From: Devosia insulae DS-56
Lineage (GTDB): Bacteria > Pseudomonadota > Alphaproteobacteria > Rhizobiales > Devosiaceae
Length of the DNA: 48,178 bases
NCBI RefSeq assembly: GCF_000970465.2
Contig: NZ_LAJE02000080.1
Coordinates: forward strand, 1-48,178
Direction of reading: 5' to 3'
Shown here: piece by piece, positions 1 to 48,178 of the stretch
How the letters are laid out: each line of letters opens with the position of its first letter
How positions within the stretch are numbered: the stretch's first letter is position 1
Position numbers and translations under genes: made by a program
The notes under the pieces: generated by a model
What the model was told of the DNA's origin: nothing
What the model saw: the letters and a program-made list of their open reading frames with translations, nothing else
Database searches by the model: none

Positions 1-73
1 TTACAGGGTCAGGCGACAACGGAGAGCGACACTAGATGGCTCGTCGGCAGCGTCAGAGGTGTATAAGAGACGG
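1..73 (+). other. Illumina P5 / i5 / Nextera Read-1 adapter remnant (not genomic)
   Basis: Bases 41-54 are TCGTCGGCAGCGTC, exactly the Nextera Read-1 adapter. Bases 55-73 match the Tn5 mosaic end AGATGTGTATAAGAGACAG at 17 of 19 positions. Bases 33-40 (TAGATGGC) differ by one base from the common i5 index TAGATCGC. Bases 4-32 align without gaps, with many mismatches, to the P5 flow-cell oligo, including its terminal ACAC. The order P5-index-adapter-mosaic end is that of a library molecule, so this is contamination at a contig edge. Read on the minus strand it encodes LLYTSDAADE, a translation typical of this adapter. Seen directly; the adapter sequences are general knowledge. Confidence 0.96.
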
Positions 74-306
74 AATGAAACGTCCGTCAGGTCCTCGATG
101 AAGGGGAGCGCAACGGAGTGGAGGGCCGGATCCAGCTCTTCCGAATGCGAGGTGGTGGGCTGAATCTCTTTGGCATGAGCGTTGCCCGATGCGGTGGCTG
201 CGATCGAGACCGAAAGCAGCCCGACCGTCGCAATACCTGCACCCTTTCCTACCTCCAGGGCTCCCCGCCTCTTGCGGCCCTGTGATCGATTGTCCCCATG
301 GGGCAT
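74..306 (-). CDS. Small exported protein, candidate RiPP precursor, C-terminus lost at contig edge
   Basis: The best start is the ATG at 306, preceded on the minus strand by AGGGAG six bases upstream; an in-frame ATG at 360 has no comparable site. About 77 residues are genomic before the reading frame enters adapter sequence. The N-terminus has a basic stretch with RKRRGAL (a twin-arginine-like pattern), then a hydrophobic segment at about residues 23-40, then NAHA followed by KEIQP, which looks like a signal-peptidase site. The remainder is acidic and Ser/Thr-containing, ending in ALPFIEDLTDVSF at the break. It is divergent from, and about 120 bp from, the cyclodehydratase operon. That position and size suggest the modified precursor, but no Cys/Ser/Thr-rich core is visible; the core would lie in the missing part. 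It could instead be an unrelated exported protein. Confidence 0.55.
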
Positions 307-426
307 ACAACTCTCCCTTTTCTGTATATCCGTGCGAATATGAGTCATGCTATGGCGCAATTCTTCATCTTGTAAAGAGTGTCGCCATTATCGGCCGCAT
401 CAATTGTTTTCGTGACGGAGAGTTCT
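307..426. promoter_or_regulatory. Divergent intergenic region of the RiPP cluster
   Basis: This AT-richer stretch separates the truncated minus-strand gene from the plus-strand biosynthetic genes, so it must carry promoters for both or lie within a longer transcript. On the minus strand TTTACA (375-370) is followed 17 bases later by an ATAGCA-like element, a weak candidate promoter. No clear plus-strand promoter or operator palindrome was seen. Confidence 0.3.
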
Positions 427-1728
427 TTGGTCGACGGACCGGCTAGCCGCGTCGCCCGGGAAATACGGCGGCGACTCAAGAATAACGACGTCGCCGGCGC
501 GCGGGCCCGCATCGAATATTTTCGCGGGCAATGGGGTGATGTTCCCGCGATGCTGCTGGCGGAGGGGCAGTGCGACTATCACGAGGGGAACTTCGCGGCG
601 GCGATGTTCGCAGCTCGCAAATATGCGGACTGGGTTCCCGGTTCGGCGGTTGCCCAACTGCTGTTGGCCGCTGCAGCCAAGGGCTTGGGCGACAAGGAGT
701 CGGCTTGCCGCCACAGTGCCGCCTATGTAGCCGCCGCTACCACGCCGCCGCCGCCGAACTCCGACATCGTCGTGGCTGATCTGTCAGCAGGCTTTGCAAT
801 CAATCGTGCGGGTGAAGCTACCCTCGAGAGTGGCGCCAACAACCTCGTCGGCGTGCTGGAGGGCGAGGGCTGGCGCCCCCATCTCGCCTGGAGCCATCTG
901 CTGCACCATGCGGATTGGGGCGCGTCATTGGGCAACGCCGCGCTGGTGATCTCAGGAATTACCGACAGCGACCTGGGCGAATCTCAACTCGTGGAACTCG
1001 AGCAGGCCGCTATGTCGGTTTCCGTGAAGGTCATCAACGGTCCATCCGCCGTACGCGCCTCGCGCCGCGACCGGGTAGCCGCCACGCGAGTCGCGGGCGT
1101 CATAGTTCCTCCAGTCGTCCGGCAGCGTGGCCGGTTCCTCCGCACGGCGGCATTGCAACCGTGGGAGCCGCAGATCATCCGGCTTGCCGGTTCGCACAAC
1201 GGACATGACACGTGGGTCATCGACTCGGAGGCAAGTTGGGAACGCTTCCTTCACGCGCTCGACGGCGACGCGTTCTACTACATCTCTCCCTATGTCGAGA
1301 CCGTGCAACGCGACGGCCTGCGCCGCAAGGCGCGGATCTACTCGATCTTCGGCAAAGTAATGGCAGAGCATCTGGTTCTCGACCACGCCCATATTGTACA
1401 CACCGGCACCGCGCGACGCGCAATGCTTGCAAGCCAAGAACAAGTGGACGAGGAGCTGGAATTTATCGATCGCTGGGTCGAAGAATTCCCTCAGATCGTG
1501 CCGCTGATGAACGCTTTACAGGCGCAAACCGGCCTCGATATCTTCATGGCGGACATCGGCTTGCTTGAGACTGGCGAGATTGCGTTGTACGAGGCAAACT
1601 GCAGCATGCGCGTCATACTGAAGTCAGAGTTGACTGACGAAGGATGTCACCTCGCTGACGCCACCGCACGCATTCGACAGGCGATCGTCGAAGGGCTGGC
1701 TGCACGGCGGACCCCTCGTAATGTATAA
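427..1728 (+). CDS. ATP-grasp-fold protein with TPR-like N-terminus (RiPP cluster)
   Basis: The first 100 or so residues are helical and Ala-rich with TPR-like spacing. The rest resembles the RimK/glutathione-synthetase ATP-grasp fold: INGPSAVRASRRD (about residues 203-215) is the characteristic N-P-AV..T/SRRD segment before the ATP-binding part, followed by VIVPPVVR, a central FYYISPYVE strand, and YEANCSMRV near the C-terminus, equivalent to the metal-binding E-N segment. I chose the TTG at 427 because GGAGAG lies about six bases upstream; a GTG at 379 is in frame but has no good site. The gene overlaps the next by 8 bp. ATP-grasp enzymes make carboxylate-amine or ester bonds, so a ligase acting on the peptide or a nonribosomal partner is possible. 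The substrate is unknown. Confidence 0.78.
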   Translation: MVDGPASRVAREIRRRLKNNDVAGARARIEYFRGQWGDVPAMLLAEGQCDYHEGNFAAAMFAARKYADWVPGSAVAQLLLAAAAKGLGDKESACRHSAAYVAAATTPPPPNSDIVVADLSAGFAINRAGEATLESGANNLVGVLEGEGWRPHLAWSHLLHHADWGASLGNAALVISGITDSDLGESQLVELEQAAMSVSVKVINGPSAVRASRRDRVAATRVAGVIVPPVVRQRGRFLRTAALQPWEPQIIRLAGSHNGHDTWVIDSEASWERFLHALDGDAFYYISPYVETVQRDGLRRKARIYSIFGKVMAEHLVLDHAHIVHTGTARRAMLASQEQVDEELEFIDRWVEEFPQIVPLMNALQAQTGLDIFMADIGLLETGEIALYEANCSMRVILKSELTDEGCHLADATARIRQAIVEGLAARRTPRNV

Positions 1729-3919
1729 GGGCTGGAGCTTTGCCGCTCGTTTCTCGGTTCATCGCGTCGCTCCCGATTCAGTTGTGCTGGCGTCTGACGC
1801 ACGAAAGTTCCTATTGCGGGGAACTGACTATTTCGAGTTGGCGCCGGCGCTGGCGGATCAGGTCCTACGGAGCGAGCCGCCGCTCGGACTAGCGGGTACA
1901 ACGGCCGACGAAGTGATTGAACGCTTGCAGGGGCTTGGCTTTGTCGAGCGCCATCCGGAAGTTTCTTCGCCCGACGGAGCCGGCACGGCGTTTTGGTCTT
2001 CATTCGGGGTGCCGCCCGAGATGGTGCAGGCCAGGCTGGCAGATTTCAGGGTTGCGCTGGTTGATATCTCTGCCGCGTCGGCTGCTCCGTTCGCGGCCGC
2101 ACTCGACCGCCTGGGCATAACGGTTGTGCCGCAGGTCAAGGACGCCTCGATGGTCGTGGTGCTGTGCGACAACTACCTCGATTCCCGCCTCAGTCAGATC
2201 AATGAGACAAGGCTGAATGACCGCCGCACATGGTTGCCGCTGAAGCTCACCGGGGCAGCTGCCTTGGTCGGTCCAGTGATTAGGCCGAGAGCCGGCGCAT
2301 GCTGGTGCTGCATCGAGCATCGCATGTCGGGTAACCAGGAGGTAATGAGTTTCCTCACCGGCAGCGCCGGTGCCGAGCTGCTCCGCGACGACACAGGGCG
2401 TGCCGGCCCGGCGATGGTGGCGGTAGAGTTCGCCGCCCTTGAGCTCGTCAAATTCGTGGTCAACTCGACCGGCAGCCAGCTCGGCGACCACTTGCTGAGC
2501 TTCGACCTCCTGGGGCCGGCAATCGCAGCGCATTTCGCGACGCGGCGTCCGACATGTCCGGCCTGTGGCGACCTGCAGCATCGAAGCCCGCTTCGCGCGC
2601 CGACAATCCCCGACCTGACAGAAACGGAAAAGCCCTACGTCACCAGCGGTGGCATGCGCGTAAGGTCACCCGCCGACACGGTCGCAAGGCTGTCACGGCA
2701 GATCAGCCCTTATACCGGAGTAGTGTCCAGCGTCGAGCCGCAGCCAAGGCCAAACGGTACGTTCTGCTTTGTCGCCAGACATCGCTTCAGCCGAAACGCC
2801 GGCAGCCTGTCGTCCCTACGCCACGGCTTGCTCTCCAAGAGCTCAGGCAAGGGCAGTACCCGCGATCAGGCAATGGCCAGCGCCCTATGCGAGGCGGTCG
2901 AGCGCTATTCAGGGATCGTCGTCGGCGACGAGATCCGGCAAACACGTGCCTTTTCGGACTTCGCGGCCGGCGACGCGATCGACCCGAGGCTCCTGATGCA
3001 GTACTCAGAGCGACAATACGCCCATCGCGCACGTTCGGGGGGATCGTCTCGGACCTTCGTGCCGCAGCCCTTCGCCGCCAACTTCCCAATCGAGTGGACG
3101 CCGATCTGGTCACTGACACGGCAGCGTTTCGTCTTCGCGCCGACGGCGCTGATGTACTTTTTCAGCGACGGTCCGGGTCATGTCCAGCTTTTCCCTTCGT
3201 CGAACGGCATGGCGTCTGGCAACACATTGGCCGAGGCGGTCTCGCAAGGGTTCCTGGAACTGGTGGAGCGCGACGCTTTCGCTATCTGGTGGTTCAACTC
3301 CATTCCCCGACGGGGACTTCAGCTAGGCAATTCTGGCGACCCATACCTCAAGGTCGCTGTCGAGGCGTTCGAGGCTTCCGGCCGCAGCCTCGAGTTGCTG
3401 GATGTGACGTCCGACCTGGGCATTCCAACGGTTGTTGCCGTGTCGGCAAGAGCGGAGGGCGACCAGATCATCTTCGGGTCTGGGAGCCATTTCGACCCCC
3501 AGATTGCCGTGACGCGCGCAGTGACCGAGGCTATCCAGCACTTGCAGATCACCTCCGAGGAGCCATCGCCGCTACGGCGCCAGTGGTTGGCTCAAAGGCT
3601 CGCCGATCATCCCTACCTTATGGCGGATCCGGGTCAAGCTCCGCTCGACATCAGAGATTTGCGACATGGAAAAAGCGACGACGAGACGGAGTTGCAAGCC
3701 GCGTTGCGCATCACTGGGCAAGCAGGACTGGAACTTTTGATGCTCGACCTGACTCGTCCCGACATCGGGCTGCCAGTGGTGCGCGTCGTCGTGCCCGGGT
3801 TGCGTCATTTCTGGCCTCGCTTCGCCGAGGGGCGGCTCTATGACGTCCCCATTGCGGCGGGATGGCTGCCTGCCCCCCGGGCCGAGGTCGACCTCAACCC
3901 GTTTTTTCCGGAGCAGTGA
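1721..3919 (+). CDS. Fused TOMM cyclodehydratase (ocin-ThiF-like leader-binding domain + YcaO)
   Basis: This 732-residue protein combines both halves of an azoline-forming cyclodehydratase. Residues 1 to about 290 are the E1/ThiF-like partner that binds the precursor leader, with Zn-ligand Cys pairs at CWCC (194-197) and CPAC (279-282). From about residue 310 it is a YcaO domain. GKGST (376-380) followed by ALCEAVERYSG (388-398) is the ATP-binding signature, and FLELVERDAF lies further on. It ends in LNPFFPEQ, a proline-rich tail like those of azoline-forming YcaO enzymes. Such enzymes phosphorylate the backbone amide and cyclise Cys, Ser or Thr side chains to thiazolines or oxazolines. The ATG lies inside the previous gene and the stop overlaps the next start. 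Family assignment is firm; the substrate peptide is not known. Confidence 0.93.
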   Translation: MYKGWSFAARFSVHRVAPDSVVLASDARKFLLRGTDYFELAPALADQVLRSEPPLGLAGTTADEVIERLQGLGFVERHPEVSSPDGAGTAFWSSFGVPPEMVQARLADFRVALVDISAASAAPFAAALDRLGITVVPQVKDASMVVVLCDNYLDSRLSQINETRLNDRRTWLPLKLTGAAALVGPVIRPRAGACWCCIEHRMSGNQEVMSFLTGSAGAELLRDDTGRAGPAMVAVEFAALELVKFVVNSTGSQLGDHLLSFDLLGPAIAAHFATRRPTCPACGDLQHRSPLRAPTIPDLTETEKPYVTSGGMRVRSPADTVARLSRQISPYTGVVSSVEPQPRPNGTFCFVARHRFSRNAGSLSSLRHGLLSKSSGKGSTRDQAMASALCEAVERYSGIVVGDEIRQTRAFSDFAAGDAIDPRLLMQYSERQYAHRARSGGSSRTFVPQPFAANFPIEWTPIWSLTRQRFVFAPTALMYFFSDGPGHVQLFPSSNGMASGNTLAEAVSQGFLELVERDAFAIWWFNSIPRRGLQLGNSGDPYLKVAVEAFEASGRSLELLDVTSDLGIPTVVAVSARAEGDQIIFGSGSHFDPQIAVTRAVTEAIQHLQITSEEPSPLRRQWLAQRLADHPYLMADPGQAPLDIRDLRHGKSDDETELQAALRITGQAGLELLMLDLTRPDIGLPVVRVVVPGLRHFWPRFAEGRLYDVPIAAGWLPAPRAEVDLNPFFPEQ

Positions 3920-5304
3920 TGACGCCGGAGCTCAGGGCTTTCGGGGAAGTCGACCGCCGCATTCAATTGTTCTGGAGGCCCGGGGTGCGGGCCAACCTGG
4001 TCGATGGCCGCGTCGTTGTAGAGTTCGCCAACGTTCGGATCAGGTTTCCCGACCAGGTTACGCCTTTCGAAACGCTCTTTCGCCAACTGGAAACCGGCCT
4101 GCCGCGGTCTGAATTGGTGTCCACTGTCCAAAGCGGGGACAGCCAGGTGAGCATTGAACTGCTTGCCGCGATTGATGGACTGAGCCGGCGTGGCCTGCTG
4201 GAGCATGCGGTGCTGACTTCAGGCGGCGCGGAACTGCTGCGCTTCCTCCCGCAGATGCCGAGCTTTGCGCTTGGCCAAAGATGGCTCTCCCCCGATGCCC
4301 GGCTCACCCTGTCGTCCTTCGCTCTGGTAAGGCGCGTGGGTGGAGGGCTGCTGCTCGAGTCTCCATTATCTGATGCCGCCGTCAGACTTACCGCGGCGGC
4401 ACTCCCACTTTTGGGGGTGCTCGACGGCCGGCCAGCACGGGAGGTAGCAGCCGCTGTTGGCGACGACCTCGCCGCCTGCCTGCCATTGCTGCTTGACGCC
4501 CAGTTGCTGGTGTCGGGAGCCTCTGAGCAAGGCGGACTAACGGGACACGAAGGCGTTTCGCTGGGGACGTGGGATTTCCATGACCTGCTGTTTCACGCGC
4601 GTAGTCGGGGCGGTCGGCACGCCTACGCATCCGGTGCCGTATACGGCAGGGAGGCGGTAGCGACCGAGCCGGTAGCGCACAAGACGCTGCCCGCCGGCGA
4701 GCGGTTCGCCATGCCGCCACCATCTGCGCTCCCGCCGGTCAAGCTTGGGCAGGTGCTGCGCGACCGCCATTCGATCCGAGAGCACGACGACGCAGATCCG
4801 ATCACTCTGACCGAGGTCGCCACCGTGTTGCATCACGCTATACAACCTTCGGCGAGAAGCTCCCGCCCTTATCCCTCGGGCGGCGGACTCTATGAGCAGG
4901 AGATATACCTCTGTGTCCGCGCCTGTGCCGGGTTGCCACGCGGCTTCTACTACTACGACAGTCGAGGCATGAACCTGGTCCGCCTTCCAGCCTCGGACGA
5001 CGACATGAACGGGATAATGGGTTCTGCCCGAGCGTCACTTGACGCAAAGGCGCCACCGCAGGTGGTGGTCAGCATCGCCGCTCGCTTCGCATTGGTCGGC
5101 TGGCGATATCGTTCGATCGCCTACGCCACTATGCTGCGGAACGCCGGTGCACTTTACCAGACCTTCTACCTGGTCGCCCAGGCCCTCGGCCTTGCCGCCT
5201 GCGGTATCGGCAATGGCGACATCGATCGGTTCCAGCGAATTACGGGTCAGAGTTTTCTCGAGGAGGGGACGGTGGGTGAGTTCGCTCTGGGGCGCCGGCC
5301 TTGA
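3919..5304 (+). CDS. SagB-type FMN-dependent azoline dehydrogenase
   Basis: The start is the ATG at 3919, overlapping the cyclodehydratase stop by one base (TGATG); it gives 461 residues. The C-terminal 190 residues are a nitroreductase/SagB domain, with RHSIR at about 283-287 (flavin phosphate contact), RPYPSGGGLYEQEIY at about 316-330, then GWRYRSIAYATMLRNAGALYQ and a C-terminal FALGRRP. The N-terminal 270 residues are a helical and winged region common to long SagB proteins. In thiazole/oxazole-modified peptides this enzyme oxidises azolines to aromatic azoles. Its presence implies the product carries azoles and not only azolines. It is translationally coupled to its neighbours. Confidence 0.92.
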   Translation: MTPELRAFGEVDRRIQLFWRPGVRANLVDGRVVVEFANVRIRFPDQVTPFETLFRQLETGLPRSELVSTVQSGDSQVSIELLAAIDGLSRRGLLEHAVLTSGGAELLRFLPQMPSFALGQRWLSPDARLTLSSFALVRRVGGGLLLESPLSDAAVRLTAAALPLLGVLDGRPAREVAAAVGDDLAACLPLLLDAQLLVSGASEQGGLTGHEGVSLGTWDFHDLLFHARSRGGRHAYASGAVYGREAVATEPVAHKTLPAGERFAMPPPSALPPVKLGQVLRDRHSIREHDDADPITLTEVATVLHHAIQPSARSSRPYPSGGGLYEQEIYLCVRACAGLPRGFYYYDSRGMNLVRLPASDDDMNGIMGSARASLDAKAPPQVVVSIAARFALVGWRYRSIAYATMLRNAGALYQTFYLVAQALGLAACGIGNGDIDRFQRITGQSFLEEGTVGEFALGRRP

Positions 5305-6431
5305 ACCTTTTGAGGGTGCTGGCCTGCTTGTTGGTGCTCGGTCATCACGCGGCGCAGTATCTATCGCTGCCTGCTCCCGGCTCGTTCCAAGGCGCGATCG
5401 TGCAGTTCTTTTCGGCCGGCTCCTTCGGTGTTGCGATCTTTATCATGCTATCTGGCTACCTGCTCTCGCGACCTTGGTGGGACGGGCTCGAACTCGATAG
5501 CCGGACCCTCGGCCGCTACGCATTAAGGCGAGCCGCAAGGATCATTCCCGCCTACTATCTCGCGCTGCTCGGTACGGTTCTGATATCGGTCGTGTTTTTC
5601 GAGATTCCTGTTACCGAAACCACCCTCTGGCGATTGCTTGCCGGCATGGCCTTCATCTCTTTCATAACGCCCGAAACGTTCTTCCCAGTTCCCGTAAATG
5701 CGCCGTTGTGGACTATCTCGATGGAGGTCTTCTGCTACGCTGCTCTACCCGCCGTGGTCAGCGTCGGGCGTTGGACCGGCAAGCCGTTAGCCGCTACGAT
5801 CGGGCTGCTGTGCTTCACACTAGCGGTACAGTGTGTCGTGACGATCGCCGGAACGCCTGCGCCGGCCGGCCGCGCCTACTCACTCGTCGACGTCGCCAGG
5901 CAGTGGATGCCGAACTACAATCCCGCCGCGTTCCTGGCGATTTTTCTCTGCGGGGTTTTGACGGCAGGTGTGGAGCGGTACATTCCGCGTGTGCTCTCAC
6001 CTCAGGCCGATGTGGTCGCCCTTTGCAGCCTGGGGGCAATCGGCGCGGTCGTTGGACTGAGTGCTGGAATCGCTCCCCACGGCTACGGGCTTTTCAACGT
6101 GCCGTACGCGTTCCCGTTGATCGAGCTTGCAATAGCGGGTGCGCTGCTTTCGCTTCCGAGAGGAACGTGGTTCACACTACTCGACGGATCCCAAGTCGTG
6201 AGGCTACTCGCCCGCTGGTCGTTCGGTATTTACCTCTGGCAGATGCTCTGTTTTGAAATTATGCGGACCGCGTTCGGGCTACCGTTTCCGCCCGATGGCC
6301 AGAATCCCCTGGTCGAGGGGTTGAGCATGGTCACATCGATAGCAGTTATCCTCCTTGTAGCGGCTGGTTCCTGGCATTTCGTAGAGCGCCCGGTAATTTC
6401 AAGCGTCCGGATGCGGCGCTCTGAGGTGTAG
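5301..6431 (+). CDS. Acyltransferase 3 family membrane protein (OafA/YrhL-like)
   Basis: This is a 376-residue polytopic membrane protein with about ten hydrophobic segments. The N-terminus NLLRVLACLLVLGHHAAQY carries the R-x(10)-H pattern of the acyltransferase-3 family, and FGVAIFIMLSGYLLSRPWW and RRAARIIPAYYLAL are further family segments. The C-terminal FGIYLWQMLCFEI and WHFVERPV also fit OafA-like proteins. The start is the TTG at 5301, overlapping the SagB stop by four bases (TTGA), so it belongs to the same transcript. The family transfers acyl groups from acyl-CoA to exported sugars or other hydroxyls. Here it may O-acylate the RiPP or a precursor of it, which is inferred from position alone. 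No dedicated exporter or leader protease was found in the cluster. Confidence 0.85.
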   Translation: MNLLRVLACLLVLGHHAAQYLSLPAPGSFQGAIVQFFSAGSFGVAIFIMLSGYLLSRPWWDGLELDSRTLGRYALRRAARIIPAYYLALLGTVLISVVFFEIPVTETTLWRLLAGMAFISFITPETFFPVPVNAPLWTISMEVFCYAALPAVVSVGRWTGKPLAATIGLLCFTLAVQCVVTIAGTPAPAGRAYSLVDVARQWMPNYNPAAFLAIFLCGVLTAGVERYIPRVLSPQADVVALCSLGAIGAVVGLSAGIAPHGYGLFNVPYAFPLIELAIAGALLSLPRGTWFTLLDGSQVVRLLARWSFGIYLWQMLCFEIMRTAFGLPFPPDGQNPLVEGLSMVTSIAVILLVAAGSWHFVERPVISSVRMRRSEV

Positions 6432-6759
6432 CTACCCGGGGCGAGTGTTTGAGTGACTGCAATGGGCCAGAAGCGGACCAACTGCTCCACTGCCACCGCC
6501 GGGCAGTTGCCGGACGAGCTCTGCTCCGACCACGCAACCGGAGCGTTTTTCGATGAGGCGACATCGACCTTCTGGCAATACTTCAATCAGTACGTCACCT
6601 GGCGCAGATCGGACTATGCTTCATGGATTTCGAGGACTATGTGACGAGACTCTTCGTCACCAGCGGCGGCGCCTAGCAAGCGTAACGCTCAGCGCTGCGA
6701 TCGCAGAGCGCGCGACGGGTGCAGCACTGTCGCGCAGCATGGCAAGCAGGCCCGGGCCA
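6432..6759. other. Gene-poor right flank of the RiPP cluster
   Basis: No convincing gene is seen. A plus-strand open frame at 6453-6644 begins MTAMGQKRT, a wording that recurs in spurious ORFs from rhizobial intergenic repeats, and it has no domain features. No terminator hairpin with a T tract was seen after the acyltransferase. Confidence 0.4.
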
Positions 6760-7070
6760 CTACTTCTTTATGACGCAGAAGCTGCTGCCATCCGGGTCGG
6801 CCAGCACGACGTGGTCGGCTCCATTCGGACATCGGAGGCATAAAGGTCGAGATGGTGGCGCTGATGGTCGGCCGCATCGGAGGAGTCGACGGTGATCGCC
6901 CAGTCCTCGGATGGTTGGCGCAGCGGCACATAGTCGAGCGCCTTCTGGTTGGGAGGATCTCGTTGCCGTGGCGCGCGACCCCGTTGCGAACTGTAGTCGC
7001 ATTGGGTTTGGCCGGCGCGCTGTTATGGCCGAAGGCGAACCCGCCGACATCGACCATTCGAGCCTGAGAT
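6760..7070 (-). pseudogene. Decayed VOC/glyoxalase-family gene
   Basis: The last part, 6822-6760 on the minus strand, encodes GADHVVLADPDGSSFCVIKK and a stop, a typical C-terminal strand of VOC-superfamily proteins. The preceding part in another frame, about 6970-6825, reads KALDYVPLRQPSEDWAITVD and then HHLDLYASDVR, again VOC-like. Intact homologues usually have about twenty residues between the LDLYA strand and the VVLADPDG strand; here they are missing and the frame changes. The N-terminal third could not be recovered in any frame. This is a remnant with at least one frameshift or deletion. The 5' boundary is approximate. Confidence 0.6.
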
Positions 7071-7182
7071 GCCACACATGGGCGACGGCTCTCCCTTCCA
7101 CCTGCCAAGCGCCCCGATAGCGCAGTCAACGCACCGCAAGCGGGAGAGGTTCGCCGACTGCACGTTCCGTGAAGGCCAGCCC

Positions 7183-7491
7183 TCACCCTTCGGGCTTTTC
7201 AACCTCTCCCACGCGTTGTCGCAGCTCGTACTCGGCTTCATAGGCCGCGGTGTGGCGGCGCTGCAGGCGGAGGCGGAACGCTGCGCCGACAAGGAAGGCG
7301 CCGAGACCGCCCAGAACCAGCGGTACCGGTTGGGCCAGCATGTCGACCTGGTAGAAGCCGCCATAAAGGGCAAGCGCCAGCGCCAAGAGCGAAACCGCGA
7401 TCAGGCCATAGGTCAGGGTGGAACCGTCGGGCTTGGGCGCGTAGCGCGTCGCCGCGGCTCGGGCATTGGCCTTGCGCAGTTTATCCGGCAC
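7183..7491 (-). CDS. Small two-TM membrane protein, unknown function
   Basis: A 102-residue protein with a basic N-terminus, then two hydrophobic segments at about residues 29-46 and 54-72, and a charged C-terminal tail (RRHTAAYEAEYELRQRVGEVEK). The GTG start at 7491 is supported by GGAGGAG five to six bases upstream on the minus strand. It is the last of three closely spaced minus-strand small genes with strong ribosome-binding sites. No family is recognised; a structural or stress-related inner-membrane protein is possible but unsupported. Confidence 0.65.
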   Translation of the reverse strand: MPDKLRKANARAAATRYAPKPDGSTLTYGLIAVSLLALALALYGGFYQVDMLAQPVPLVLGGLGAFLVGAAFRLRLQRRHTAAYEAEYELRQRVGEVEKPEG

Positions 7492-7526
7492 GGACGCTCC
7501 TCCTCAGCTAGACGGCCTGGGGTCGA

Positions 7527-7697
7527 TCAGGGCTGCTTGTAGCGCAGCACGCGCGCCATCTCGGCGGCGGTGTCCCGCAGCCCGTTCGCCTGATCGAGGA
7601 TTTCGCGCGCCTGCTTCAGCGTCAGGCCGAAAGAGTTGGCGAGAAATCCCGCGGTGTATTGCTGCTGCGGTTTCGGATCGTTCTGGTCGTCGGTCAC
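7527..7697 (-). CDS. Small hypothetical protein, 56 aa
   Basis: A GTG start at 7697 preceded by AAGGAGG with six-base spacing, an almost ideal Shine-Dalgarno site, opens a 56-residue frame starting VTDDQNDPKPQQQYTAG and ending LRYKQP. The body (FLANSFGLTLKQAREILDQ) looks like a short helical, helix-turn-helix-like segment and resembles the small DUF3606-type proteins of rhizobia. That resemblance is from memory and is not tested. It sits between two other small minus-strand genes, 35 bp from one and 44 bp from the other, probably in one transcript. Confidence 0.62.
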   Translation of the reverse strand: MTDDQNDPKPQQQYTAGFLANSFGLTLKQAREILDQANGLRDTAAEMARVLRYKQP

Positions 7698-7741
7698 GGG
7701 TGACCTCCTTGGTTGGTTCGGGGCGCCGAAGGGCGCGGGCG

Positions 7742-7975
7742 TCAGTCTCCCAGCCCCGGCGGCAGGGTGCCGGTGCGATACAGCAGCTGCGGCTCGTCGT
7801 AGGTGTCGGTTTCCTGATCGATATTGGCCGAATAGGCCCAGACGCCGGCGCGGGTCGGGCCCATCCGTTCGGCGGCCGCAATGGCGGCCTCGGGGCTTCT
7901 GGCCGGCTGGGGCAGATCGGGATCGAGCTTGCGCCCCTTGGCCCTGAAACCCTGGACGAAATACATCGTGGTCAT
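7742..7975 (-). CDS. Small hypothetical protein, 77 aa
   Basis: The ATG at 7975 (MTTMYFVQGF) is preceded by GAGGAGG with a seven-base spacer, which favours it over the longer frame reaching 8074. The product is soluble, with RARSPEAAIAAAERMGPTRAGVWAYS-like composition and a Tyr/Asp-rich C-terminus (ETDTYDEPQLLYRTGTLPPGLGD). The pattern is typical of small rhizobial proteins that turn a numeric or sensor-like strand-helix-strand fold, but no named family is recognised. It is the first gene of the three small minus-strand genes. Confidence 0.6.
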   Translation of the reverse strand: MTTMYFVQGFRAKGRKLDPDLPQPARSPEAAIAAAERMGPTRAGVWAYSANIDQETDTYDEPQLLYRTGTLPPGLGD

Positions 7976-8402
7976 GGCGAAACCTCCTCGAGTAACGCTG
8001 CAGTGCAGGCGGTTATGGCGGTGCGACCGCGCGCGGCGCGAACGCACCGGCTGCCTCGTCGCGAGAGGCGACAAAGCGACAACGTTGCAAACGAGGGGGG
8101 ACCAGATGGCCGGCGAGCCGGATGATCAGAGCCGACGATGGCTGTAACGTTGCTCCTATATGGCCGCCGACACCGGTAAAAACAAGGCGATGCGGTGAAA
8201 ATAAAGAATGCGAGATCACCAGGTAATTTTCGAACTAATCCCCGAGGGTACAAGTATTTTATGACATATGCGTGTCCGGCGGAATAGGTTGGACATGGCG
8301 TCGACAAGCGTGCATGAATGAGGAGCTTTCCGCTGCCCAAGCTGATTTATCGACGGATGTCCCATGATTTCATGCGACGTCGGGCAGACTAAGGATTTTC
8401 AA
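7976..8402. other. Intergenic region, no gene recognised
   Basis: About 430 bp separate the small minus-strand genes from the next plus-strand gene. It must hold the promoters of both directions. The 8156-8300 part is clearly AT-richer than its surroundings. No palindrome, RNA gene or convincing short reading frame was seen. Confidence 0.4.
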
Positions 8403-8738
8403 GTGCTTCTGGAGATTTATGCCACGGGAAACCGGGGCGGAGCACGGGCGTCCGGTCCATCGCTGATCGTCGCAGCCGGTCATGTCGCGGCGCTGCCGCG
8501 CCACCCGACAGGCAAATCCTGGCGCTACCTCGCCACCATTTCGGACAGCGACGCGCTGATCGCCTCTCGTCGCGAGACCGTCGAGGCAGCGCTGCTGAGC
8601 CATGGTTACTTTGCCAGCCGCTGGGCGCTTGGCGTCCACGCATCGCGAGCCTTGTCGCCGCGGCCGGCAGGGCAGGGCGGCAATGGCCTCGCCAGCCTCT
8701 GGCAACGCGCCGAGCTGGCATTCCGGCTGCCCGCCTGA
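8403..8738 (+). CDS. Hypothetical protein
   Basis: A 111-residue frame starting at the GTG at 8403, chosen because AAGGA lies seven bases upstream; an in-frame ATG at 8364 has only a weak site and would give 124 residues. The sequence has a strand-rich centre (PSLIVAAGHVAAL, GKSWRYLATISDSDAL) and no transmembrane segment or known motif. It is followed within 60 bp by a small basic protein in the same direction. Coding status is supported by length and direction only. Confidence 0.45.
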   Translation: MLLEIYATGNRGGARASGPSLIVAAGHVAALPRHPTGKSWRYLATISDSDALIASRRETVEAALLSHGYFASRWALGVHASRALSPRPAGQGGNGLASLWQRAELAFRLPA

Positions 8739-8798
8739 AACCTCACCTCACCCCTCCGATCCACATCACCACGCACTCCGGTGCAGAAGGAGCCCGCT

Positions 8799-8930
8799 AT
8801 GGCAAAAGGCCAGAAACACGGCAATCGCGAAGCCAAAAAGCCCAAGCAGCTGAAGCTGGTCCCCAAGGCGACGGCGGGAGGCGGGCTGCTCGAGCGGGCG
8901 GCGCCCGGCGGAACCCGGAAGACCACCTAG
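8799..8930 (+). CDS. Small basic protein, 43 aa (MAKGQKHGNREAKKPK type)
   Basis: An ATG at 8799 with AGAAGGAG six bases upstream opens a 43-residue, Lys-rich protein beginning MAKGQKHGNREAKKPKQ. Short proteins with this opening are widespread in Hyphomicrobiales and usually annotated as hypothetical. No catalytic motif. It may bind nucleic acid by charge, which is a guess. It ends 55 bp before the phosphomannose isomerase gene. Confidence 0.72.
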   Translation: MAKGQKHGNREAKKPKQLKLVPKATAGGGLLERAAPGGTRKTT

Positions 8931-8985
8931 GCGGCTTTGTTTCGAAGCCTCGACACGACGACCCAGTTCAGCTCAGGAGACGACC

Positions 8986-9936
8986 ATGACCATGGAACTT
9001 GCATCCGTCAGGGTGGTCCGCAAACCCTGGGGCAAGACCGATCTGCGCCCGTGGAGCGAATTCGGCCACGACGGCGCCGCGATCGGCGAACTGTGGTTCC
9101 AGCGCGCTGACAAACAGGCGCCCGAACCCAGGCTGCTGCTCAAGCTGCTGTTCACCGATGAGCCGCTGTCGGTGCAGGTGCACCCGGACAACACCTTTGC
9201 CCGCTCGATTGGCCTGCCGCATGGCAAGACCGAGGCCTGGTACGTGCTGGCGGCCGACAAGGACGCAAGAGTGGCGCTGGGTCTGAAGCGCGAACTGACG
9301 CGACCGCAGCTCCGCGCCGCCATCGAGGACGGCTCGATCGTCGACCTTATCCATTGGCAGGATGTCACGGTCGGGGAGGGGCTGCTGGTGCCGGCGGGCA
9401 CCATCCACGCCATTGGCGGCGGGCTGGTGCTGGCCGAGATCCAGCAGCGCAGCGACGCGACGTTCCGGATGTTCGACTACGGGCGCCAGCGCGAGCTGCA
9501 TCTCGATGGCGCCGTGGGGTCGGCGGTTGCCGGTCCGGCGATCGCGCAGTCGGCTCCGGTGCGGCTGTCGGAGGCCCGCAACGTCGTGGCGCAAAGCGCC
9601 TATTTCGTCCTCGAAACCATCGAGCTGATGCCCAACTCGCATTGGGAGATCGATGCGAGCAGCGAAGCTTGGGTGCTGATCCTCGAAGGCGAGGCGGCCT
9701 TCGACCTGGCGCAGGTGGCGGCGGGCGAAGCGATGTTCCTCGAGGGGCACCGAGCGACCGTGCGCACCGCAGAACGCGGCGCCAAGGGGCTGATCGCCTA
9801 TGCGGCCAACGCGCCGCTGCCGAACCTGCTGGTCGGCCGCAACGGCATCCCGATCGAGGTGATGGCCGAGCGCTTTCCCGAGCTGGGGCTGGGGCGGCAG
9901 AGGCGGCAGGCAGCGCCGTGGGGGATCCGCTCATGA
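8986..9936 (+). CDS. manA: Type I mannose-6-phosphate isomerase-like protein
   Basis: A cupin-type phosphomannose isomerase of the short, 316-residue class. It has QVHPDN at about 64-69 and HGKTEAWYVL at about 79-88, which supply the zinc ligands His and Glu, then VPAGTIHAIGGG at about 136-147 with the further His. It interconverts mannose-6-phosphate and fructose-6-phosphate in the cytoplasm. The ATG at 8986 has AGGAG six bases upstream. Its stop overlaps the next start (ATGA), so it is coupled to a glycosyltransferase and a GH130 phosphorylase. That suggests a role in feeding or recovering mannose units in a mannoside pathway and not general mannose catabolism. Confidence 0.85.
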   Translation: MTMELASVRVVRKPWGKTDLRPWSEFGHDGAAIGELWFQRADKQAPEPRLLLKLLFTDEPLSVQVHPDNTFARSIGLPHGKTEAWYVLAADKDARVALGLKRELTRPQLRAAIEDGSIVDLIHWQDVTVGEGLLVPAGTIHAIGGGLVLAEIQQRSDATFRMFDYGRQRELHLDGAVGSAVAGPAIAQSAPVRLSEARNVVAQSAYFVLETIELMPNSHWEIDASSEAWVLILEGEAAFDLAQVAAGEAMFLEGHRATVRTAERGAKGLIAYAANAPLPNLLVGRNGIPIEVMAERFPELGLGRQRRQAAPWGIRS

Positions 9937-12305
9937 GGCCGGTTCACCGCGTCGCCTTCATCGGCAATTCACTGCCGCGCCGCTGCGGCATCGCCACCTT
10001 CACCACCGACCTGCAGCGGGCGCTGGCGGGCCGAACCCCTGACATCGAGACCACGATCATCGCCATGACCGATGCCGGGCTCCATTACGATTACCCGCCG
10101 GAAGTCGGTTTCGAGGTGCGCCAGGAGGAGTTCGCCGACTATGCCGCGGCGGCCGATTTCATCAACGCGGGCGGCTTCGACACCGTCTCGCTGCAGCACG
10201 AGTTCGGCATTTTCGGCGGCGAAGCCGGGGGCTATATCGTCACCCTGCTCGAGCGGCTGACGGTGCCGGTGGTGACGACGCTGCACACCGTATTGGCCGA
10301 GCCGAACCCGGCGCAGCGCCGGGTGCTCGAGCGGATTCTCGCGCTCTCTGCCCGGGTCGTGGTGATGGCCGACAAGGGGCGCGAGCTGCTGCTCAGCACC
10401 TATGGCGCGGCAGAAGCGCAGATCGAGGTGATCCCGCACGGCATTCCGGACGTGGCCTTCGTCGAGCCGGATGCGGCCAAGGCGCGGCTTGGCTGTGCCG
10501 GCAAAACGGTGATCCTGACGTTTGGCCTGCTCTCCCCCAATAAGGGGATTGAGGTGATGATCGACGCCATGCCGGCAGTGCTCGCCGCGCGGCCCGACGC
10601 CGTCTATGTGGTGCTCGGCGCCACCCACCCGACTTTGGTGCGCGAGCAGGGCGAGGCCTATCGCGAGAGCCTCGTCGCCCGGGCCGGCAAGCTCGGCATT
10701 GCCGAGCACGTGGTGTTCCTCGACCAGTTCGTCGACCGGCCGGCTTTGCTCGACCATATCTCGATGTGCGACGTCTACGTCACGCCCTATCTCAACGAGG
10801 CGCAGATGACCTCGGGCACCCTGGCCTACAGTTTCGGGCTCGGCCGGGCGGTGGTATCGACGCCCTACTGGCACGCGCTCGAGCTGCTCGCCAAGGGTCG
10901 CGGCTGCCTCGTGCCGTTCGGAGATGCCGGCGCCATCGGGGCCGAAATCAGCGCGCTGCTGAACGACGAGCCAAGACGGCAGGCGATGCGGCGGCGGGCT
11001 TATGCGACCAGCCGCTCGATGACCTGGGAGCGGGTGGCCGATCGCTATGCGGCGAGCTTTGAGGCGATCCGCGCGCCGCAGCCGCAGGGCCAATCGGTGC
11101 GCCTGCACCTTGTCGGACCGGCAGATGACCGGCCTCGCCTGCCATCGCTGTCCCTCGGGCATCTGAGGGTGATGACCGACGATACCGGGCTTTACCAGCA
11201 CGCCATCCACGCGGTGCCGGACCGGGCGCATGGCTATTGCGTCGACGACAATGCCCGCGGCCTGTTGCTGGCGAGCGCGCTCAACCTCAACCAGTCCGCC
11301 CGGCTGCCGGAGACGATGACGGCGACCTACGCCTCGTTCGTGCAATATGCCTTCAACCGCGACACCGGGCGCTTCCGCAACTTCATGTCGTTCGATCGGC
11401 GCTGGCTCGAAGCGCAGGGCTCGGAAGATAGCCATGGCCGGACGCTGTGGGCGCTCGGCATGGCGGCGCGGGACGATGTCAGCGCCTCGCGCCGCAGTTG
11501 GGCAGCGGAGCTCTTCGCCGCCGCGCTACCGGTGGTTGAGGGGTTCGCCTCGCCGCGCGCCTGGGCTTTCACCTTGCTGGGCTTAACCGGCTACTGCCAG
11601 GTGCGCCCGGACGATGATTTCGCCACGCAGCTGCGGCTGCGCCTCGCCTCCCGGCTGGTCGAATTGCTGCGCCAGGTGGAAACGCCAGGCTGGGTGTGGT
11701 TCGAGGAGGGGCTCTCCTACGACAACGCGCGGCTTTGCGAGGCGCTGATCCTCAGCGGGCGGGCCACCGGGCTCACCGGCTATGTCGAGGCGGGGCTGCG
11801 CACGCTCGCCTGGCTGATGCAGCAGCAGACCAGCCCCTCGGGCCTGTTCAGGCCGGTCGGCACCGCTGGGTTTACCGATGTGCGGCTGCCGCCAAAGCCC
11901 TTCGACCAGCAGCCGGTGGAAGCGGCGGCAACCATCGCGGCGTGCTTTGCGGCCTGGTCGCTCACCGGCAGCGCGCTCTGGCAGACGGGAGCATCGCGTG
12001 CCTTTGGCTGGTTCCTCGGCCGGAACGATCTGGGGCTGCCGCTGATCGACGCCGAGACCGGCGCCTGTCGCGATGGCCTCCACCCCGATCGCGTCAACGA
12101 GAACCGCGGCGGCGAGTCGGTGGTCTCCTATCTGCTCAGCCTGTCCGACATGCAGCGCTTCGAGCGTGCCGGCACCACGCAACCCCACACGCTGGCGCTG
12201 ACGGGCGCCAGCCGAGACATGCACAGGTTTTCCCATCAGCAGTTCCGAGGCCGCCTTGCCGCCAGCGACATTTCTAAACCGTCAGGCACTCTACCTGCGC
12301 CCTGA
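9933..12305 (+). CDS. GT4-family glycosyltransferase with C-terminal alpha-hairpin domain
   Basis: The ATG at 9933 overlaps the manA stop. The frame is open further upstream, but that part is antisense-free noise within manA. The 790-residue protein has an N-terminal GT-B glycosyltransferase (FIGNSLPRRCGIATFT opening; nucleotide-sugar segment VILTFGLLSPNKGIEV at about 190-205; GTLAYSFGLGRAVVSTPYWHA at about 295-315). From about residue 400 a second, all-alpha domain follows, with HGYCVDDNARGLLLASAL, EGLSYDNARLCEAL and NENRGGESVVSYLL, resembling six-hairpin glycosidase or epimerase folds. The coupling to GH130 suggests synthesis and processing of a mannose-containing oligosaccharide. The sugar specificity cannot be read from sequence. 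Confidence 0.84.
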   Translation: MRPVHRVAFIGNSLPRRCGIATFTTDLQRALAGRTPDIETTIIAMTDAGLHYDYPPEVGFEVRQEEFADYAAAADFINAGGFDTVSLQHEFGIFGGEAGGYIVTLLERLTVPVVTTLHTVLAEPNPAQRRVLERILALSARVVVMADKGRELLLSTYGAAEAQIEVIPHGIPDVAFVEPDAAKARLGCAGKTVILTFGLLSPNKGIEVMIDAMPAVLAARPDAVYVVLGATHPTLVREQGEAYRESLVARAGKLGIAEHVVFLDQFVDRPALLDHISMCDVYVTPYLNEAQMTSGTLAYSFGLGRAVVSTPYWHALELLAKGRGCLVPFGDAGAIGAEISALLNDEPRRQAMRRRAYATSRSMTWERVADRYAASFEAIRAPQPQGQSVRLHLVGPADDRPRLPSLSLGHLRVMTDDTGLYQHAIHAVPDRAHGYCVDDNARGLLLASALNLNQSARLPETMTATYASFVQYAFNRDTGRFRNFMSFDRRWLEAQGSEDSHGRTLWALGMAARDDVSASRRSWAAELFAAALPVVEGFASPRAWAFTLLGLTGYCQVRPDDDFATQLRLRLASRLVELLRQVETPGWVWFEEGLSYDNARLCEALILSGRATGLTGYVEAGLRTLAWLMQQQTSPSGLFRPVGTAGFTDVRLPPKPFDQQPVEAAATIAACFAAWSLTGSALWQTGASRAFGWFLGRNDLGLPLIDAETGACRDGLHPDRVNENRGGESVVSYLLSLSDMQRFERAGTTQPHTLALTGASRDMHRFSHQQFRGRLAASDISKPSGTLPAP

Positions 12306-13557
12306 TCCGGCCCGGGTGATCGTCCGGCCCTTCAAGCCGGCCACAGAGCCCAAGGACCTGAAGCCGACCGACAAGACGCGGGCCAACCACATCGTTGACC
12401 GCGTCCTGGGGCTCGATGCCGAAACCACCGAGCGGCAGCTGGCGGCGGTGCTCGAGAATTTCTCGGGGCGGCACCGGAACCTCCTCGCCACCTTCGAGGC
12501 GCGGGCCGACGAGATGGAGGAGGCGCTGGTGACGCACCTGCCGTTTAGCGTGGCGCAGCGGCGCCTCGTCGGCTCCTACTTCGTGCACGAATATTCCTTC
12601 GAGGCCTCGGCTTTGTTCAATCCGAGCATCGTGGTGCATCCGGATCAGTCGCTGGCGCCGCCGGGCGGCCTGCGGTTCGTCCTGAGCCTCCGCGCCGTGG
12701 GCGAAGGGCACGTCTCGTCGCTGACCTTCCGGGCCGGCAGCATCGCCAGGGATGGCAGCGTCAGCATAGATCCGACCACCAGGCTCGCCGCCATGCCGCG
12801 CGCTACGGGGCTCGTGCCCTGGCCGGGCGATGGGCCGGTCGATCTGGCGTTCAAGGCGGACGAGGATATCAGCGAGCGGGTGATCTTTCCGGTCACCGGC
12901 TGGCAATCGAACGGCATCGAGGACGCGCGTTTCGTGCGCTTTACGGATGGCGACAGCCACACCTATTACGCCACCTATACCGCCTATGACGGCCGGGCCA
13001 TCCGCTCCGAATTGCTGCAGACCGACGATTTCGTCACCTTCCGCATGCGCCCGTTAGGCGGCAGCGCCGCGCGCAACAAGGGCATGGCGCTGTTCCCGCG
13101 CAAGCTCGATGGCCGCTACGCCATGATCGGGCGGCAGGATAACGAGAACCTCTACCTGATCTATTCCGACGATCTTCACACCTGGGACGGCGGGCAGCCG
13201 ATCCTCAGGCCCGAATGGCCCTGGGAGTTCGTGCAGATCGGCAATTGCGGCTCGCCGATCGAGCTCGACGAGGGCTGGCTGCTGTTCACCCACGGCGTTG
13301 GTCCGGTCCGCCGCTACGCGATCGGCGCGGCGCTGCTCGATAAGCGCGACCCGTCAAAAGTCATCGCCCGGTCGCGCGAACCGCTGGTGCACCCGGACCC
13401 CTCGCAGCGCGAGGGCTATGTGCCCAACGTGGTCTACACCTGCGGCGCCATCCGCCACGGGCCGAGGATCATCCTGCCCTACGCGGTGTCGGATACGTTC
13501 TCCAACTTCGCTACCATCGGCATCGAGGCGCTGCTGGGGGCGATGGAGCCGCAATGA
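12256..13557 (+). CDS. GH130-family beta-mannoside phosphorylase/hydrolase
   Basis: A 433-residue five-bladed propeller glycosidase. FNPSIVVHPDQ, SNGIEDARFVRF, YATYTAYDGRAIRSELLQTDDF and RNKGMALFPRKLDGRYAMIGRQDNENLYLIYSDD are the successive blades found in GH130. Family members cleave beta-mannosides, usually by phosphorolysis to mannose-1-phosphate. The start at 12256 lies 50 bp inside the glycosyltransferase frame; the early FLNRQALYLRPDPARVIVRPF segment is a normal GH130 N-terminus, so the overlap seems real. It is coupled by ATGA to the next small gene. No signal peptide is seen, so it acts in the cytoplasm. Confidence 0.88.
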   Translation: MPPATFLNRQALYLRPDPARVIVRPFKPATEPKDLKPTDKTRANHIVDRVLGLDAETTERQLAAVLENFSGRHRNLLATFEARADEMEEALVTHLPFSVAQRRLVGSYFVHEYSFEASALFNPSIVVHPDQSLAPPGGLRFVLSLRAVGEGHVSSLTFRAGSIARDGSVSIDPTTRLAAMPRATGLVPWPGDGPVDLAFKADEDISERVIFPVTGWQSNGIEDARFVRFTDGDSHTYYATYTAYDGRAIRSELLQTDDFVTFRMRPLGGSAARNKGMALFPRKLDGRYAMIGRQDNENLYLIYSDDLHTWDGGQPILRPEWPWEFVQIGNCGSPIELDEGWLLFTHGVGPVRRYAIGAALLDKRDPSKVIARSREPLVHPDPSQREGYVPNVVYTCGAIRHGPRIILPYAVSDTFSNFATIGIEALLGAMEPQ

Positions 13558-13790
13558 GCTCGACCGAACGGATCACCTTCCGATTTCCGTTCATGCTGGC
13601 TGGGCTCGATCGCCCGCATCATCCGGGCACCTTCGATCTCATCACCGAGCGCGAGGCGCTGGATGTGTCGTGGCCGGCCTTCCGGCTGAGCATGACGATC
13701 CTCCTCACCGAAGCCGGAGGTGTCGAGGCGGTGCCGATAACGCGCGATGAGCTCGACGCGGCGCTCAGGCGCGACAGCGAGCAGCGATAG
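13554..13790 (+). CDS. Small hypothetical protein of the mannoside operon
   Basis: A 78-residue soluble protein that starts within the GH130 stop (ATGA) and so is translationally coupled to it. The sequence (ITFRFPFMLAGLDRPHHPGTFDL, then LDVSWPAFRLSMTILL) looks like a short beta-rich fold with a C-terminal helix. No family is recognised. Its position makes it a candidate accessory subunit of the phosphorylase or transferase; that is inference. Confidence 0.7.
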   Translation: MSSTERITFRFPFMLAGLDRPHHPGTFDLITEREALDVSWPAFRLSMTILLTEAGGVEAVPITRDELDAALRRDSEQR

Positions 13791-13895
13791 TACACGTATT
13801 GTATGCATTCGCCCGGACGGGGCCATTGACCCGTGCTAGTCTCGTCCACTTGCGCGCATCCCGTGCGCTCGTCTGACATAGATCGGACACTTCAA

Positions 13896-14243
13896 ATGCA
13901 GATCCCGACTTGGTTGAAACCCGGCCTGATGGGCGCGGGTGCAGGCGCCATCGCCCTTGCCATTGTGGGCTTCAGCTGGGGAGGCTGGGTCACCGGCGGT
14001 ACGGCCCAGGATATGGCGAAGAAAGCCTCCACCGCCGCCGTCGCATCTGCCCTCATGCCCTATTGCGTCGATCGCGCCGGCGCCGTCGACGCGGCAGTGA
14101 CGATGACCGAACTCAAGGGCGCCACCACCTATGCGCGCAAGGGCATCGTCGAGAAGGCCGGCTGGGCCACCCCGCTCGGCGCCGACAAGCCCAACACCGA
14201 CCTGGCGCAAGCCTGTCAGCTGAAACTCGCCGAAGCGTTCTGA
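13896..14243 (+). CDS. Small membrane-anchored protein, unknown function
   Basis: The ATG at 13896 gives 115 residues: MQIPTWLKPGLMGAGAGA, one hydrophobic segment at about residues 10-33 ending in GGWVTGGTAQDMA, and then an Ala/Lys-rich helical part with one conserved-looking Cys (MPYCVDRAG) and a second near the C-terminus (QACQLKL). The product is probably anchored with its helix outside the membrane. Similar small proteins occur in rhizobia without known function. The upstream 100 bp hold no clear ribosome-binding site, so the start is less certain than the frame. Confidence 0.68.
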   Translation: MQIPTWLKPGLMGAGAGAIALAIVGFSWGGWVTGGTAQDMAKKASTAAVASALMPYCVDRAGAVDAAVTMTELKGATTYARKGIVEKAGWATPLGADKPNTDLAQACQLKLAEAF

Positions 14244-14252
14244 CCTTCGCAG

Positions 14253-14279
14253 CCCTGCCGGACCTGGTGTCCGGCGGGG
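14253..14279. terminator. Terminator-like hairpin between convergent genes
   Basis: CCCTGCCGGAC and GTCCGGCGGGG form an 11-bp stem with one G-T pair and a five-base loop. It begins ten bases after the stop of the small membrane protein, and the next gene, a LacI regulator, comes from the opposite strand. No T tract follows, so it may act as a roadblock or a weak terminator. Confidence 0.5.
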
Positions 14280-14406
14280 TGATAGGTCGCGCCAGCGGTC
14301 GATCTGGTGCTCTGTAGTTATCCCAACGTGCAGCGGTTTTGCGAAAGAGGGGGTTCTTGGAGGCCCCGCAAGCGCGAGAGCAAGGGTGCGCCGACTGCAC
14401 GCGTCG

Positions 14407-15423
14407 TTACCCCCGCTTGGGCAGCGCGCTCGACACCCTGACGATCAGCTTGCCCGGAAAGGTCACCGTCCGGGCCTGTTTCCCCGCTGTGCCGCCGATG
14501 CGCTCAAGCAGCAGCTGCATGGCGGCTTTCGACATGTCCTCGGCCGGCTGGTCGAAGACGGTGAGGAAGGGCGAGATCACTGCCAGGTGCTGAACGTCGT
14601 CGAAACAGGCGAGCGCCATGTCGTCGGGGACGGTGATGTTGGCCTGGCGGAGCGCCTGCATGACGCCGACGGCGGTCATGTTGTTGACCGCGAAGATCGC
14701 CGAGGGGCGCTCGGCGGCGGCGAGCACCTGCTGGGCGGCGCGGTAGCCGCCCATCTGGTCGGTGGTGGTGTGGAACACCAGGTCCTCGTCGAACGGCAGG
14801 CCGGCGTCTTCGATCGCCTTGCGGTAGCCGGCAAGCCGCTGCCGGCCGGTCGAGACCTCGTCGGCATCGGTGACGAAGGCGATGCGGCGATGGCCGACCG
14901 CAATCAGGTGCGCCACCAGTTGGCGCGCCCCATCGATGTTGTCGAGGGTGACGCTGTCGCAGTCGAGCCCGGCGATCAGCCGGTCGAGCAGCACGATGGG
15001 GAAGTTGCCGGCAACATAGCGGCCGAGATTCTGCCTGGAGCTGTCGCCGACCGGGGCGATCAGCAGGCCCTCGACGCGGTGCGAGATCAGGTCGGTGACG
15101 TATTCGCGCTCGAGCCGCAGGTCGCTTTCGGAATTGCAGAGCAGCAGCTTGAAGCCGGCACGGCGGGCGGTGGTCTCGGCGCCGCGGACGATGGGGCCGA
15201 AAAACGGGTTGGAGACATCGGGGACGATCATGCCGATGAGCCCGGTCTTCTGCGAGATCAGGCTGCTCGCCACTTTGCTCGGCGCATAGTCGAGTTCGGC
15301 GATGGCGGCTTCGATGCGCTGCCGGGTTTCCGCCGACACGCCGGGTTGACCGTTGATGACGCGCGAGACCGTCATGGCCGAGACGCCGGCCAGGCGCGCC
15401 ACATCTCGAACTGTTGCCGTCAT
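14407..15423 (-). CDS. LacI-family transcriptional regulator (sugar operon 1)
   Basis: The N-terminus TVRDVARLAGVSAMTVSRVINGQPGVS is a LacI-type helix-turn-helix and hinge start, followed by a periplasmic-binding-protein-like effector domain (LIGMIVPDVSNPFFGPIVRG, then NNMTAVGVMQAL). I chose the ATG at 15423 because it gives the normal LacI N-terminus; a GTG at 15444 is possible. It is the last gene of the minus-strand operon that begins with two xylose-type binding proteins, so it probably controls that operon by binding a sugar. A 12-bp palindrome at 21678-21689 upstream of the first gene is a likely operator. Confidence 0.9.
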   Translation of the reverse strand: MTATVRDVARLAGVSAMTVSRVINGQPGVSAETRQRIEAAIAELDYAPSKVASSLISQKTGLIGMIVPDVSNPFFGPIVRGAETTARRAGFKLLLCNSESDLRLEREYVTDLISHRVEGLLIAPVGDSSRQNLGRYVAGNFPIVLLDRLIAGLDCDSVTLDNIDGARQLVAHLIAVGHRRIAFVTDADEVSTGRQRLAGYRKAIEDAGLPFDEDLVFHTTTDQMGGYRAAQQVLAAAERPSAIFAVNNMTAVGVMQALRQANITVPDDMALACFDDVQHLAVISPFLTVFDQPAEDMSKAAMQLLLERIGGTAGKQARTVTFPGKLIVRVSSALPKRG

Positions 15424-15483
15424 GGTGTCCTGCGCCGTCCCCACTGCTTACCTATCCGAACCCCGACGGGCTGTCATCCAGGC

Positions 15484-16509
15484 TCAGGCCTCGCTGGACG
15501 CCGCCCACAGGTTGATGCCGCTTTCCACCGCATGGGCGTCGATTTCACTGAGTTCGCCCTCCGTGAACGGCGCGGCGGCGGCGGCAGCCACCGCCTCTTC
15601 GAGCTGCGACAGCCGGCTGACGCCGATCAGCGCACTGGTGACGCGCCGGTCGCGCAGCACCCAGGCGATGGCCATCTGCGCCAGCGACTGACCACGGCGC
15701 GCCGCGATGGCATCGAGGGCGCGGACATGTTCGAGCGTTTCGGGGCGCAGCAGCTCCGAAGAAAAGCTGCTGGGCGAGCCGGCTCGGCTGCCTTCGGGGA
15801 TGCCGCCCAGATACTTGCTGCTGAGCAGCCCCTGGGCCAGGGGGGAAAAGGCGATGCAGCCGATGCCCTCGGCCTCGAGCGTTTCGAGCAGGCCGTCGGT
15901 CTCGATCCAGCGGTTGAGCATCGAATAGCTCGGCTGGTGGATGATGCAGGGGGTGCCGAGGCGCTTCAGGATCGCCACCGCCTCGGCGGTGCGCGCCGGG
16001 CCGTAGGACGAGATGCCGACATAGAGCGCCTTGCCCTGCCACACTGCGTGGTCGAGCGCCCCCATGGTCTCTTCGAGCGGCGTATGGGGGTCGAAGCGGT
16101 GCGAATAGAAGATATCGACATAGTCGACGCCGAGCCGGTCGAGGCTCTGGTTGAGGCTCGCCAGCAGCGATTTGCGGCTGCCCCACTCGCCATAGGGTCC
16201 ATCCCACATGCGGTAGCCAGCCTTGGTGGAAATGATCAGCTCATCGCGATGGGCGCGGAAGTCGCTGTGCAGCAGGGTTCCGAGATTGGACTCGGCCGAA
16301 CCCGGCGGCGGGCCGTAATTGTTGGCGAGGTCGAAATGGGTGATGCCGAGGTCGAAGGCGCGCCGGCAGATCCGGCGGATCTGGTCGATGGCAACGCCGT
16401 GGCCGAAATTCTGCCACAGGCCGAGCGAGATCGCCGGCAGGTCGAGCCCGCTCCGGCCGCAGCGCCGATAGGACATGGCGTCGTAGCGCCCGGCCGAAAA
16501 CCCGCTCAT
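15484..16509 (-). CDS. Aldo/keto reductase (YghZ/Gpr-like)
   Basis: A 341-residue NADPH-dependent TIM-barrel reductase: GITHFDLANNYGPPPGSAE carries the catalytic Asp and Tyr, STKAG the Lys strand, and YSHRFDPHTPLEETMGAL the His. The length and the DLANNYGPPPG segment match the YghZ branch, which reduces L-glyceraldehyde-3-phosphate and similar aldehydes. The stop-start overlap (ATGA) with the permease gene fixes the start at 16509. In a sugar operon it may reduce the incoming aldose or a fragment of it, or act in detoxification. Confidence 0.88.
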   Translation of the reverse strand: MSGFSAGRYDAMSYRRCGRSGLDLPAISLGLWQNFGHGVAIDQIRRICRRAFDLGITHFDLANNYGPPPGSAESNLGTLLHSDFRAHRDELIISTKAGYRMWDGPYGEWGSRKSLLASLNQSLDRLGVDYVDIFYSHRFDPHTPLEETMGALDHAVWQGKALYVGISSYGPARTAEAVAILKRLGTPCIIHQPSYSMLNRWIETDGLLETLEAEGIGCIAFSPLAQGLLSSKYLGGIPEGSRAGSPSSFSSELLRPETLEHVRALDAIAARRGQSLAQMAIAWVLRDRRVTSALIGVSRLSQLEEAVAAAAAAPFTEGELSEIDAHAVESGINLWAASSEA

Positions 16510-17696
16510 CGGCGGCTGGTCCGGCGACGGCTCAACTGGTCGATGGCCACCGCCAGCAGCAGCACCGCGCCACGCGCCGTATCCTGGTAGAAGGTCGGCA
16601 CGTTCATCAGGCTCATGCCGTTATTGAGGCTGCCCATCAGCAGCGCTCCGACCAGCGCGCCGAAGATGCGGCCGCGGCCGCCGGCCAGCGCCGTGCCGCC
16701 GATAATCGCGGCGGCGATGGCATCGAGCTCGAGGAACAGCCCGGCGCTGCCGGCAATGGCGCCGGACACCCGCGCCGTGAGCGCCACCCCGGTAATGCCA
16801 TAGGCGAGCCCGGCGATGAGAAAGTTGATGAAGATGACCCGCCCGACCTTGATGCCGGAAAGCCGCGCTGCCTCGGGGTTGCCGCCGATGGCATAGAGCT
16901 GGGCGCCGAAGCGGGTGCGCCGCATCAGGATATCGGCGGCAATGGCACACAGCGCCACCAGCACCACGAGGTAAGGCACGCCCTGCCAGCTGGCGAGCCA
17001 GACCACGGCGACGGTGGCGACCAGCGCCGGCAGCAGCGCCCGCATGATTTCGGCGTTGAGCCTTTGCACGACGCCGAGCGCCGCGCCACGTCGCAGCTCC
17101 ATGATGCGGAGCGCTGCGAAGAGGGCGAAGCAGGTGAGCGCGAGGCCGATCGAAAGCAGCGGCGGCATGAAGCCGGTGGCGATCTGTTTCAGCGCCTGGG
17201 GTAACGGCGCGACGGTTGCGCCATTGGTCGCGATCATCGAGATGCCGCGGAAGTAGAGCATGCCGGCCAGCGTGACGATGAACGAGGAGACCCCCATCTT
17301 CGTCACCCACCAGCCCTGCCAGGCGCCCATGGCGAGCCCGACGCCGAGCGAAATCAGCACGGCGACGATCGGGTCGACGCCGAATTTGACCGTCAAGAGC
17401 GCCACCACCACGCCGACCAGCGCCACGGCGGAGCCCACCGAGAGATCGAAATTGCGGGTGACGATCAGCATCACCGCGCTGATCGCTGCCAGCGCCACGA
17501 TCGAGGTCTGCAGCGCGAGGAGGATCAGGTTGCGCTGGGTAAGGAAGGTGCCCTTGGTGGCGAACGAGAAGAACAGCCAGATCACGGCGAGCACGACGAG
17601 CAGCGTTGAATCGCGCAGCGACCGGTTGGTGAGGATGCGCGTCAGCAGCGACGGTGCATCGGCGATGGGAGCAGCGGTGGTGGGCATTTCGGTCAT
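16506..17696 (-). CDS. Monosaccharide ABC permease (XylH/RbsC type)
   Basis: A 396-residue inner-membrane protein with about ten hydrophobic segments. Typical CUT2 permease features are FDLSVGSAVALVGVV near the N-terminus, LYAIGGNPEAARLSGIKV in the middle and AAAIIGGTALAGGRGRIFG near the end. The last segment, NNGMSLMNVPTFYQDTARGAVLLLAVAIDQ, most resembles the xylose permease. It is 24 bp downstream of its ATPase gene and would form the channel for the sugar delivered by the two binding proteins further upstream. Confidence 0.92.
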   Translation of the reverse strand: MTEMPTTAAPIADAPSLLTRILTNRSLRDSTLLVVLAVIWLFFSFATKGTFLTQRNLILLALQTSIVALAAISAVMLIVTRNFDLSVGSAVALVGVVVALLTVKFGVDPIVAVLISLGVGLAMGAWQGWWVTKMGVSSFIVTLAGMLYFRGISMIATNGATVAPLPQALKQIATGFMPPLLSIGLALTCFALFAALRIMELRRGAALGVVQRLNAEIMRALLPALVATVAVVWLASWQGVPYLVVLVALCAIAADILMRRTRFGAQLYAIGGNPEAARLSGIKVGRVIFINFLIAGLAYGITGVALTARVSGAIAGSAGLFLELDAIAAAIIGGTALAGGRGRIFGALVGALLMGSLNNGMSLMNVPTFYQDTARGAVLLLAVAIDQLSRRRTSRR

Positions 17697-17720
17697 CGGT
17701 CTACCTGTCGATGGAAGGGG

Positions 17721-19280
17721 TCAGACACCGGCGGCGAGGCGCAGCAGGCGCGCCTCGCTGAGCCCTGATTTGTCGAGTTGATCGGCCACCCGGCCGTTGC
17801 GGAGGACGATGGCGCGATCGCAGATCTCGACCAGTTCCTCGGCATCGGACGAAACCAGGATGATGGCGCAGCCGGCATCGGCGAGCTCGACCCAGATGCG
17901 ATTGATCTCGGCGCGGGCGCCGACATCGACGCCGCGGGTCGGGTCGATCAGCAGCAGCACCCGCACCCCGGCAGCGAGCCAGCGCGCCACCTGCACCTTT
18001 TGCTGGTTGCCGCCGCTCAACGTACCGACCAGCGTATCGATATCGGCGGCCTTGATGCGCAGCCGGTCGAACAGCTGGGTGACCTGCCGCCGCGCTGCCA
18101 TTGCGTCGATGAAGCCCAGTGACGGCGGCAACGCCGGCAAGTTGGCGAGAATGGCGTTGTCGTAGATCGAATGCTCACCCGAGAGCCCGTCGCGCCGGTC
18201 CTGCGCGATGAGGCCGATGCCGGCGGCAACCGCCTGGGACGGATCGGCGAGCGTGATGGGTTGGCCGCGAAGGCGGATCTCGCCACTCACCGCGCCGGGC
18301 CAGCCGCCGAACAGCGCCATGGCGGTTTCGACCACGCCGGAGCCGAGGAGGCCGAACAGCCCGAGGATTTCGCCCTCGGCGACCGCCAGATCGACGCCGC
18401 TCGCCAGCGGCCTGGAGCTGTCGGCGCTGGCGACAGTGAGGCCATGGGCGGAGAGCGCCGGAGCGCCGATCCGGGCCTGCCGCGCCGATTTGCCATGCGC
18501 CACCCGGCTGCCGACCATTTCGGCCACCACGGCATCGCGCGAGGTCTCAGCGGTCTGGAAGGTGCCGCTGATCCGGCCATCGCGCATCACCACGATGCGG
18601 TCGGAAATCTCGAACACTTCGGCGAGCCGATGCGAAACGAAGATGATGGCGACGCCGCGCTGCTTCAGCGCCCGCATCCGGTCGAACAGCCGCTCCGCCT
18701 CGCGGTCGGTGAGTGCGGCGGTCGGCTCGTCGAGGATCAGCAGCCGGGCATGCTTCGACAACGCCCGGACGATCAGCACCAGTTGCTGGGTGGCGAGATC
18801 GAGATCGCCGATTTCCTTCAAGGGGTCGAGATCGAGGCCAAAATCGGCAAGCGCCTGGCGCGCCCGGGCGAGCAGCAGCGGCCGGTCGATCAGCCCGAAC
18901 CGCGTCGGCTCGGCATTGAGGCCAAGGCTTTGCGCCACCGTGAGATCGGGGGCGACATTCACCTCCTGCGCGAGGAAGGCGACGCCGCCGGCCTCGGCAT
19001 CGGCGACCGAGGCCGGCCGGAACGGGGTGCCCGCCATCTCGATCTCGCCGCTCCAGGTGCCGGCGGGATGGACGCCCGACAGCACCTGGATCAGCGTCGA
19101 TTGGCCGGCGCCGTTCTGGCCGAGCAGCGCGACGATTTCCCCGGGAGCGATGGTGAGGTCGACCTGGTCGACCGCCACCACCGCGGGGAAAGTCTTGGTG
19201 AGCGCCCGCACCGTCAGCAGTGGGGCGACTGCCGCCGGTGTGGTCTCATGCATGGGCAGGGCGCTCACCGGACCGGTCAT
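17721..19280 (-). CDS. Monosaccharide ABC ATPase (double NBD) with altered Walker A
   Basis: The start at 19280 overlaps the binding-protein stop (ATGA); 519 residues contain two ATP-binding halves as in XylG/RbsA. The first half has GQNGAGQSTL, where the invariant Walker A Lys is Gln (codon CAA), then LLILDEPTAAL as Walker B. The second half has the degenerate Walker A usual in this family, with LLGSGVVET in place of the P-loop, but a normal LSGGNQQKVQVARW signature and a Walker B segment ending in DPTRGVD. In relatives the first site is the canonical one, so this protein lacks a P-loop Lys in both halves. A sequencing error at one base would restore Lys. It powers uptake with the neighbouring permease. 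Confidence 0.9.
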   Translation of the reverse strand: MTGPVSALPMHETTPAAVAPLLTVRALTKTFPAVVAVDQVDLTIAPGEIVALLGQNGAGQSTLIQVLSGVHPAGTWSGEIEMAGTPFRPASVADAEAGGVAFLAQEVNVAPDLTVAQSLGLNAEPTRFGLIDRPLLLARARQALADFGLDLDPLKEIGDLDLATQQLVLIVRALSKHARLLILDEPTAALTDREAERLFDRMRALKQRGVAIIFVSHRLAEVFEISDRIVVMRDGRISGTFQTAETSRDAVVAEMVGSRVAHGKSARQARIGAPALSAHGLTVASADSSRPLASGVDLAVAEGEILGLFGLLGSGVVETAMALFGGWPGAVSGEIRLRGQPITLADPSQAVAAGIGLIAQDRRDGLSGEHSIYDNAILANLPALPPSLGFIDAMAARRQVTQLFDRLRIKAADIDTLVGTLSGGNQQKVQVARWLAAGVRVLLLIDPTRGVDVGARAEINRIWVELADAGCAIILVSSDAEELVEICDRAIVLRNGRVADQLDKSGLSEARLLRLAAGV

Positions 19281-20350
19281 GGGCAGACTGGCTTCTGGTC
19301 GGGCACGTTGGCGTAAACCTCGTCGGCCGGCAGCCAGTAATCGTGGCTGCAGACGAACTCGGCGATCGTGGCCTGGTCGACATAGTAGATCGGCGTCTTC
19401 ACCCACGGCATGTCGCGCACGCCGTTATTGATGGTGTCGGCAGCAGTGATCGGCTGGCACTCGGCCAGCGCCACCGCCACCTTGGCAGCCTCGGTGCCCA
19501 TCTCGTCGGGCGCCGGCCAGACGCTGCCATCCATGCGACCCTCGACGATCGCCTGCATCGCTGCCAGTTCCATGTCCTGCCCGGTAATCGGGATCGAGCC
19601 TGCCGGGAGGCCCGCCCCTTCCACCGCCTGCATCACCCCGATCGATTCCCCGTCATAGGAGACGAGGAAAGCCGCGACATTGTTGTTGGTCTGGGTCAGG
19701 ACGTTTTCGGCAAAGGCCTGTGCCGGCTCGGTCTTCCAGCCCGGGGCGAGCTGATCCATGACGATGGTGATGTCGCCGGCCGCCACTGCCGCATCGATCA
19801 CATCGTGATAGCCGGCCTGCATGTCGGTGGCGCCGGTCTGGCCGGGGTCGCCGCCGATCAGCGCATAATTGCCCTTGGGCACCTTGGCGAGAATGGCCTT
19901 GGCGGCGATCTGCCCGCCGACCCGCGCATCGCGCCCGATATAGGCATCCTGGTCGGCGCCGGTGATCAGGTCGTTGTACGACGCGATCGGGATGCCGGCC
20001 GCATTGGCCATCTCGGCGATCTGCGCCGCGACGTTGAAATCCACCGGGTTGATGACGATGGCATCGACACCCTGGGTGATGACGTTCTCGGCCTGCCCGA
20101 CCTGCACCTGAGCATCGTTCTCCGCCGATTGCACGATCACTTCGTAACCGGCGGCTTCGGCGGTTTTGACGAAGAACGGCATATCGGCATGGAGGTACCT
20201 GAACGCCGTCTGCTGCTTCATCATGAAGGCGATCTTCTTGGTGGTGCCCGGCGTGCACTGGTCTTGCGCCAATGCCGCGCCGGTTGCCGATACGGCCACG
20301 AGGCCAGCGGCAAGGCCCAGCGCCAGGCGGGCGGTTTTCGACGAAATCAT
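19277..20350 (-). CDS. Periplasmic sugar-binding protein 1 (XylF-like)
   Basis: This 357-residue protein has a Sec signal peptide (LALGLAAGLVAVSATGAALA, cleaved before QDQCTPG) and a type I periplasmic-binding fold: QSAENDAQVQVGQAENVI, GVDAIVINPVD, and ITGQDMELAAMQAI for the sugar pocket. It resembles XylF and related pentose-binding proteins. It is about two-thirds identical by eye to the gene just upstream, so it is the downstream copy of a tandem pair. Mature protein begins with a Cys-containing QDQC, and a second Cys lies in ALAECQP, followed by FVCSHDYW and PVCP, so disulfides are likely. Confidence 0.92.
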   Translation of the reverse strand: MISSKTARLALGLAAGLVAVSATGAALAQDQCTPGTTKKIAFMMKQQTAFRYLHADMPFFVKTAEAAGYEVIVQSAENDAQVQVGQAENVITQGVDAIVINPVDFNVAAQIAEMANAAGIPIASYNDLITGADQDAYIGRDARVGGQIAAKAILAKVPKGNYALIGGDPGQTGATDMQAGYHDVIDAAVAAGDITIVMDQLAPGWKTEPAQAFAENVLTQTNNNVAAFLVSYDGESIGVMQAVEGAGLPAGSIPITGQDMELAAMQAIVEGRMDGSVWPAPDEMGTEAAKVAVALAECQPITAADTINNGVRDMPWVKTPIYYVDQATIAEFVCSHDYWLPADEVYANVPDQKPVCP

Positions 20351-20509
20351 GCGACGTCTCCCTCTTCCGGCCCCCTCGGCCGGTTCTCATTGCTCTGTCG
20401 ATGGGTGGATGCCAGCAGCGGCGGAAGACCCGATCCACCGCCGCCGCTGGACGTCCCGGCTGCCACGCCGGGAGGACGTAAGCCCAGGCCGACCCGGGCC
20501 CGCAGGTTT

Positions 20510-20523
20510 GCGACCGGGGTCGC
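20510..20523. repeat. Small inverted repeat between the two binding-protein genes
   Basis: GCGACCGGGGTCGC is a perfect six-base inverted repeat with a two-base centre, followed at once by a partial copy (TGCGACCGGGATC). It lies 17 bp after the stop of the upstream binding-protein gene within a 189-bp spacer. Such intercistronic structures often set the relative amounts of the flanking mRNAs. Confidence 0.4.
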
Positions 20524-20539
20524 AGGTGTGCGACCGGGA

Positions 20540-21643
20540 TCAGCAGGTCGGCTTCTTGTCCGGGACGTTCTTGTAGACTTCGTCGATATTCAGCCAGTAG
20601 CTGTGGCCGCAGACGAACGTGTCGATCTCGGCCGCGCCGACGAAGTAGATCGGGGTTTTGACCCACGGGATGTCGCCAGCGCCATTGGCGATGGTGCCGT
20701 CGGTCACCAGCGGCTGACAGTTGGCCATGGCGATGGCCGCCTTGGCGCCGGCCACGGCCATCTCGTCGGGCGCCGGCCAGACGCTGCCGGCCTGCCGTCC
20801 CTCGACGATCGCCTGCGCCGCGCTCAGCTCCATGTCCTGCCCGGTGACCGGGATGGAGCCGGCTGTGAGGCCCGCTCCGTCGATCGCCTGCAGCACGCCC
20901 AGCGACATACCATCGTACGAGACGAGGAAGGCGTGCACCTCGTTGCCGTTCTGGGTCAGGGCGTTCTCGGCATTGGCCTGCGCCGGCTCGGTCTTCCAGC
21001 TCGGGGTGAACTGATCCATGACGATCTTGACGTCGCCCGAGGCAACCAGCGGGTCGAGCACCAGGTGGTAGCCCTCCTGCATCTGGGTCGAGCCGGTCTG
21101 CCCGGCATCGCCGCCGATCAAGACGTAATTGCCCTTGGGCACCAGTTTCACCACCGCCTCGGCGGCGACTTTGCCGCCTTCCCTGGGGTCGCGGCCGATA
21201 AAGGCAGTCTGCCTGGCCCCGAGGATCAGGTCGTCATAGGAGGCGAGCGGGATATTGGCCGCCGCCGCGATCTCGGCGATCTGCGCCGCGACATTGAAAT
21301 CCACCGGCTGGATGACGATCGCATCGACGCCCTGGGTGATGACGTTCTCGGCCTGCGCCACCTGGGCCTGTGCGTCGTTCTCGGCCGACTGCACCAGCAC
21401 CTCGTAGCCCGCCTCGTTGGCGGTCTTGGTGAAGAACGGCACATCGGCATTGAGATAGCGAAACGCCGTCTGCTGTTTCAGCATGAAGGCGATGCGCTTG
21501 GTGGTGCGGGGCTTGCATTGATCCTGCGCCAGGGCCGGCCCCGCCACCAGCACTGGCGCCACGCCGAAGCTCGAAACCGCCACCGAAACGGCAAGCGCCA
21601 TCCGCCAGCCGCGGGCCGGGCCCGCTGCATGTTTGGTATCCAT
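20540..21643 (-). CDS. Periplasmic sugar-binding protein 2 (XylF-like paralogue)
   Basis: First gene of the minus-strand sugar operon, 367 residues. It has a longer N-terminal region (MDTKHAAGPARGWRMALAV) with a signal peptide ending before QDQCKPRTT. The rest parallels binding protein 1 segment by segment: KQQTAFRYLNADVPFF, QSAENDAQAQVAQAENVITQ, GVDAIVIQPVDFNVAAQ, SVWPAPDEMAV and a C-terminal NVPDKKPTC. Differences cluster in the pocket-lining loops (LILGARQTAF against LITGADQDAY), which suggests different ligands or affinities. An operator palindrome lies about 35 bp upstream. Confidence 0.92.
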   Translation of the reverse strand: MDTKHAAGPARGWRMALAVSVAVSSFGVAPVLVAGPALAQDQCKPRTTKRIAFMLKQQTAFRYLNADVPFFTKTANEAGYEVLVQSAENDAQAQVAQAENVITQGVDAIVIQPVDFNVAAQIAEIAAAANIPLASYDDLILGARQTAFIGRDPREGGKVAAEAVVKLVPKGNYVLIGGDAGQTGSTQMQEGYHLVLDPLVASGDVKIVMDQFTPSWKTEPAQANAENALTQNGNEVHAFLVSYDGMSLGVLQAIDGAGLTAGSIPVTGQDMELSAAQAIVEGRQAGSVWPAPDEMAVAGAKAAIAMANCQPLVTDGTIANGAGDIPWVKTPIYFVGAAEIDTFVCGHSYWLNIDEVYKNVPDKKPTC

Positions 21644-21677
21644 AAGTTGATCCTCCCCACCGCGACTGTGCGCGATA

Positions 21678-21689
21678 GTTACCGGTAAC
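21678..21689. promoter_or_regulatory. LacI-type operator palindrome
   Basis: GTTACCGGTAAC is a perfect 12-bp palindrome with the central CG usual in LacI-family operators. It is followed by the repeats CGTAACGTAAC (21686-21696). It lies about 35 bp upstream of the first binding-protein start, a position that would overlap the promoter. The LacI regulator at the end of the same operon is the likely ligand-responsive binder. Confidence 0.6.
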
Positions 21690-21803
21690 GTAACGTAACA
21701 TTGGAGTCAATGTGGGGCGGAGGACGCGGGGACGGTTGGTTTTGAATAGGCCGCAGTCGGCGTATCTGCCGGGGGCGGGCAGGGCTATCCGGTTAAGCCC
21801 GCC

Positions 21804-22445
21804 TCAGTCCGCCAGAGCCCAGCCGAGCATCCGCACGAACTCGGCCTGCCAGAACGGGCCACCGTGCTCGCCCGGCAGTTCACGCAGCACCACATCGGCG
21901 CTGGCGGCGCTGAGCGCCGCGTGCCACCGGGTGGCGTTGCCGAGAAAGAACGGCTCCTCCGTGCCGGCGGTGAGCCAGGTGCGGGGCAGGGGCGCCGGCA
22001 GCTCGGCCGGCGGCCGGTAGCCGGCGCCGGGCGAGGCGGCAAAGATCGTGCCGAAAAGCTCCGGGTGCCGCAGCCCCATGGCGAGGGCCAGTTCGGCGCC
22101 GGCCGAGACGCCGGCGAAGACGGTGCGCAGCGCCGGCAGGGCCCCGAACTCCGCCCGCGCCCACGGCATGATCGCCTCGAGGAACCAGCCCTCATGCGCG
22201 GCGAACCGTTCCGGCTCGAAGCCCGGCGAATATTCGTGGAGCCGCACCATCTCGTCGGGGTCGCTGCTGCGGTGGGCGCCGACGATCAGCGTCGGTGGGG
22301 CGCCGGCCGCCGCGAGGCCTTCGCCCCACGAGGCGATGAGCTGTCCATCGCCACAGAACACTACCAGCTCGGGCGGCGCCGCGGGCACATAGGCCGAGAC
22401 CTGCCGGCCGTGGTCGTAGTCGAACGTCGTGCTGGCCAGCGCCAT
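21804..22445 (-). CDS. Esterase-like alpha/beta hydrolase
   Basis: A 213-residue cytoplasmic alpha/beta hydrolase. GVSAGAELAL supplies the GxSxG nucleophile Ser, and GEHGGPFW near the C-terminus gives the catalytic His. The opening segment YDHGRQVSAYVPAAPPELVVFCGDGQ and PELFGTIFAASPG resemble the Fes/esterase D group (PF00756). The gene follows the propeller protein gene by about 75 bp on the same strand and ends the operon of the second LacI regulator. It may deacylate an imported sugar ester. The exact substrate is unknown. Confidence 0.82.
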   Translation of the reverse strand: MALASTTFDYDHGRQVSAYVPAAPPELVVFCGDGQLIASWGEGLAAAGAPPTLIVGAHRSSDPDEMVRLHEYSPGFEPERFAAHEGWFLEAIMPWARAEFGALPALRTVFAGVSAGAELALAMGLRHPELFGTIFAASPGAGYRPPAELPAPLPRTWLTAGTEEPFFLGNATRWHAALSAASADVVLRELPGEHGGPFWQAEFVRMLGWALAD

Positions 22446-22520
22446 GCCGTATCCTCCGCAGGCCGACCAAGCCTGAGCGGGATCGATGATGCAAGGGGAG
22501 ACCCGAGGCAGTTGCTCACC

Positions 22521-24077
22521 TCACTCCACGACGAACCCGAAGATTTCCGCCTCGTCGATGGTGATGACGAACTTGCGGAACTGGCCGGGATGCTTGGCGG
22601 GTGGGAGTTCGGCCTGGCCCCGCCAACGTACGGCGTGGCGGATGGCGTCGCCGGTGAAGGGGAGGCAGTCGTCGAGGCCGTAGCCGGAGATGGCGCCGCC
22701 GCTGCTGTCGAGCAGCCCGACTCGGATCGCGCCATTGGTCCGCACCCTGGCGTTGATGGAGAGCGTCTTGCCGTCAAAACTCAGCGGTCGGGTCACCAGG
22801 CGCCCCGGGCGCGGCTGGATGGCGTCGAGCGAGGCGATGCCTTCGTAGCGCAGCGTGGCGATGCCCATACCGAAGCGCACATGCTCGGAGGGGCGACGCG
22901 CCTCTTCGTGGTCAAGCTCATAGGGGCCGGCCCACCACCAGTCGTGATGCGCCTCCGAACCACCATGGTAAAAGTACCATTCGTCGCCGACCCGCACCGG
23001 CGGGCTGATGATCGACACCATATGCCGGTCCCAGGCATTGCCGCGTCGCGGCGCGAGAAACGGCTGGCCGTTGTCGGCGGGGCGGAAGTGGATGCCGTCA
23101 TGGCTATAGAGCAGCCGGACCTCCATTTCGTTGTCGACATAGTGGAACACGCCGAGCGTCCCCAGATGCATGGCGCCGACGCGGAACTGGCTGAGCCCGT
23201 AATGTGCGGTGTCGAGATTGTCGATCACTTCGTCCGGGGTGGAGATGGCCACCGGGTCGGCCCAATGGAGAAAATCCGCCGACACCGTGCGGAACACTCG
23301 GCGCTTGTTCATCAGGTCGGGCCGGCCTGGGAAGTAAGTCTGAAAGCGCGCGCCCTCGAGCCAGCTTTTGCCCGGCGATGTTTCGGGCACTCCGGCGCCG
23401 TGCATGCCGCCATGGCGGGTATAGTGGAGGAACAGCCTGGTTTCCGGATCGAAGGTGATGGTCGAGACGTCGGAGAGTTGGCCGCCCGAGGTGCCGAAGG
23501 TCGGTCGCTCGCCATAGGGATGCCAGTTGATGCCGTCAGTCGAATAGCCGCAAACCATCTGGTGGCGCTGCCCCTCGCGGGCCAGCGAGAACAGCATGCG
23601 ATAGCGCGCGTCGCTGCTGGTGGGGTCGATCACCACGGCAGCCGAGTGGATGCCGACATCGGCCCAGGGGTTGTTGGCGTCGGGTGTCGCGCCCTCGACA
23701 TAGCCCGCGTAGATATTGGTGTCGTGCCCGTCGATTGTCACTTTTCCCAGCGCCGGCTTCTCGAAATCGATGCCGTTGCGGCTCACCGCATAGAGCATGC
23801 GGTTCTTCCACGGATGGGTGCGGTGCGGGGTGATCGGCCCGATATCCTCGTACCAGCACTTGATCAGCCCGTCGGTGGGATCCTGGAGCACGTTGAAGTT
23901 CGAGTAGGTGAAGTAGAGCGTATTCTCCCACGGGCGGTCGGCCCGGATCACCGGCTCGGCGGTCAGGCGCTGCGGCTTGTGCCAGCGGCGCGTGAGGCAA
24001 TCGGTCTGCTCGATCAACAGGTTATCGACGAACAGCTGCGGGAGGCGGCCGATCTGCAAGGCGGTGGCGTCGTACAT
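22521..24077 (-). CDS. Propeller-type glycosidase-like protein (GH32/GH43-like)
   Basis: This 518-residue protein opens with LPQLFVDNLLIEQTDCLTRRWHKP and continues with repeated blades that pair a strand of the YAVSRNGIDFEKP, YSTDGINWHPY and YSHDGIHFRPADNG kind. That is the five-bladed propeller of GH32/GH43-like proteins. A jelly-roll-like C-terminal part (from about residue 400) carries LDDCLPFTGDAIRHAVRW and ends in IFGFVVE. There is no signal peptide, so it would act on imported oligosaccharides. It follows the LacI regulator by 53 bp. Similar proteins are known from Planctomycetes and plant-associated bacteria but are mostly uncharacterised; the exact family is uncertain. Confidence 0.75.
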   Translation of the reverse strand: MYDATALQIGRLPQLFVDNLLIEQTDCLTRRWHKPQRLTAEPVIRADRPWENTLYFTYSNFNVLQDPTDGLIKCWYEDIGPITPHRTHPWKNRMLYAVSRNGIDFEKPALGKVTIDGHDTNIYAGYVEGATPDANNPWADVGIHSAAVVIDPTSSDARYRMLFSLAREGQRHQMVCGYSTDGINWHPYGERPTFGTSGGQLSDVSTITFDPETRLFLHYTRHGGMHGAGVPETSPGKSWLEGARFQTYFPGRPDLMNKRRVFRTVSADFLHWADPVAISTPDEVIDNLDTAHYGLSQFRVGAMHLGTLGVFHYVDNEMEVRLLYSHDGIHFRPADNGQPFLAPRRGNAWDRHMVSIISPPVRVGDEWYFYHGGSEAHHDWWWAGPYELDHEEARRPSEHVRFGMGIATLRYEGIASLDAIQPRPGRLVTRPLSFDGKTLSINARVRTNGAIRVGLLDSSGGAISGYGLDDCLPFTGDAIRHAVRWRGQAELPPAKHPGQFRKFVITIDEAEIFGFVVE

Positions 24078-24130
24078 TGGAAATTCCTGAAGTGATGGGT
24101 TGTGGCGGGCGGGCCGGTGCAGCCGAGGCC

Positions 24131-25153
24131 CTAGCTGTCGATGCGTCGTGATGACGGCCGGATGGAAAGTTTCAGCGGCAGACGCTCGTGCGCCGGCGGG
24201 GCCGTGACGATCCCTTCGATGCGGTCGATCAGCCGGTTGGCAGCAAGCGCCGCGATCCCCTCCTCGTCGAAGGTCACTGAGGTGATCTGCGGGCGGTGGA
24301 AATCCATGTGCGCGTCGCCGAACGAGACGAACGAGACGCCAGCCGGAATCTCGATGCCGTTGTCGGCGAGGGCGGCGAGCGCGCCGCTGGCGATGGCGTC
24401 GTTGAAGGCAACGACGGCGGAGAAGCCGGCCCGTGCACCGATCGCCGCCTGCATGGCGTCATAGGCGGCGCCGGCGGTGTAGCCCTCGGTCGCGGCCATG
24501 GTGAGCTTGGCTTCGCCGGCACCGGCGGCGAGCGCCGTACGCAAGCCGCCCCAGCGCATGTCGGCAGCGCGGCTGCTGAGCGGCCCGACGCACAGGATGT
24601 TGCGGTGCCCGAGCCGAGCCAGGTAGTCGCCGACCTGGTAGCCGCCGCCTTCCTCATCGCGCAGGAAACAGTCGATTTCGGGCAGGTTGTAGGAACCGGA
24701 GACCCCGACCATGGCGATGCCGCGGTCGGCCAGCCGATGCAGCCGTAATTCCGTCTGCGCCAGGGCCCAGCTCATGGTGAAAAAGGCGCCATCCATCCGC
24801 AGTCCGATCACCCGGTCGATCGCTTCCTCGGTGGTTTTGACCGAGCCGTCGGTGCCGAGCAGAAACACGGAATAGCCACGGGCGTGGGCGGTAGCCTCGA
24901 TCGCTTTGAAGGTGCGCAGAAACGCCACGTTGGTGATGTCGGGGGTGAGGTAGGCCAGCGTCTGGGTGCGCTTGGCGTGCAGCGAGCGCGCCATGTGGTT
25001 GGGCTGGAAATTAAGCCGCTGCACCGCGTCGCGAACGCGGGCGGCGAGGTCCTCCGACACCGGCTTGTTACCGTTGACGACGGACGAAACCGTCGAAATC
25101 GACACGCCGGCTTCGCGCGCAACGTCCTTGATGGTGGCAATCGATCTGCCCAT
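24131..25153 (-). CDS. LacI-family transcriptional regulator (sugar operon 2)
   Basis: The N-terminus ATIKDVAREAGVSISTVSSVVNGNKPVS is the LacI DNA-binding head, followed by LNFQPNHMARSLHAKRT (hinge) and an effector domain (LAYLTPDITNVAFLRTF, then VVAFNDAIASGALAAL). It is the first gene of the minus-strand arm and shares a 229-bp control region with the ABC transporter transcribed the other way. Two 16-bp operator-like palindromes in that region fit autoregulation together with control of the transporter. The effector is presumably the sugar that the ABC system imports. Confidence 0.92.
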   Translation of the reverse strand: MGRSIATIKDVAREAGVSISTVSSVVNGNKPVSEDLAARVRDAVQRLNFQPNHMARSLHAKRTQTLAYLTPDITNVAFLRTFKAIEATAHARGYSVFLLGTDGSVKTTEEAIDRVIGLRMDGAFFTMSWALAQTELRLHRLADRGIAMVGVSGSYNLPEIDCFLRDEEGGGYQVGDYLARLGHRNILCVGPLSSRAADMRWGGLRTALAAGAGEAKLTMAATEGYTAGAAYDAMQAAIGARAGFSAVVAFNDAIASGALAALADNGIEIPAGVSFVSFGDAHMDFHRPQITSVTFDEEGIAALAANRLIDRIEGIVTAPPAHERLPLKLSIRPSSRRIDS

Positions 25154-25208
25154 GGCGTCAGTCAGTCCCCCTCTCGCACGTTCGGCCGGCCGTCATCTCT
25201 TTGCAACT

Positions 25209-25224
25209 GGAGAAACGGTTCTCC
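25209..25224. promoter_or_regulatory. LacI-type operator 1 (upstream of the regulator)
   Basis: GGAGAAACGGTTCTCC is a 16-bp palindrome with one mismatched pair and a central CG. It lies 56 bp upstream of the lacI-type gene start. It shares 12 of 16 bases with the second site at 25287-25302, so both are probably bound by the same regulator. Confidence 0.62.
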
Positions 25225-25286
25225 ATTCTTGTCGCCTTGGCTTGGGATTTAGCAGATCATGACCAGCAAATGCTGTCAACGTGCGC

Positions 25287-25339
25287 TGAGAAACGTTTCG
25301 CAAAATCGATTGACTCCCATTCCATTTGGTGCCGAGTAT
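25287..25339 (+). promoter_or_regulatory. LacI-type operator 2 and transporter promoter
   Basis: TGAGAAACGTTTCGCA (25287-25302) has a perfect 10-bp core GAAACGTTTC at 25290-25299. It is followed by TTGACT (25310-25315) and GAGTAT (25334-25339), spaced 18 bp, a plausible sigma-70 promoter for the plus-strand ABC genes. Operator binding immediately upstream of the -35 could repress the promoter. Confidence 0.55.
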
Positions 25340-25382
25340 GGGTGGACGCCCGGGGGACATCCGGCGCACAGAGGAGGGTGAC

Positions 25383-26705
25383 GTGACGAAATCGTATCGA
25401 AACGAGGGGATGGCGCGGGCGCGTCGTCTGGCCGGCGCAGTTGCCACGCTGGCGATCCTGGCGGGTGCCGGCGGTGTCGCCGCCCAGGACAAGTCGTTGC
25501 TGGTGATGGGCGGGCAGGGACACGAGGACAACATGCGGGCCATCGGCACCGCGGCCGGCGGCACCGACATTCTGGGGCCGTTCGAAGCCGAGACAGGCAT
25601 CAAGGTCAGCTGGAGCGCCGCCACCAATCCGCAACTGCAGGAGGCGCTGCAGCGGCTGGGGCCGCTGTCGAGCACCGCCGAGGACGTCATTTTCGTTCAT
25701 CAGTTCGATACCAATGCCCGGTTGCCCGATTTCCTCGAGCCGCTCGATGGCTATCTCGCCGATGCGCCGATCGAGGGTTTTCCCCACGATTGGGCGCCGG
25801 GAGTAGCGGCCGCGTCGGTGTTCGACGGCAAGCGCTACCTGATCCCGTTCCGCTGCGGTGCGATGACGCTATGGTACAATGACCAGATCTTCGCCGAGCG
25901 GGGCGTCGGCGCCGGTCCCAAGGTGCCCGAAGACATCTACGAGATCGCCAAGGCTGCCACCTATACGCGCGACAATGGCGAGCAGGTGTTCGGCGTCGCC
26001 TTCCGCGGCACCAGCTGGAGCATCACCGAGGATCTGGCGGCGCTGTCGCGGGCCTATGGCGGCGAAATGGTGCTGCCCGACGGTACCGTCACCGTCAACC
26101 AGCCGCCGGTGGTCGAGGCGGTCAACCTGCTCAAGCGCCTGTTCAAGGACGGGCTCATGCCACCCAACTGGGCGACGCTCGACCAGACCGGCGTGAACCA
26201 GCTGTTCAAGGACGATCGGGTGGCCATGACGCTGGGCGGCACCAACTACGACAAGACGTTCAACGATGGCCAGAGCCTGGTCAGCGGCCATGCGGTCGCC
26301 ACGCGCTGGCCGCTGGTCAAGGACCTGCAGACGGCCGATCGCTCGTCGGGCGCCGGCACCGTGTTCTACTGGGGGCTCGGCATTCTCAAGGGGTCGCAGC
26401 ACAAGGACGCCGCCTGGGAGTTCATCCGGCGCATCAGCAACCCGCAATCGGTCCATGCCCTGGCGGGCAACGGCTCGGGACCCTGCACGGGAGCGGAACT
26501 GGCAGTATCGGCCGAGGCCGACCCGGCCATGGCGATCCAGGCCGAGATCTTCGCAGCGGCCAACAACCCGTTGCCGGTGAACGAAAACATCAACCAGATC
26601 CGCGACGCACTGGGCGAGACGATCCAGAACATCGTCGTCAACGACCTCGACACGCAGGCTGAACTCGATGGCCTCGCGCGTCGCCTCGAGCGTCTCTACC
26701 GCTGA
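25383..26705 (+). CDS. CUT1-type sugar ABC transporter, substrate-binding protein
   Basis: The GTG at 25383 is preferred: AGGAGG lies about five bases upstream, better than the longer TTG/GTG frame from 25326. The 440-residue product has a signal peptide (ARRLAGAVATLAILAGAGGVAA before QDKSL) and a family 1 solute-binding fold, with LGPFEAETGIKVSW, IFVHQFDTNARLPDFLEPLDGYLAD and FRCGAMTLWYNDQIFAERG. The Trp/Tyr-rich pocket is typical for sugars. It is the first gene of the transporter and divergent to its LacI regulator. There is no ATP-binding gene in the operon, so it may borrow a shared MsmK/UgpC-type ATPase encoded elsewhere. Confidence 0.9.
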   Translation: MTKSYRNEGMARARRLAGAVATLAILAGAGGVAAQDKSLLVMGGQGHEDNMRAIGTAAGGTDILGPFEAETGIKVSWSAATNPQLQEALQRLGPLSSTAEDVIFVHQFDTNARLPDFLEPLDGYLADAPIEGFPHDWAPGVAAASVFDGKRYLIPFRCGAMTLWYNDQIFAERGVGAGPKVPEDIYEIAKAATYTRDNGEQVFGVAFRGTSWSITEDLAALSRAYGGEMVLPDGTVTVNQPPVVEAVNLLKRLFKDGLMPPNWATLDQTGVNQLFKDDRVAMTLGGTNYDKTFNDGQSLVSGHAVATRWPLVKDLQTADRSSGAGTVFYWGLGILKGSQHKDAAWEFIRRISNPQSVHALAGNGSGPCTGAELAVSAEADPAMAIQAEIFAAANNPLPVNENINQIRDALGETIQNIVVNDLDTQAELDGLARRLERLYR

Positions 26706-26775
26706 CGGCGATTGGCGACCGGCGGGCGCTCCCAGCCCCCCGGTCGCCGCTTCCCAATTTATCCGGAGACACATT

Positions 26776-27654
26776 GTGCGGCTTTCGCGCCCGTCGGTCA
26801 TCGCACTCGTTCTGCTCACGCCTTTGCTTGCTGCGCTCGGCTTCTTCATCGTCGTGCCGGCGTTTCAGCTGCTGTGGATTTCGCTCACCAACCTGACACC
26901 GGGCCGGCCTGCCGAGTTCATCGGGCTCGACAATTACGGCTACGTGCTGAGTGATCCGGCGTTCATCGCGGCGCTGTTGCGCAACATCGCCTTCGTGCTC
27001 GTTGTGGTGGTGCTCGAAGTGGGCGTGGGCTTTGCCATCGCGCTGGTGCTGCAGCTGCGGTTCCCGCTGCGCTCGTTATGGTTCGCCATCATCCTCGCGC
27101 CTTTCGCCGTCAGCCCGATCGTCGCGGTGGTGATGTGGAAATACATGCTCGACCCCACCTTCGGCATCGTCAACTACGCCATCGCCAGCCTCGGGCTGCC
27201 GACGGTGCCGTGGATGACCGACGCCGCGACCTCGATGGCGGTGATCATCATCGTGGCGGTGTGGAAGGAGTTCGCCTTTACCACCATCGTGCTGTTCGCG
27301 GCGCTGACCTCGATCCCCAAGGAGCTCTATGAGGCCGCGCATGTCGATGGCGCCAACCCCTGGCAGAACCTGATCCATATCAAGATTCCGCTGATCGCGC
27401 CGGCCATCGCGATCGTCCTGCTGTTCCGCATCATCTTCACGCTGCGCGAGTTCGGCATTCCCTGGACGCTGACCGGCGGCGGGCCGGGCACGGCCACCGA
27501 GATTCTCTCGATCTACCTCTACAAGCAGGCGTTCCGCTATTCCGATTTCGGTGCCGGCGCGGCGATCGGCTGGATCATGCTGGCGGTCACCGTCCTGCTC
27601 TCAAGCTTTCTCATTCGCCGCACCTATCGCGGCATGTTTCCGGAGGATCGGTGA
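26776..27654 (+). CDS. CUT1-type sugar ABC permease 1 (MalF/UgpA-like)
   Basis: Starting at the GTG at 26776 (CGGAGA about ten bases upstream), it gives 292 residues with six hydrophobic segments. ELYEAAHVDGANPWQNLIHIKIPLIAPA is the EAA loop that docks to the ATPase. The N-terminal segment ALVLLTPLLAALGFFIVVPAFQLLW and the gene order (binding protein, this, second permease) mark it as the MalF-like subunit. An earlier in-frame start at 26668 lies inside the binding-protein gene and is not needed. Confidence 0.9.
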   Translation: MRLSRPSVIALVLLTPLLAALGFFIVVPAFQLLWISLTNLTPGRPAEFIGLDNYGYVLSDPAFIAALLRNIAFVLVVVVLEVGVGFAIALVLQLRFPLRSLWFAIILAPFAVSPIVAVVMWKYMLDPTFGIVNYAIASLGLPTVPWMTDAATSMAVIIIVAVWKEFAFTTIVLFAALTSIPKELYEAAHVDGANPWQNLIHIKIPLIAPAIAIVLLFRIIFTLREFGIPWTLTGGGPGTATEILSIYLYKQAFRYSDFGAGAAIGWIMLAVTVLLSSFLIRRTYRGMFPEDR

Positions 27655-28499
27655 TGAACATCCACCAGCTTCGCCGTTTCGGTTTCGGTATCGTCAAGTG
27701 GCTGCTGCTCGCGGCCGTGCTGCTCTGGGCTGCCTTTCCGATCGTCTTCATGGTGATGAGTTCGTTCAAGCCGCCGGGCGAGATCTGGGCCTATCCGCCG
27801 CGGCTGTGGGGCAGCACCGCGACACTCAGCAACTACGAGGAAATCGGCCGCTACAGCCCGACCTATTTCCGCGACCTGGGCAACAGCGTGCAGGTGACGC
27901 TGGGCGGGGTGCTGCTCACGATCCTCACTGCCACGGCAGCCGCCTTCGTGTTCTCGCGCATCCGCACCGGCTGGCTGAAGCTGCCGGGGCTGCTGATCAT
28001 CGTCATCCGCATGTTCCCGCCGATCGTCGTGATCATTCCGCTGTTCCCGCTGATGAGCGCCCTGGGCCTCCTCGATACGGTGACCCCGCTGATCCTTGCC
28101 GGAACGGCGTTCTCGGTGAGCATCGCCACCATGCTGCTCAAGGCCTTCATCGACGATATCCCGGTCGAACTCGAACAGGCCGCGATGATCGATGGCTGCA
28201 ACCAGTTCCAGGCCTTCGTCCGCATTACCTTGCCGCTGATCGCACCAGGCATTGCGGCGGTGGTGGTGTTCGTCGCCGTCGGCTTGTGGAACGAGTACCT
28301 GTTCGCGCTGATCTTCACCTCGACCGAGGCGCGCACTGCGCCGGTGACTATCGCCATCGCCATGTCGAACCCGGACGGGGCGCGCTGGGGGCAACTGCTG
28401 GCCATGTCCACCATTCACCTCGTGCCGGTGGTGGTGCTGGTGATGGCAGTGCACAAGCAACTTGTGCAGGGCATGACGACAGGGGCGGTCAAAGGGTAG
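27654..28499 (+). CDS. CUT1-type sugar ABC permease 2 (MalG/UgpE-like)
   Basis: The ATG at 27654 overlaps the previous stop (GATGA-like GTGATG) and has GGAGG seven bases upstream; a GTG three bases earlier is also in frame. Its 281 residues contain six membrane segments and the EAA loop VELEQAAMIDGCNQFQAFVRITLPLIAPG. The paired LWNEYLFALIFTSTEARTAPVTIAI segment is typical of MalG-like subunits. It ends the plus-strand operon, and a bidirectional terminator follows 18 bp later. Confidence 0.9.
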   Translation: MNIHQLRRFGFGIVKWLLLAAVLLWAAFPIVFMVMSSFKPPGEIWAYPPRLWGSTATLSNYEEIGRYSPTYFRDLGNSVQVTLGGVLLTILTATAAAFVFSRIRTGWLKLPGLLIIVIRMFPPIVVIIPLFPLMSALGLLDTVTPLILAGTAFSVSIATMLLKAFIDDIPVELEQAAMIDGCNQFQAFVRITLPLIAPGIAAVVVFVAVGLWNEYLFALIFTSTEARTAPVTIAIAMSNPDGARWGQLLAMSTIHLVPVVVLVMAVHKQLVQGMTTGAVKG

Positions 28500-28517
28500 G
28501 GCTCTCAAACCTGCGGG

Positions 28518-28549
28518 GATGCCGGGATCGAATTATCGACCCCGGCATC
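28518..28549. terminator. Bidirectional terminator between convergent operons
   Basis: GATGCCGGGATCGA, an ATTA loop, and TCGACCCCGGCATC form a 14-bp stem with one mismatch. It lies in the 65-bp gap between the plus-strand sugar permease and the minus-strand glpV, so it can end both transcripts. A TTGTGATG run follows on the plus side, giving a partial T-rich tail. Confidence 0.75.
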
Positions 28550-28564
28550 TTGTGATGCTGATCG

Positions 28565-30307
28565 TCAGTTGCTGGCGGTTGCGTCGGCCCAGCTCTTGAC
28601 CAGTTCGTCGTAGTTCACCGTCTGCCCTTGCTCCTTTTCGTTCTCGATCTTGAGCTGCGGGGCGAGGTTGCCCTTGGCGACGGCATCGGCGTTCCAGTAG
28701 GCGAGGTCGTGTTCTTCGGCCAGCTTCGGACCGATATCACCCTGCACGCCGGCGCGTTCGAGCCGCTCCAGCACGCTTTCCTGCTCGGCACACAGCGAGT
28801 CCATCGCCTCCTGGGCGGTCTTGGCGCCGGAGGACGCATCGCCGATCGCCTGCCACCAGAGCTGCGCGAGCTTGGGGTAATCGGGCACATTGGTCCCGGT
28901 CGGCGACCACTGCACGCGGGCCGGCGAGCGGTAGAACTCGATCAGGCCGCCGAGCTTGGGGGCGCGGTCGGTGAAGCTCTGGTGCCGGATCGTCGACTCC
29001 CGGATCAGGGTCAGGCCGACATGGCTCTTCTTCACGTCGACGGTCTTGGAGGTGACGAACTGGGCGTAGAGCCAGGCCGCCTGGGCCCGGTCGACCGGGG
29101 TCGACTTCAGCAGCGTCCAGGACCCCACGTCCTGGTAGCCGAGCTTCATGCCGTCCTTCCAGTACACACCATGCGGTGACGGCGCGAACCGCCACTTGGG
29201 CGTACCGTCGGCGTTCACCACCGGCAGGCCTTCCTTGACGAAGTCGGCGGTGAAGGCGGTGTAGGTGAACATCTGCTGGGCCACGAGGCCCTGCGACGGC
29301 ACCGGGCCGGACTCGCTGAAGGTCATGCCTTGTGCTTCGGGCGGCGCGTAGGCCTTCATCCAGTCGAGATACTTCTGGATCGAGTAGACCGCCGCCGGGC
29401 CGTTGGTGTCGCCGCCGCGAGCCACGCACGAGCCGACCGGGCGCGAGGCCTCGTCGACTTTGATGCCCCATTCGTCGACCGGCACGCCGTTGGGCAGGCC
29501 CTTGTCGCCGTTACCGGCCATCGACAGCCACGCGTCGGTGAAGCGCCAGCCGAGCGAGGGGTCTTTCTTGCCGTAGTCCATGTGCCCATAGACCTTCACC
29601 CCGTCGACCTCGCGACCGGTGAAGAACTCGGCGATATCCTCGTAGGCGCTCCAGTTCACCGGCACGCCGAGGTCGTAGCCGTACTTGGCCTTGAAGTCGG
29701 CCTTGTTGGTTTCGTCGGCGAACCAGTCGGCGCGGAACCAGTAGAGGTTGGCGAACTGCTGGTCGGGCAGCTGGTAGAGATCGCCATCGGGCGCCGTGGT
29801 GAACTTGGTGCCGATGAAGTCAGCGAGGTCGAGATTGGGGTTGGTAACGGCCGCGCCTTCACCCGCCATCCAGTCGGTCAGGCTGCGGGCCTGCTGGTAG
29901 CGCCAATGCGTGCCGATCAGGTCGGAGTCGTTGACATAGGCATCGTAGATGTTCTCGCCAGACTGCATCTGCGTCTGCAGCTTTTCGACGACGTCGCCTT
30001 CGCCGATCAGGTCGTGGGTGATCTTGATGCCGGTGAGGGCGGTGAAGGCCGGAGCCAGCACCTTCGACTCATACTCGTGGGTGGCGATGGTTTCCGACAC
30101 GACCTTGATGTCCAGGCCGACATAGGGCTTGGCCGCGTCGAGGAACCACTGCAGTTCTGCTTCCTGAGCGGCGCGGTCGAGCGTCGACATGTCGCCGATC
30201 TCGGTATCGAGGAACTTCTTTCCCTCATCGATACTTTGTGCCCATGCCGGGCTGGTCGCCAGCAGCAAGACAACCGCCGCGGTCGATGTTAGTAGGTGCC
30301 GTCGCAT
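28565..30307 (-). CDS. glpV: Glycerol ABC transporter substrate-binding protein GlpV
   Basis: A 580-residue periplasmic protein with a signal peptide (LLTSTAAVVLLLATSPAWA before QSIDEG). The opening KKFLDTEIGDMSTLDRAAQEAELQWF and the later LNLYWFRADWF-like and YDLGVPVNWSAYEDIAEFF segments match the large binding proteins of the rhizobial glycerol importer GlpSTPQV. It is the last gene of an operon that also contains the two permeases, two ATPases, GlpD and GlpR. GlpV delivers glycerol, and perhaps other polyols, to GlpP/GlpQ. Confidence 0.92.
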   Translation of the reverse strand: MRRHLLTSTAAVVLLLATSPAWAQSIDEGKKFLDTEIGDMSTLDRAAQEAELQWFLDAAKPYVGLDIKVVSETIATHEYESKVLAPAFTALTGIKITHDLIGEGDVVEKLQTQMQSGENIYDAYVNDSDLIGTHWRYQQARSLTDWMAGEGAAVTNPNLDLADFIGTKFTTAPDGDLYQLPDQQFANLYWFRADWFADETNKADFKAKYGYDLGVPVNWSAYEDIAEFFTGREVDGVKVYGHMDYGKKDPSLGWRFTDAWLSMAGNGDKGLPNGVPVDEWGIKVDEASRPVGSCVARGGDTNGPAAVYSIQKYLDWMKAYAPPEAQGMTFSESGPVPSQGLVAQQMFTYTAFTADFVKEGLPVVNADGTPKWRFAPSPHGVYWKDGMKLGYQDVGSWTLLKSTPVDRAQAAWLYAQFVTSKTVDVKKSHVGLTLIRESTIRHQSFTDRAPKLGGLIEFYRSPARVQWSPTGTNVPDYPKLAQLWWQAIGDASSGAKTAQEAMDSLCAEQESVLERLERAGVQGDIGPKLAEEHDLAYWNADAVAKGNLAPQLKIENEKEQGQTVNYDELVKSWADATASN

Positions 30308-30337
30308 TGTGATCCTCCCATGGATGCATTTGCGATT

Positions 30338-30367
30338 TGGGGGCGACCGTTGCCGCGGTCGTCCCCA
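30338..30367. terminator. Intercistronic hairpin upstream of glpV
   Basis: TGGGGGCGACCG and CGGTCGTCCCCA form a 12-bp stem with one G-U pair and a six-base loop in the 72 bp between the DUF2160 gene and glpV. Without a T tract it is more likely an RNA-stabilising or processing element that favours high levels of the binding-protein message than a true terminator. Confidence 0.5.
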
Positions 30368-30379
30368 GCCTAGTCTTCC

Positions 30380-30661
30380 CTAGACAAACCGGAACACGCA
30401 GAAAGCGTAGACCAGCGATAGGGCAAGAGCCCACCAGAGGTCCGGGCCAACCAGCCCGAGCCAGGCAAGATGAATGAAGCCGCTGCCGAGCAGCGAGATG
30501 AACAGGCGGTCGCCCCGGGTGGTCTCGAAGCGCAGCACGCCGACGCGCGGATGCCCGCCGGGCGAGAAATATTCCCACACCGCCATGCCCGCGATGAGCA
30601 GGCCGATGACGATGAAGAAGGTGGCGGTGGGCAACGTCCATGCCATCCATGAGAGGTTCAT
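30380..30661 (-). CDS. DUF2160-family small membrane protein of the glycerol operon
   Basis: Starting at the ATG at 30661 (MNLSWMAWTLPTATFF), the 93-residue product has three hydrophobic segments: FFIVIGLLIAGMAVWEYF, ISLLGSGFIHLAWLGL and LWWALALSLVYAFCVFRF. A conserved PGGHPRVGVLRFETTRGDRLF loop joins the first two. DUF2160 proteins lie between glpQ and glpV in rhizobial glycerol operons; their role in the transporter is not established. The gene is 10 bp downstream of glpQ. Confidence 0.88.
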   Translation of the reverse strand: MNLSWMAWTLPTATFFIVIGLLIAGMAVWEYFSPGGHPRVGVLRFETTRGDRLFISLLGSGFIHLAWLGLVGPDLWWALALSLVYAFCVFRFV

Positions 30662-30671
30662 CGGCGGCTCC

Positions 30672-31577
30672 TCACACGCGGCCCAGGGCAAAGCCCTTGG
30701 CGATGTAATTGCGGACGAAATAGATGACGAGGGCGCCCGGGATGATGGTCAGCACGCCGGCTGCCGCGAGTACGCCCCAGTCTAGCCCCGATGCCGAGAC
30801 CGTGCGGGTCATGATCGCCGAGATCGGCTTGGCGTCGGTCGTCGTCAAGGTGCGGGCGATGAGCAGCTCGACCCAGGAGAACATGAAGCAGAAGAAGGCG
30901 GCGACGCCGATGCCCGAGGCGATCAGGGGTACGAAGATCCGCACGAAGAAGCGCGGGAACGAGTAACCGTCGATATAGGCGGTCTCGTCGATCTCCTTGG
31001 GGACGCCCGACATGAAGCCTTCGAGGATCCACACCGCCAGCGGCACGTTGAACAGGCAATGGGCGAGGGCAACCGCGATATGGGTGTCGATCAGCCCGAA
31101 GGCCGAATAGAGCTGGAAGAACGGCAGCACGAACACCGCCGGCGGCGCCATGCGATTGGTGAGCAGCCAGAAGAACAGGTGCTTGTCGCCCAAGAAGCGG
31201 TAGCGCGAGAAGGCGTATGCGGCGGGCAGCGCCACCGCCACCGAGATCACGGTGTTCAGCACCACGTAGATGATCGAGTTGATGTAGCCGTTGTACCAGC
31301 TGGGGTCGGTGAAGATCACCGCGTAGTTGCGCAGCGTGAAGGTCCGGGGCCACAGCGTGAAGCTCGAGGTGATCTCCACGTTGGTCTTGAAGCTCATGTT
31401 CACGAGCCAGTAGATCGGCAGCATCAGGAAGATGATGTAGAGCGTCGGCACCAGCCACGACGTCCGCGGGCCATTGCGGCCCGCCCGGCGCAGCCGGCTC
31501 GTCCGGGTCGCAACGGTGGGTGCCGAGGTGGTGGCGTCGGCGCGGATCACGGTGGAGCGGCTGGCGTCGTCGGTCAT
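30672..31577 (-). CDS. glpQ: Glycerol ABC permease GlpQ
   Basis: The ATG at 31577 overlaps the glpP stop, giving 301 residues with a charged N-terminal tail and six membrane segments. VPKEIDETAYIDGYSFPRFFVRIFVPLIASG is the ATPase-docking EAA loop. The open frame extends upstream to 32294, but that part is antisense-free noise over glpP, so the long version is rejected. It pairs with GlpP to form the pore. Confidence 0.92.
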   Translation of the reverse strand: MTDDASRSTVIRADATTSAPTVATRTSRLRRAGRNGPRTSWLVPTLYIIFLMLPIYWLVNMSFKTNVEITSSFTLWPRTFTLRNYAVIFTDPSWYNGYINSIIYVVLNTVISVAVALPAAYAFSRYRFLGDKHLFFWLLTNRMAPPAVFVLPFFQLYSAFGLIDTHIAVALAHCLFNVPLAVWILEGFMSGVPKEIDETAYIDGYSFPRFFVRIFVPLIASGIGVAAFFCFMFSWVELLIARTLTTTDAKPISAIMTRTVSASGLDWGVLAAAGVLTIIPGALVIYFVRNYIAKGFALGRV

Positions 31578-32446
31578 CGGCCGCTCTCCTCGCCGTAATT
31601 GGTCATGACCGTGTAGAACACCCAGCAGACCAGCAGCACGATCAGGAAGTAGACCAGCGACATGGCTGCCGCCGGACCGACGTCGAACTGCCCGATTGCC
31701 ATCTTGACCAGATCGATCGACAGGAAGGTCGTCTCGTTGCCAGGCCCGCCGCCGGTAACGACGAAGGGCTCGGTGTAGATCATGAACGAGTCCATGAAGC
31801 GCAGCAGCACCGCGATCAGCAGCACGCGGTTCATCTTGGGCAGCTGGATGTAGCGGAACACCGACCAGCGCGACGCGCCGTCGATCTTGGCGGCCTGGAA
31901 ATAGGCATCGGGGATCGACACCAGCCCGGCATAGCAGAGCAAGACGACCAGCGAGGTCCAGTGCCAGATATCCATCACGATGACGGTGACCCAGGCGGCC
32001 AGCGGGTCCTGCACATAGTTGTAGTTGATGCCCAGCCGCGCCAGCGTGTAGCCGAGCAGGCCGATATCGACGCGACCGAACACCTGCCAGATCGTGCCGA
32101 CGACGTTCCACGGAATGAGCAGCGGCAGCGCCATCAGCACGAGGCAAACCGAGACGCCCCAGCCGCGCCGCGGCATGTTGAGCGCAATGAACACGCCGAG
32201 CGGGATCTGGATCGCGAGGATGATCGCCGAGAAGATCAGGTTGCGCAGCAGCGCCTGCCAGAAGCGCGGCGAGTGCAGCAGTTCCTCGAACCACTCGACG
32301 CCCACCCAGAAGAACACGTTGTTACCGAACGTGTCCTGCACCGAATAGTTGACCACCGTCATCAGCGGGATGATGGCGGAAAAGGCGACGAGCAGCAGGA
32401 CCGGCAGCACCAGAAACCAGGCTTTGTTGTTCCAGGTTCTGTCCAT
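31574..32446 (-). CDS. glpP: Glycerol ABC permease GlpP
   Basis: A 290-residue inner-membrane protein opening MDRTWNNKAWFLVLPVLLLVAFSAIIPLMT. It has six hydrophobic segments, an EAA loop at SIPDAYFQAAKIDGASRWSVFRYIQLPKM, and TGGGPGNETTFLSIDL near the end, a segment common in MalF-like subunits. It starts two bases after the glpT stop and overlaps glpQ by four bases. Confidence 0.92.
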   Translation of the reverse strand: MDRTWNNKAWFLVLPVLLLVAFSAIIPLMTVVNYSVQDTFGNNVFFWVGVEWFEELLHSPRFWQALLRNLIFSAIILAIQIPLGVFIALNMPRRGWGVSVCLVLMALPLLIPWNVVGTIWQVFGRVDIGLLGYTLARLGINYNYVQDPLAAWVTVIVMDIWHWTSLVVLLCYAGLVSIPDAYFQAAKIDGASRWSVFRYIQLPKMNRVLLIAVLLRFMDSFMIYTEPFVVTGGGPGNETTFLSIDLVKMAIGQFDVGPAAAMSLVYFLIVLLVCWVFYTVMTNYGEESGR

Positions 32447-32448
32447 GC

Positions 32449-33522
32449 TCAGGGCTCCAGCTCGAGGCGCCAGGAATCGGCGTAGAGGTTGATGCCGCGC
32501 TGATCGAAGCTGAGCCGCGGATCGGCCGGGATCTCCTCGTGCTCGGGCACGATGACGGCCACCTCGTGGCCCTCGAGTTCGGCATGGACGATCTTGCGGC
32601 GGCCGATGTCCTCGATCTTGGTGATACGCGTCGGCAAGCCTTCGCGGCCGAGCCGGAGATATTCAGGGCGAATGCCCAGTTCGATCGTCGAACCCTGGCC
32701 GACCTCGATGCTGCCGGGAAGCTCCACCGCCGAGCCGCCAAGTCGCGCGGTGCGCCCATCGAGTTCGACCGGCAGCACGTTCATGCCCGGTGAGCCGATA
32801 AAGTAACCGACGAAGGTGTGGCGCGGCTTTTCGAACAGTTGGCTCGGCGTGCCGATCTGGACGATCTGCCCCTCGTACATGACCACCACCGTGTCGGCGA
32901 AGGTCAGGGCCTCGGTCTGGTCGTGCGTCACGTAGACCATGGTGTAGCCGAAGCGCCGGTGCAGCTGCTTCAGCTGGCTGCGCAGCTGCCATTTCATGTG
33001 CGGGTCGATGACGGTGAGCGGCTCGTCGAACAGGATCGCGTTGACATCCGAGCGCACGAGGCCGCGGCCAAGCGAGATCTTCTGCTTCTGGTCGGCGGTG
33101 AGACGCCGGGCGCGGCGGTCGGCCCGATCGGTGAGCCCGATCATTTCGAGGATTTCGGCGACCCGGCGGTTGATCTCGTCTTCGGGCAGGCGGCGGTTGC
33201 GGAGCGGAAACGCCAGGTTCTGCGCCACTGTCATGGTGTCGTAGATCACCGGGAACTGGAACACCTGGGCGATATTGCGCTGCTCGGTCGAGCGCTCAGT
33301 CACGTCCTCGCCATTGAACAGGATCTTGCCTTCGCTTGGCGTGACCAGCCCTGAAATGATCGACAGCAGGGTGGTCTTGCCACAGCCGGACGGGCCAAGC
33401 AGCGCGTAGGCGCCGCCGTCGTCAAAGGTGTGGTTCACTTCCTTGAGGGCGTAATCCGCCGCGCTTTTCGGGCGCGCCAGGTAGGAGTGCTGAAGCTGCT
33501 GCAACTCGATGCGGGCCATCAT
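32449..33522 (-). CDS. glpT: Glycerol ABC ATPase GlpT (degenerate signature motif)
   Basis: A 357-residue ATP-binding subunit with Walker A GPSGCGKTT, Walker B ILFDEPLTVIDP and switch His in VYVTHDQTEAL. The signature usually LSGGQ reads LTADQKQKISLGRGL. The C-terminal third is an OB-like regulatory domain (LGIRPEYLRLG). Start chosen at 33522 because ATGATG there overlaps the glpS stop; the second ATG three bases later is equally good. It forms a heterodimer with GlpS, which has the normal signature, so one composite ATP site would be impaired. Confidence 0.9.
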   Translation of the reverse strand: MMARIELQQLQHSYLARPKSAADYALKEVNHTFDDGGAYALLGPSGCGKTTLLSIISGLVTPSEGKILFNGEDVTERSTEQRNIAQVFQFPVIYDTMTVAQNLAFPLRNRRLPEDEINRRVAEILEMIGLTDRADRRARRLTADQKQKISLGRGLVRSDVNAILFDEPLTVIDPHMKWQLRSQLKQLHRRFGYTMVYVTHDQTEALTFADTVVVMYEGQIVQIGTPSQLFEKPRHTFVGYFIGSPGMNVLPVELDGRTARLGGSAVELPGSIEVGQGSTIELGIRPEYLRLGREGLPTRITKIEDIGRRKIVHAELEGHEVAVIVPEHEEIPADPRLSFDQRGINLYADSWRLELEP

Positions 33523-34604
33523 GCAGCCTTTCCGAGCGTGGTCGCGCCGACGGCCCGACCATCGCGGTCGAACACCAGCAACCGGCCGGGATCGACAAAC
33601 ATCTCTACCGTCCGGTCGGCCTCGAAGTCGTGCACGCCGGGGGCGAGGATCACCCACCGCACGTCGGCGAACCCGACATGAATGAAGCTCTCCGAGCCGG
33701 AGATCTCGGTGACCACGACGCGGGCCGTCAGCGCAACGGCGTCGGCGGACATCGGCGTGAGGGAGAGATGGTGCGGCTGGAAGCCAATCGTGTAGGGGCC
33801 ATCGGCAATGCCGGCGATCTCCCGCGGCACCGGCAGCCCGACCTCGCCATCGAGGACGAACCGGTCACCCTGCTTGTTGAGCACGATGGTGTTGAGCGGC
33901 GGATCGGCAAAGGTGCGGGCGGTTATGAGATCGACAGGCCGACGGAACACCTCGATGGTCGGCCCGAACTGGGTCACGCGTCCCTCGCTGAGGGTCGCCG
34001 TGCGGCCGCCGAGCAGCAGCGCTTCCATCGGCTCGGTCGTGGCGTAAACGAAGATCGATCCGGCCTCGGCGAAAATCCGCGGCAGCTCGGTGCGCAGTTC
34101 CTCCCGCAGCTTGTAATCGAGATTGGCCAGCGGCTCGTCGAGCAGCACGACGCTGGCATTCTTCACCATGGCGCGGGCCAGCGCCGTGCGCTGTTGCTGG
34201 CCGCCCGACAGGTTGAGCGGCAGGCGGTCGAGATAGGGGCCGAGCCGCATCAGTTCGGCGGCCCGCCGCACCTTGGCGTCGATTTCGGCCCGCGGCACGC
34301 CGGCGACCCGCAGCGGGGAGGCGATGTTCTCGTAGACCGTGAGCGTCGGGTAGTTGATGAACTGCTGGAACACCATGGCGACGTTCCGCTTCTGCGGGGC
34401 GACGCCGGTGACATTGTGCCCGTCGAACCAGATGCTGCCGCTGGTGGGTTTGTCGAGACCGGCCATCAGCCGGATCAGGCTGGTCTTGCCTGAAAGCGTC
34501 GGTCCCAGCAGCACGTTGAGGGTACCGTGCTCGAGGCTGAGCGACACATCGTTGATGTGCGTCTCGGCCCCGACGAGCTTCGATACATTCCTCAGTTCCA
34601 GCAT
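33519..34604 (-). CDS. glpS: Glycerol ABC ATPase GlpS
   Basis: The ATG at 34604 (MLELRNVSKL) starts a 361-residue ATPase; the longer open frame is out of register with the family. It has the unusual but intact P-loop GPTLSGKTS, signature LSGGQQQRTALARAM, Walker B VLLDEPLANLD, and TTEPMEAL where GlpT has the switch His (HDQTEAL). The TOBE-like C-terminus (IGFQPHHLSLTP) follows. It is four bases downstream of glpD and overlaps glpT. Confidence 0.92.
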   Translation of the reverse strand: MLELRNVSKLVGAETHINDVSLSLEHGTLNVLLGPTLSGKTSLIRLMAGLDKPTSGSIWFDGHNVTGVAPQKRNVAMVFQQFINYPTLTVYENIASPLRVAGVPRAEIDAKVRRAAELMRLGPYLDRLPLNLSGGQQQRTALARAMVKNASVVLLDEPLANLDYKLREELRTELPRIFAEAGSIFVYATTEPMEALLLGGRTATLSEGRVTQFGPTIEVFRRPVDLITARTFADPPLNTIVLNKQGDRFVLDGEVGLPVPREIAGIADGPYTIGFQPHHLSLTPMSADAVALTARVVVTEISGSESFIHVGFADVRWVILAPGVHDFEADRTVEMFVDPGRLLVFDRDGRAVGATTLGKAA

Positions 34605-34608
34605 CGCA

Positions 34609-36132
34609 TCACCCCACGGCCGCCTGCCGGGCCACGCCCGACCGGATGAATTCGTCGAGCGCCACCAGGTTGATCGATGCCGCGTGAAGCCCGCGTTTGG
34701 TCCGGCGCCACAGCACATCTTCGAGTGTGATGGCCCACTCGTCGGCGACTAGGTAGCGAACCTCGGCCTCATACAGGTCGTCGCCGAAATTCCGGCCAAG
34801 ATCGGAATAGCTTCTCGCGATGCCCAGGATCTTGCGGGCGAGTGAGCCGTAGAGGCGGACCAGGCGCTGCGCATAGGCGAGGTCGAGAAAGGGATAGTCG
34901 CGCTTGAGACCGGCCACCGTCTGGGGGTACCCGGTCGGTGCAAATTCGCCGCCCGGCAGCGGGGCCGTCCCGGTCCATGGGCTGCCCCTGGGGCCGAGCA
35001 GCTCGGCTACCTTGTCGAGCGTCGCCTCGGCGAGGCGCCGGTAAGTGGTGAGCTTGCCGCCGATGACGTTGATCATTGGCCCCCCATCGGGGCCTCTCGA
35101 GAGCTTCAGCACGTAGTCTCGCGTGGCTTCCTGGGCGCTGGAGGCGCCATCGTCGTAGAGCGGGCGAACGCCGGAATAGCTCCAGACGATGTCGCCGGCC
35201 TCGACCGGCTTGTTGAAGTACCCGCTCGCTGCACCACACAGATATTCGATCTCGTGCTGCGAGATCATCGCGTCGGCCGGATCGCCCTCGTAGTCCTCGT
35301 CCGTCGTGCCGATGAGGGTGAACTCGCCCTCGTAAGGGATAGCGAAGATGATGCGGCCGTCGGCGTTCTGGAACATGTAGCAGCGGTCATGCTCGTAGTG
35401 CCGCCGCACCACGATGTGGCTGCCCCTGACGAGCCGAACGCTGTCCACGGTGGTCTGCGGCGATGTTGTTGCCGATACCCGGTCTACCCATGGGCCCGAC
35501 GCGTTGATCAGCAGTCGGGCCGCCACGACGCTGCGCTGCCCGGTGGTGAGCTCGTGCAGCCCCACCTGCCAGAGGCCGCCCTCGTTGCGGGCCGAAACCA
35601 CCTTGGTGCGGGTGCGGATGGTGGCGCCGCGGTTGGCGGCATCGCGGGCATTGAGCACGACCAGCCGGGCATCGTCGGCCCAGCAGTCCGAGAATTCGAA
35701 GGCCGTGACGTAGCCGGGCTGCAGCGGCAGACCCGCGGGGTCGGCGCGCAGGTCGAGCGTCCTGGTCGGAGGCAGCAGCTTCCGGCCGCCCAGCGTGTCG
35801 TAGACAAACAGGCCCAGCCGCAGGAACCAGGCCGGCCGCAGGCCCTTGTGGTGCGGCAGCACGATGCGCAGCGGCCAGATGATGTGGGGAGCGATGCTCC
35901 ACAGCACCTCGCGCTCCATCAGCGCTTCGCGGACCAGCCTGAATTCGTAATGCTCGAGATAGCGCAACCCGCCATGGATGAGCTTGGTGGCCGCGGACGA
36001 GGTGCCGCTCGCCAGGTCGTTCATTTCAGCGAGGAACACCGAATAGCCACGACCAGCCGCGTCCCGGGCGATTCCGCACCCGTTGATACCTCCGCCGATG
36101 ACGAAAACGTCATGGACGACAGCATCGGCCAT
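34609..36132 (-). CDS. glpD: Glycerol-3-phosphate dehydrogenase GlpD
   Basis: A 507-residue FAD enzyme. VFVIGGGINGCGIARDAAGRGYSVFLAE is the dinucleotide-binding fold, followed by LASGTSSAATKLIHGGLRYLE, a strong GlpD signature, and then DCWADDARLVVLNARDAA and INASGPWVDRV. It oxidises sn-glycerol-3-phosphate to dihydroxyacetone phosphate and passes electrons to the quinone pool at the membrane. Together with GlpSTPQV it completes glycerol use, provided a glycerol kinase is encoded elsewhere; none is in the window. Operator-like repeats lie upstream. Confidence 0.96.
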   Translation of the reverse strand: MADAVVHDVFVIGGGINGCGIARDAAGRGYSVFLAEMNDLASGTSSAATKLIHGGLRYLEHYEFRLVREALMEREVLWSIAPHIIWPLRIVLPHHKGLRPAWFLRLGLFVYDTLGGRKLLPPTRTLDLRADPAGLPLQPGYVTAFEFSDCWADDARLVVLNARDAANRGATIRTRTKVVSARNEGGLWQVGLHELTTGQRSVVAARLLINASGPWVDRVSATTSPQTTVDSVRLVRGSHIVVRRHYEHDRCYMFQNADGRIIFAIPYEGEFTLIGTTDEDYEGDPADAMISQHEIEYLCGAASGYFNKPVEAGDIVWSYSGVRPLYDDGASSAQEATRDYVLKLSRGPDGGPMINVIGGKLTTYRRLAEATLDKVAELLGPRGSPWTGTAPLPGGEFAPTGYPQTVAGLKRDYPFLDLAYAQRLVRLYGSLARKILGIARSYSDLGRNFGDDLYEAEVRYLVADEWAITLEDVLWRRTKRGLHAASINLVALDEFIRSGVARQAAVG

Positions 36133-36171
36133 CGCACGCCCTCTCTCCCTCGGCCCTCGTCCCAGTATCTG

Positions 36172-36204
36172 GTTAACGAAAGGCGAGTGGAGCTAATGCG
36201 AAAC
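36172..36204. promoter_or_regulatory. Putative GlpR sites upstream of glpD
   Basis: GTTAACGAAAG (36172-36182) and TAATGCGAAAC (36194-36204) are imperfect direct copies spaced 22 bp, two helical turns. Similar units occur ahead of glpR. DeoR-type regulators commonly bind such repeated half-sites. They lie 40-72 bp upstream of the glpD start in an AT-richer segment. Confidence 0.5.
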
Positions 36205-36271
36205 CAAAATGAATGTCAATCGCAAGTCATCCGCAACATCAGAGTTGATCGCGACGAACTTGGATTTGCTC

Positions 36272-37039
36272 TTAAGTCTCAATGGTTTCGATTAGCGCCA
36301 CGCCGGAGTCACGGCAGATCTGGCGAATGGCCGGGCGGGTACAGCGGTCGGTGATGAAACTATTGACCTGGCTCAGGTGGGCGATCCGGACGGGCGCGGT
36401 GCGGTCGAACTTGGTCGAGTCGGAGACCAGCACGACGTGACGGGCGTTGGCGATAATGGCCTGCGCCACCTTCACTTCGCGATAGTCGAAATCGAGCAGC
36501 GCCCCGTCCTCGTCGATGGCCGATGCCCCAATAACGGCGAAATCCACCTTGAACTGACGGATGAAATCGACTGCCGCCTCACCCACCACGCCGCCATCCG
36601 AAGGGCGGACGATGCCGCCGGCAATTGCCACTTCGAAATGCGGGTAGACGCGCATCCTGTTGGCAACATTGATATTATTGGTAATGATCATCAGGTCGCG
36701 ATGATCCAGCAGGGCGTGGCTCACCGCCTCGGTGGTGGTGCCGATATTGATGAACAGCGAGGCGTTGTTGGGGATGAGCCGGGCAGCCGCGCGCCCGATC
36801 GCTTCCTTCTCTTCGGCCGCGATCAGTCGCCGCGCCTCGTACTGCATGTTCTCGAGGCCGGAAGGATAGACCGCTCCGCCGTGAATGCGCTTAAGCCTGC
36901 CGCCGGCGCAGATGTCGTTGAGGTCCTTGCGAATGGTCTGGGGCGTCACGCGAAAATGGGCGACGAGCTCCTCGACCAGCACCCGTCCCTTGACCATGGC
37001 CAGCGCCACGATCGCTTCCTGCCGCTCGACGACGTCCAT
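36272..37039 (-). CDS. glpR: DeoR-family glycerol regulator GlpR
   Basis: The ATG at 37039 (AAGGAA upstream) gives 255 residues; a longer open frame to 37546 is not supported. The N-terminus VERQEAIVALAMVKGRVLVEELVAHFRVTPQTIRKDLNDIC is the DeoR winged helix, followed by the signature GRLKRIHGGAV. The effector domain carries INIGTTTEAVSHAL, the phosphosugar-binding motif of GlpR proteins, and VIGASAIDEDGALLDFDYREV. It is a repressor that usually responds to glycerol-3-phosphate, and here heads the glp operon. Confidence 0.93.
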   Translation of the reverse strand: MDVVERQEAIVALAMVKGRVLVEELVAHFRVTPQTIRKDLNDICAGGRLKRIHGGAVYPSGLENMQYEARRLIAAEEKEAIGRAAARLIPNNASLFINIGTTTEAVSHALLDHRDLMIITNNINVANRMRVYPHFEVAIAGGIVRPSDGGVVGEAAVDFIRQFKVDFAVIGASAIDEDGALLDFDYREVKVAQAIIANARHVVLVSDSTKFDRTAPVRIAHLSQVNSFITDRCTRPAIRQICRDSGVALIETIET

Positions 37040-37047
37040 TCGCTTTC

Positions 37048-37075
37048 CTTTCGTTTGCGATTGGTAAGCGAAAAG
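37048..37075. promoter_or_regulatory. Putative GlpR operator at glpR
   Basis: CTTTCGTTTGC (37048-37058) and TAAGCGAAAAG (37065-37075) are inverted relatives of the units ahead of glpD (compare GTTAACGAAAG). They lie directly upstream of the glpR ribosome-binding site, so autoregulation is likely. Confidence 0.5.
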
Positions 37076-37196
37076 AAGGCGGGAGGGAAGGTGACGTGCG
37101 CCCCCTGCTGGTTGGCTGGTCGAATGTCCACCTTTGGGCCGACGTTGCTGGTCAGGCGAGATGCAGGCGGTGGATCTCCACCGGTTGCAAAAGCCC

Positions 37197-37227
37197 TTGC
37201 AGCTATAGTGGCTAGAGGTTGTAGCGT
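37197..37227 (+). promoter_or_regulatory. MerR-type metal-responsive promoter of the CDF gene
   Basis: TTGCAG (37197-37202) is followed by CTATAGTGGCTAGAG (37203-37217) and a TAGCGT-like -10 (37222-37227), a spacer of 19 bp. The overlong spacer with a CTATAGTNNCTAGAG-type dyad is the arrangement of CadR/PbrR/ZntR-type promoters. No MerR gene lies next to it, so the activator must be elsewhere. Confidence 0.62.
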
Positions 37228-37253
37228 CGGCCCGGTGCTGCTGGAGATCGATC

Positions 37254-37301
37254 ATGGCCACACTTTGTGCCGAACGCCTTGCTGTCGCGGGGAGAGGCTG
37301 A
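37254..37301 (+). CDS. Possible 15-codon leader ORF before the CDF gene
   Basis: ATG at 37254 with GGAG seven bases upstream encodes MATLCAERLAVAGRG and stops at 37299-37301, immediately before the CDF start at 37302. It contains the CDF ribosome-binding site GGGGAGAG. A translated leader ending there could couple translation. It may equally be chance. Confidence 0.3.
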   Translation: MATLCAERLAVAGRG

Positions 37302-38219
37302 ATGGGAGCCGGACATAGCCATGGCGGGCGCCCGGCGAGCGGTTCGGCCGGGGCGCGGCATCGCCGCAACCTTCTCATCGCGCTGGGGCTGACGACGGCG
37401 TATCTGGTTGCCGAAGTGGTCGGGGCGCTGATTTCGGGGAGCCTGGCGCTCCTCGCCGACGCGGCGCACATGCTGACCGATGTCGGCGGAATGGCGCTGG
37501 CGCTCTTGGCGATCTGGTTCGCGGCGCGGCCGCCGAATGCATCCAAGACCTATGGGTACCTGCGCACCGAGGTGCTGGCGGCGCTGGCCAATGCGGTGGT
37601 GCTGCTGGTCCTCGCTATCTACATTCTCTACGAGGCGTATGAGCGGGTGCTGGAGCCGCCCGAGGTGCTGTCGACGCCGATGCTGATCGTCGCGGTGATC
37701 GGCCTCGTGGTAAACCTCATCAGCATGCGGCTGCTCGCCGCCGGCTCCAAGGAAAGCCTCAACCTCAAGGGCGCCTATTTCGAGGTGCTGGCCGATATGC
37801 TGGGCTCGATCGGCGTCATCGTTTCGGCGCTGATCATCATGTTCACCGGCTGGACCCTGGCCGATCCGATCATCGGGGCGGCAATCGGGCTGTTCATCGT
37901 GCCGCGCACCTGGGCGCTGCTCAGGCACGCCGTGAACATCCTGCTCGAAGGCACGCCGGCCGGCTTCGATCTCGGCGGGCTCGAGCGCGCCCTGCGGGCG
38001 CTGCCCGATGTCACCGACGTGCACGACCTGCATGTGTGGACCATCACCTCCGGCATCGATGCGATGAGCGGGCACCTCGTGATCGGCGATGGCGCCGACC
38101 AGCAGGCGCTGCTGCTCAAGGCGCGCGAACTGCTGCACGAGCAGTTCGGTATCGAGCATTCGACCATCCAGATCGAGACGGCCGCCAGCCGCGCCGCCGA
38201 GGCAGAGATGCCGGTGTAG
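37302..38219 (+). CDS. Cation diffusion facilitator (CzcD/ZitB-like)
   Basis: A 305-residue inner-membrane exporter with an N-terminal HSHG and six membrane segments. LALLADAAHMLTDVGG in the second segment carries the A-site His/Asp pair HMLTD, and LADMLGSIGVIVSAL in the fifth the second metal pair (with unusual D-x3-S in place of H-x3-D). The cytoplasmic domain has VTDVHDLHVWTITSG, typical of CzcD. It exports Zn, Cd or Co with protons. The start follows GGGGAGAG by six bases. A MerR-type promoter lies upstream. Confidence 0.9.
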   Translation: MGAGHSHGGRPASGSAGARHRRNLLIALGLTTAYLVAEVVGALISGSLALLADAAHMLTDVGGMALALLAIWFAARPPNASKTYGYLRTEVLAALANAVVLLVLAIYILYEAYERVLEPPEVLSTPMLIVAVIGLVVNLISMRLLAAGSKESLNLKGAYFEVLADMLGSIGVIVSALIIMFTGWTLADPIIGAAIGLFIVPRTWALLRHAVNILLEGTPAGFDLGGLERALRALPDVTDVHDLHVWTITSGIDAMSGHLVIGDGADQQALLLKARELLHEQFGIEHSTIQIETAASRAAEAEMPV

Positions 38220-38284
38220 GGGGATCCCCGCCCAGGCCCGAACTGACAGTTCGGCGTCCGGGAACTGTATGGTCTGAGCGCGCC

Positions 38285-38992
38285 TCAGATCGTCTTCGGT
38301 GCAAACAACCGGTCGCGCGAGCCTTGCAGGTGCTCTCGCATGCGCGTCCGCGCCGTTTCCGGGTCGGCGGCGTTGATCGCTTCGAACACGGCGGAGTGTT
38401 CGGTGAAGACGTGCTGCAGGCCGTCGCTGGTCGAGCGCAGCGAAATGCCGTGGAAGCGCATGCCGACGGCGATGTGTTCTTCCAGCGCCTGCATGGCAGT
38501 GGAAAAATACGGGTTGGCCGAGGCCTGGGCGATGCTGAGGTGGAACATGAAATCGGCATCGGCGCGGTGCGCCTGCCGGTTGGTGGCATCGCGCAGCAGG
38601 CTGAGCGCCGATTTGATCCGGGCCAGCGCTTCGGGGGTGCGGCGCTGCGCTGCCATCGCGGCGGCTTCGGGCTCGATGGTCAGGCGGAAATCATAGCAGT
38701 GCTGCAGGTCGGAGAGGTTCTCCATCTGGCCAAAGCCGAGCGGCTCCTTCAGCCCCTGTTCGCGCACGAAACTGCCGGCGCCCTGGCGCGAATAGATCAG
38801 CCCCTGGTCGCGCAGCCGCTGCAGCGCATCGCGCACCACCGGGCGAGACACCTGGAACTCGGCGGCCAGCGCATGCTCGGTGGGCAGCCGGGCATCGACC
38901 GCATAGGCCCCCGACTTGATGGCCCGCTGGATGCGGTCGAACACTGCGTCGGAGAGGCTCCGCCGGACGTTGAGACCTTCGCTCATGGTCAT
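38285..38992 (-). CDS. GntR-family regulator, FCD (FadR-like) subgroup
   Basis: A 235-residue regulator: SDAVFDRIQRAIKSGAYAVDARLPTEHALAAEFQVSRPVVRDALQRLRDQGLI is the GntR winged helix. The all-helical FCD domain (from about residue 100) has the metal/acid-binding pattern, with DADFMFHLSIAQASANP and HVFTEHSAVFEAI carrying the His ligands. The start overlaps the kinase stop (ATGA), so the gene ends the acid-sugar transport operon and probably controls it with a sugar acid as effector. Confidence 0.9.
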   Translation of the reverse strand: MTMSEGLNVRRSLSDAVFDRIQRAIKSGAYAVDARLPTEHALAAEFQVSRPVVRDALQRLRDQGLIYSRQGAGSFVREQGLKEPLGFGQMENLSDLQHCYDFRLTIEPEAAAMAAQRRTPEALARIKSALSLLRDATNRQAHRADADFMFHLSIAQASANPYFSTAMQALEEHIAVGMRFHGISLRSTSDGLQHVFTEHSAVFEAINAADPETARTRMREHLQGSRDRLFAPKTI

Positions 38993-40023
38993 GCGAGGCG
39001 CTCCTCCTCTGCGTGAAACGGATGCAGCAGGTGTTGCAGCGTTTCAGGCCCGCCAAAGCCGCCCGATTTGGTGACAAAGGTCAAGCCGCCGCCTTGCGCC
39101 AAAGGCAGGCCGGGCAGGGCTTCACCGATGAGATCGAGCACCCGGACGCCCAGCCGCTCGAGCAGCACCTGCGCGGTGGCGCCGCCTGAGAGGACGAGCA
39201 GAGCACCGGGCGGTGGGGCGAGGCGCTTGAGCGTGTCGGCAAGGGCATTGGCCACCGACTTGCCGTCGGCGGCGGTGGCGCCGGGAGTTGCCTGCAGCAC
39301 CGTCAGCCGCGCCGGGGCGGGCAGTGTGGCCGGACCGACGCCGTTCGGCGCGGCGAGATAGGCGAGGCCGGGGTCGGCGGCCCGGAGTTGAGCCAGCTGG
39401 GCGAGGGTGATCGGGTCGGTCGAGCCGATCACCAGATAGGCGTGGCGGTGGCGCAGGCTCACATCCGGCGCCGGGGCATCGGGCGCCATGGCGCGGGCCA
39501 TGGCTTCGGCGAGGCCGCGGGCGCCGATCGGCAGGTCGTGCGCGGTGCCGAGCGCCGCGGAGATATCGGCATCGGTCTCGATATCGGGAATGCTGGCGCG
39601 GCCGGCATGGGCGCCGAGGCGGGGGGCGATGGCGACCGGCGCCGCAACGCCGAAGCCGCCGAGCCACCCCTCGCGGACCCAGCGGCCGAAGCCCGGGATG
39701 GCGGGGATGACGAGGCTTTTGCGATGCGGGATGGCGTCGAGTTCGGCGGCGATCTGGCCCTTGAGGCGGGAGTCGACCTTCTTGAACAGCCGGGTGCCGG
39801 CGGGCAGGGCAGCGAGGGCGGCGGCCACCGCGACGCGCGCTTCGGCGGGTGGCAGGTCGCGGCTGTCGGTCGAGACGCCGATGACGCGGGCGCCGCCGGC
39901 AATCGCCGCGCCGAGCGCCGCCGGGCTCAGCGCCACGGCGGTCGAAATCGAGCGCATGGCGAAGGGCGCCGCGGCGTCGAGGGCCCCCGTCAGGTCATCG
40001 GCGATGATCGCCAGCTCAGGCAT
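38989..40023 (-). CDS. DUF1537 four-carbon acid sugar kinase
   Basis: The start is the ATG at 40023 ([21 protein letters not shown]); one more upstream is possible. IADDLTGALD is the N-terminal hallmark of the DUF1537 kinases that phosphorylate D-threonate, erythronate and related acids. KKVDSRLKGQIAAELD, VIPAIPGFGRWVREG and the C-terminal LVLSGGATAQVLLERLGV and FVTKSGGFGG complete the two domains. At 344 residues it is shorter than many relatives. It is coupled to the ATPase and regulator genes. Together with the PdxA2-type enzyme of the opposite arm it would convert a C4 sugar acid to dihydroxyacetone phosphate and CO2. Confidence 0.88.
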   Translation of the reverse strand: MPELAIIADDLTGALDAAAPFAMRSISTAVALSPAALGAAIAGGARVIGVSTDSRDLPPAEARVAVAAALAALPAGTRLFKKVDSRLKGQIAAELDAIPHRKSLVIPAIPGFGRWVREGWLGGFGVAAPVAIAPRLGAHAGRASIPDIETDADISAALGTAHDLPIGARGLAEAMARAMAPDAPAPDVSLRHRHAYLVIGSTDPITLAQLAQLRAADPGLAYLAAPNGVGPATLPAPARLTVLQATPGATAADGKSVANALADTLKRLAPPPGALLVLSGGATAQVLLERLGVRVLDLIGEALPGLPLAQGGGLTFVTKSGGFGGPETLQHLLHPFHAEEERLA

Positions 40024-41632
40024 GTGGCGCCGCAATGCTGGCGCGGCGGCTGGCCTGCACGTCCGGATCGGGGTCGAGATTGGCGGCCAGCAACCGCTGC
40101 GTATAGGGGTGCTGCGGGGCGTCGAAAATCTGCGCCGTGGGGCCGCGTTCGACGATCTCGCCGGCCTGCATGACGATCACCGTATCGGCGAAATCGCGCA
40201 CCACGCCCAGGTCGTGGGCGATGAACAGGAAAGCGATGCCGAGCCGCCGGCGCAGGCTGTCGAGCAGGGCGATCACCTGGGCCTGGATCGAGACGTCGAG
40301 CGCCGAGACCGCCTCGTCGCAGATGATCAGCTCGGGCTCGAGCGCCAAAGCCCGGGCGATGGCGATGCGCTGGCGCTGCCCGCCCGAGAACTGGTGCGGA
40401 TAGCGCTCGGCATGCTCGGGCGCGAGCCCGACCTGGTCGAGCAGTTCGGCGACCCGGGCCCGGCGCTGTGCCCGGTCGGGCATCAGCCTGTGGATGTCCC
40501 AGCCCTCGGCGATCAGCTGGTACACCGACATGCGCGGGTTGAGCGACTGGGTCGGATCCTGGAACACCATCTGGATCTCGCGGCGCACCCCGAGCAGCTC
40601 GCGCGCCCCCATGCGGAGCAGGTCGCGGCCCTTCCACAGCGCCTCGCCGCCATCGGCGTCCTCGAGCCGCAACAGGGTGCGGGCCAAAGTCGATTTGCCC
40701 GAGCCGCTCTCCCCCACCACGGCGAGGCTCTGGCCGCGCAGCAGGGTGAGCGAAGCGCCCTTCAGCGCGGTGAAGCCGCCATAGCTCTTCTTGAGGGCCT
40801 TGGTTTCGAGCAGCAGCGGCGCAGCTTCGAGCAGCTTGATCTCGCCCTTGCCGGGCGCGGCACCGATCAGCTTTTTGGTATAGGCGTGCTGCGGGTGGTG
40901 GTAGACGTCGCGTACGCTGCCGGTTTCGACGATCTCGCCCTGGTTCATCACCACGACGCGGTCGGCGATTTCGGCGACGACGCCGAGATCGTGGGTGATG
41001 AGCACCAACCCCATGCCGGTCTCGGCCTGCAGCTCTTTGAGCAGCGCCAGCACTTCGGCCTGGATGGTGACGTCGAGCGCCGTGGTCGGCTCGTCGGCGA
41101 TCAGGATGTCGGGTTTCAACATCAGCGCCATGGCGATCATCAGGCGCTGGCGCTGGCCGCCGGAGAACTGGTGCGGGTATTTCCGCATCGCCGCTTCGGG
41201 GTCGGCAATGCCGACGCGGGCGATCAGCTCGAGCGCCCGGGCCCGCGCCATGGCGGCGGGGCGGCCGTGCGCGGTCATCATCTCGACGATCTGCCAGCCC
41301 ACCGTATAGACCGGGTTCAGGTGGCCGAGCGGATCCTGGAAGATCATGGCGATCTTCTTGCCGTTGAGCGCCCGGTGCTCCTCGTAGCTGACGCGCAAGA
41401 GATCCTTGCCGTCATAGAGGATTTCACCCGAGACGATGCGGGCCGGCGGGGTATCGAGCAGGTTCATCACCGCATTGGCGGAGACCGATTTGCCCGAGCC
41501 GCTTTCGCCGAGGATGGCGAGGGTTTCGCCGCGGCCGACCGACCAGCTGACATCTTTCACCGCGTGCACGGTGCCGCGGGCGGTGTGAAAATCCACCGAC
41601 AGGTTTTTGACGGTGAGCAAAGCCTCAGCCAT
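40016..41632 (-). CDS. Double-NBD ABC ATPase of the peptide/oligosaccharide family
   Basis: A single 538-residue chain with two complete DppD/DppF-like halves. Each has a Walker A GESGSGKS, an FSGGQRQR signature and a Walker B ([12 protein letters not shown] in the first, [12 protein letters not shown] in the second). The start at 41632 overlaps the upstream permease stop by eight bases. The second half carries the C-terminal [15 protein letters not shown] extension of DppF-like proteins. It drives the permease pair downstream of the binding protein. The ligand in this context may be a sugar-acid conjugate and not a peptide. Confidence 0.93.
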
Positions 41633-42587
41633 GGGTGGGGCTCGCTGGTTTGGCGCCCGATGGCGCAGTGCTTCGGGCTTCGAGGCGCCAGCGCTGGTTG
41701 GGATCGAGCGCGATGCGCATCCAGCCCGAAAGCAGGTTCAGCGCCAGCGCGGTGATGACGATCAGGAGGCCCGGCCAGAAGGCCAGCCACCAGGCGGTGG
41801 TGAGGTAGGGGCGGCCCTGCGCCACCATCAGGCCCCAGGTGATATCGGGCGGCTGCACGCCGATGCCGAGAAAGCTCAGCGAGCTTTCGGCCAGCATGAC
41901 GAAGGCGAAATCGAGCGTCGCGATGGTCAGGAGGGTCGGCGCCACCACCGGCAGGATGTGGCGGAAGATGATGCGGCGATGCGAGGCGCCCATCACCACC
42001 GCGGCCTGGACGAACATCCGCTCGCGCACTTCCAGCACTTCGGCGCGGGTGGTGCGGAGGTAAATCGGGATGCGGGTGATGGCGAGCACCAGGATCATGT
42101 TGGGGATCGAGGGCCCGAGCACGTAGAGCACCACCACGGCGAGCAGCAGCGAGGGGAACGACATGATGACGTCGGCGAGCCGCATGATCACCTGCGAGGT
42201 GGTCTTGCCCATATAGCCGGCGACCAGCCCGGCGGCAGCGCCGACCAAAGCCGCCGCGGCGACGGTGCCGGCGGCGATCAGGATGGTCGAATGCGCGGCA
42301 ACGATCAGCCGGGCCAGCATCGGCCGGCCCAGCGAGTCGCCGCCGAGGAAGAACTGCCAGCCGCGGGCGAAGCTGAAGGGGGCAAAGTTGCGCCCCCTGA
42401 GGTTCTGGTCATTGGCCATTTCGCCCAGCAAAGCCGGGCCGAGCAGCGCCGCGACGACGATCAGCAGCAGGATCACCGCCGAGGCGAAGGCGAGCTTGTC
42501 GCGCCACAGCATGGCGAGCAAAGGCGGCGCGGCGCGCGGGGCCGGAGCGGGGGATTTGGCGAGCGACGTATCGGTCACGGGCGACAT
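41625..42587 (-). CDS. ABC permease, DppC-like
   Basis: A 320-residue membrane protein. Its N-terminus (SLAKSPAPAPRAAPPLLAMLWRDKLAFASAVILLLIVVAALLGP) has the charged extension and first segment typical of DppC subunits. The central TREVLEVRERMFVQAAVVMGASHRRIIFRHILPV segment is the EAA loop, and PDITWGLMVAQGRPYLTTAWWLAFWPGLLI is the usual C-terminal block. It follows DppB by five bases and overlaps the ATPase gene. Confidence 0.93.
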   Translation of the reverse strand: MSPVTDTSLAKSPAPAPRAAPPLLAMLWRDKLAFASAVILLLIVVAALLGPALLGEMANDQNLRGRNFAPFSFARGWQFFLGGDSLGRPMLARLIVAAHSTILIAAGTVAAAALVGAAAGLVAGYMGKTTSQVIMRLADVIMSFPSLLLAVVVLYVLGPSIPNMILVLAITRIPIYLRTTRAEVLEVRERMFVQAAVVMGASHRRIIFRHILPVVAPTLLTIATLDFAFVMLAESSLSFLGIGVQPPDITWGLMVAQGRPYLTTAWWLAFWPGLLIVITALALNLLSGWMRIALDPNQRWRLEARSTAPSGAKPASPTHG

Positions 42588-42591
42588 GTCC

Positions 42592-43506
42592 TTAGTGCCG
42601 GATGCGCGGATCGAGCAGCGAATAGCCGATGTCGATCAGGATGTTCATGAGGAAGATGGCGAGGGCGGTGACCATGATTGCCGCCAGCACGACGTTGAAA
42701 TCGCGCTGCAGGATCGAGTCGATCATCAGCTTGCCGACGCCGGGGAAGCCGAAAATGGTTTCGACGATCACCGCGCCATTGAGCATGGCCGCGGCCTGGT
42801 CGCCGATCACGGTGATGACCGGCAGCATGCCGTTGCGCAGCGTGTGGACGAAGATCAGCGGCAGGTTCTTCACCCCCTTGGCGCGCGCCGTCTTCACATA
42901 GGGGGCGCTCAGTGCCGACAGCATCGAGCCGCGCACCACCTGCACCACGAGGCCGAAGGGCCGGATGAACAGCACGGCGATCGGCAGCACCCAGTGGAGC
43001 GGCGTGCCCACACCGGAGGTCGGCACCCAGCCGAGGCCGATCGAGAACACCACGATGGCGACGATGGCGATCCAGAAATCCGGCGCGGAAGCGCCGACCA
43101 GCGAGACGATCGAGACCAGCCGGTCGAAAAAGCCGCCGACCCTGAAGGCGGCGAGCGAGCCGAGGACGATGGCGGCGACGACGACGATCGCCATGGTGAT
43201 GAGCGCCAGCGGCAGGGTCCAGGCATAGGCCTCGAGCACCACTTGGAGGGCAGGGCGGGCCTTGCGCAGGCTGTCGCCGAAATCGAGCTGCAGCAGATCG
43301 AGCAGGTAGCGCCAGAACTGCTCGATGATCGGCAGGTCGAGCCCGTGCAGCGCCCGGAACTCCTGTTTCATCTGCTCGGTGGCGTCGATCGGCAGGAACA
43401 GCACGGCCGGGTCGCCGGTCAGGCGCGACAGGAAGAACACCAGCACCATCAGCCCGAACAGGGAGAGGAGGCTGGCGATCGCGCGTTGTCCGATCAGTCT
43501 GGTCAT
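42592..43506 (-). CDS. ABC permease, DppB-like
   Basis: A 304-residue membrane protein with the DppB opening RLIGQRAIASLLSLFGLMVLVFFLSRLTGDPAVLFLP. YVKTARAKGVKNLPLIFVHTLRNGMLPVITVIGDQ is the EAA-type loop and VIVETIFGFPGVGKLMIDSI the conserved C-terminal element. It is the first permease after the binding protein, separated from it by a strong hairpin. Confidence 0.93.
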   Translation of the reverse strand: MTRLIGQRAIASLLSLFGLMVLVFFLSRLTGDPAVLFLPIDATEQMKQEFRALHGLDLPIIEQFWRYLLDLLQLDFGDSLRKARPALQVVLEAYAWTLPLALITMAIVVVAAIVLGSLAAFRVGGFFDRLVSIVSLVGASAPDFWIAIVAIVVFSIGLGWVPTSGVGTPLHWVLPIAVLFIRPFGLVVQVVRGSMLSALSAPYVKTARAKGVKNLPLIFVHTLRNGMLPVITVIGDQAAAMLNGAVIVETIFGFPGVGKLMIDSILQRDFNVVLAAIMVTALAIFLMNILIDIGYSLLDPRIRH

Positions 43507-43531
43507 GGCGCTCTGGGTTTCCTTATGGGCA

Positions 43532-43560
43532 GCGGCGCCGGACGCGGGGTCCGGCGCCGC
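43532..43560. terminator. Strong intercistronic hairpin after the binding-protein gene
   Basis: GCGGCGCCGGAC and GTCCGGCGCCGC form a perfect 12-bp, GC-only stem (bar one A-T pair) with a five-base loop. It lies 24 bp after the binding-protein stop and 26 bp before the DppB-like start. No T tract follows. It probably stabilises the abundant binding-protein mRNA and lowers permease expression. Confidence 0.65.
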
Positions 43561-43583
43561 CAGCAGTTTAGTCTCGAACCGGC

Positions 43584-45089
43584 TTACTTGAAGCCGATCT
43601 CGCTCAGCTGCAGCTGCTGGTTGGTGGCGATGGTCGGAGTGAAGGCGAGCCGCTCGCTCACCCGGCTATGGCCGACCATGTGGAACAGCAGGGCGTCGGC
43701 GACGATGTCCTTCTGCACATAGGCGAACAGCTCCGACCAGAGCGCGGCGCGCTCCTCGCCGGTCGCGGCGCTGGCCTTTTCGATCAGCGCATCGACCTTG
43801 GGGTCGTTGACGCCCGACTGGGTGCCCTGGCTGTGATACTTGAAGTACATCGAGAACACCGGATCGCCGCGCGAGTTATCGTGCTGGGCGACGACGAGCT
43901 GGGCCGGACGCCCCTCGGGATAGGGCTTGGAATAGAACTGCTCGTGCTCGGCCACTTCGACCATGCGCAGGCTGGCGTTGAAGCCGGCTTCGTTGAGCAT
44001 GTCGACCAGCGCCTCACCCACTTCGGTGACGTGCGGGAAGTTCTCGGTGCGGGCGATCACTTCGACCGGCGCCTTGACGTTGACGCCATCGGCGGCGGCA
44101 GCGGCGAGCAGCGCCTTGGCGCCTTCGAGATCATAGGCCGGCGGGGTGAGGGTGGCGTTCCAGCCCAGCGTCGTCGGCGGCACCATGGCGACGGCGAGCT
44201 CGGTGCCGGCGGCGAGCACGGTGCCGATAAAGGCCTCGCGGTCGATGGCGGCATTGAGCGCCTGGCGGACGCGCAGGTCACCCATCGGCTCGACGGTCTG
44301 GTCGATGCGGAGGTAGACGGTTTCCGAGTTGGGGTAGGTGAAATCGGTCTTCGGGTTGGTGGCTTCCACCTCGGTGATCTGCGGGGCGATATCGGCTTCG
44401 CCGGCTTCCACCATGGCGGCGCGCACGGCCGGCTCGGAGCGGAACAGGTAGGTCGCCTTGGTCACCGCGGGGGCAGTGCCCCAATAATCGTCGCGGCGGG
44501 TCAAAACGATCTGCTGGCCGGCGGTCCACTCGGTCATCTTAAAGGGGCCGGTGCCGATCGGATCGCGCACGAACTCGATCGGCGTCTCGGAGGGAACGAT
44601 GGTGACCAGCGACATCAACAGCGGCAGGATCGGCTGCGCCGGCGTGGCGGTGACGTCGATGGTGTTGGCATCGACAATGTTGAAATCGAGCTTGGTGTCG
44701 GCGAAGTAGCGCTTGGACTCGCAGGTGATCTGGTCGCTGAACACCCGATCGAACGAGTGCTTGACGTCGGCGGCGTCAAAATCGCTGCCATCGGAGAATT
44801 TGACGCCCGGATGCAGCTTGAACTGCCAGGTGCCGTCGCCCTTGTCTTCCCAGCTGTCGGCGAGGCGCGGCATCAGCCCCTTGTCGCCGCGCACGTCGAG
44901 CTCGGTCAGCGTCTCGGAGATGTTCTCCATGATGACGCGGCCGATATTGGAGCGGGTCGCCATGCAGGGCTCGACGAGGTCGAGTTCTTCGCTGAGCACC
45001 ACGGTAATGTCGGTATTGGACTGCGCCATGGCGGGGGCAACCAGCCCCGTAGCCATGAGGGCGCCGGCCAGAACGTTCTTGATGATCAA
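43584..45089 (-). CDS. ABC substrate-binding protein, family 5 (DppA/OppA-like)
   Basis: A 501-residue periplasmic protein with a signal peptide (VLAGALMATGLVAPAMA before QSNTD). It has the SBP family 5 segments: MPRLADSWEDKGDGTWQFKLHPGVKFSDGSDFDAADVKHSFDR, GTGPFKMTEW and VRQALNAAIDREAFI. This family binds peptides but also oligosaccharides, opines and sugar acids. The neighbouring kinase, dehydrogenase and aldolase genes suggest that its ligand is a sugar-acid-type compound; that is inference. It heads the minus-strand arm of the divergent locus. Confidence 0.9.
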   Translation of the reverse strand: MIIKNVLAGALMATGLVAPAMAQSNTDITVVLSEELDLVEPCMATRSNIGRVIMENISETLTELDVRGDKGLMPRLADSWEDKGDGTWQFKLHPGVKFSDGSDFDAADVKHSFDRVFSDQITCESKRYFADTKLDFNIVDANTIDVTATPAQPILPLLMSLVTIVPSETPIEFVRDPIGTGPFKMTEWTAGQQIVLTRRDDYWGTAPAVTKATYLFRSEPAVRAAMVEAGEADIAPQITEVEATNPKTDFTYPNSETVYLRIDQTVEPMGDLRVRQALNAAIDREAFIGTVLAAGTELAVAMVPPTTLGWNATLTPPAYDLEGAKALLAAAAADGVNVKAPVEVIARTENFPHVTEVGEALVDMLNEAGFNASLRMVEVAEHEQFYSKPYPEGRPAQLVVAQHDNSRGDPVFSMYFKYHSQGTQSGVNDPKVDALIEKASAATGEERAALWSELFAYVQKDIVADALLFHMVGHSRVSERLAFTPTIATNQQLQLSEIGFK

Positions 45090-45436
45090 GGCATCCTCCC
45101 AACGCAGCTTTCACGATCTGGCGCGGGCCGAGCTGCGAACAACCCACGCGAAACTCCCGGCGCCGAATTGCCAGCGCCCGGCGCCGCCCCGTGCGGTCGC
45201 CTCGATGCCGCTCAGGCGGTCACCGATCGGGCTGCACCTAACCCGAGTGCAGCGAAGGTTGTCAAATTAAAAGTGTATGAACGAGCCTTTTGGTTGCGCG
45301 AAAGAACGCTAATGCATTGAAAATGCGTAGATATATTTCGCGTCAGATCAAGGTGGAAGTTGCTGACAACCGTGATAATAACTTGACAACATGTGTTTCG
45401 GTGTGACTTTTGCGGCCAACAGCAAATGGGGGAGAG
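45090..45436. promoter_or_regulatory. Divergent control region of the acid-sugar locus
   Basis: The 347-bp gap is strongly AT-rich in its middle (45255-45400). GTTGTCAA (45258-45265) and TTGACAAC (45383-45390) are exact inverted copies, and TGACAAC recurs at 45364-45370. On the minus strand TTGACA (45264-45259) followed 17-18 bases later by TTAGGT could be the -35/-10 of the binding-protein gene; the other copy could be the -35 of the plus-strand genes. GntR/FCD operators often contain TTGTC/GACAA half-sites, so these may also be regulator sites. Confidence 0.5.
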
Positions 45437-46609
45437 ATGACTCCGGACGAGATCGCCGCGCGGATGAATGGTCGGTTGGTCGGCACCGCCGATGGCCGCT
45501 ACGAGGCGTTTCTCGCCTCGCCCATGGTGCAGAACCACGCTGCCTTCATCGAGCTGATGGATGACGGCACGCTCGCCTGCCTGTGGTTCGGCGGCACGCT
45601 CGAAGGCAAGTCGGATATCTCGATCCACGGCACGGTGCTGGCGCCGGGCGCCGAGGCGTTCGGTCCGACGGTGCAGCTCAGCCACGATACCGAGCGCTCG
45701 GAGCAGAACCCGGTGCTGGCGCGGGACGCCGAGGGGAATTGGCAGCTGATCCATACCGCCCAGCCGGCCGGCAACCAGGATGAATGCCTGCTGCGCAGCC
45801 GGCCCATCCGCCTCGAGGGCGACCGGCTGGTCGGCAGAGCGCCGCGCGACCTCGACCTGCCGCTTGGCACGTTCGTCCGCGCCCGCTTCGTTCGCCGCAA
45901 GGATGGGGCGACGCTGATGCCGGTGTTCCGCTGCATCTCGCGGCCCGGGCAGCGCTGGAACGGCAGCCACGATACCGCCGGCGTCGCGGTCAGCCATGAT
46001 GACGGCCGAAACTGGGTGCTCAGCGAAGTGCCTGATTCGATCGGCTCGGTGCACATGACCATCGTGCCGCTCGATGGCGATCACCTCGCCGCCTTCTACC
46101 GCCGCCGGCAATCCGATTTCGTCCACCGTTCGGAAAGCCGCGATGGCGGGTTCAGCTGGTCGGCGCCGGCGCCGACCGATGTGCCCAACAACAACTCGTC
46201 GATCAACGTCATCCGCCTCGCCGACGGCCGGCTCGCCATGGTGGGCAACCCGACCTCCGCCGCGACTTCGGCCGATCGCCGGGTGTCGCTCTATGACGAG
46301 ATCGAAGCCGGCGACGACCGCCCCGACGCCAGCGGTGGCTGCGCTCCGGTGTGGGGCGTGCCGCGCGCCCCGCTGACGCTCAGCGTCTCATCGGATGGCG
46401 GGCTCACCTGGCCGCTCCGCCGCATCATCGACGACAGCCCCGGCACCTGCCTCACCAACAATTCGGTCGATGGGCGGAACAAGGAGCTGTCCTACCCATA
46501 CCTCCTGGAAGGGCCGGACGGCGCGCTGCATGTCGCCTACACCTACTTCCGGCGCGCCATCAAATATGTCCGTCTCCCCCAGGGATGGATCGACGGAGAA
46601 CACTCGTGA
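45437..46609 (+). CDS. Cytoplasmic sialidase-like (BNR/Asp-box) propeller protein
   Basis: The ATG at 45437 with GGGGGAGAG just upstream is preferred over a TTG nine codons earlier. The 390-residue protein has several Asp-box motifs: [16 protein letters not shown] and SSDGGLTW, plus the [24 protein letters not shown] opening typical of the bacterial exo-sialidase-like group. There is no signal peptide, so it would act inside the cell. In this operon it is coupled to the PdxA2-like dehydrogenase (GTGA overlap), which suggests it releases or hydrates a sugar acid from an imported conjugate. Activity on sialic acid is not shown. Confidence 0.83.
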
Positions 46610-47556
46610 GCGACATTATCGGCATCACCATGGGCGACCCGGCCGGGGTCGGCCCGGAAATCTCGGTCAAGGCGGTGGCCGAGATGCGCGCCGAGGACCG
46701 CGCCCGCACCCGCATCTATGGCAACCGCGCGACGCTGGAGCAGGCGCTGGCGGCGACCGGGCTGGGGCTAGAACTCGATGGCCTGGTGATCGACCTGCCG
46801 GTCGAAGGCGGCCCGTTGCCCTGGGGCAAGCTCGATCCGCGCGCCGGCGATGCAGCGTTCCGCTTCATCGAAAAGGCGGTGCGCGATGCCGAGGCCGGCC
46901 TGATCGGCTGCATCGTCACCGCGCCGATCAACAAGGAAGCGCTGAACCGCGCCGGCCACCACTATGATGGCCATACCGGCATGCTGGCGGCGCTGACCGG
47001 GCAGAAATCGGCCTTCATGCTGCTGGGCTCGGAGCGGCTGAAGGTGATCCATGTGTCGACGCATGTGTCGCTCAAAACCGCCATCGACCGCGCCACGCCC
47101 GAGCGCATCCTCGCCACCATCCGCGCCGGCAACGCGCACCTGAAGCGGATCGGCTATGCCAGCCCACGCATCGCGGTGGCCGGCATCAACCCGCATTGCG
47201 GCGAGAACGGTCTGTTCGGCAGCGAGGACGACCAGCAGGTGGTGCCGGCCGTCGCCATGGCGCGGGCCGAAGGCATCAATGCCGAGGGGCCGATCTCGGC
47301 CGATACGGTCTATCACCGCGCCTATAACGGCGCCTTCGACCTGGTGATCGCCCAGTATCACGATCAGGGCCACATCCCGATCAAGCTCGTCGCCTTCGAT
47401 ACCGCGGTGAACGTGTCGCTGGGCCTGCCGATCGACCGCACCTCGGTCGACCACGGCACCGCCTTCGATATCGCCGGCACCGGCAAGGCCAACCACACCA
47501 ACATGAATTCCGCCATTGCCTATGCGCGGCGTCTCGTTGCGGGGATGAAGTCATGA
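46606..47556 (+). CDS. pdxA2: PdxA2-type 4-phospho-sugar-acid dehydrogenase
   Basis: The GTG at 46606 overlaps the previous stop; the longer frame from 46351 is over the sialidase-like gene. The 316-residue product begins [18 protein letters not shown], the PdxA signature. It continues with [24 protein letters not shown] and [12 protein letters not shown] (metal-binding His residues), [13 protein letters not shown], and [25 protein letters not shown]. PdxA2 enzymes oxidise and decarboxylate D-threonate- or erythronate-4-phosphate, giving dihydroxyacetone phosphate. The pairing with a DUF1537 kinase supports this over pyridoxine synthesis. Confidence 0.92.
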
Positions 47557-48178
47557 ATCCTGCCACCACGTTCCCCGTCCACGGCGTGTTCAGCGCCGCG
47601 GCGACGCCGGTCCTTGCCAATGGCGGGCCGGACCACGCGAGTTTTGCGAGCCACGCCAAGGCGTTGCTGGCGGAAGGCTGCGACGGCATTGCGCTCTTGG
47701 GCACCACCGGGGAAGCCAACTCGTTCAGCCTGATGCAGCGCCGCCAGCTGCTCGAGCACGTCATCACCGCCGGGGTCGATCCCAGCCGGCTGTTGCCCGG
47801 GACGTCGCAGACCAATGTCGCCGATACGGTGGCGCTGACCCGGCATGCGCTCGATGCGGGCGTTGCCGCCAGCGTCGTGCTGCCGCCCTTCTACTACAAG
47901 GGGGTGAGCGACGAGGGGCTGTTCCGCTTTTATGCCGAGGTGATCGAGGGGGTGGCGAGCGATAGCTTGCGCGTCGTGCTCTACCACATCCCGCCGATCG
48001 CCCAGGTCGGCATCTCGCTCGAGCTGACCGCCCGGCTGCGCGAGGCGTTTCCTGATATCGTCATCGGGGTCAAGGACAGTTCGGGCAAGCTCGAAAGCAT
48101 GGCGGGTTTCGCCTCGGCGTTCGAGAATTTCGCCGTGCTGGCCGGCGCCGACCCGCTGATGCTGGCGCTGCTGAGGGC
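47553..48178 (+). CDS. DapA-family aldolase/lyase, partial (3' end outside window)
   Basis: The ATG at 47553 overlaps the pdxA2 stop (ATGA). About 208 residues are visible. The barrel has [18 protein letters not shown] (the pyruvate/keto-acid-binding TTGE), VLYHIPP with the catalytic Tyr, and VIGVKDSSG with the Schiff-base Lys. DapA-family members include sialate lyase, keto-deoxy sugar-acid aldolases and dehydratases as well as lysine synthesis enzymes. In this operon an aldolase or dehydratase for a sugar acid is the likely role. The remaining third of the protein is beyond base 48178. Confidence 0.9.

Follow-up and report, generated by a model that had tools for sequence, protein, structure and literature searches.

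The window, by which we mean the whole stretch of DNA that we analysed (48,178 nucleotides; contig C80, bases 1-48178, of a genome of 5.75 Mb in 410 contigs), begins with a stretch of adapter sequence followed by five genes:

1-73, no strand: leftover sequencing adapter in the assembly, marking the contig end and not part of the genome (bases 41-73 match Nextera read 1).
76-306, minus strand: 5' part of a probable precursor-peptide gene, first 77 codons (leader-profile and motif tests, with mixed support; ribosome site GGGAGAG).
379-1728, plus strand: protein with a TPR-like N-terminus and a RimK/ATP-grasp-like C-terminus; TTG 427 is a possible start (TPR_16 below its cut-off; relatives; profile).
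1721-3919, plus strand: fused leader-binding (ocin-ThiF)/YcaO cyclodehydratase of the LynD/TruD type (PF02624, TIGR03604, TIGR03882, LynD alignment).
3919-5304, plus strand: FMN azoline dehydrogenase of the SagB/ThcOx type; the longest frame opens at 3862, and an ATGA overlap gives a start at 3919 (TIGR03605, CyaGox).
5301-6431, plus strand: membrane acyltransferase, Acyl_transf_3 (Pfam).

An earlier note on this DNA had described four overlapping genes in one operon, and the layout bears this out: the four plus-strand genes are chained, every start overlapping the preceding stop (at 1721, 3919 and 5301). Scans for tRNA genes and promoters added nothing. At the contig end, the Nextera read-1 adapter is recognisable in bases 41-73, with 2 mismatches (a match this good arose in 0 of 100 shuffles), and bases 1-40 resemble what is presumably the remaining adapter, its P5/i5 part. 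True genomic sequence therefore begins near base 74, so that the divergent small gene is truncated there; when read through into the adapter, its frame ends ...LLYTSDAADE.... The claim that the window contains no exporter holds as far as the cluster is annotated, but the contig ends inside the cluster.

The 732-amino-acid product of the 1721-3919 gene matches the YcaO family PF02624 with 295.7 bits (cut-off 25.7), the SagD family TIGR03604 with 249.3 (cut-off 219.25) and the TOMM leader-peptide-binding domain TIGR03882 with 108.3 (cut-off 36.9). The cyanobactin enzymes LynD and TruD are its nearest solved relatives and share its fused leader-binding/YcaO architecture over a nearly full-length alignment: LynD aligns with residues 10-727 (E 5.8e-135), and TruD aligns too. 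The two Cys pairs that had been reported for this fused cyclodehydratase are both present (C194/C197 and C279/C282). In a six-sequence YcaO alignment, both pairs, the GKG, ExxER and NG motifs and the ELxERD-type residues are invariant. A YcaO lacking ATP-binding residues, which the earlier note had named as grounds for refutation, is at the motif level not what the window encodes. The protein thus combines what we took to identify a TOMM cyclodehydratase: a YcaO domain with intact ATP-site motifs, as judged at the motif level, and a leader-binding domain. A C-terminal PxPxP motif is expected for such YcaO enzymes; the window YcaO ends in NPFFPEQ with no PxPxP, which is also absent in a Methylovirgula relative.

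The labels given to the two genes that follow proved equally sound. The 3919-5304 protein matches the SagB family TIGR03605 (137.9 versus a cut-off of 78.4) and CyaGox (E 3.6e-37), and is of the same dehydrogenase type as the cyanobactin enzymes ThcOx and CyaGox, while the 5301-6431 protein matches Acyl_transf_3 (108.4 versus a cut-off of 31). These strong family matches, together with the ordered, overlapping genes, uphold the assignment of the locus as a TOMM (azole-type RiPP) cluster.

The first gene of the operon, labelled an ATP-grasp/TPR protein, is a weaker case. Scanned alone, the 379-1728 protein matched no ATP-grasp family in Pfam or NCBIfam, no NCBIfam maturase model and no PDB chain at E<=1; TPR_16 was found at its N-terminus, below the cut-off for that family. 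The ATP-grasp part of the label comes from relatives and from a profile, both of which suggest it. Its relatives are spread across many Proteobacteria; the best has E 5e-18, and none exceeds 34% identity in overlapping sets of 398, 397 and 136 genomes. One of the three relatives scanned matched RimK-type models, below cut-off. A 13-row profile matched the RimK-type enzyme 3vpd (E 5.9e-6), its stronger matches being TPR proteins. Among 20 fetched loci with such relatives, 9 share one neighbour family, whose 3 checked representatives are pyridoxal decarboxylases, and none has a YcaO or SagB match at E<=1 nearby, several of the contigs being only about 6 kb.

We then turned to loci elsewhere that carry related cyclodehydratases. 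A scan of genome contigs with a four-row YcaO alignment gave at least 592 stretches and at least 481 relatives, of which 80 loci were kept; with loci L049, L050, L051 and L053 these make a set of 84. As these counts are lower bounds, closer YcaO relatives may exist. SagB was matched in 64 of the 84 loci. The earlier note had proposed a conserved four-gene set with a conserved small gene as the sign of a new class, and this is not what we found: the ATP-grasp and acyltransferase proteins were matched in 0 of the 84 loci listed (80 at E<=0.01, four at E<=0.001), with the proviso that no more than 47 of these loci exceed 21 kb and that gene absence is incomplete for the shorter ones. What does recur, in 49 of the 84, is YcaO with SagB and a small Cys-rich gene.

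This gene family (50 sequences, with SagB in all 49 loci) stood out as a single family when 5140 small frames near YcaO were clustered. The lower-ranked clusters, inspected by eye, mostly look like shadows of other genes. Every one of the 50 sequences shares its strand with YcaO, and 49 lie upstream of it. The encoded precursors have a median of 156.5 amino acids, counted from the first possible start, with a basic start, a hydrophobic stretch and AxA-like sites at the N-terminus, then a leader motif, [EDV]-[EQ]-E-[ILMV]-x-D-[VI]-[SGNT]-L (typically E-E-E-I-x-D-V-S-L), and a core of Gly/Cys-rich repeats with a median of 16 Cys (up to 21) and a median of 2 Ser+Thr. Pfam matched none of the 10 family precursors scanned. 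The hosts are Bradyrhizobium, Methylobacterium, Methylocystis, Methylocapsa, Methylovirgula and unnamed Xanthobacteraceae.

A second gene accompanies most of these precursors. By tblastn, a VOC gene (bleomycin-resistance-like, VOC superfamily, from Pfam on one protein) is present in 43 of the 49 precursor loci versus 0 of the 35 other loci listed, lying upstream of YcaO in 36 and downstream in 7; six precursor loci lack it, five of them from Methylocystaceae and one from an alphaproteobacterial MAG (L100). The window has no relative of it (best E 0.45). Because 6 of the 49 loci lack VOC and the window contig is cut on one side, we did not treat this gene as defining for the family. Besides YcaO, SagB, precursor and VOC, no larger neighbour recurs in more than 8 of the 49 loci.

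The window resembles these 49 loci in its YcaO (39-43% identical) and SagB (30-40% identical, both by tblastn), which are adjacent and in the same order, and probably in a small gene with a signal-like start and a DVS leader motif. It differs from them in that they have no match to the ATP-grasp or acyltransferase protein, carry the precursor on the YcaO strand, and have VOC in 43 of 49 cases.

The small gene had been described as divergent, exported-type and adjoining the operon; it is present and signal-like, but it is incomplete and is probably a precursor gene. Its ATG at 306 is preceded by GGGAGAG, a plausible ribosome site, and it encodes a basic start, a hydrophobic signal-like stretch, AHA and, at the contig end, the leader motif EDLTDVS. 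With a leader HMM built on the family, the frame that holds it ranked first of the 1019 window frames (E 0.0088). The 77-amino-acid protein alone scored 9.2 bits, which 3 of 5000 shuffles and 1 of 5090 unrelated small frames also attained. Shuffling the N-terminal half left the score within reach in 14 of 5000 trials, as against 591 of 5000 when the C-terminal half was shuffled, and an HMM of the post-signal part did not list the gene at E<=10; most of the profile match therefore lies in the signal-like half. The hhalign score was reached by 0 of 300 shuffles, the probability being 44% or 14% with the signal-like half alone aligned in both cases.

The leader motif was assessed separately, in a test chosen post hoc, the match having already been seen. 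Against the leader-motif matrix, the last eight residues, IEDLTDVS, attain a level found in 29 of 1,954,916 control 8-mers and in 2 of the 81,270 8-mers of the window, itself included. IEDLTDVS stands 32 residues past AHA, and in 12 of the 12 family rows listed an AxA-like site lies 28-35 residues away from the motif. Direct searches with the small protein returned little: tblastn found nothing in the 80 YcaO-related loci at E<=0.01 or in the four others at E<=0.001, Pfam and NCBIfam gave no match, 18 other same-genus genomes gave nothing better than E 0.029, and plasmid records gave a single match at E 10. The full precursor profile matched nothing in the whole genome at E<=10, and a DNA search of the assembly for the rest of the gene recovered only the locus itself and short chance matches. 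The statistical support is mixed, and we infer that the small gene is quite likely the 5' part of a precursor-peptide gene whose core was lost off the contig end.

The position of the cyclodehydratase was examined in a YcaO tree of 85 rows (the window, locus L052 and 83 of the 84 loci; a single build). The window YcaO is sister to a 54-row clade that contains all 49 precursor loci (SH-aLRT 97), and sits on a long branch flagged by a warning from the tree program. The 5 other rows of that clade come from contigs 3.7-8.9 kb long that leave 10-509 bases ahead of the YcaO match. All of the 48 best YcaO matches fall in this clade, 43 with a precursor and 5 on short contigs that break off immediately ahead of YcaO. 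We took adjacent YcaO and SagB genes, with YcaO in or beside the clade, as one mark of the family, and the window has both, its place being a sister position on a long branch; for a second mark, a signal-like start with an acidic leader motif ending in D-V-S, the small gene gives the mixed evidence described above. On the best reading, the cluster is an odd, divergent outlying member of a Hyphomicrobiales TOMM family, with two extra enzymes.

SagB was found in 2 of 19 same-genus genomes, namely that of the window and one other (G010, locus L053), which has YcaO and SagB but a different precursor type. The best YcaO relatives across 385 genomes of the class are 41% identical, and no plasmid record attains 60% for the window YcaO. 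The GC content of the cluster is lower (0.596-0.64, versus 0.664 for bases 9001-48178), and the cluster is therefore probably a horizontally gained island. For a carbohydrate gene of the window, the closest match among plasmid records comes from Devosia neptuniae (71%), which hints at a host in the Devosiaceae. A phage origin was also considered; single-protein scans of viral contigs with YcaO and the ATP-grasp protein, which could reach only close relatives, confirmed none.

Cyanobactins are made with PatA/PatG-type proteases and have cores flanked by RSII/RSIII. Neither such a protease among the five genes at 76-6431 nor a cyanobactin-type precursor is seen in the window, in which one side of the cluster is missing. 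The Gly/Cys repeat core of the 49-locus family is shared with heterocycloanthracin/sonorensin (TIGR03601), a model that weakly matches 2 of the 3 family precursors tested (E 0.00018 and 0.047, both below cut-off). Heterocycloanthracin, however, pairs a truncated cyclodehydratase with a separate F protein (PMC4603692, in the part available), which is unlike the family. The available part of the same survey, Cox et al. 2015, recognises more than 20 TOMM families; no family like the 49 loci is described there, and Bradyrhizobium, Methylocystis and Rhizobi- appear nowhere in it. In the literature that we searched, no description of a Hyphomicrobiales TOMM family with signal-bearing, Cys-rich precursors was found. 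The azole-peptide family of these 49 loci is apparently undescribed, and it occurs in common soil and root-nodule bacteria (Bradyrhizobium, Methylobacterium, Methylocystis). Its precursor is unusual in joining a signal-like start to as many as 21 cysteines in Gly-rich repeats, and its loci make precursor, enzymes and a candidate self-protection gene (VOC) directly testable. The window contributes two further enzymes, neither of which accompanies the family in the loci examined.

We consider it probable that the cluster makes a thiazole-containing RiPP and that the divergent small gene encodes its precursor. The precursor would consist of a signal-like N-terminus and an acidic leader ending in the DVS motif, followed by a Gly/Cys-rich core that, by homology, would have been lost off the contig end. 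Leader binding, ATP-driven Cys cyclisation and FMN oxidation are established for LynD-type and SagB-type enzymes. The N-terminal leader-binding part of the fused YcaO would hold the leader, YcaO with ATP would convert core cysteines to thiazolines, and SagB with FMN would convert these to thiazoles. The signal-like start suggests that export could proceed by Sec/Tat passage instead of through a dedicated exporter. For the two added enzymes we can offer guesses: the ATP-grasp protein might join the peptide to an amine or amino acid, or else close an amide or ester bond within it, and the membrane acyltransferase might acylate the product.

The small gene could instead encode an unrelated exported protein, the true precursor lying beyond the contig end or elsewhere, in which case the cluster would still be a TOMM. 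We regard this as unlikely though far from negligible: the profile match in the signal-like half, the failure of tblastn in the 80 loci and of the precursor profile in the genome, and the divergent orientation, as against 50 of 50 family members on the YcaO strand, all speak for it, whereas the top rank of the frame with the full leader HMM, the motif at family spacing in a gene that adjoins the operon, and the lack of any Pfam or NCBIfam match or of close same-genus relatives speak for a precursor. Less probable still is a remnant, non-functional or repurposed: a copy acquired horizontally and changing fast, from which a TOMM is no longer made. The long YcaO branch, the scarcity of SagB in the genus and the lower GC are all consistent with such decay, but the four overlapping frames are open, and the YcaO motifs and Cys pairs are kept. 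The least probable alternative by far is that the locus belongs, as an ordinary member, to one of the characterised LAP groups, e.g. phazolicin/klebsazolicin. Azole chemistry is common to both, and phazolicin is a LAP of Rhizobiales (PMC6783444, in the part available); in phzEACBD, however, C, B and D are each a gene of their own, an exporter is included and the core is rich in Ser, Thr and Cys (same source and part), whereas the window has a fused, LynD-like C-D protein.

The two added enzymes raise the further alternative that they define the product, which would then be graspetide-like or amide-linked, with azoles secondary. Graspetide clusters likewise contain an ATP-grasp-like protein, and the available part of a graspetide survey places one ATP-grasp branch beside SagB or YcaO/TfuA (PMC8939145). 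The window differs in that its ATP-grasp protein matches no NCBIfam maturase model and its fetched relatives lie in other contexts, 9 of 20 beside one shared neighbour family and 0 of 20 with YcaO or SagB; we think this alternative rather improbable, if marginally less so than a remnant. Returning to the thiazole-containing RiPP that we favour, a more elaborate form of it is a hybrid pathway, for which we make a tentative and somewhat doubtful case: a signal-bearing, leader-guided polythiazole, on which a RimK-like ATP-grasp enzyme performs a further ligation and which is then acylated at the membrane, would belong to an unrecognised family of exported polythiazoles, whose usual VOC partner might serve as an immunity factor or as a metal- or thiazole-binding factor.

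Among the 84 YcaO-related loci listed, we found a gene of the VOC (glyoxalase/bleomycin-resistance) superfamily in 43 of the 49 precursor loci, those with a small, signal-like, Gly/Cys-core gene beside YcaO and SagB, and in 0 of the 35 others. The VOC gene sits on either side of the cluster, and we consider its product a candidate immunity or metal-binding partner. A weakly matching Glyoxalase_6 fragment also lies just beyond the window's own cluster; it failed to match the VOC genes of the precursor loci, and is possibly a decayed VOC gene.

Locus L049, 12720-13520: VOC gene, one of the 43 such precursor loci
Window, 6760-7101: Glyoxalase_6 fragment, weak (E 0.0057, under the cut-off)

Further precursor-like sequences were seen at L053 and L124. 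The 594-aa protein at L053 contains long Cys/Thr/Ser repeats and gave weak NHLP-type matches; the protein that follows it looks like an S41-type protease, a label assigned by eye. One locus, L124, carries a second such sequence in addition to its precursor gene.

Locus L053, 7041-14157: YcaO, SagB and the 594-aa precursor-like protein, in same-genus genome G010
Locus L124, 4538-4978 (counted from YcaO): the additional precursor-like sequence, whose core is short, lying downstream of the cluster

YcaO proteins occurred in other settings as well. The genome of D. insulae itself encodes two more family members of about 400 aa (L002 and L003, on contigs C165 and C72), and in a Thalassospira marina plasmid locus the protein annotated as a P450 also matches SagB.

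Locus L050, 4899-15682: LanM, 'thiocillin family' peptide, YcaO, annotated P450 and S53 peptidase in a single stretch

In several Proteobacteria (loci L057-L074), pyridoxal-dependent decarboxylases and a third protein adjoin the TPR/ATP-grasp proteins. In the YcaO tree, a contig labelled Frankia sp. RB7 (L107) falls inside Bradyrhizobium and is probably mislabelled. Finally, sequencing adapter remains at the contig end (window 1-73), and the frame running through it encodes the peptide LLYTSDAADE, a typical adapter translation.
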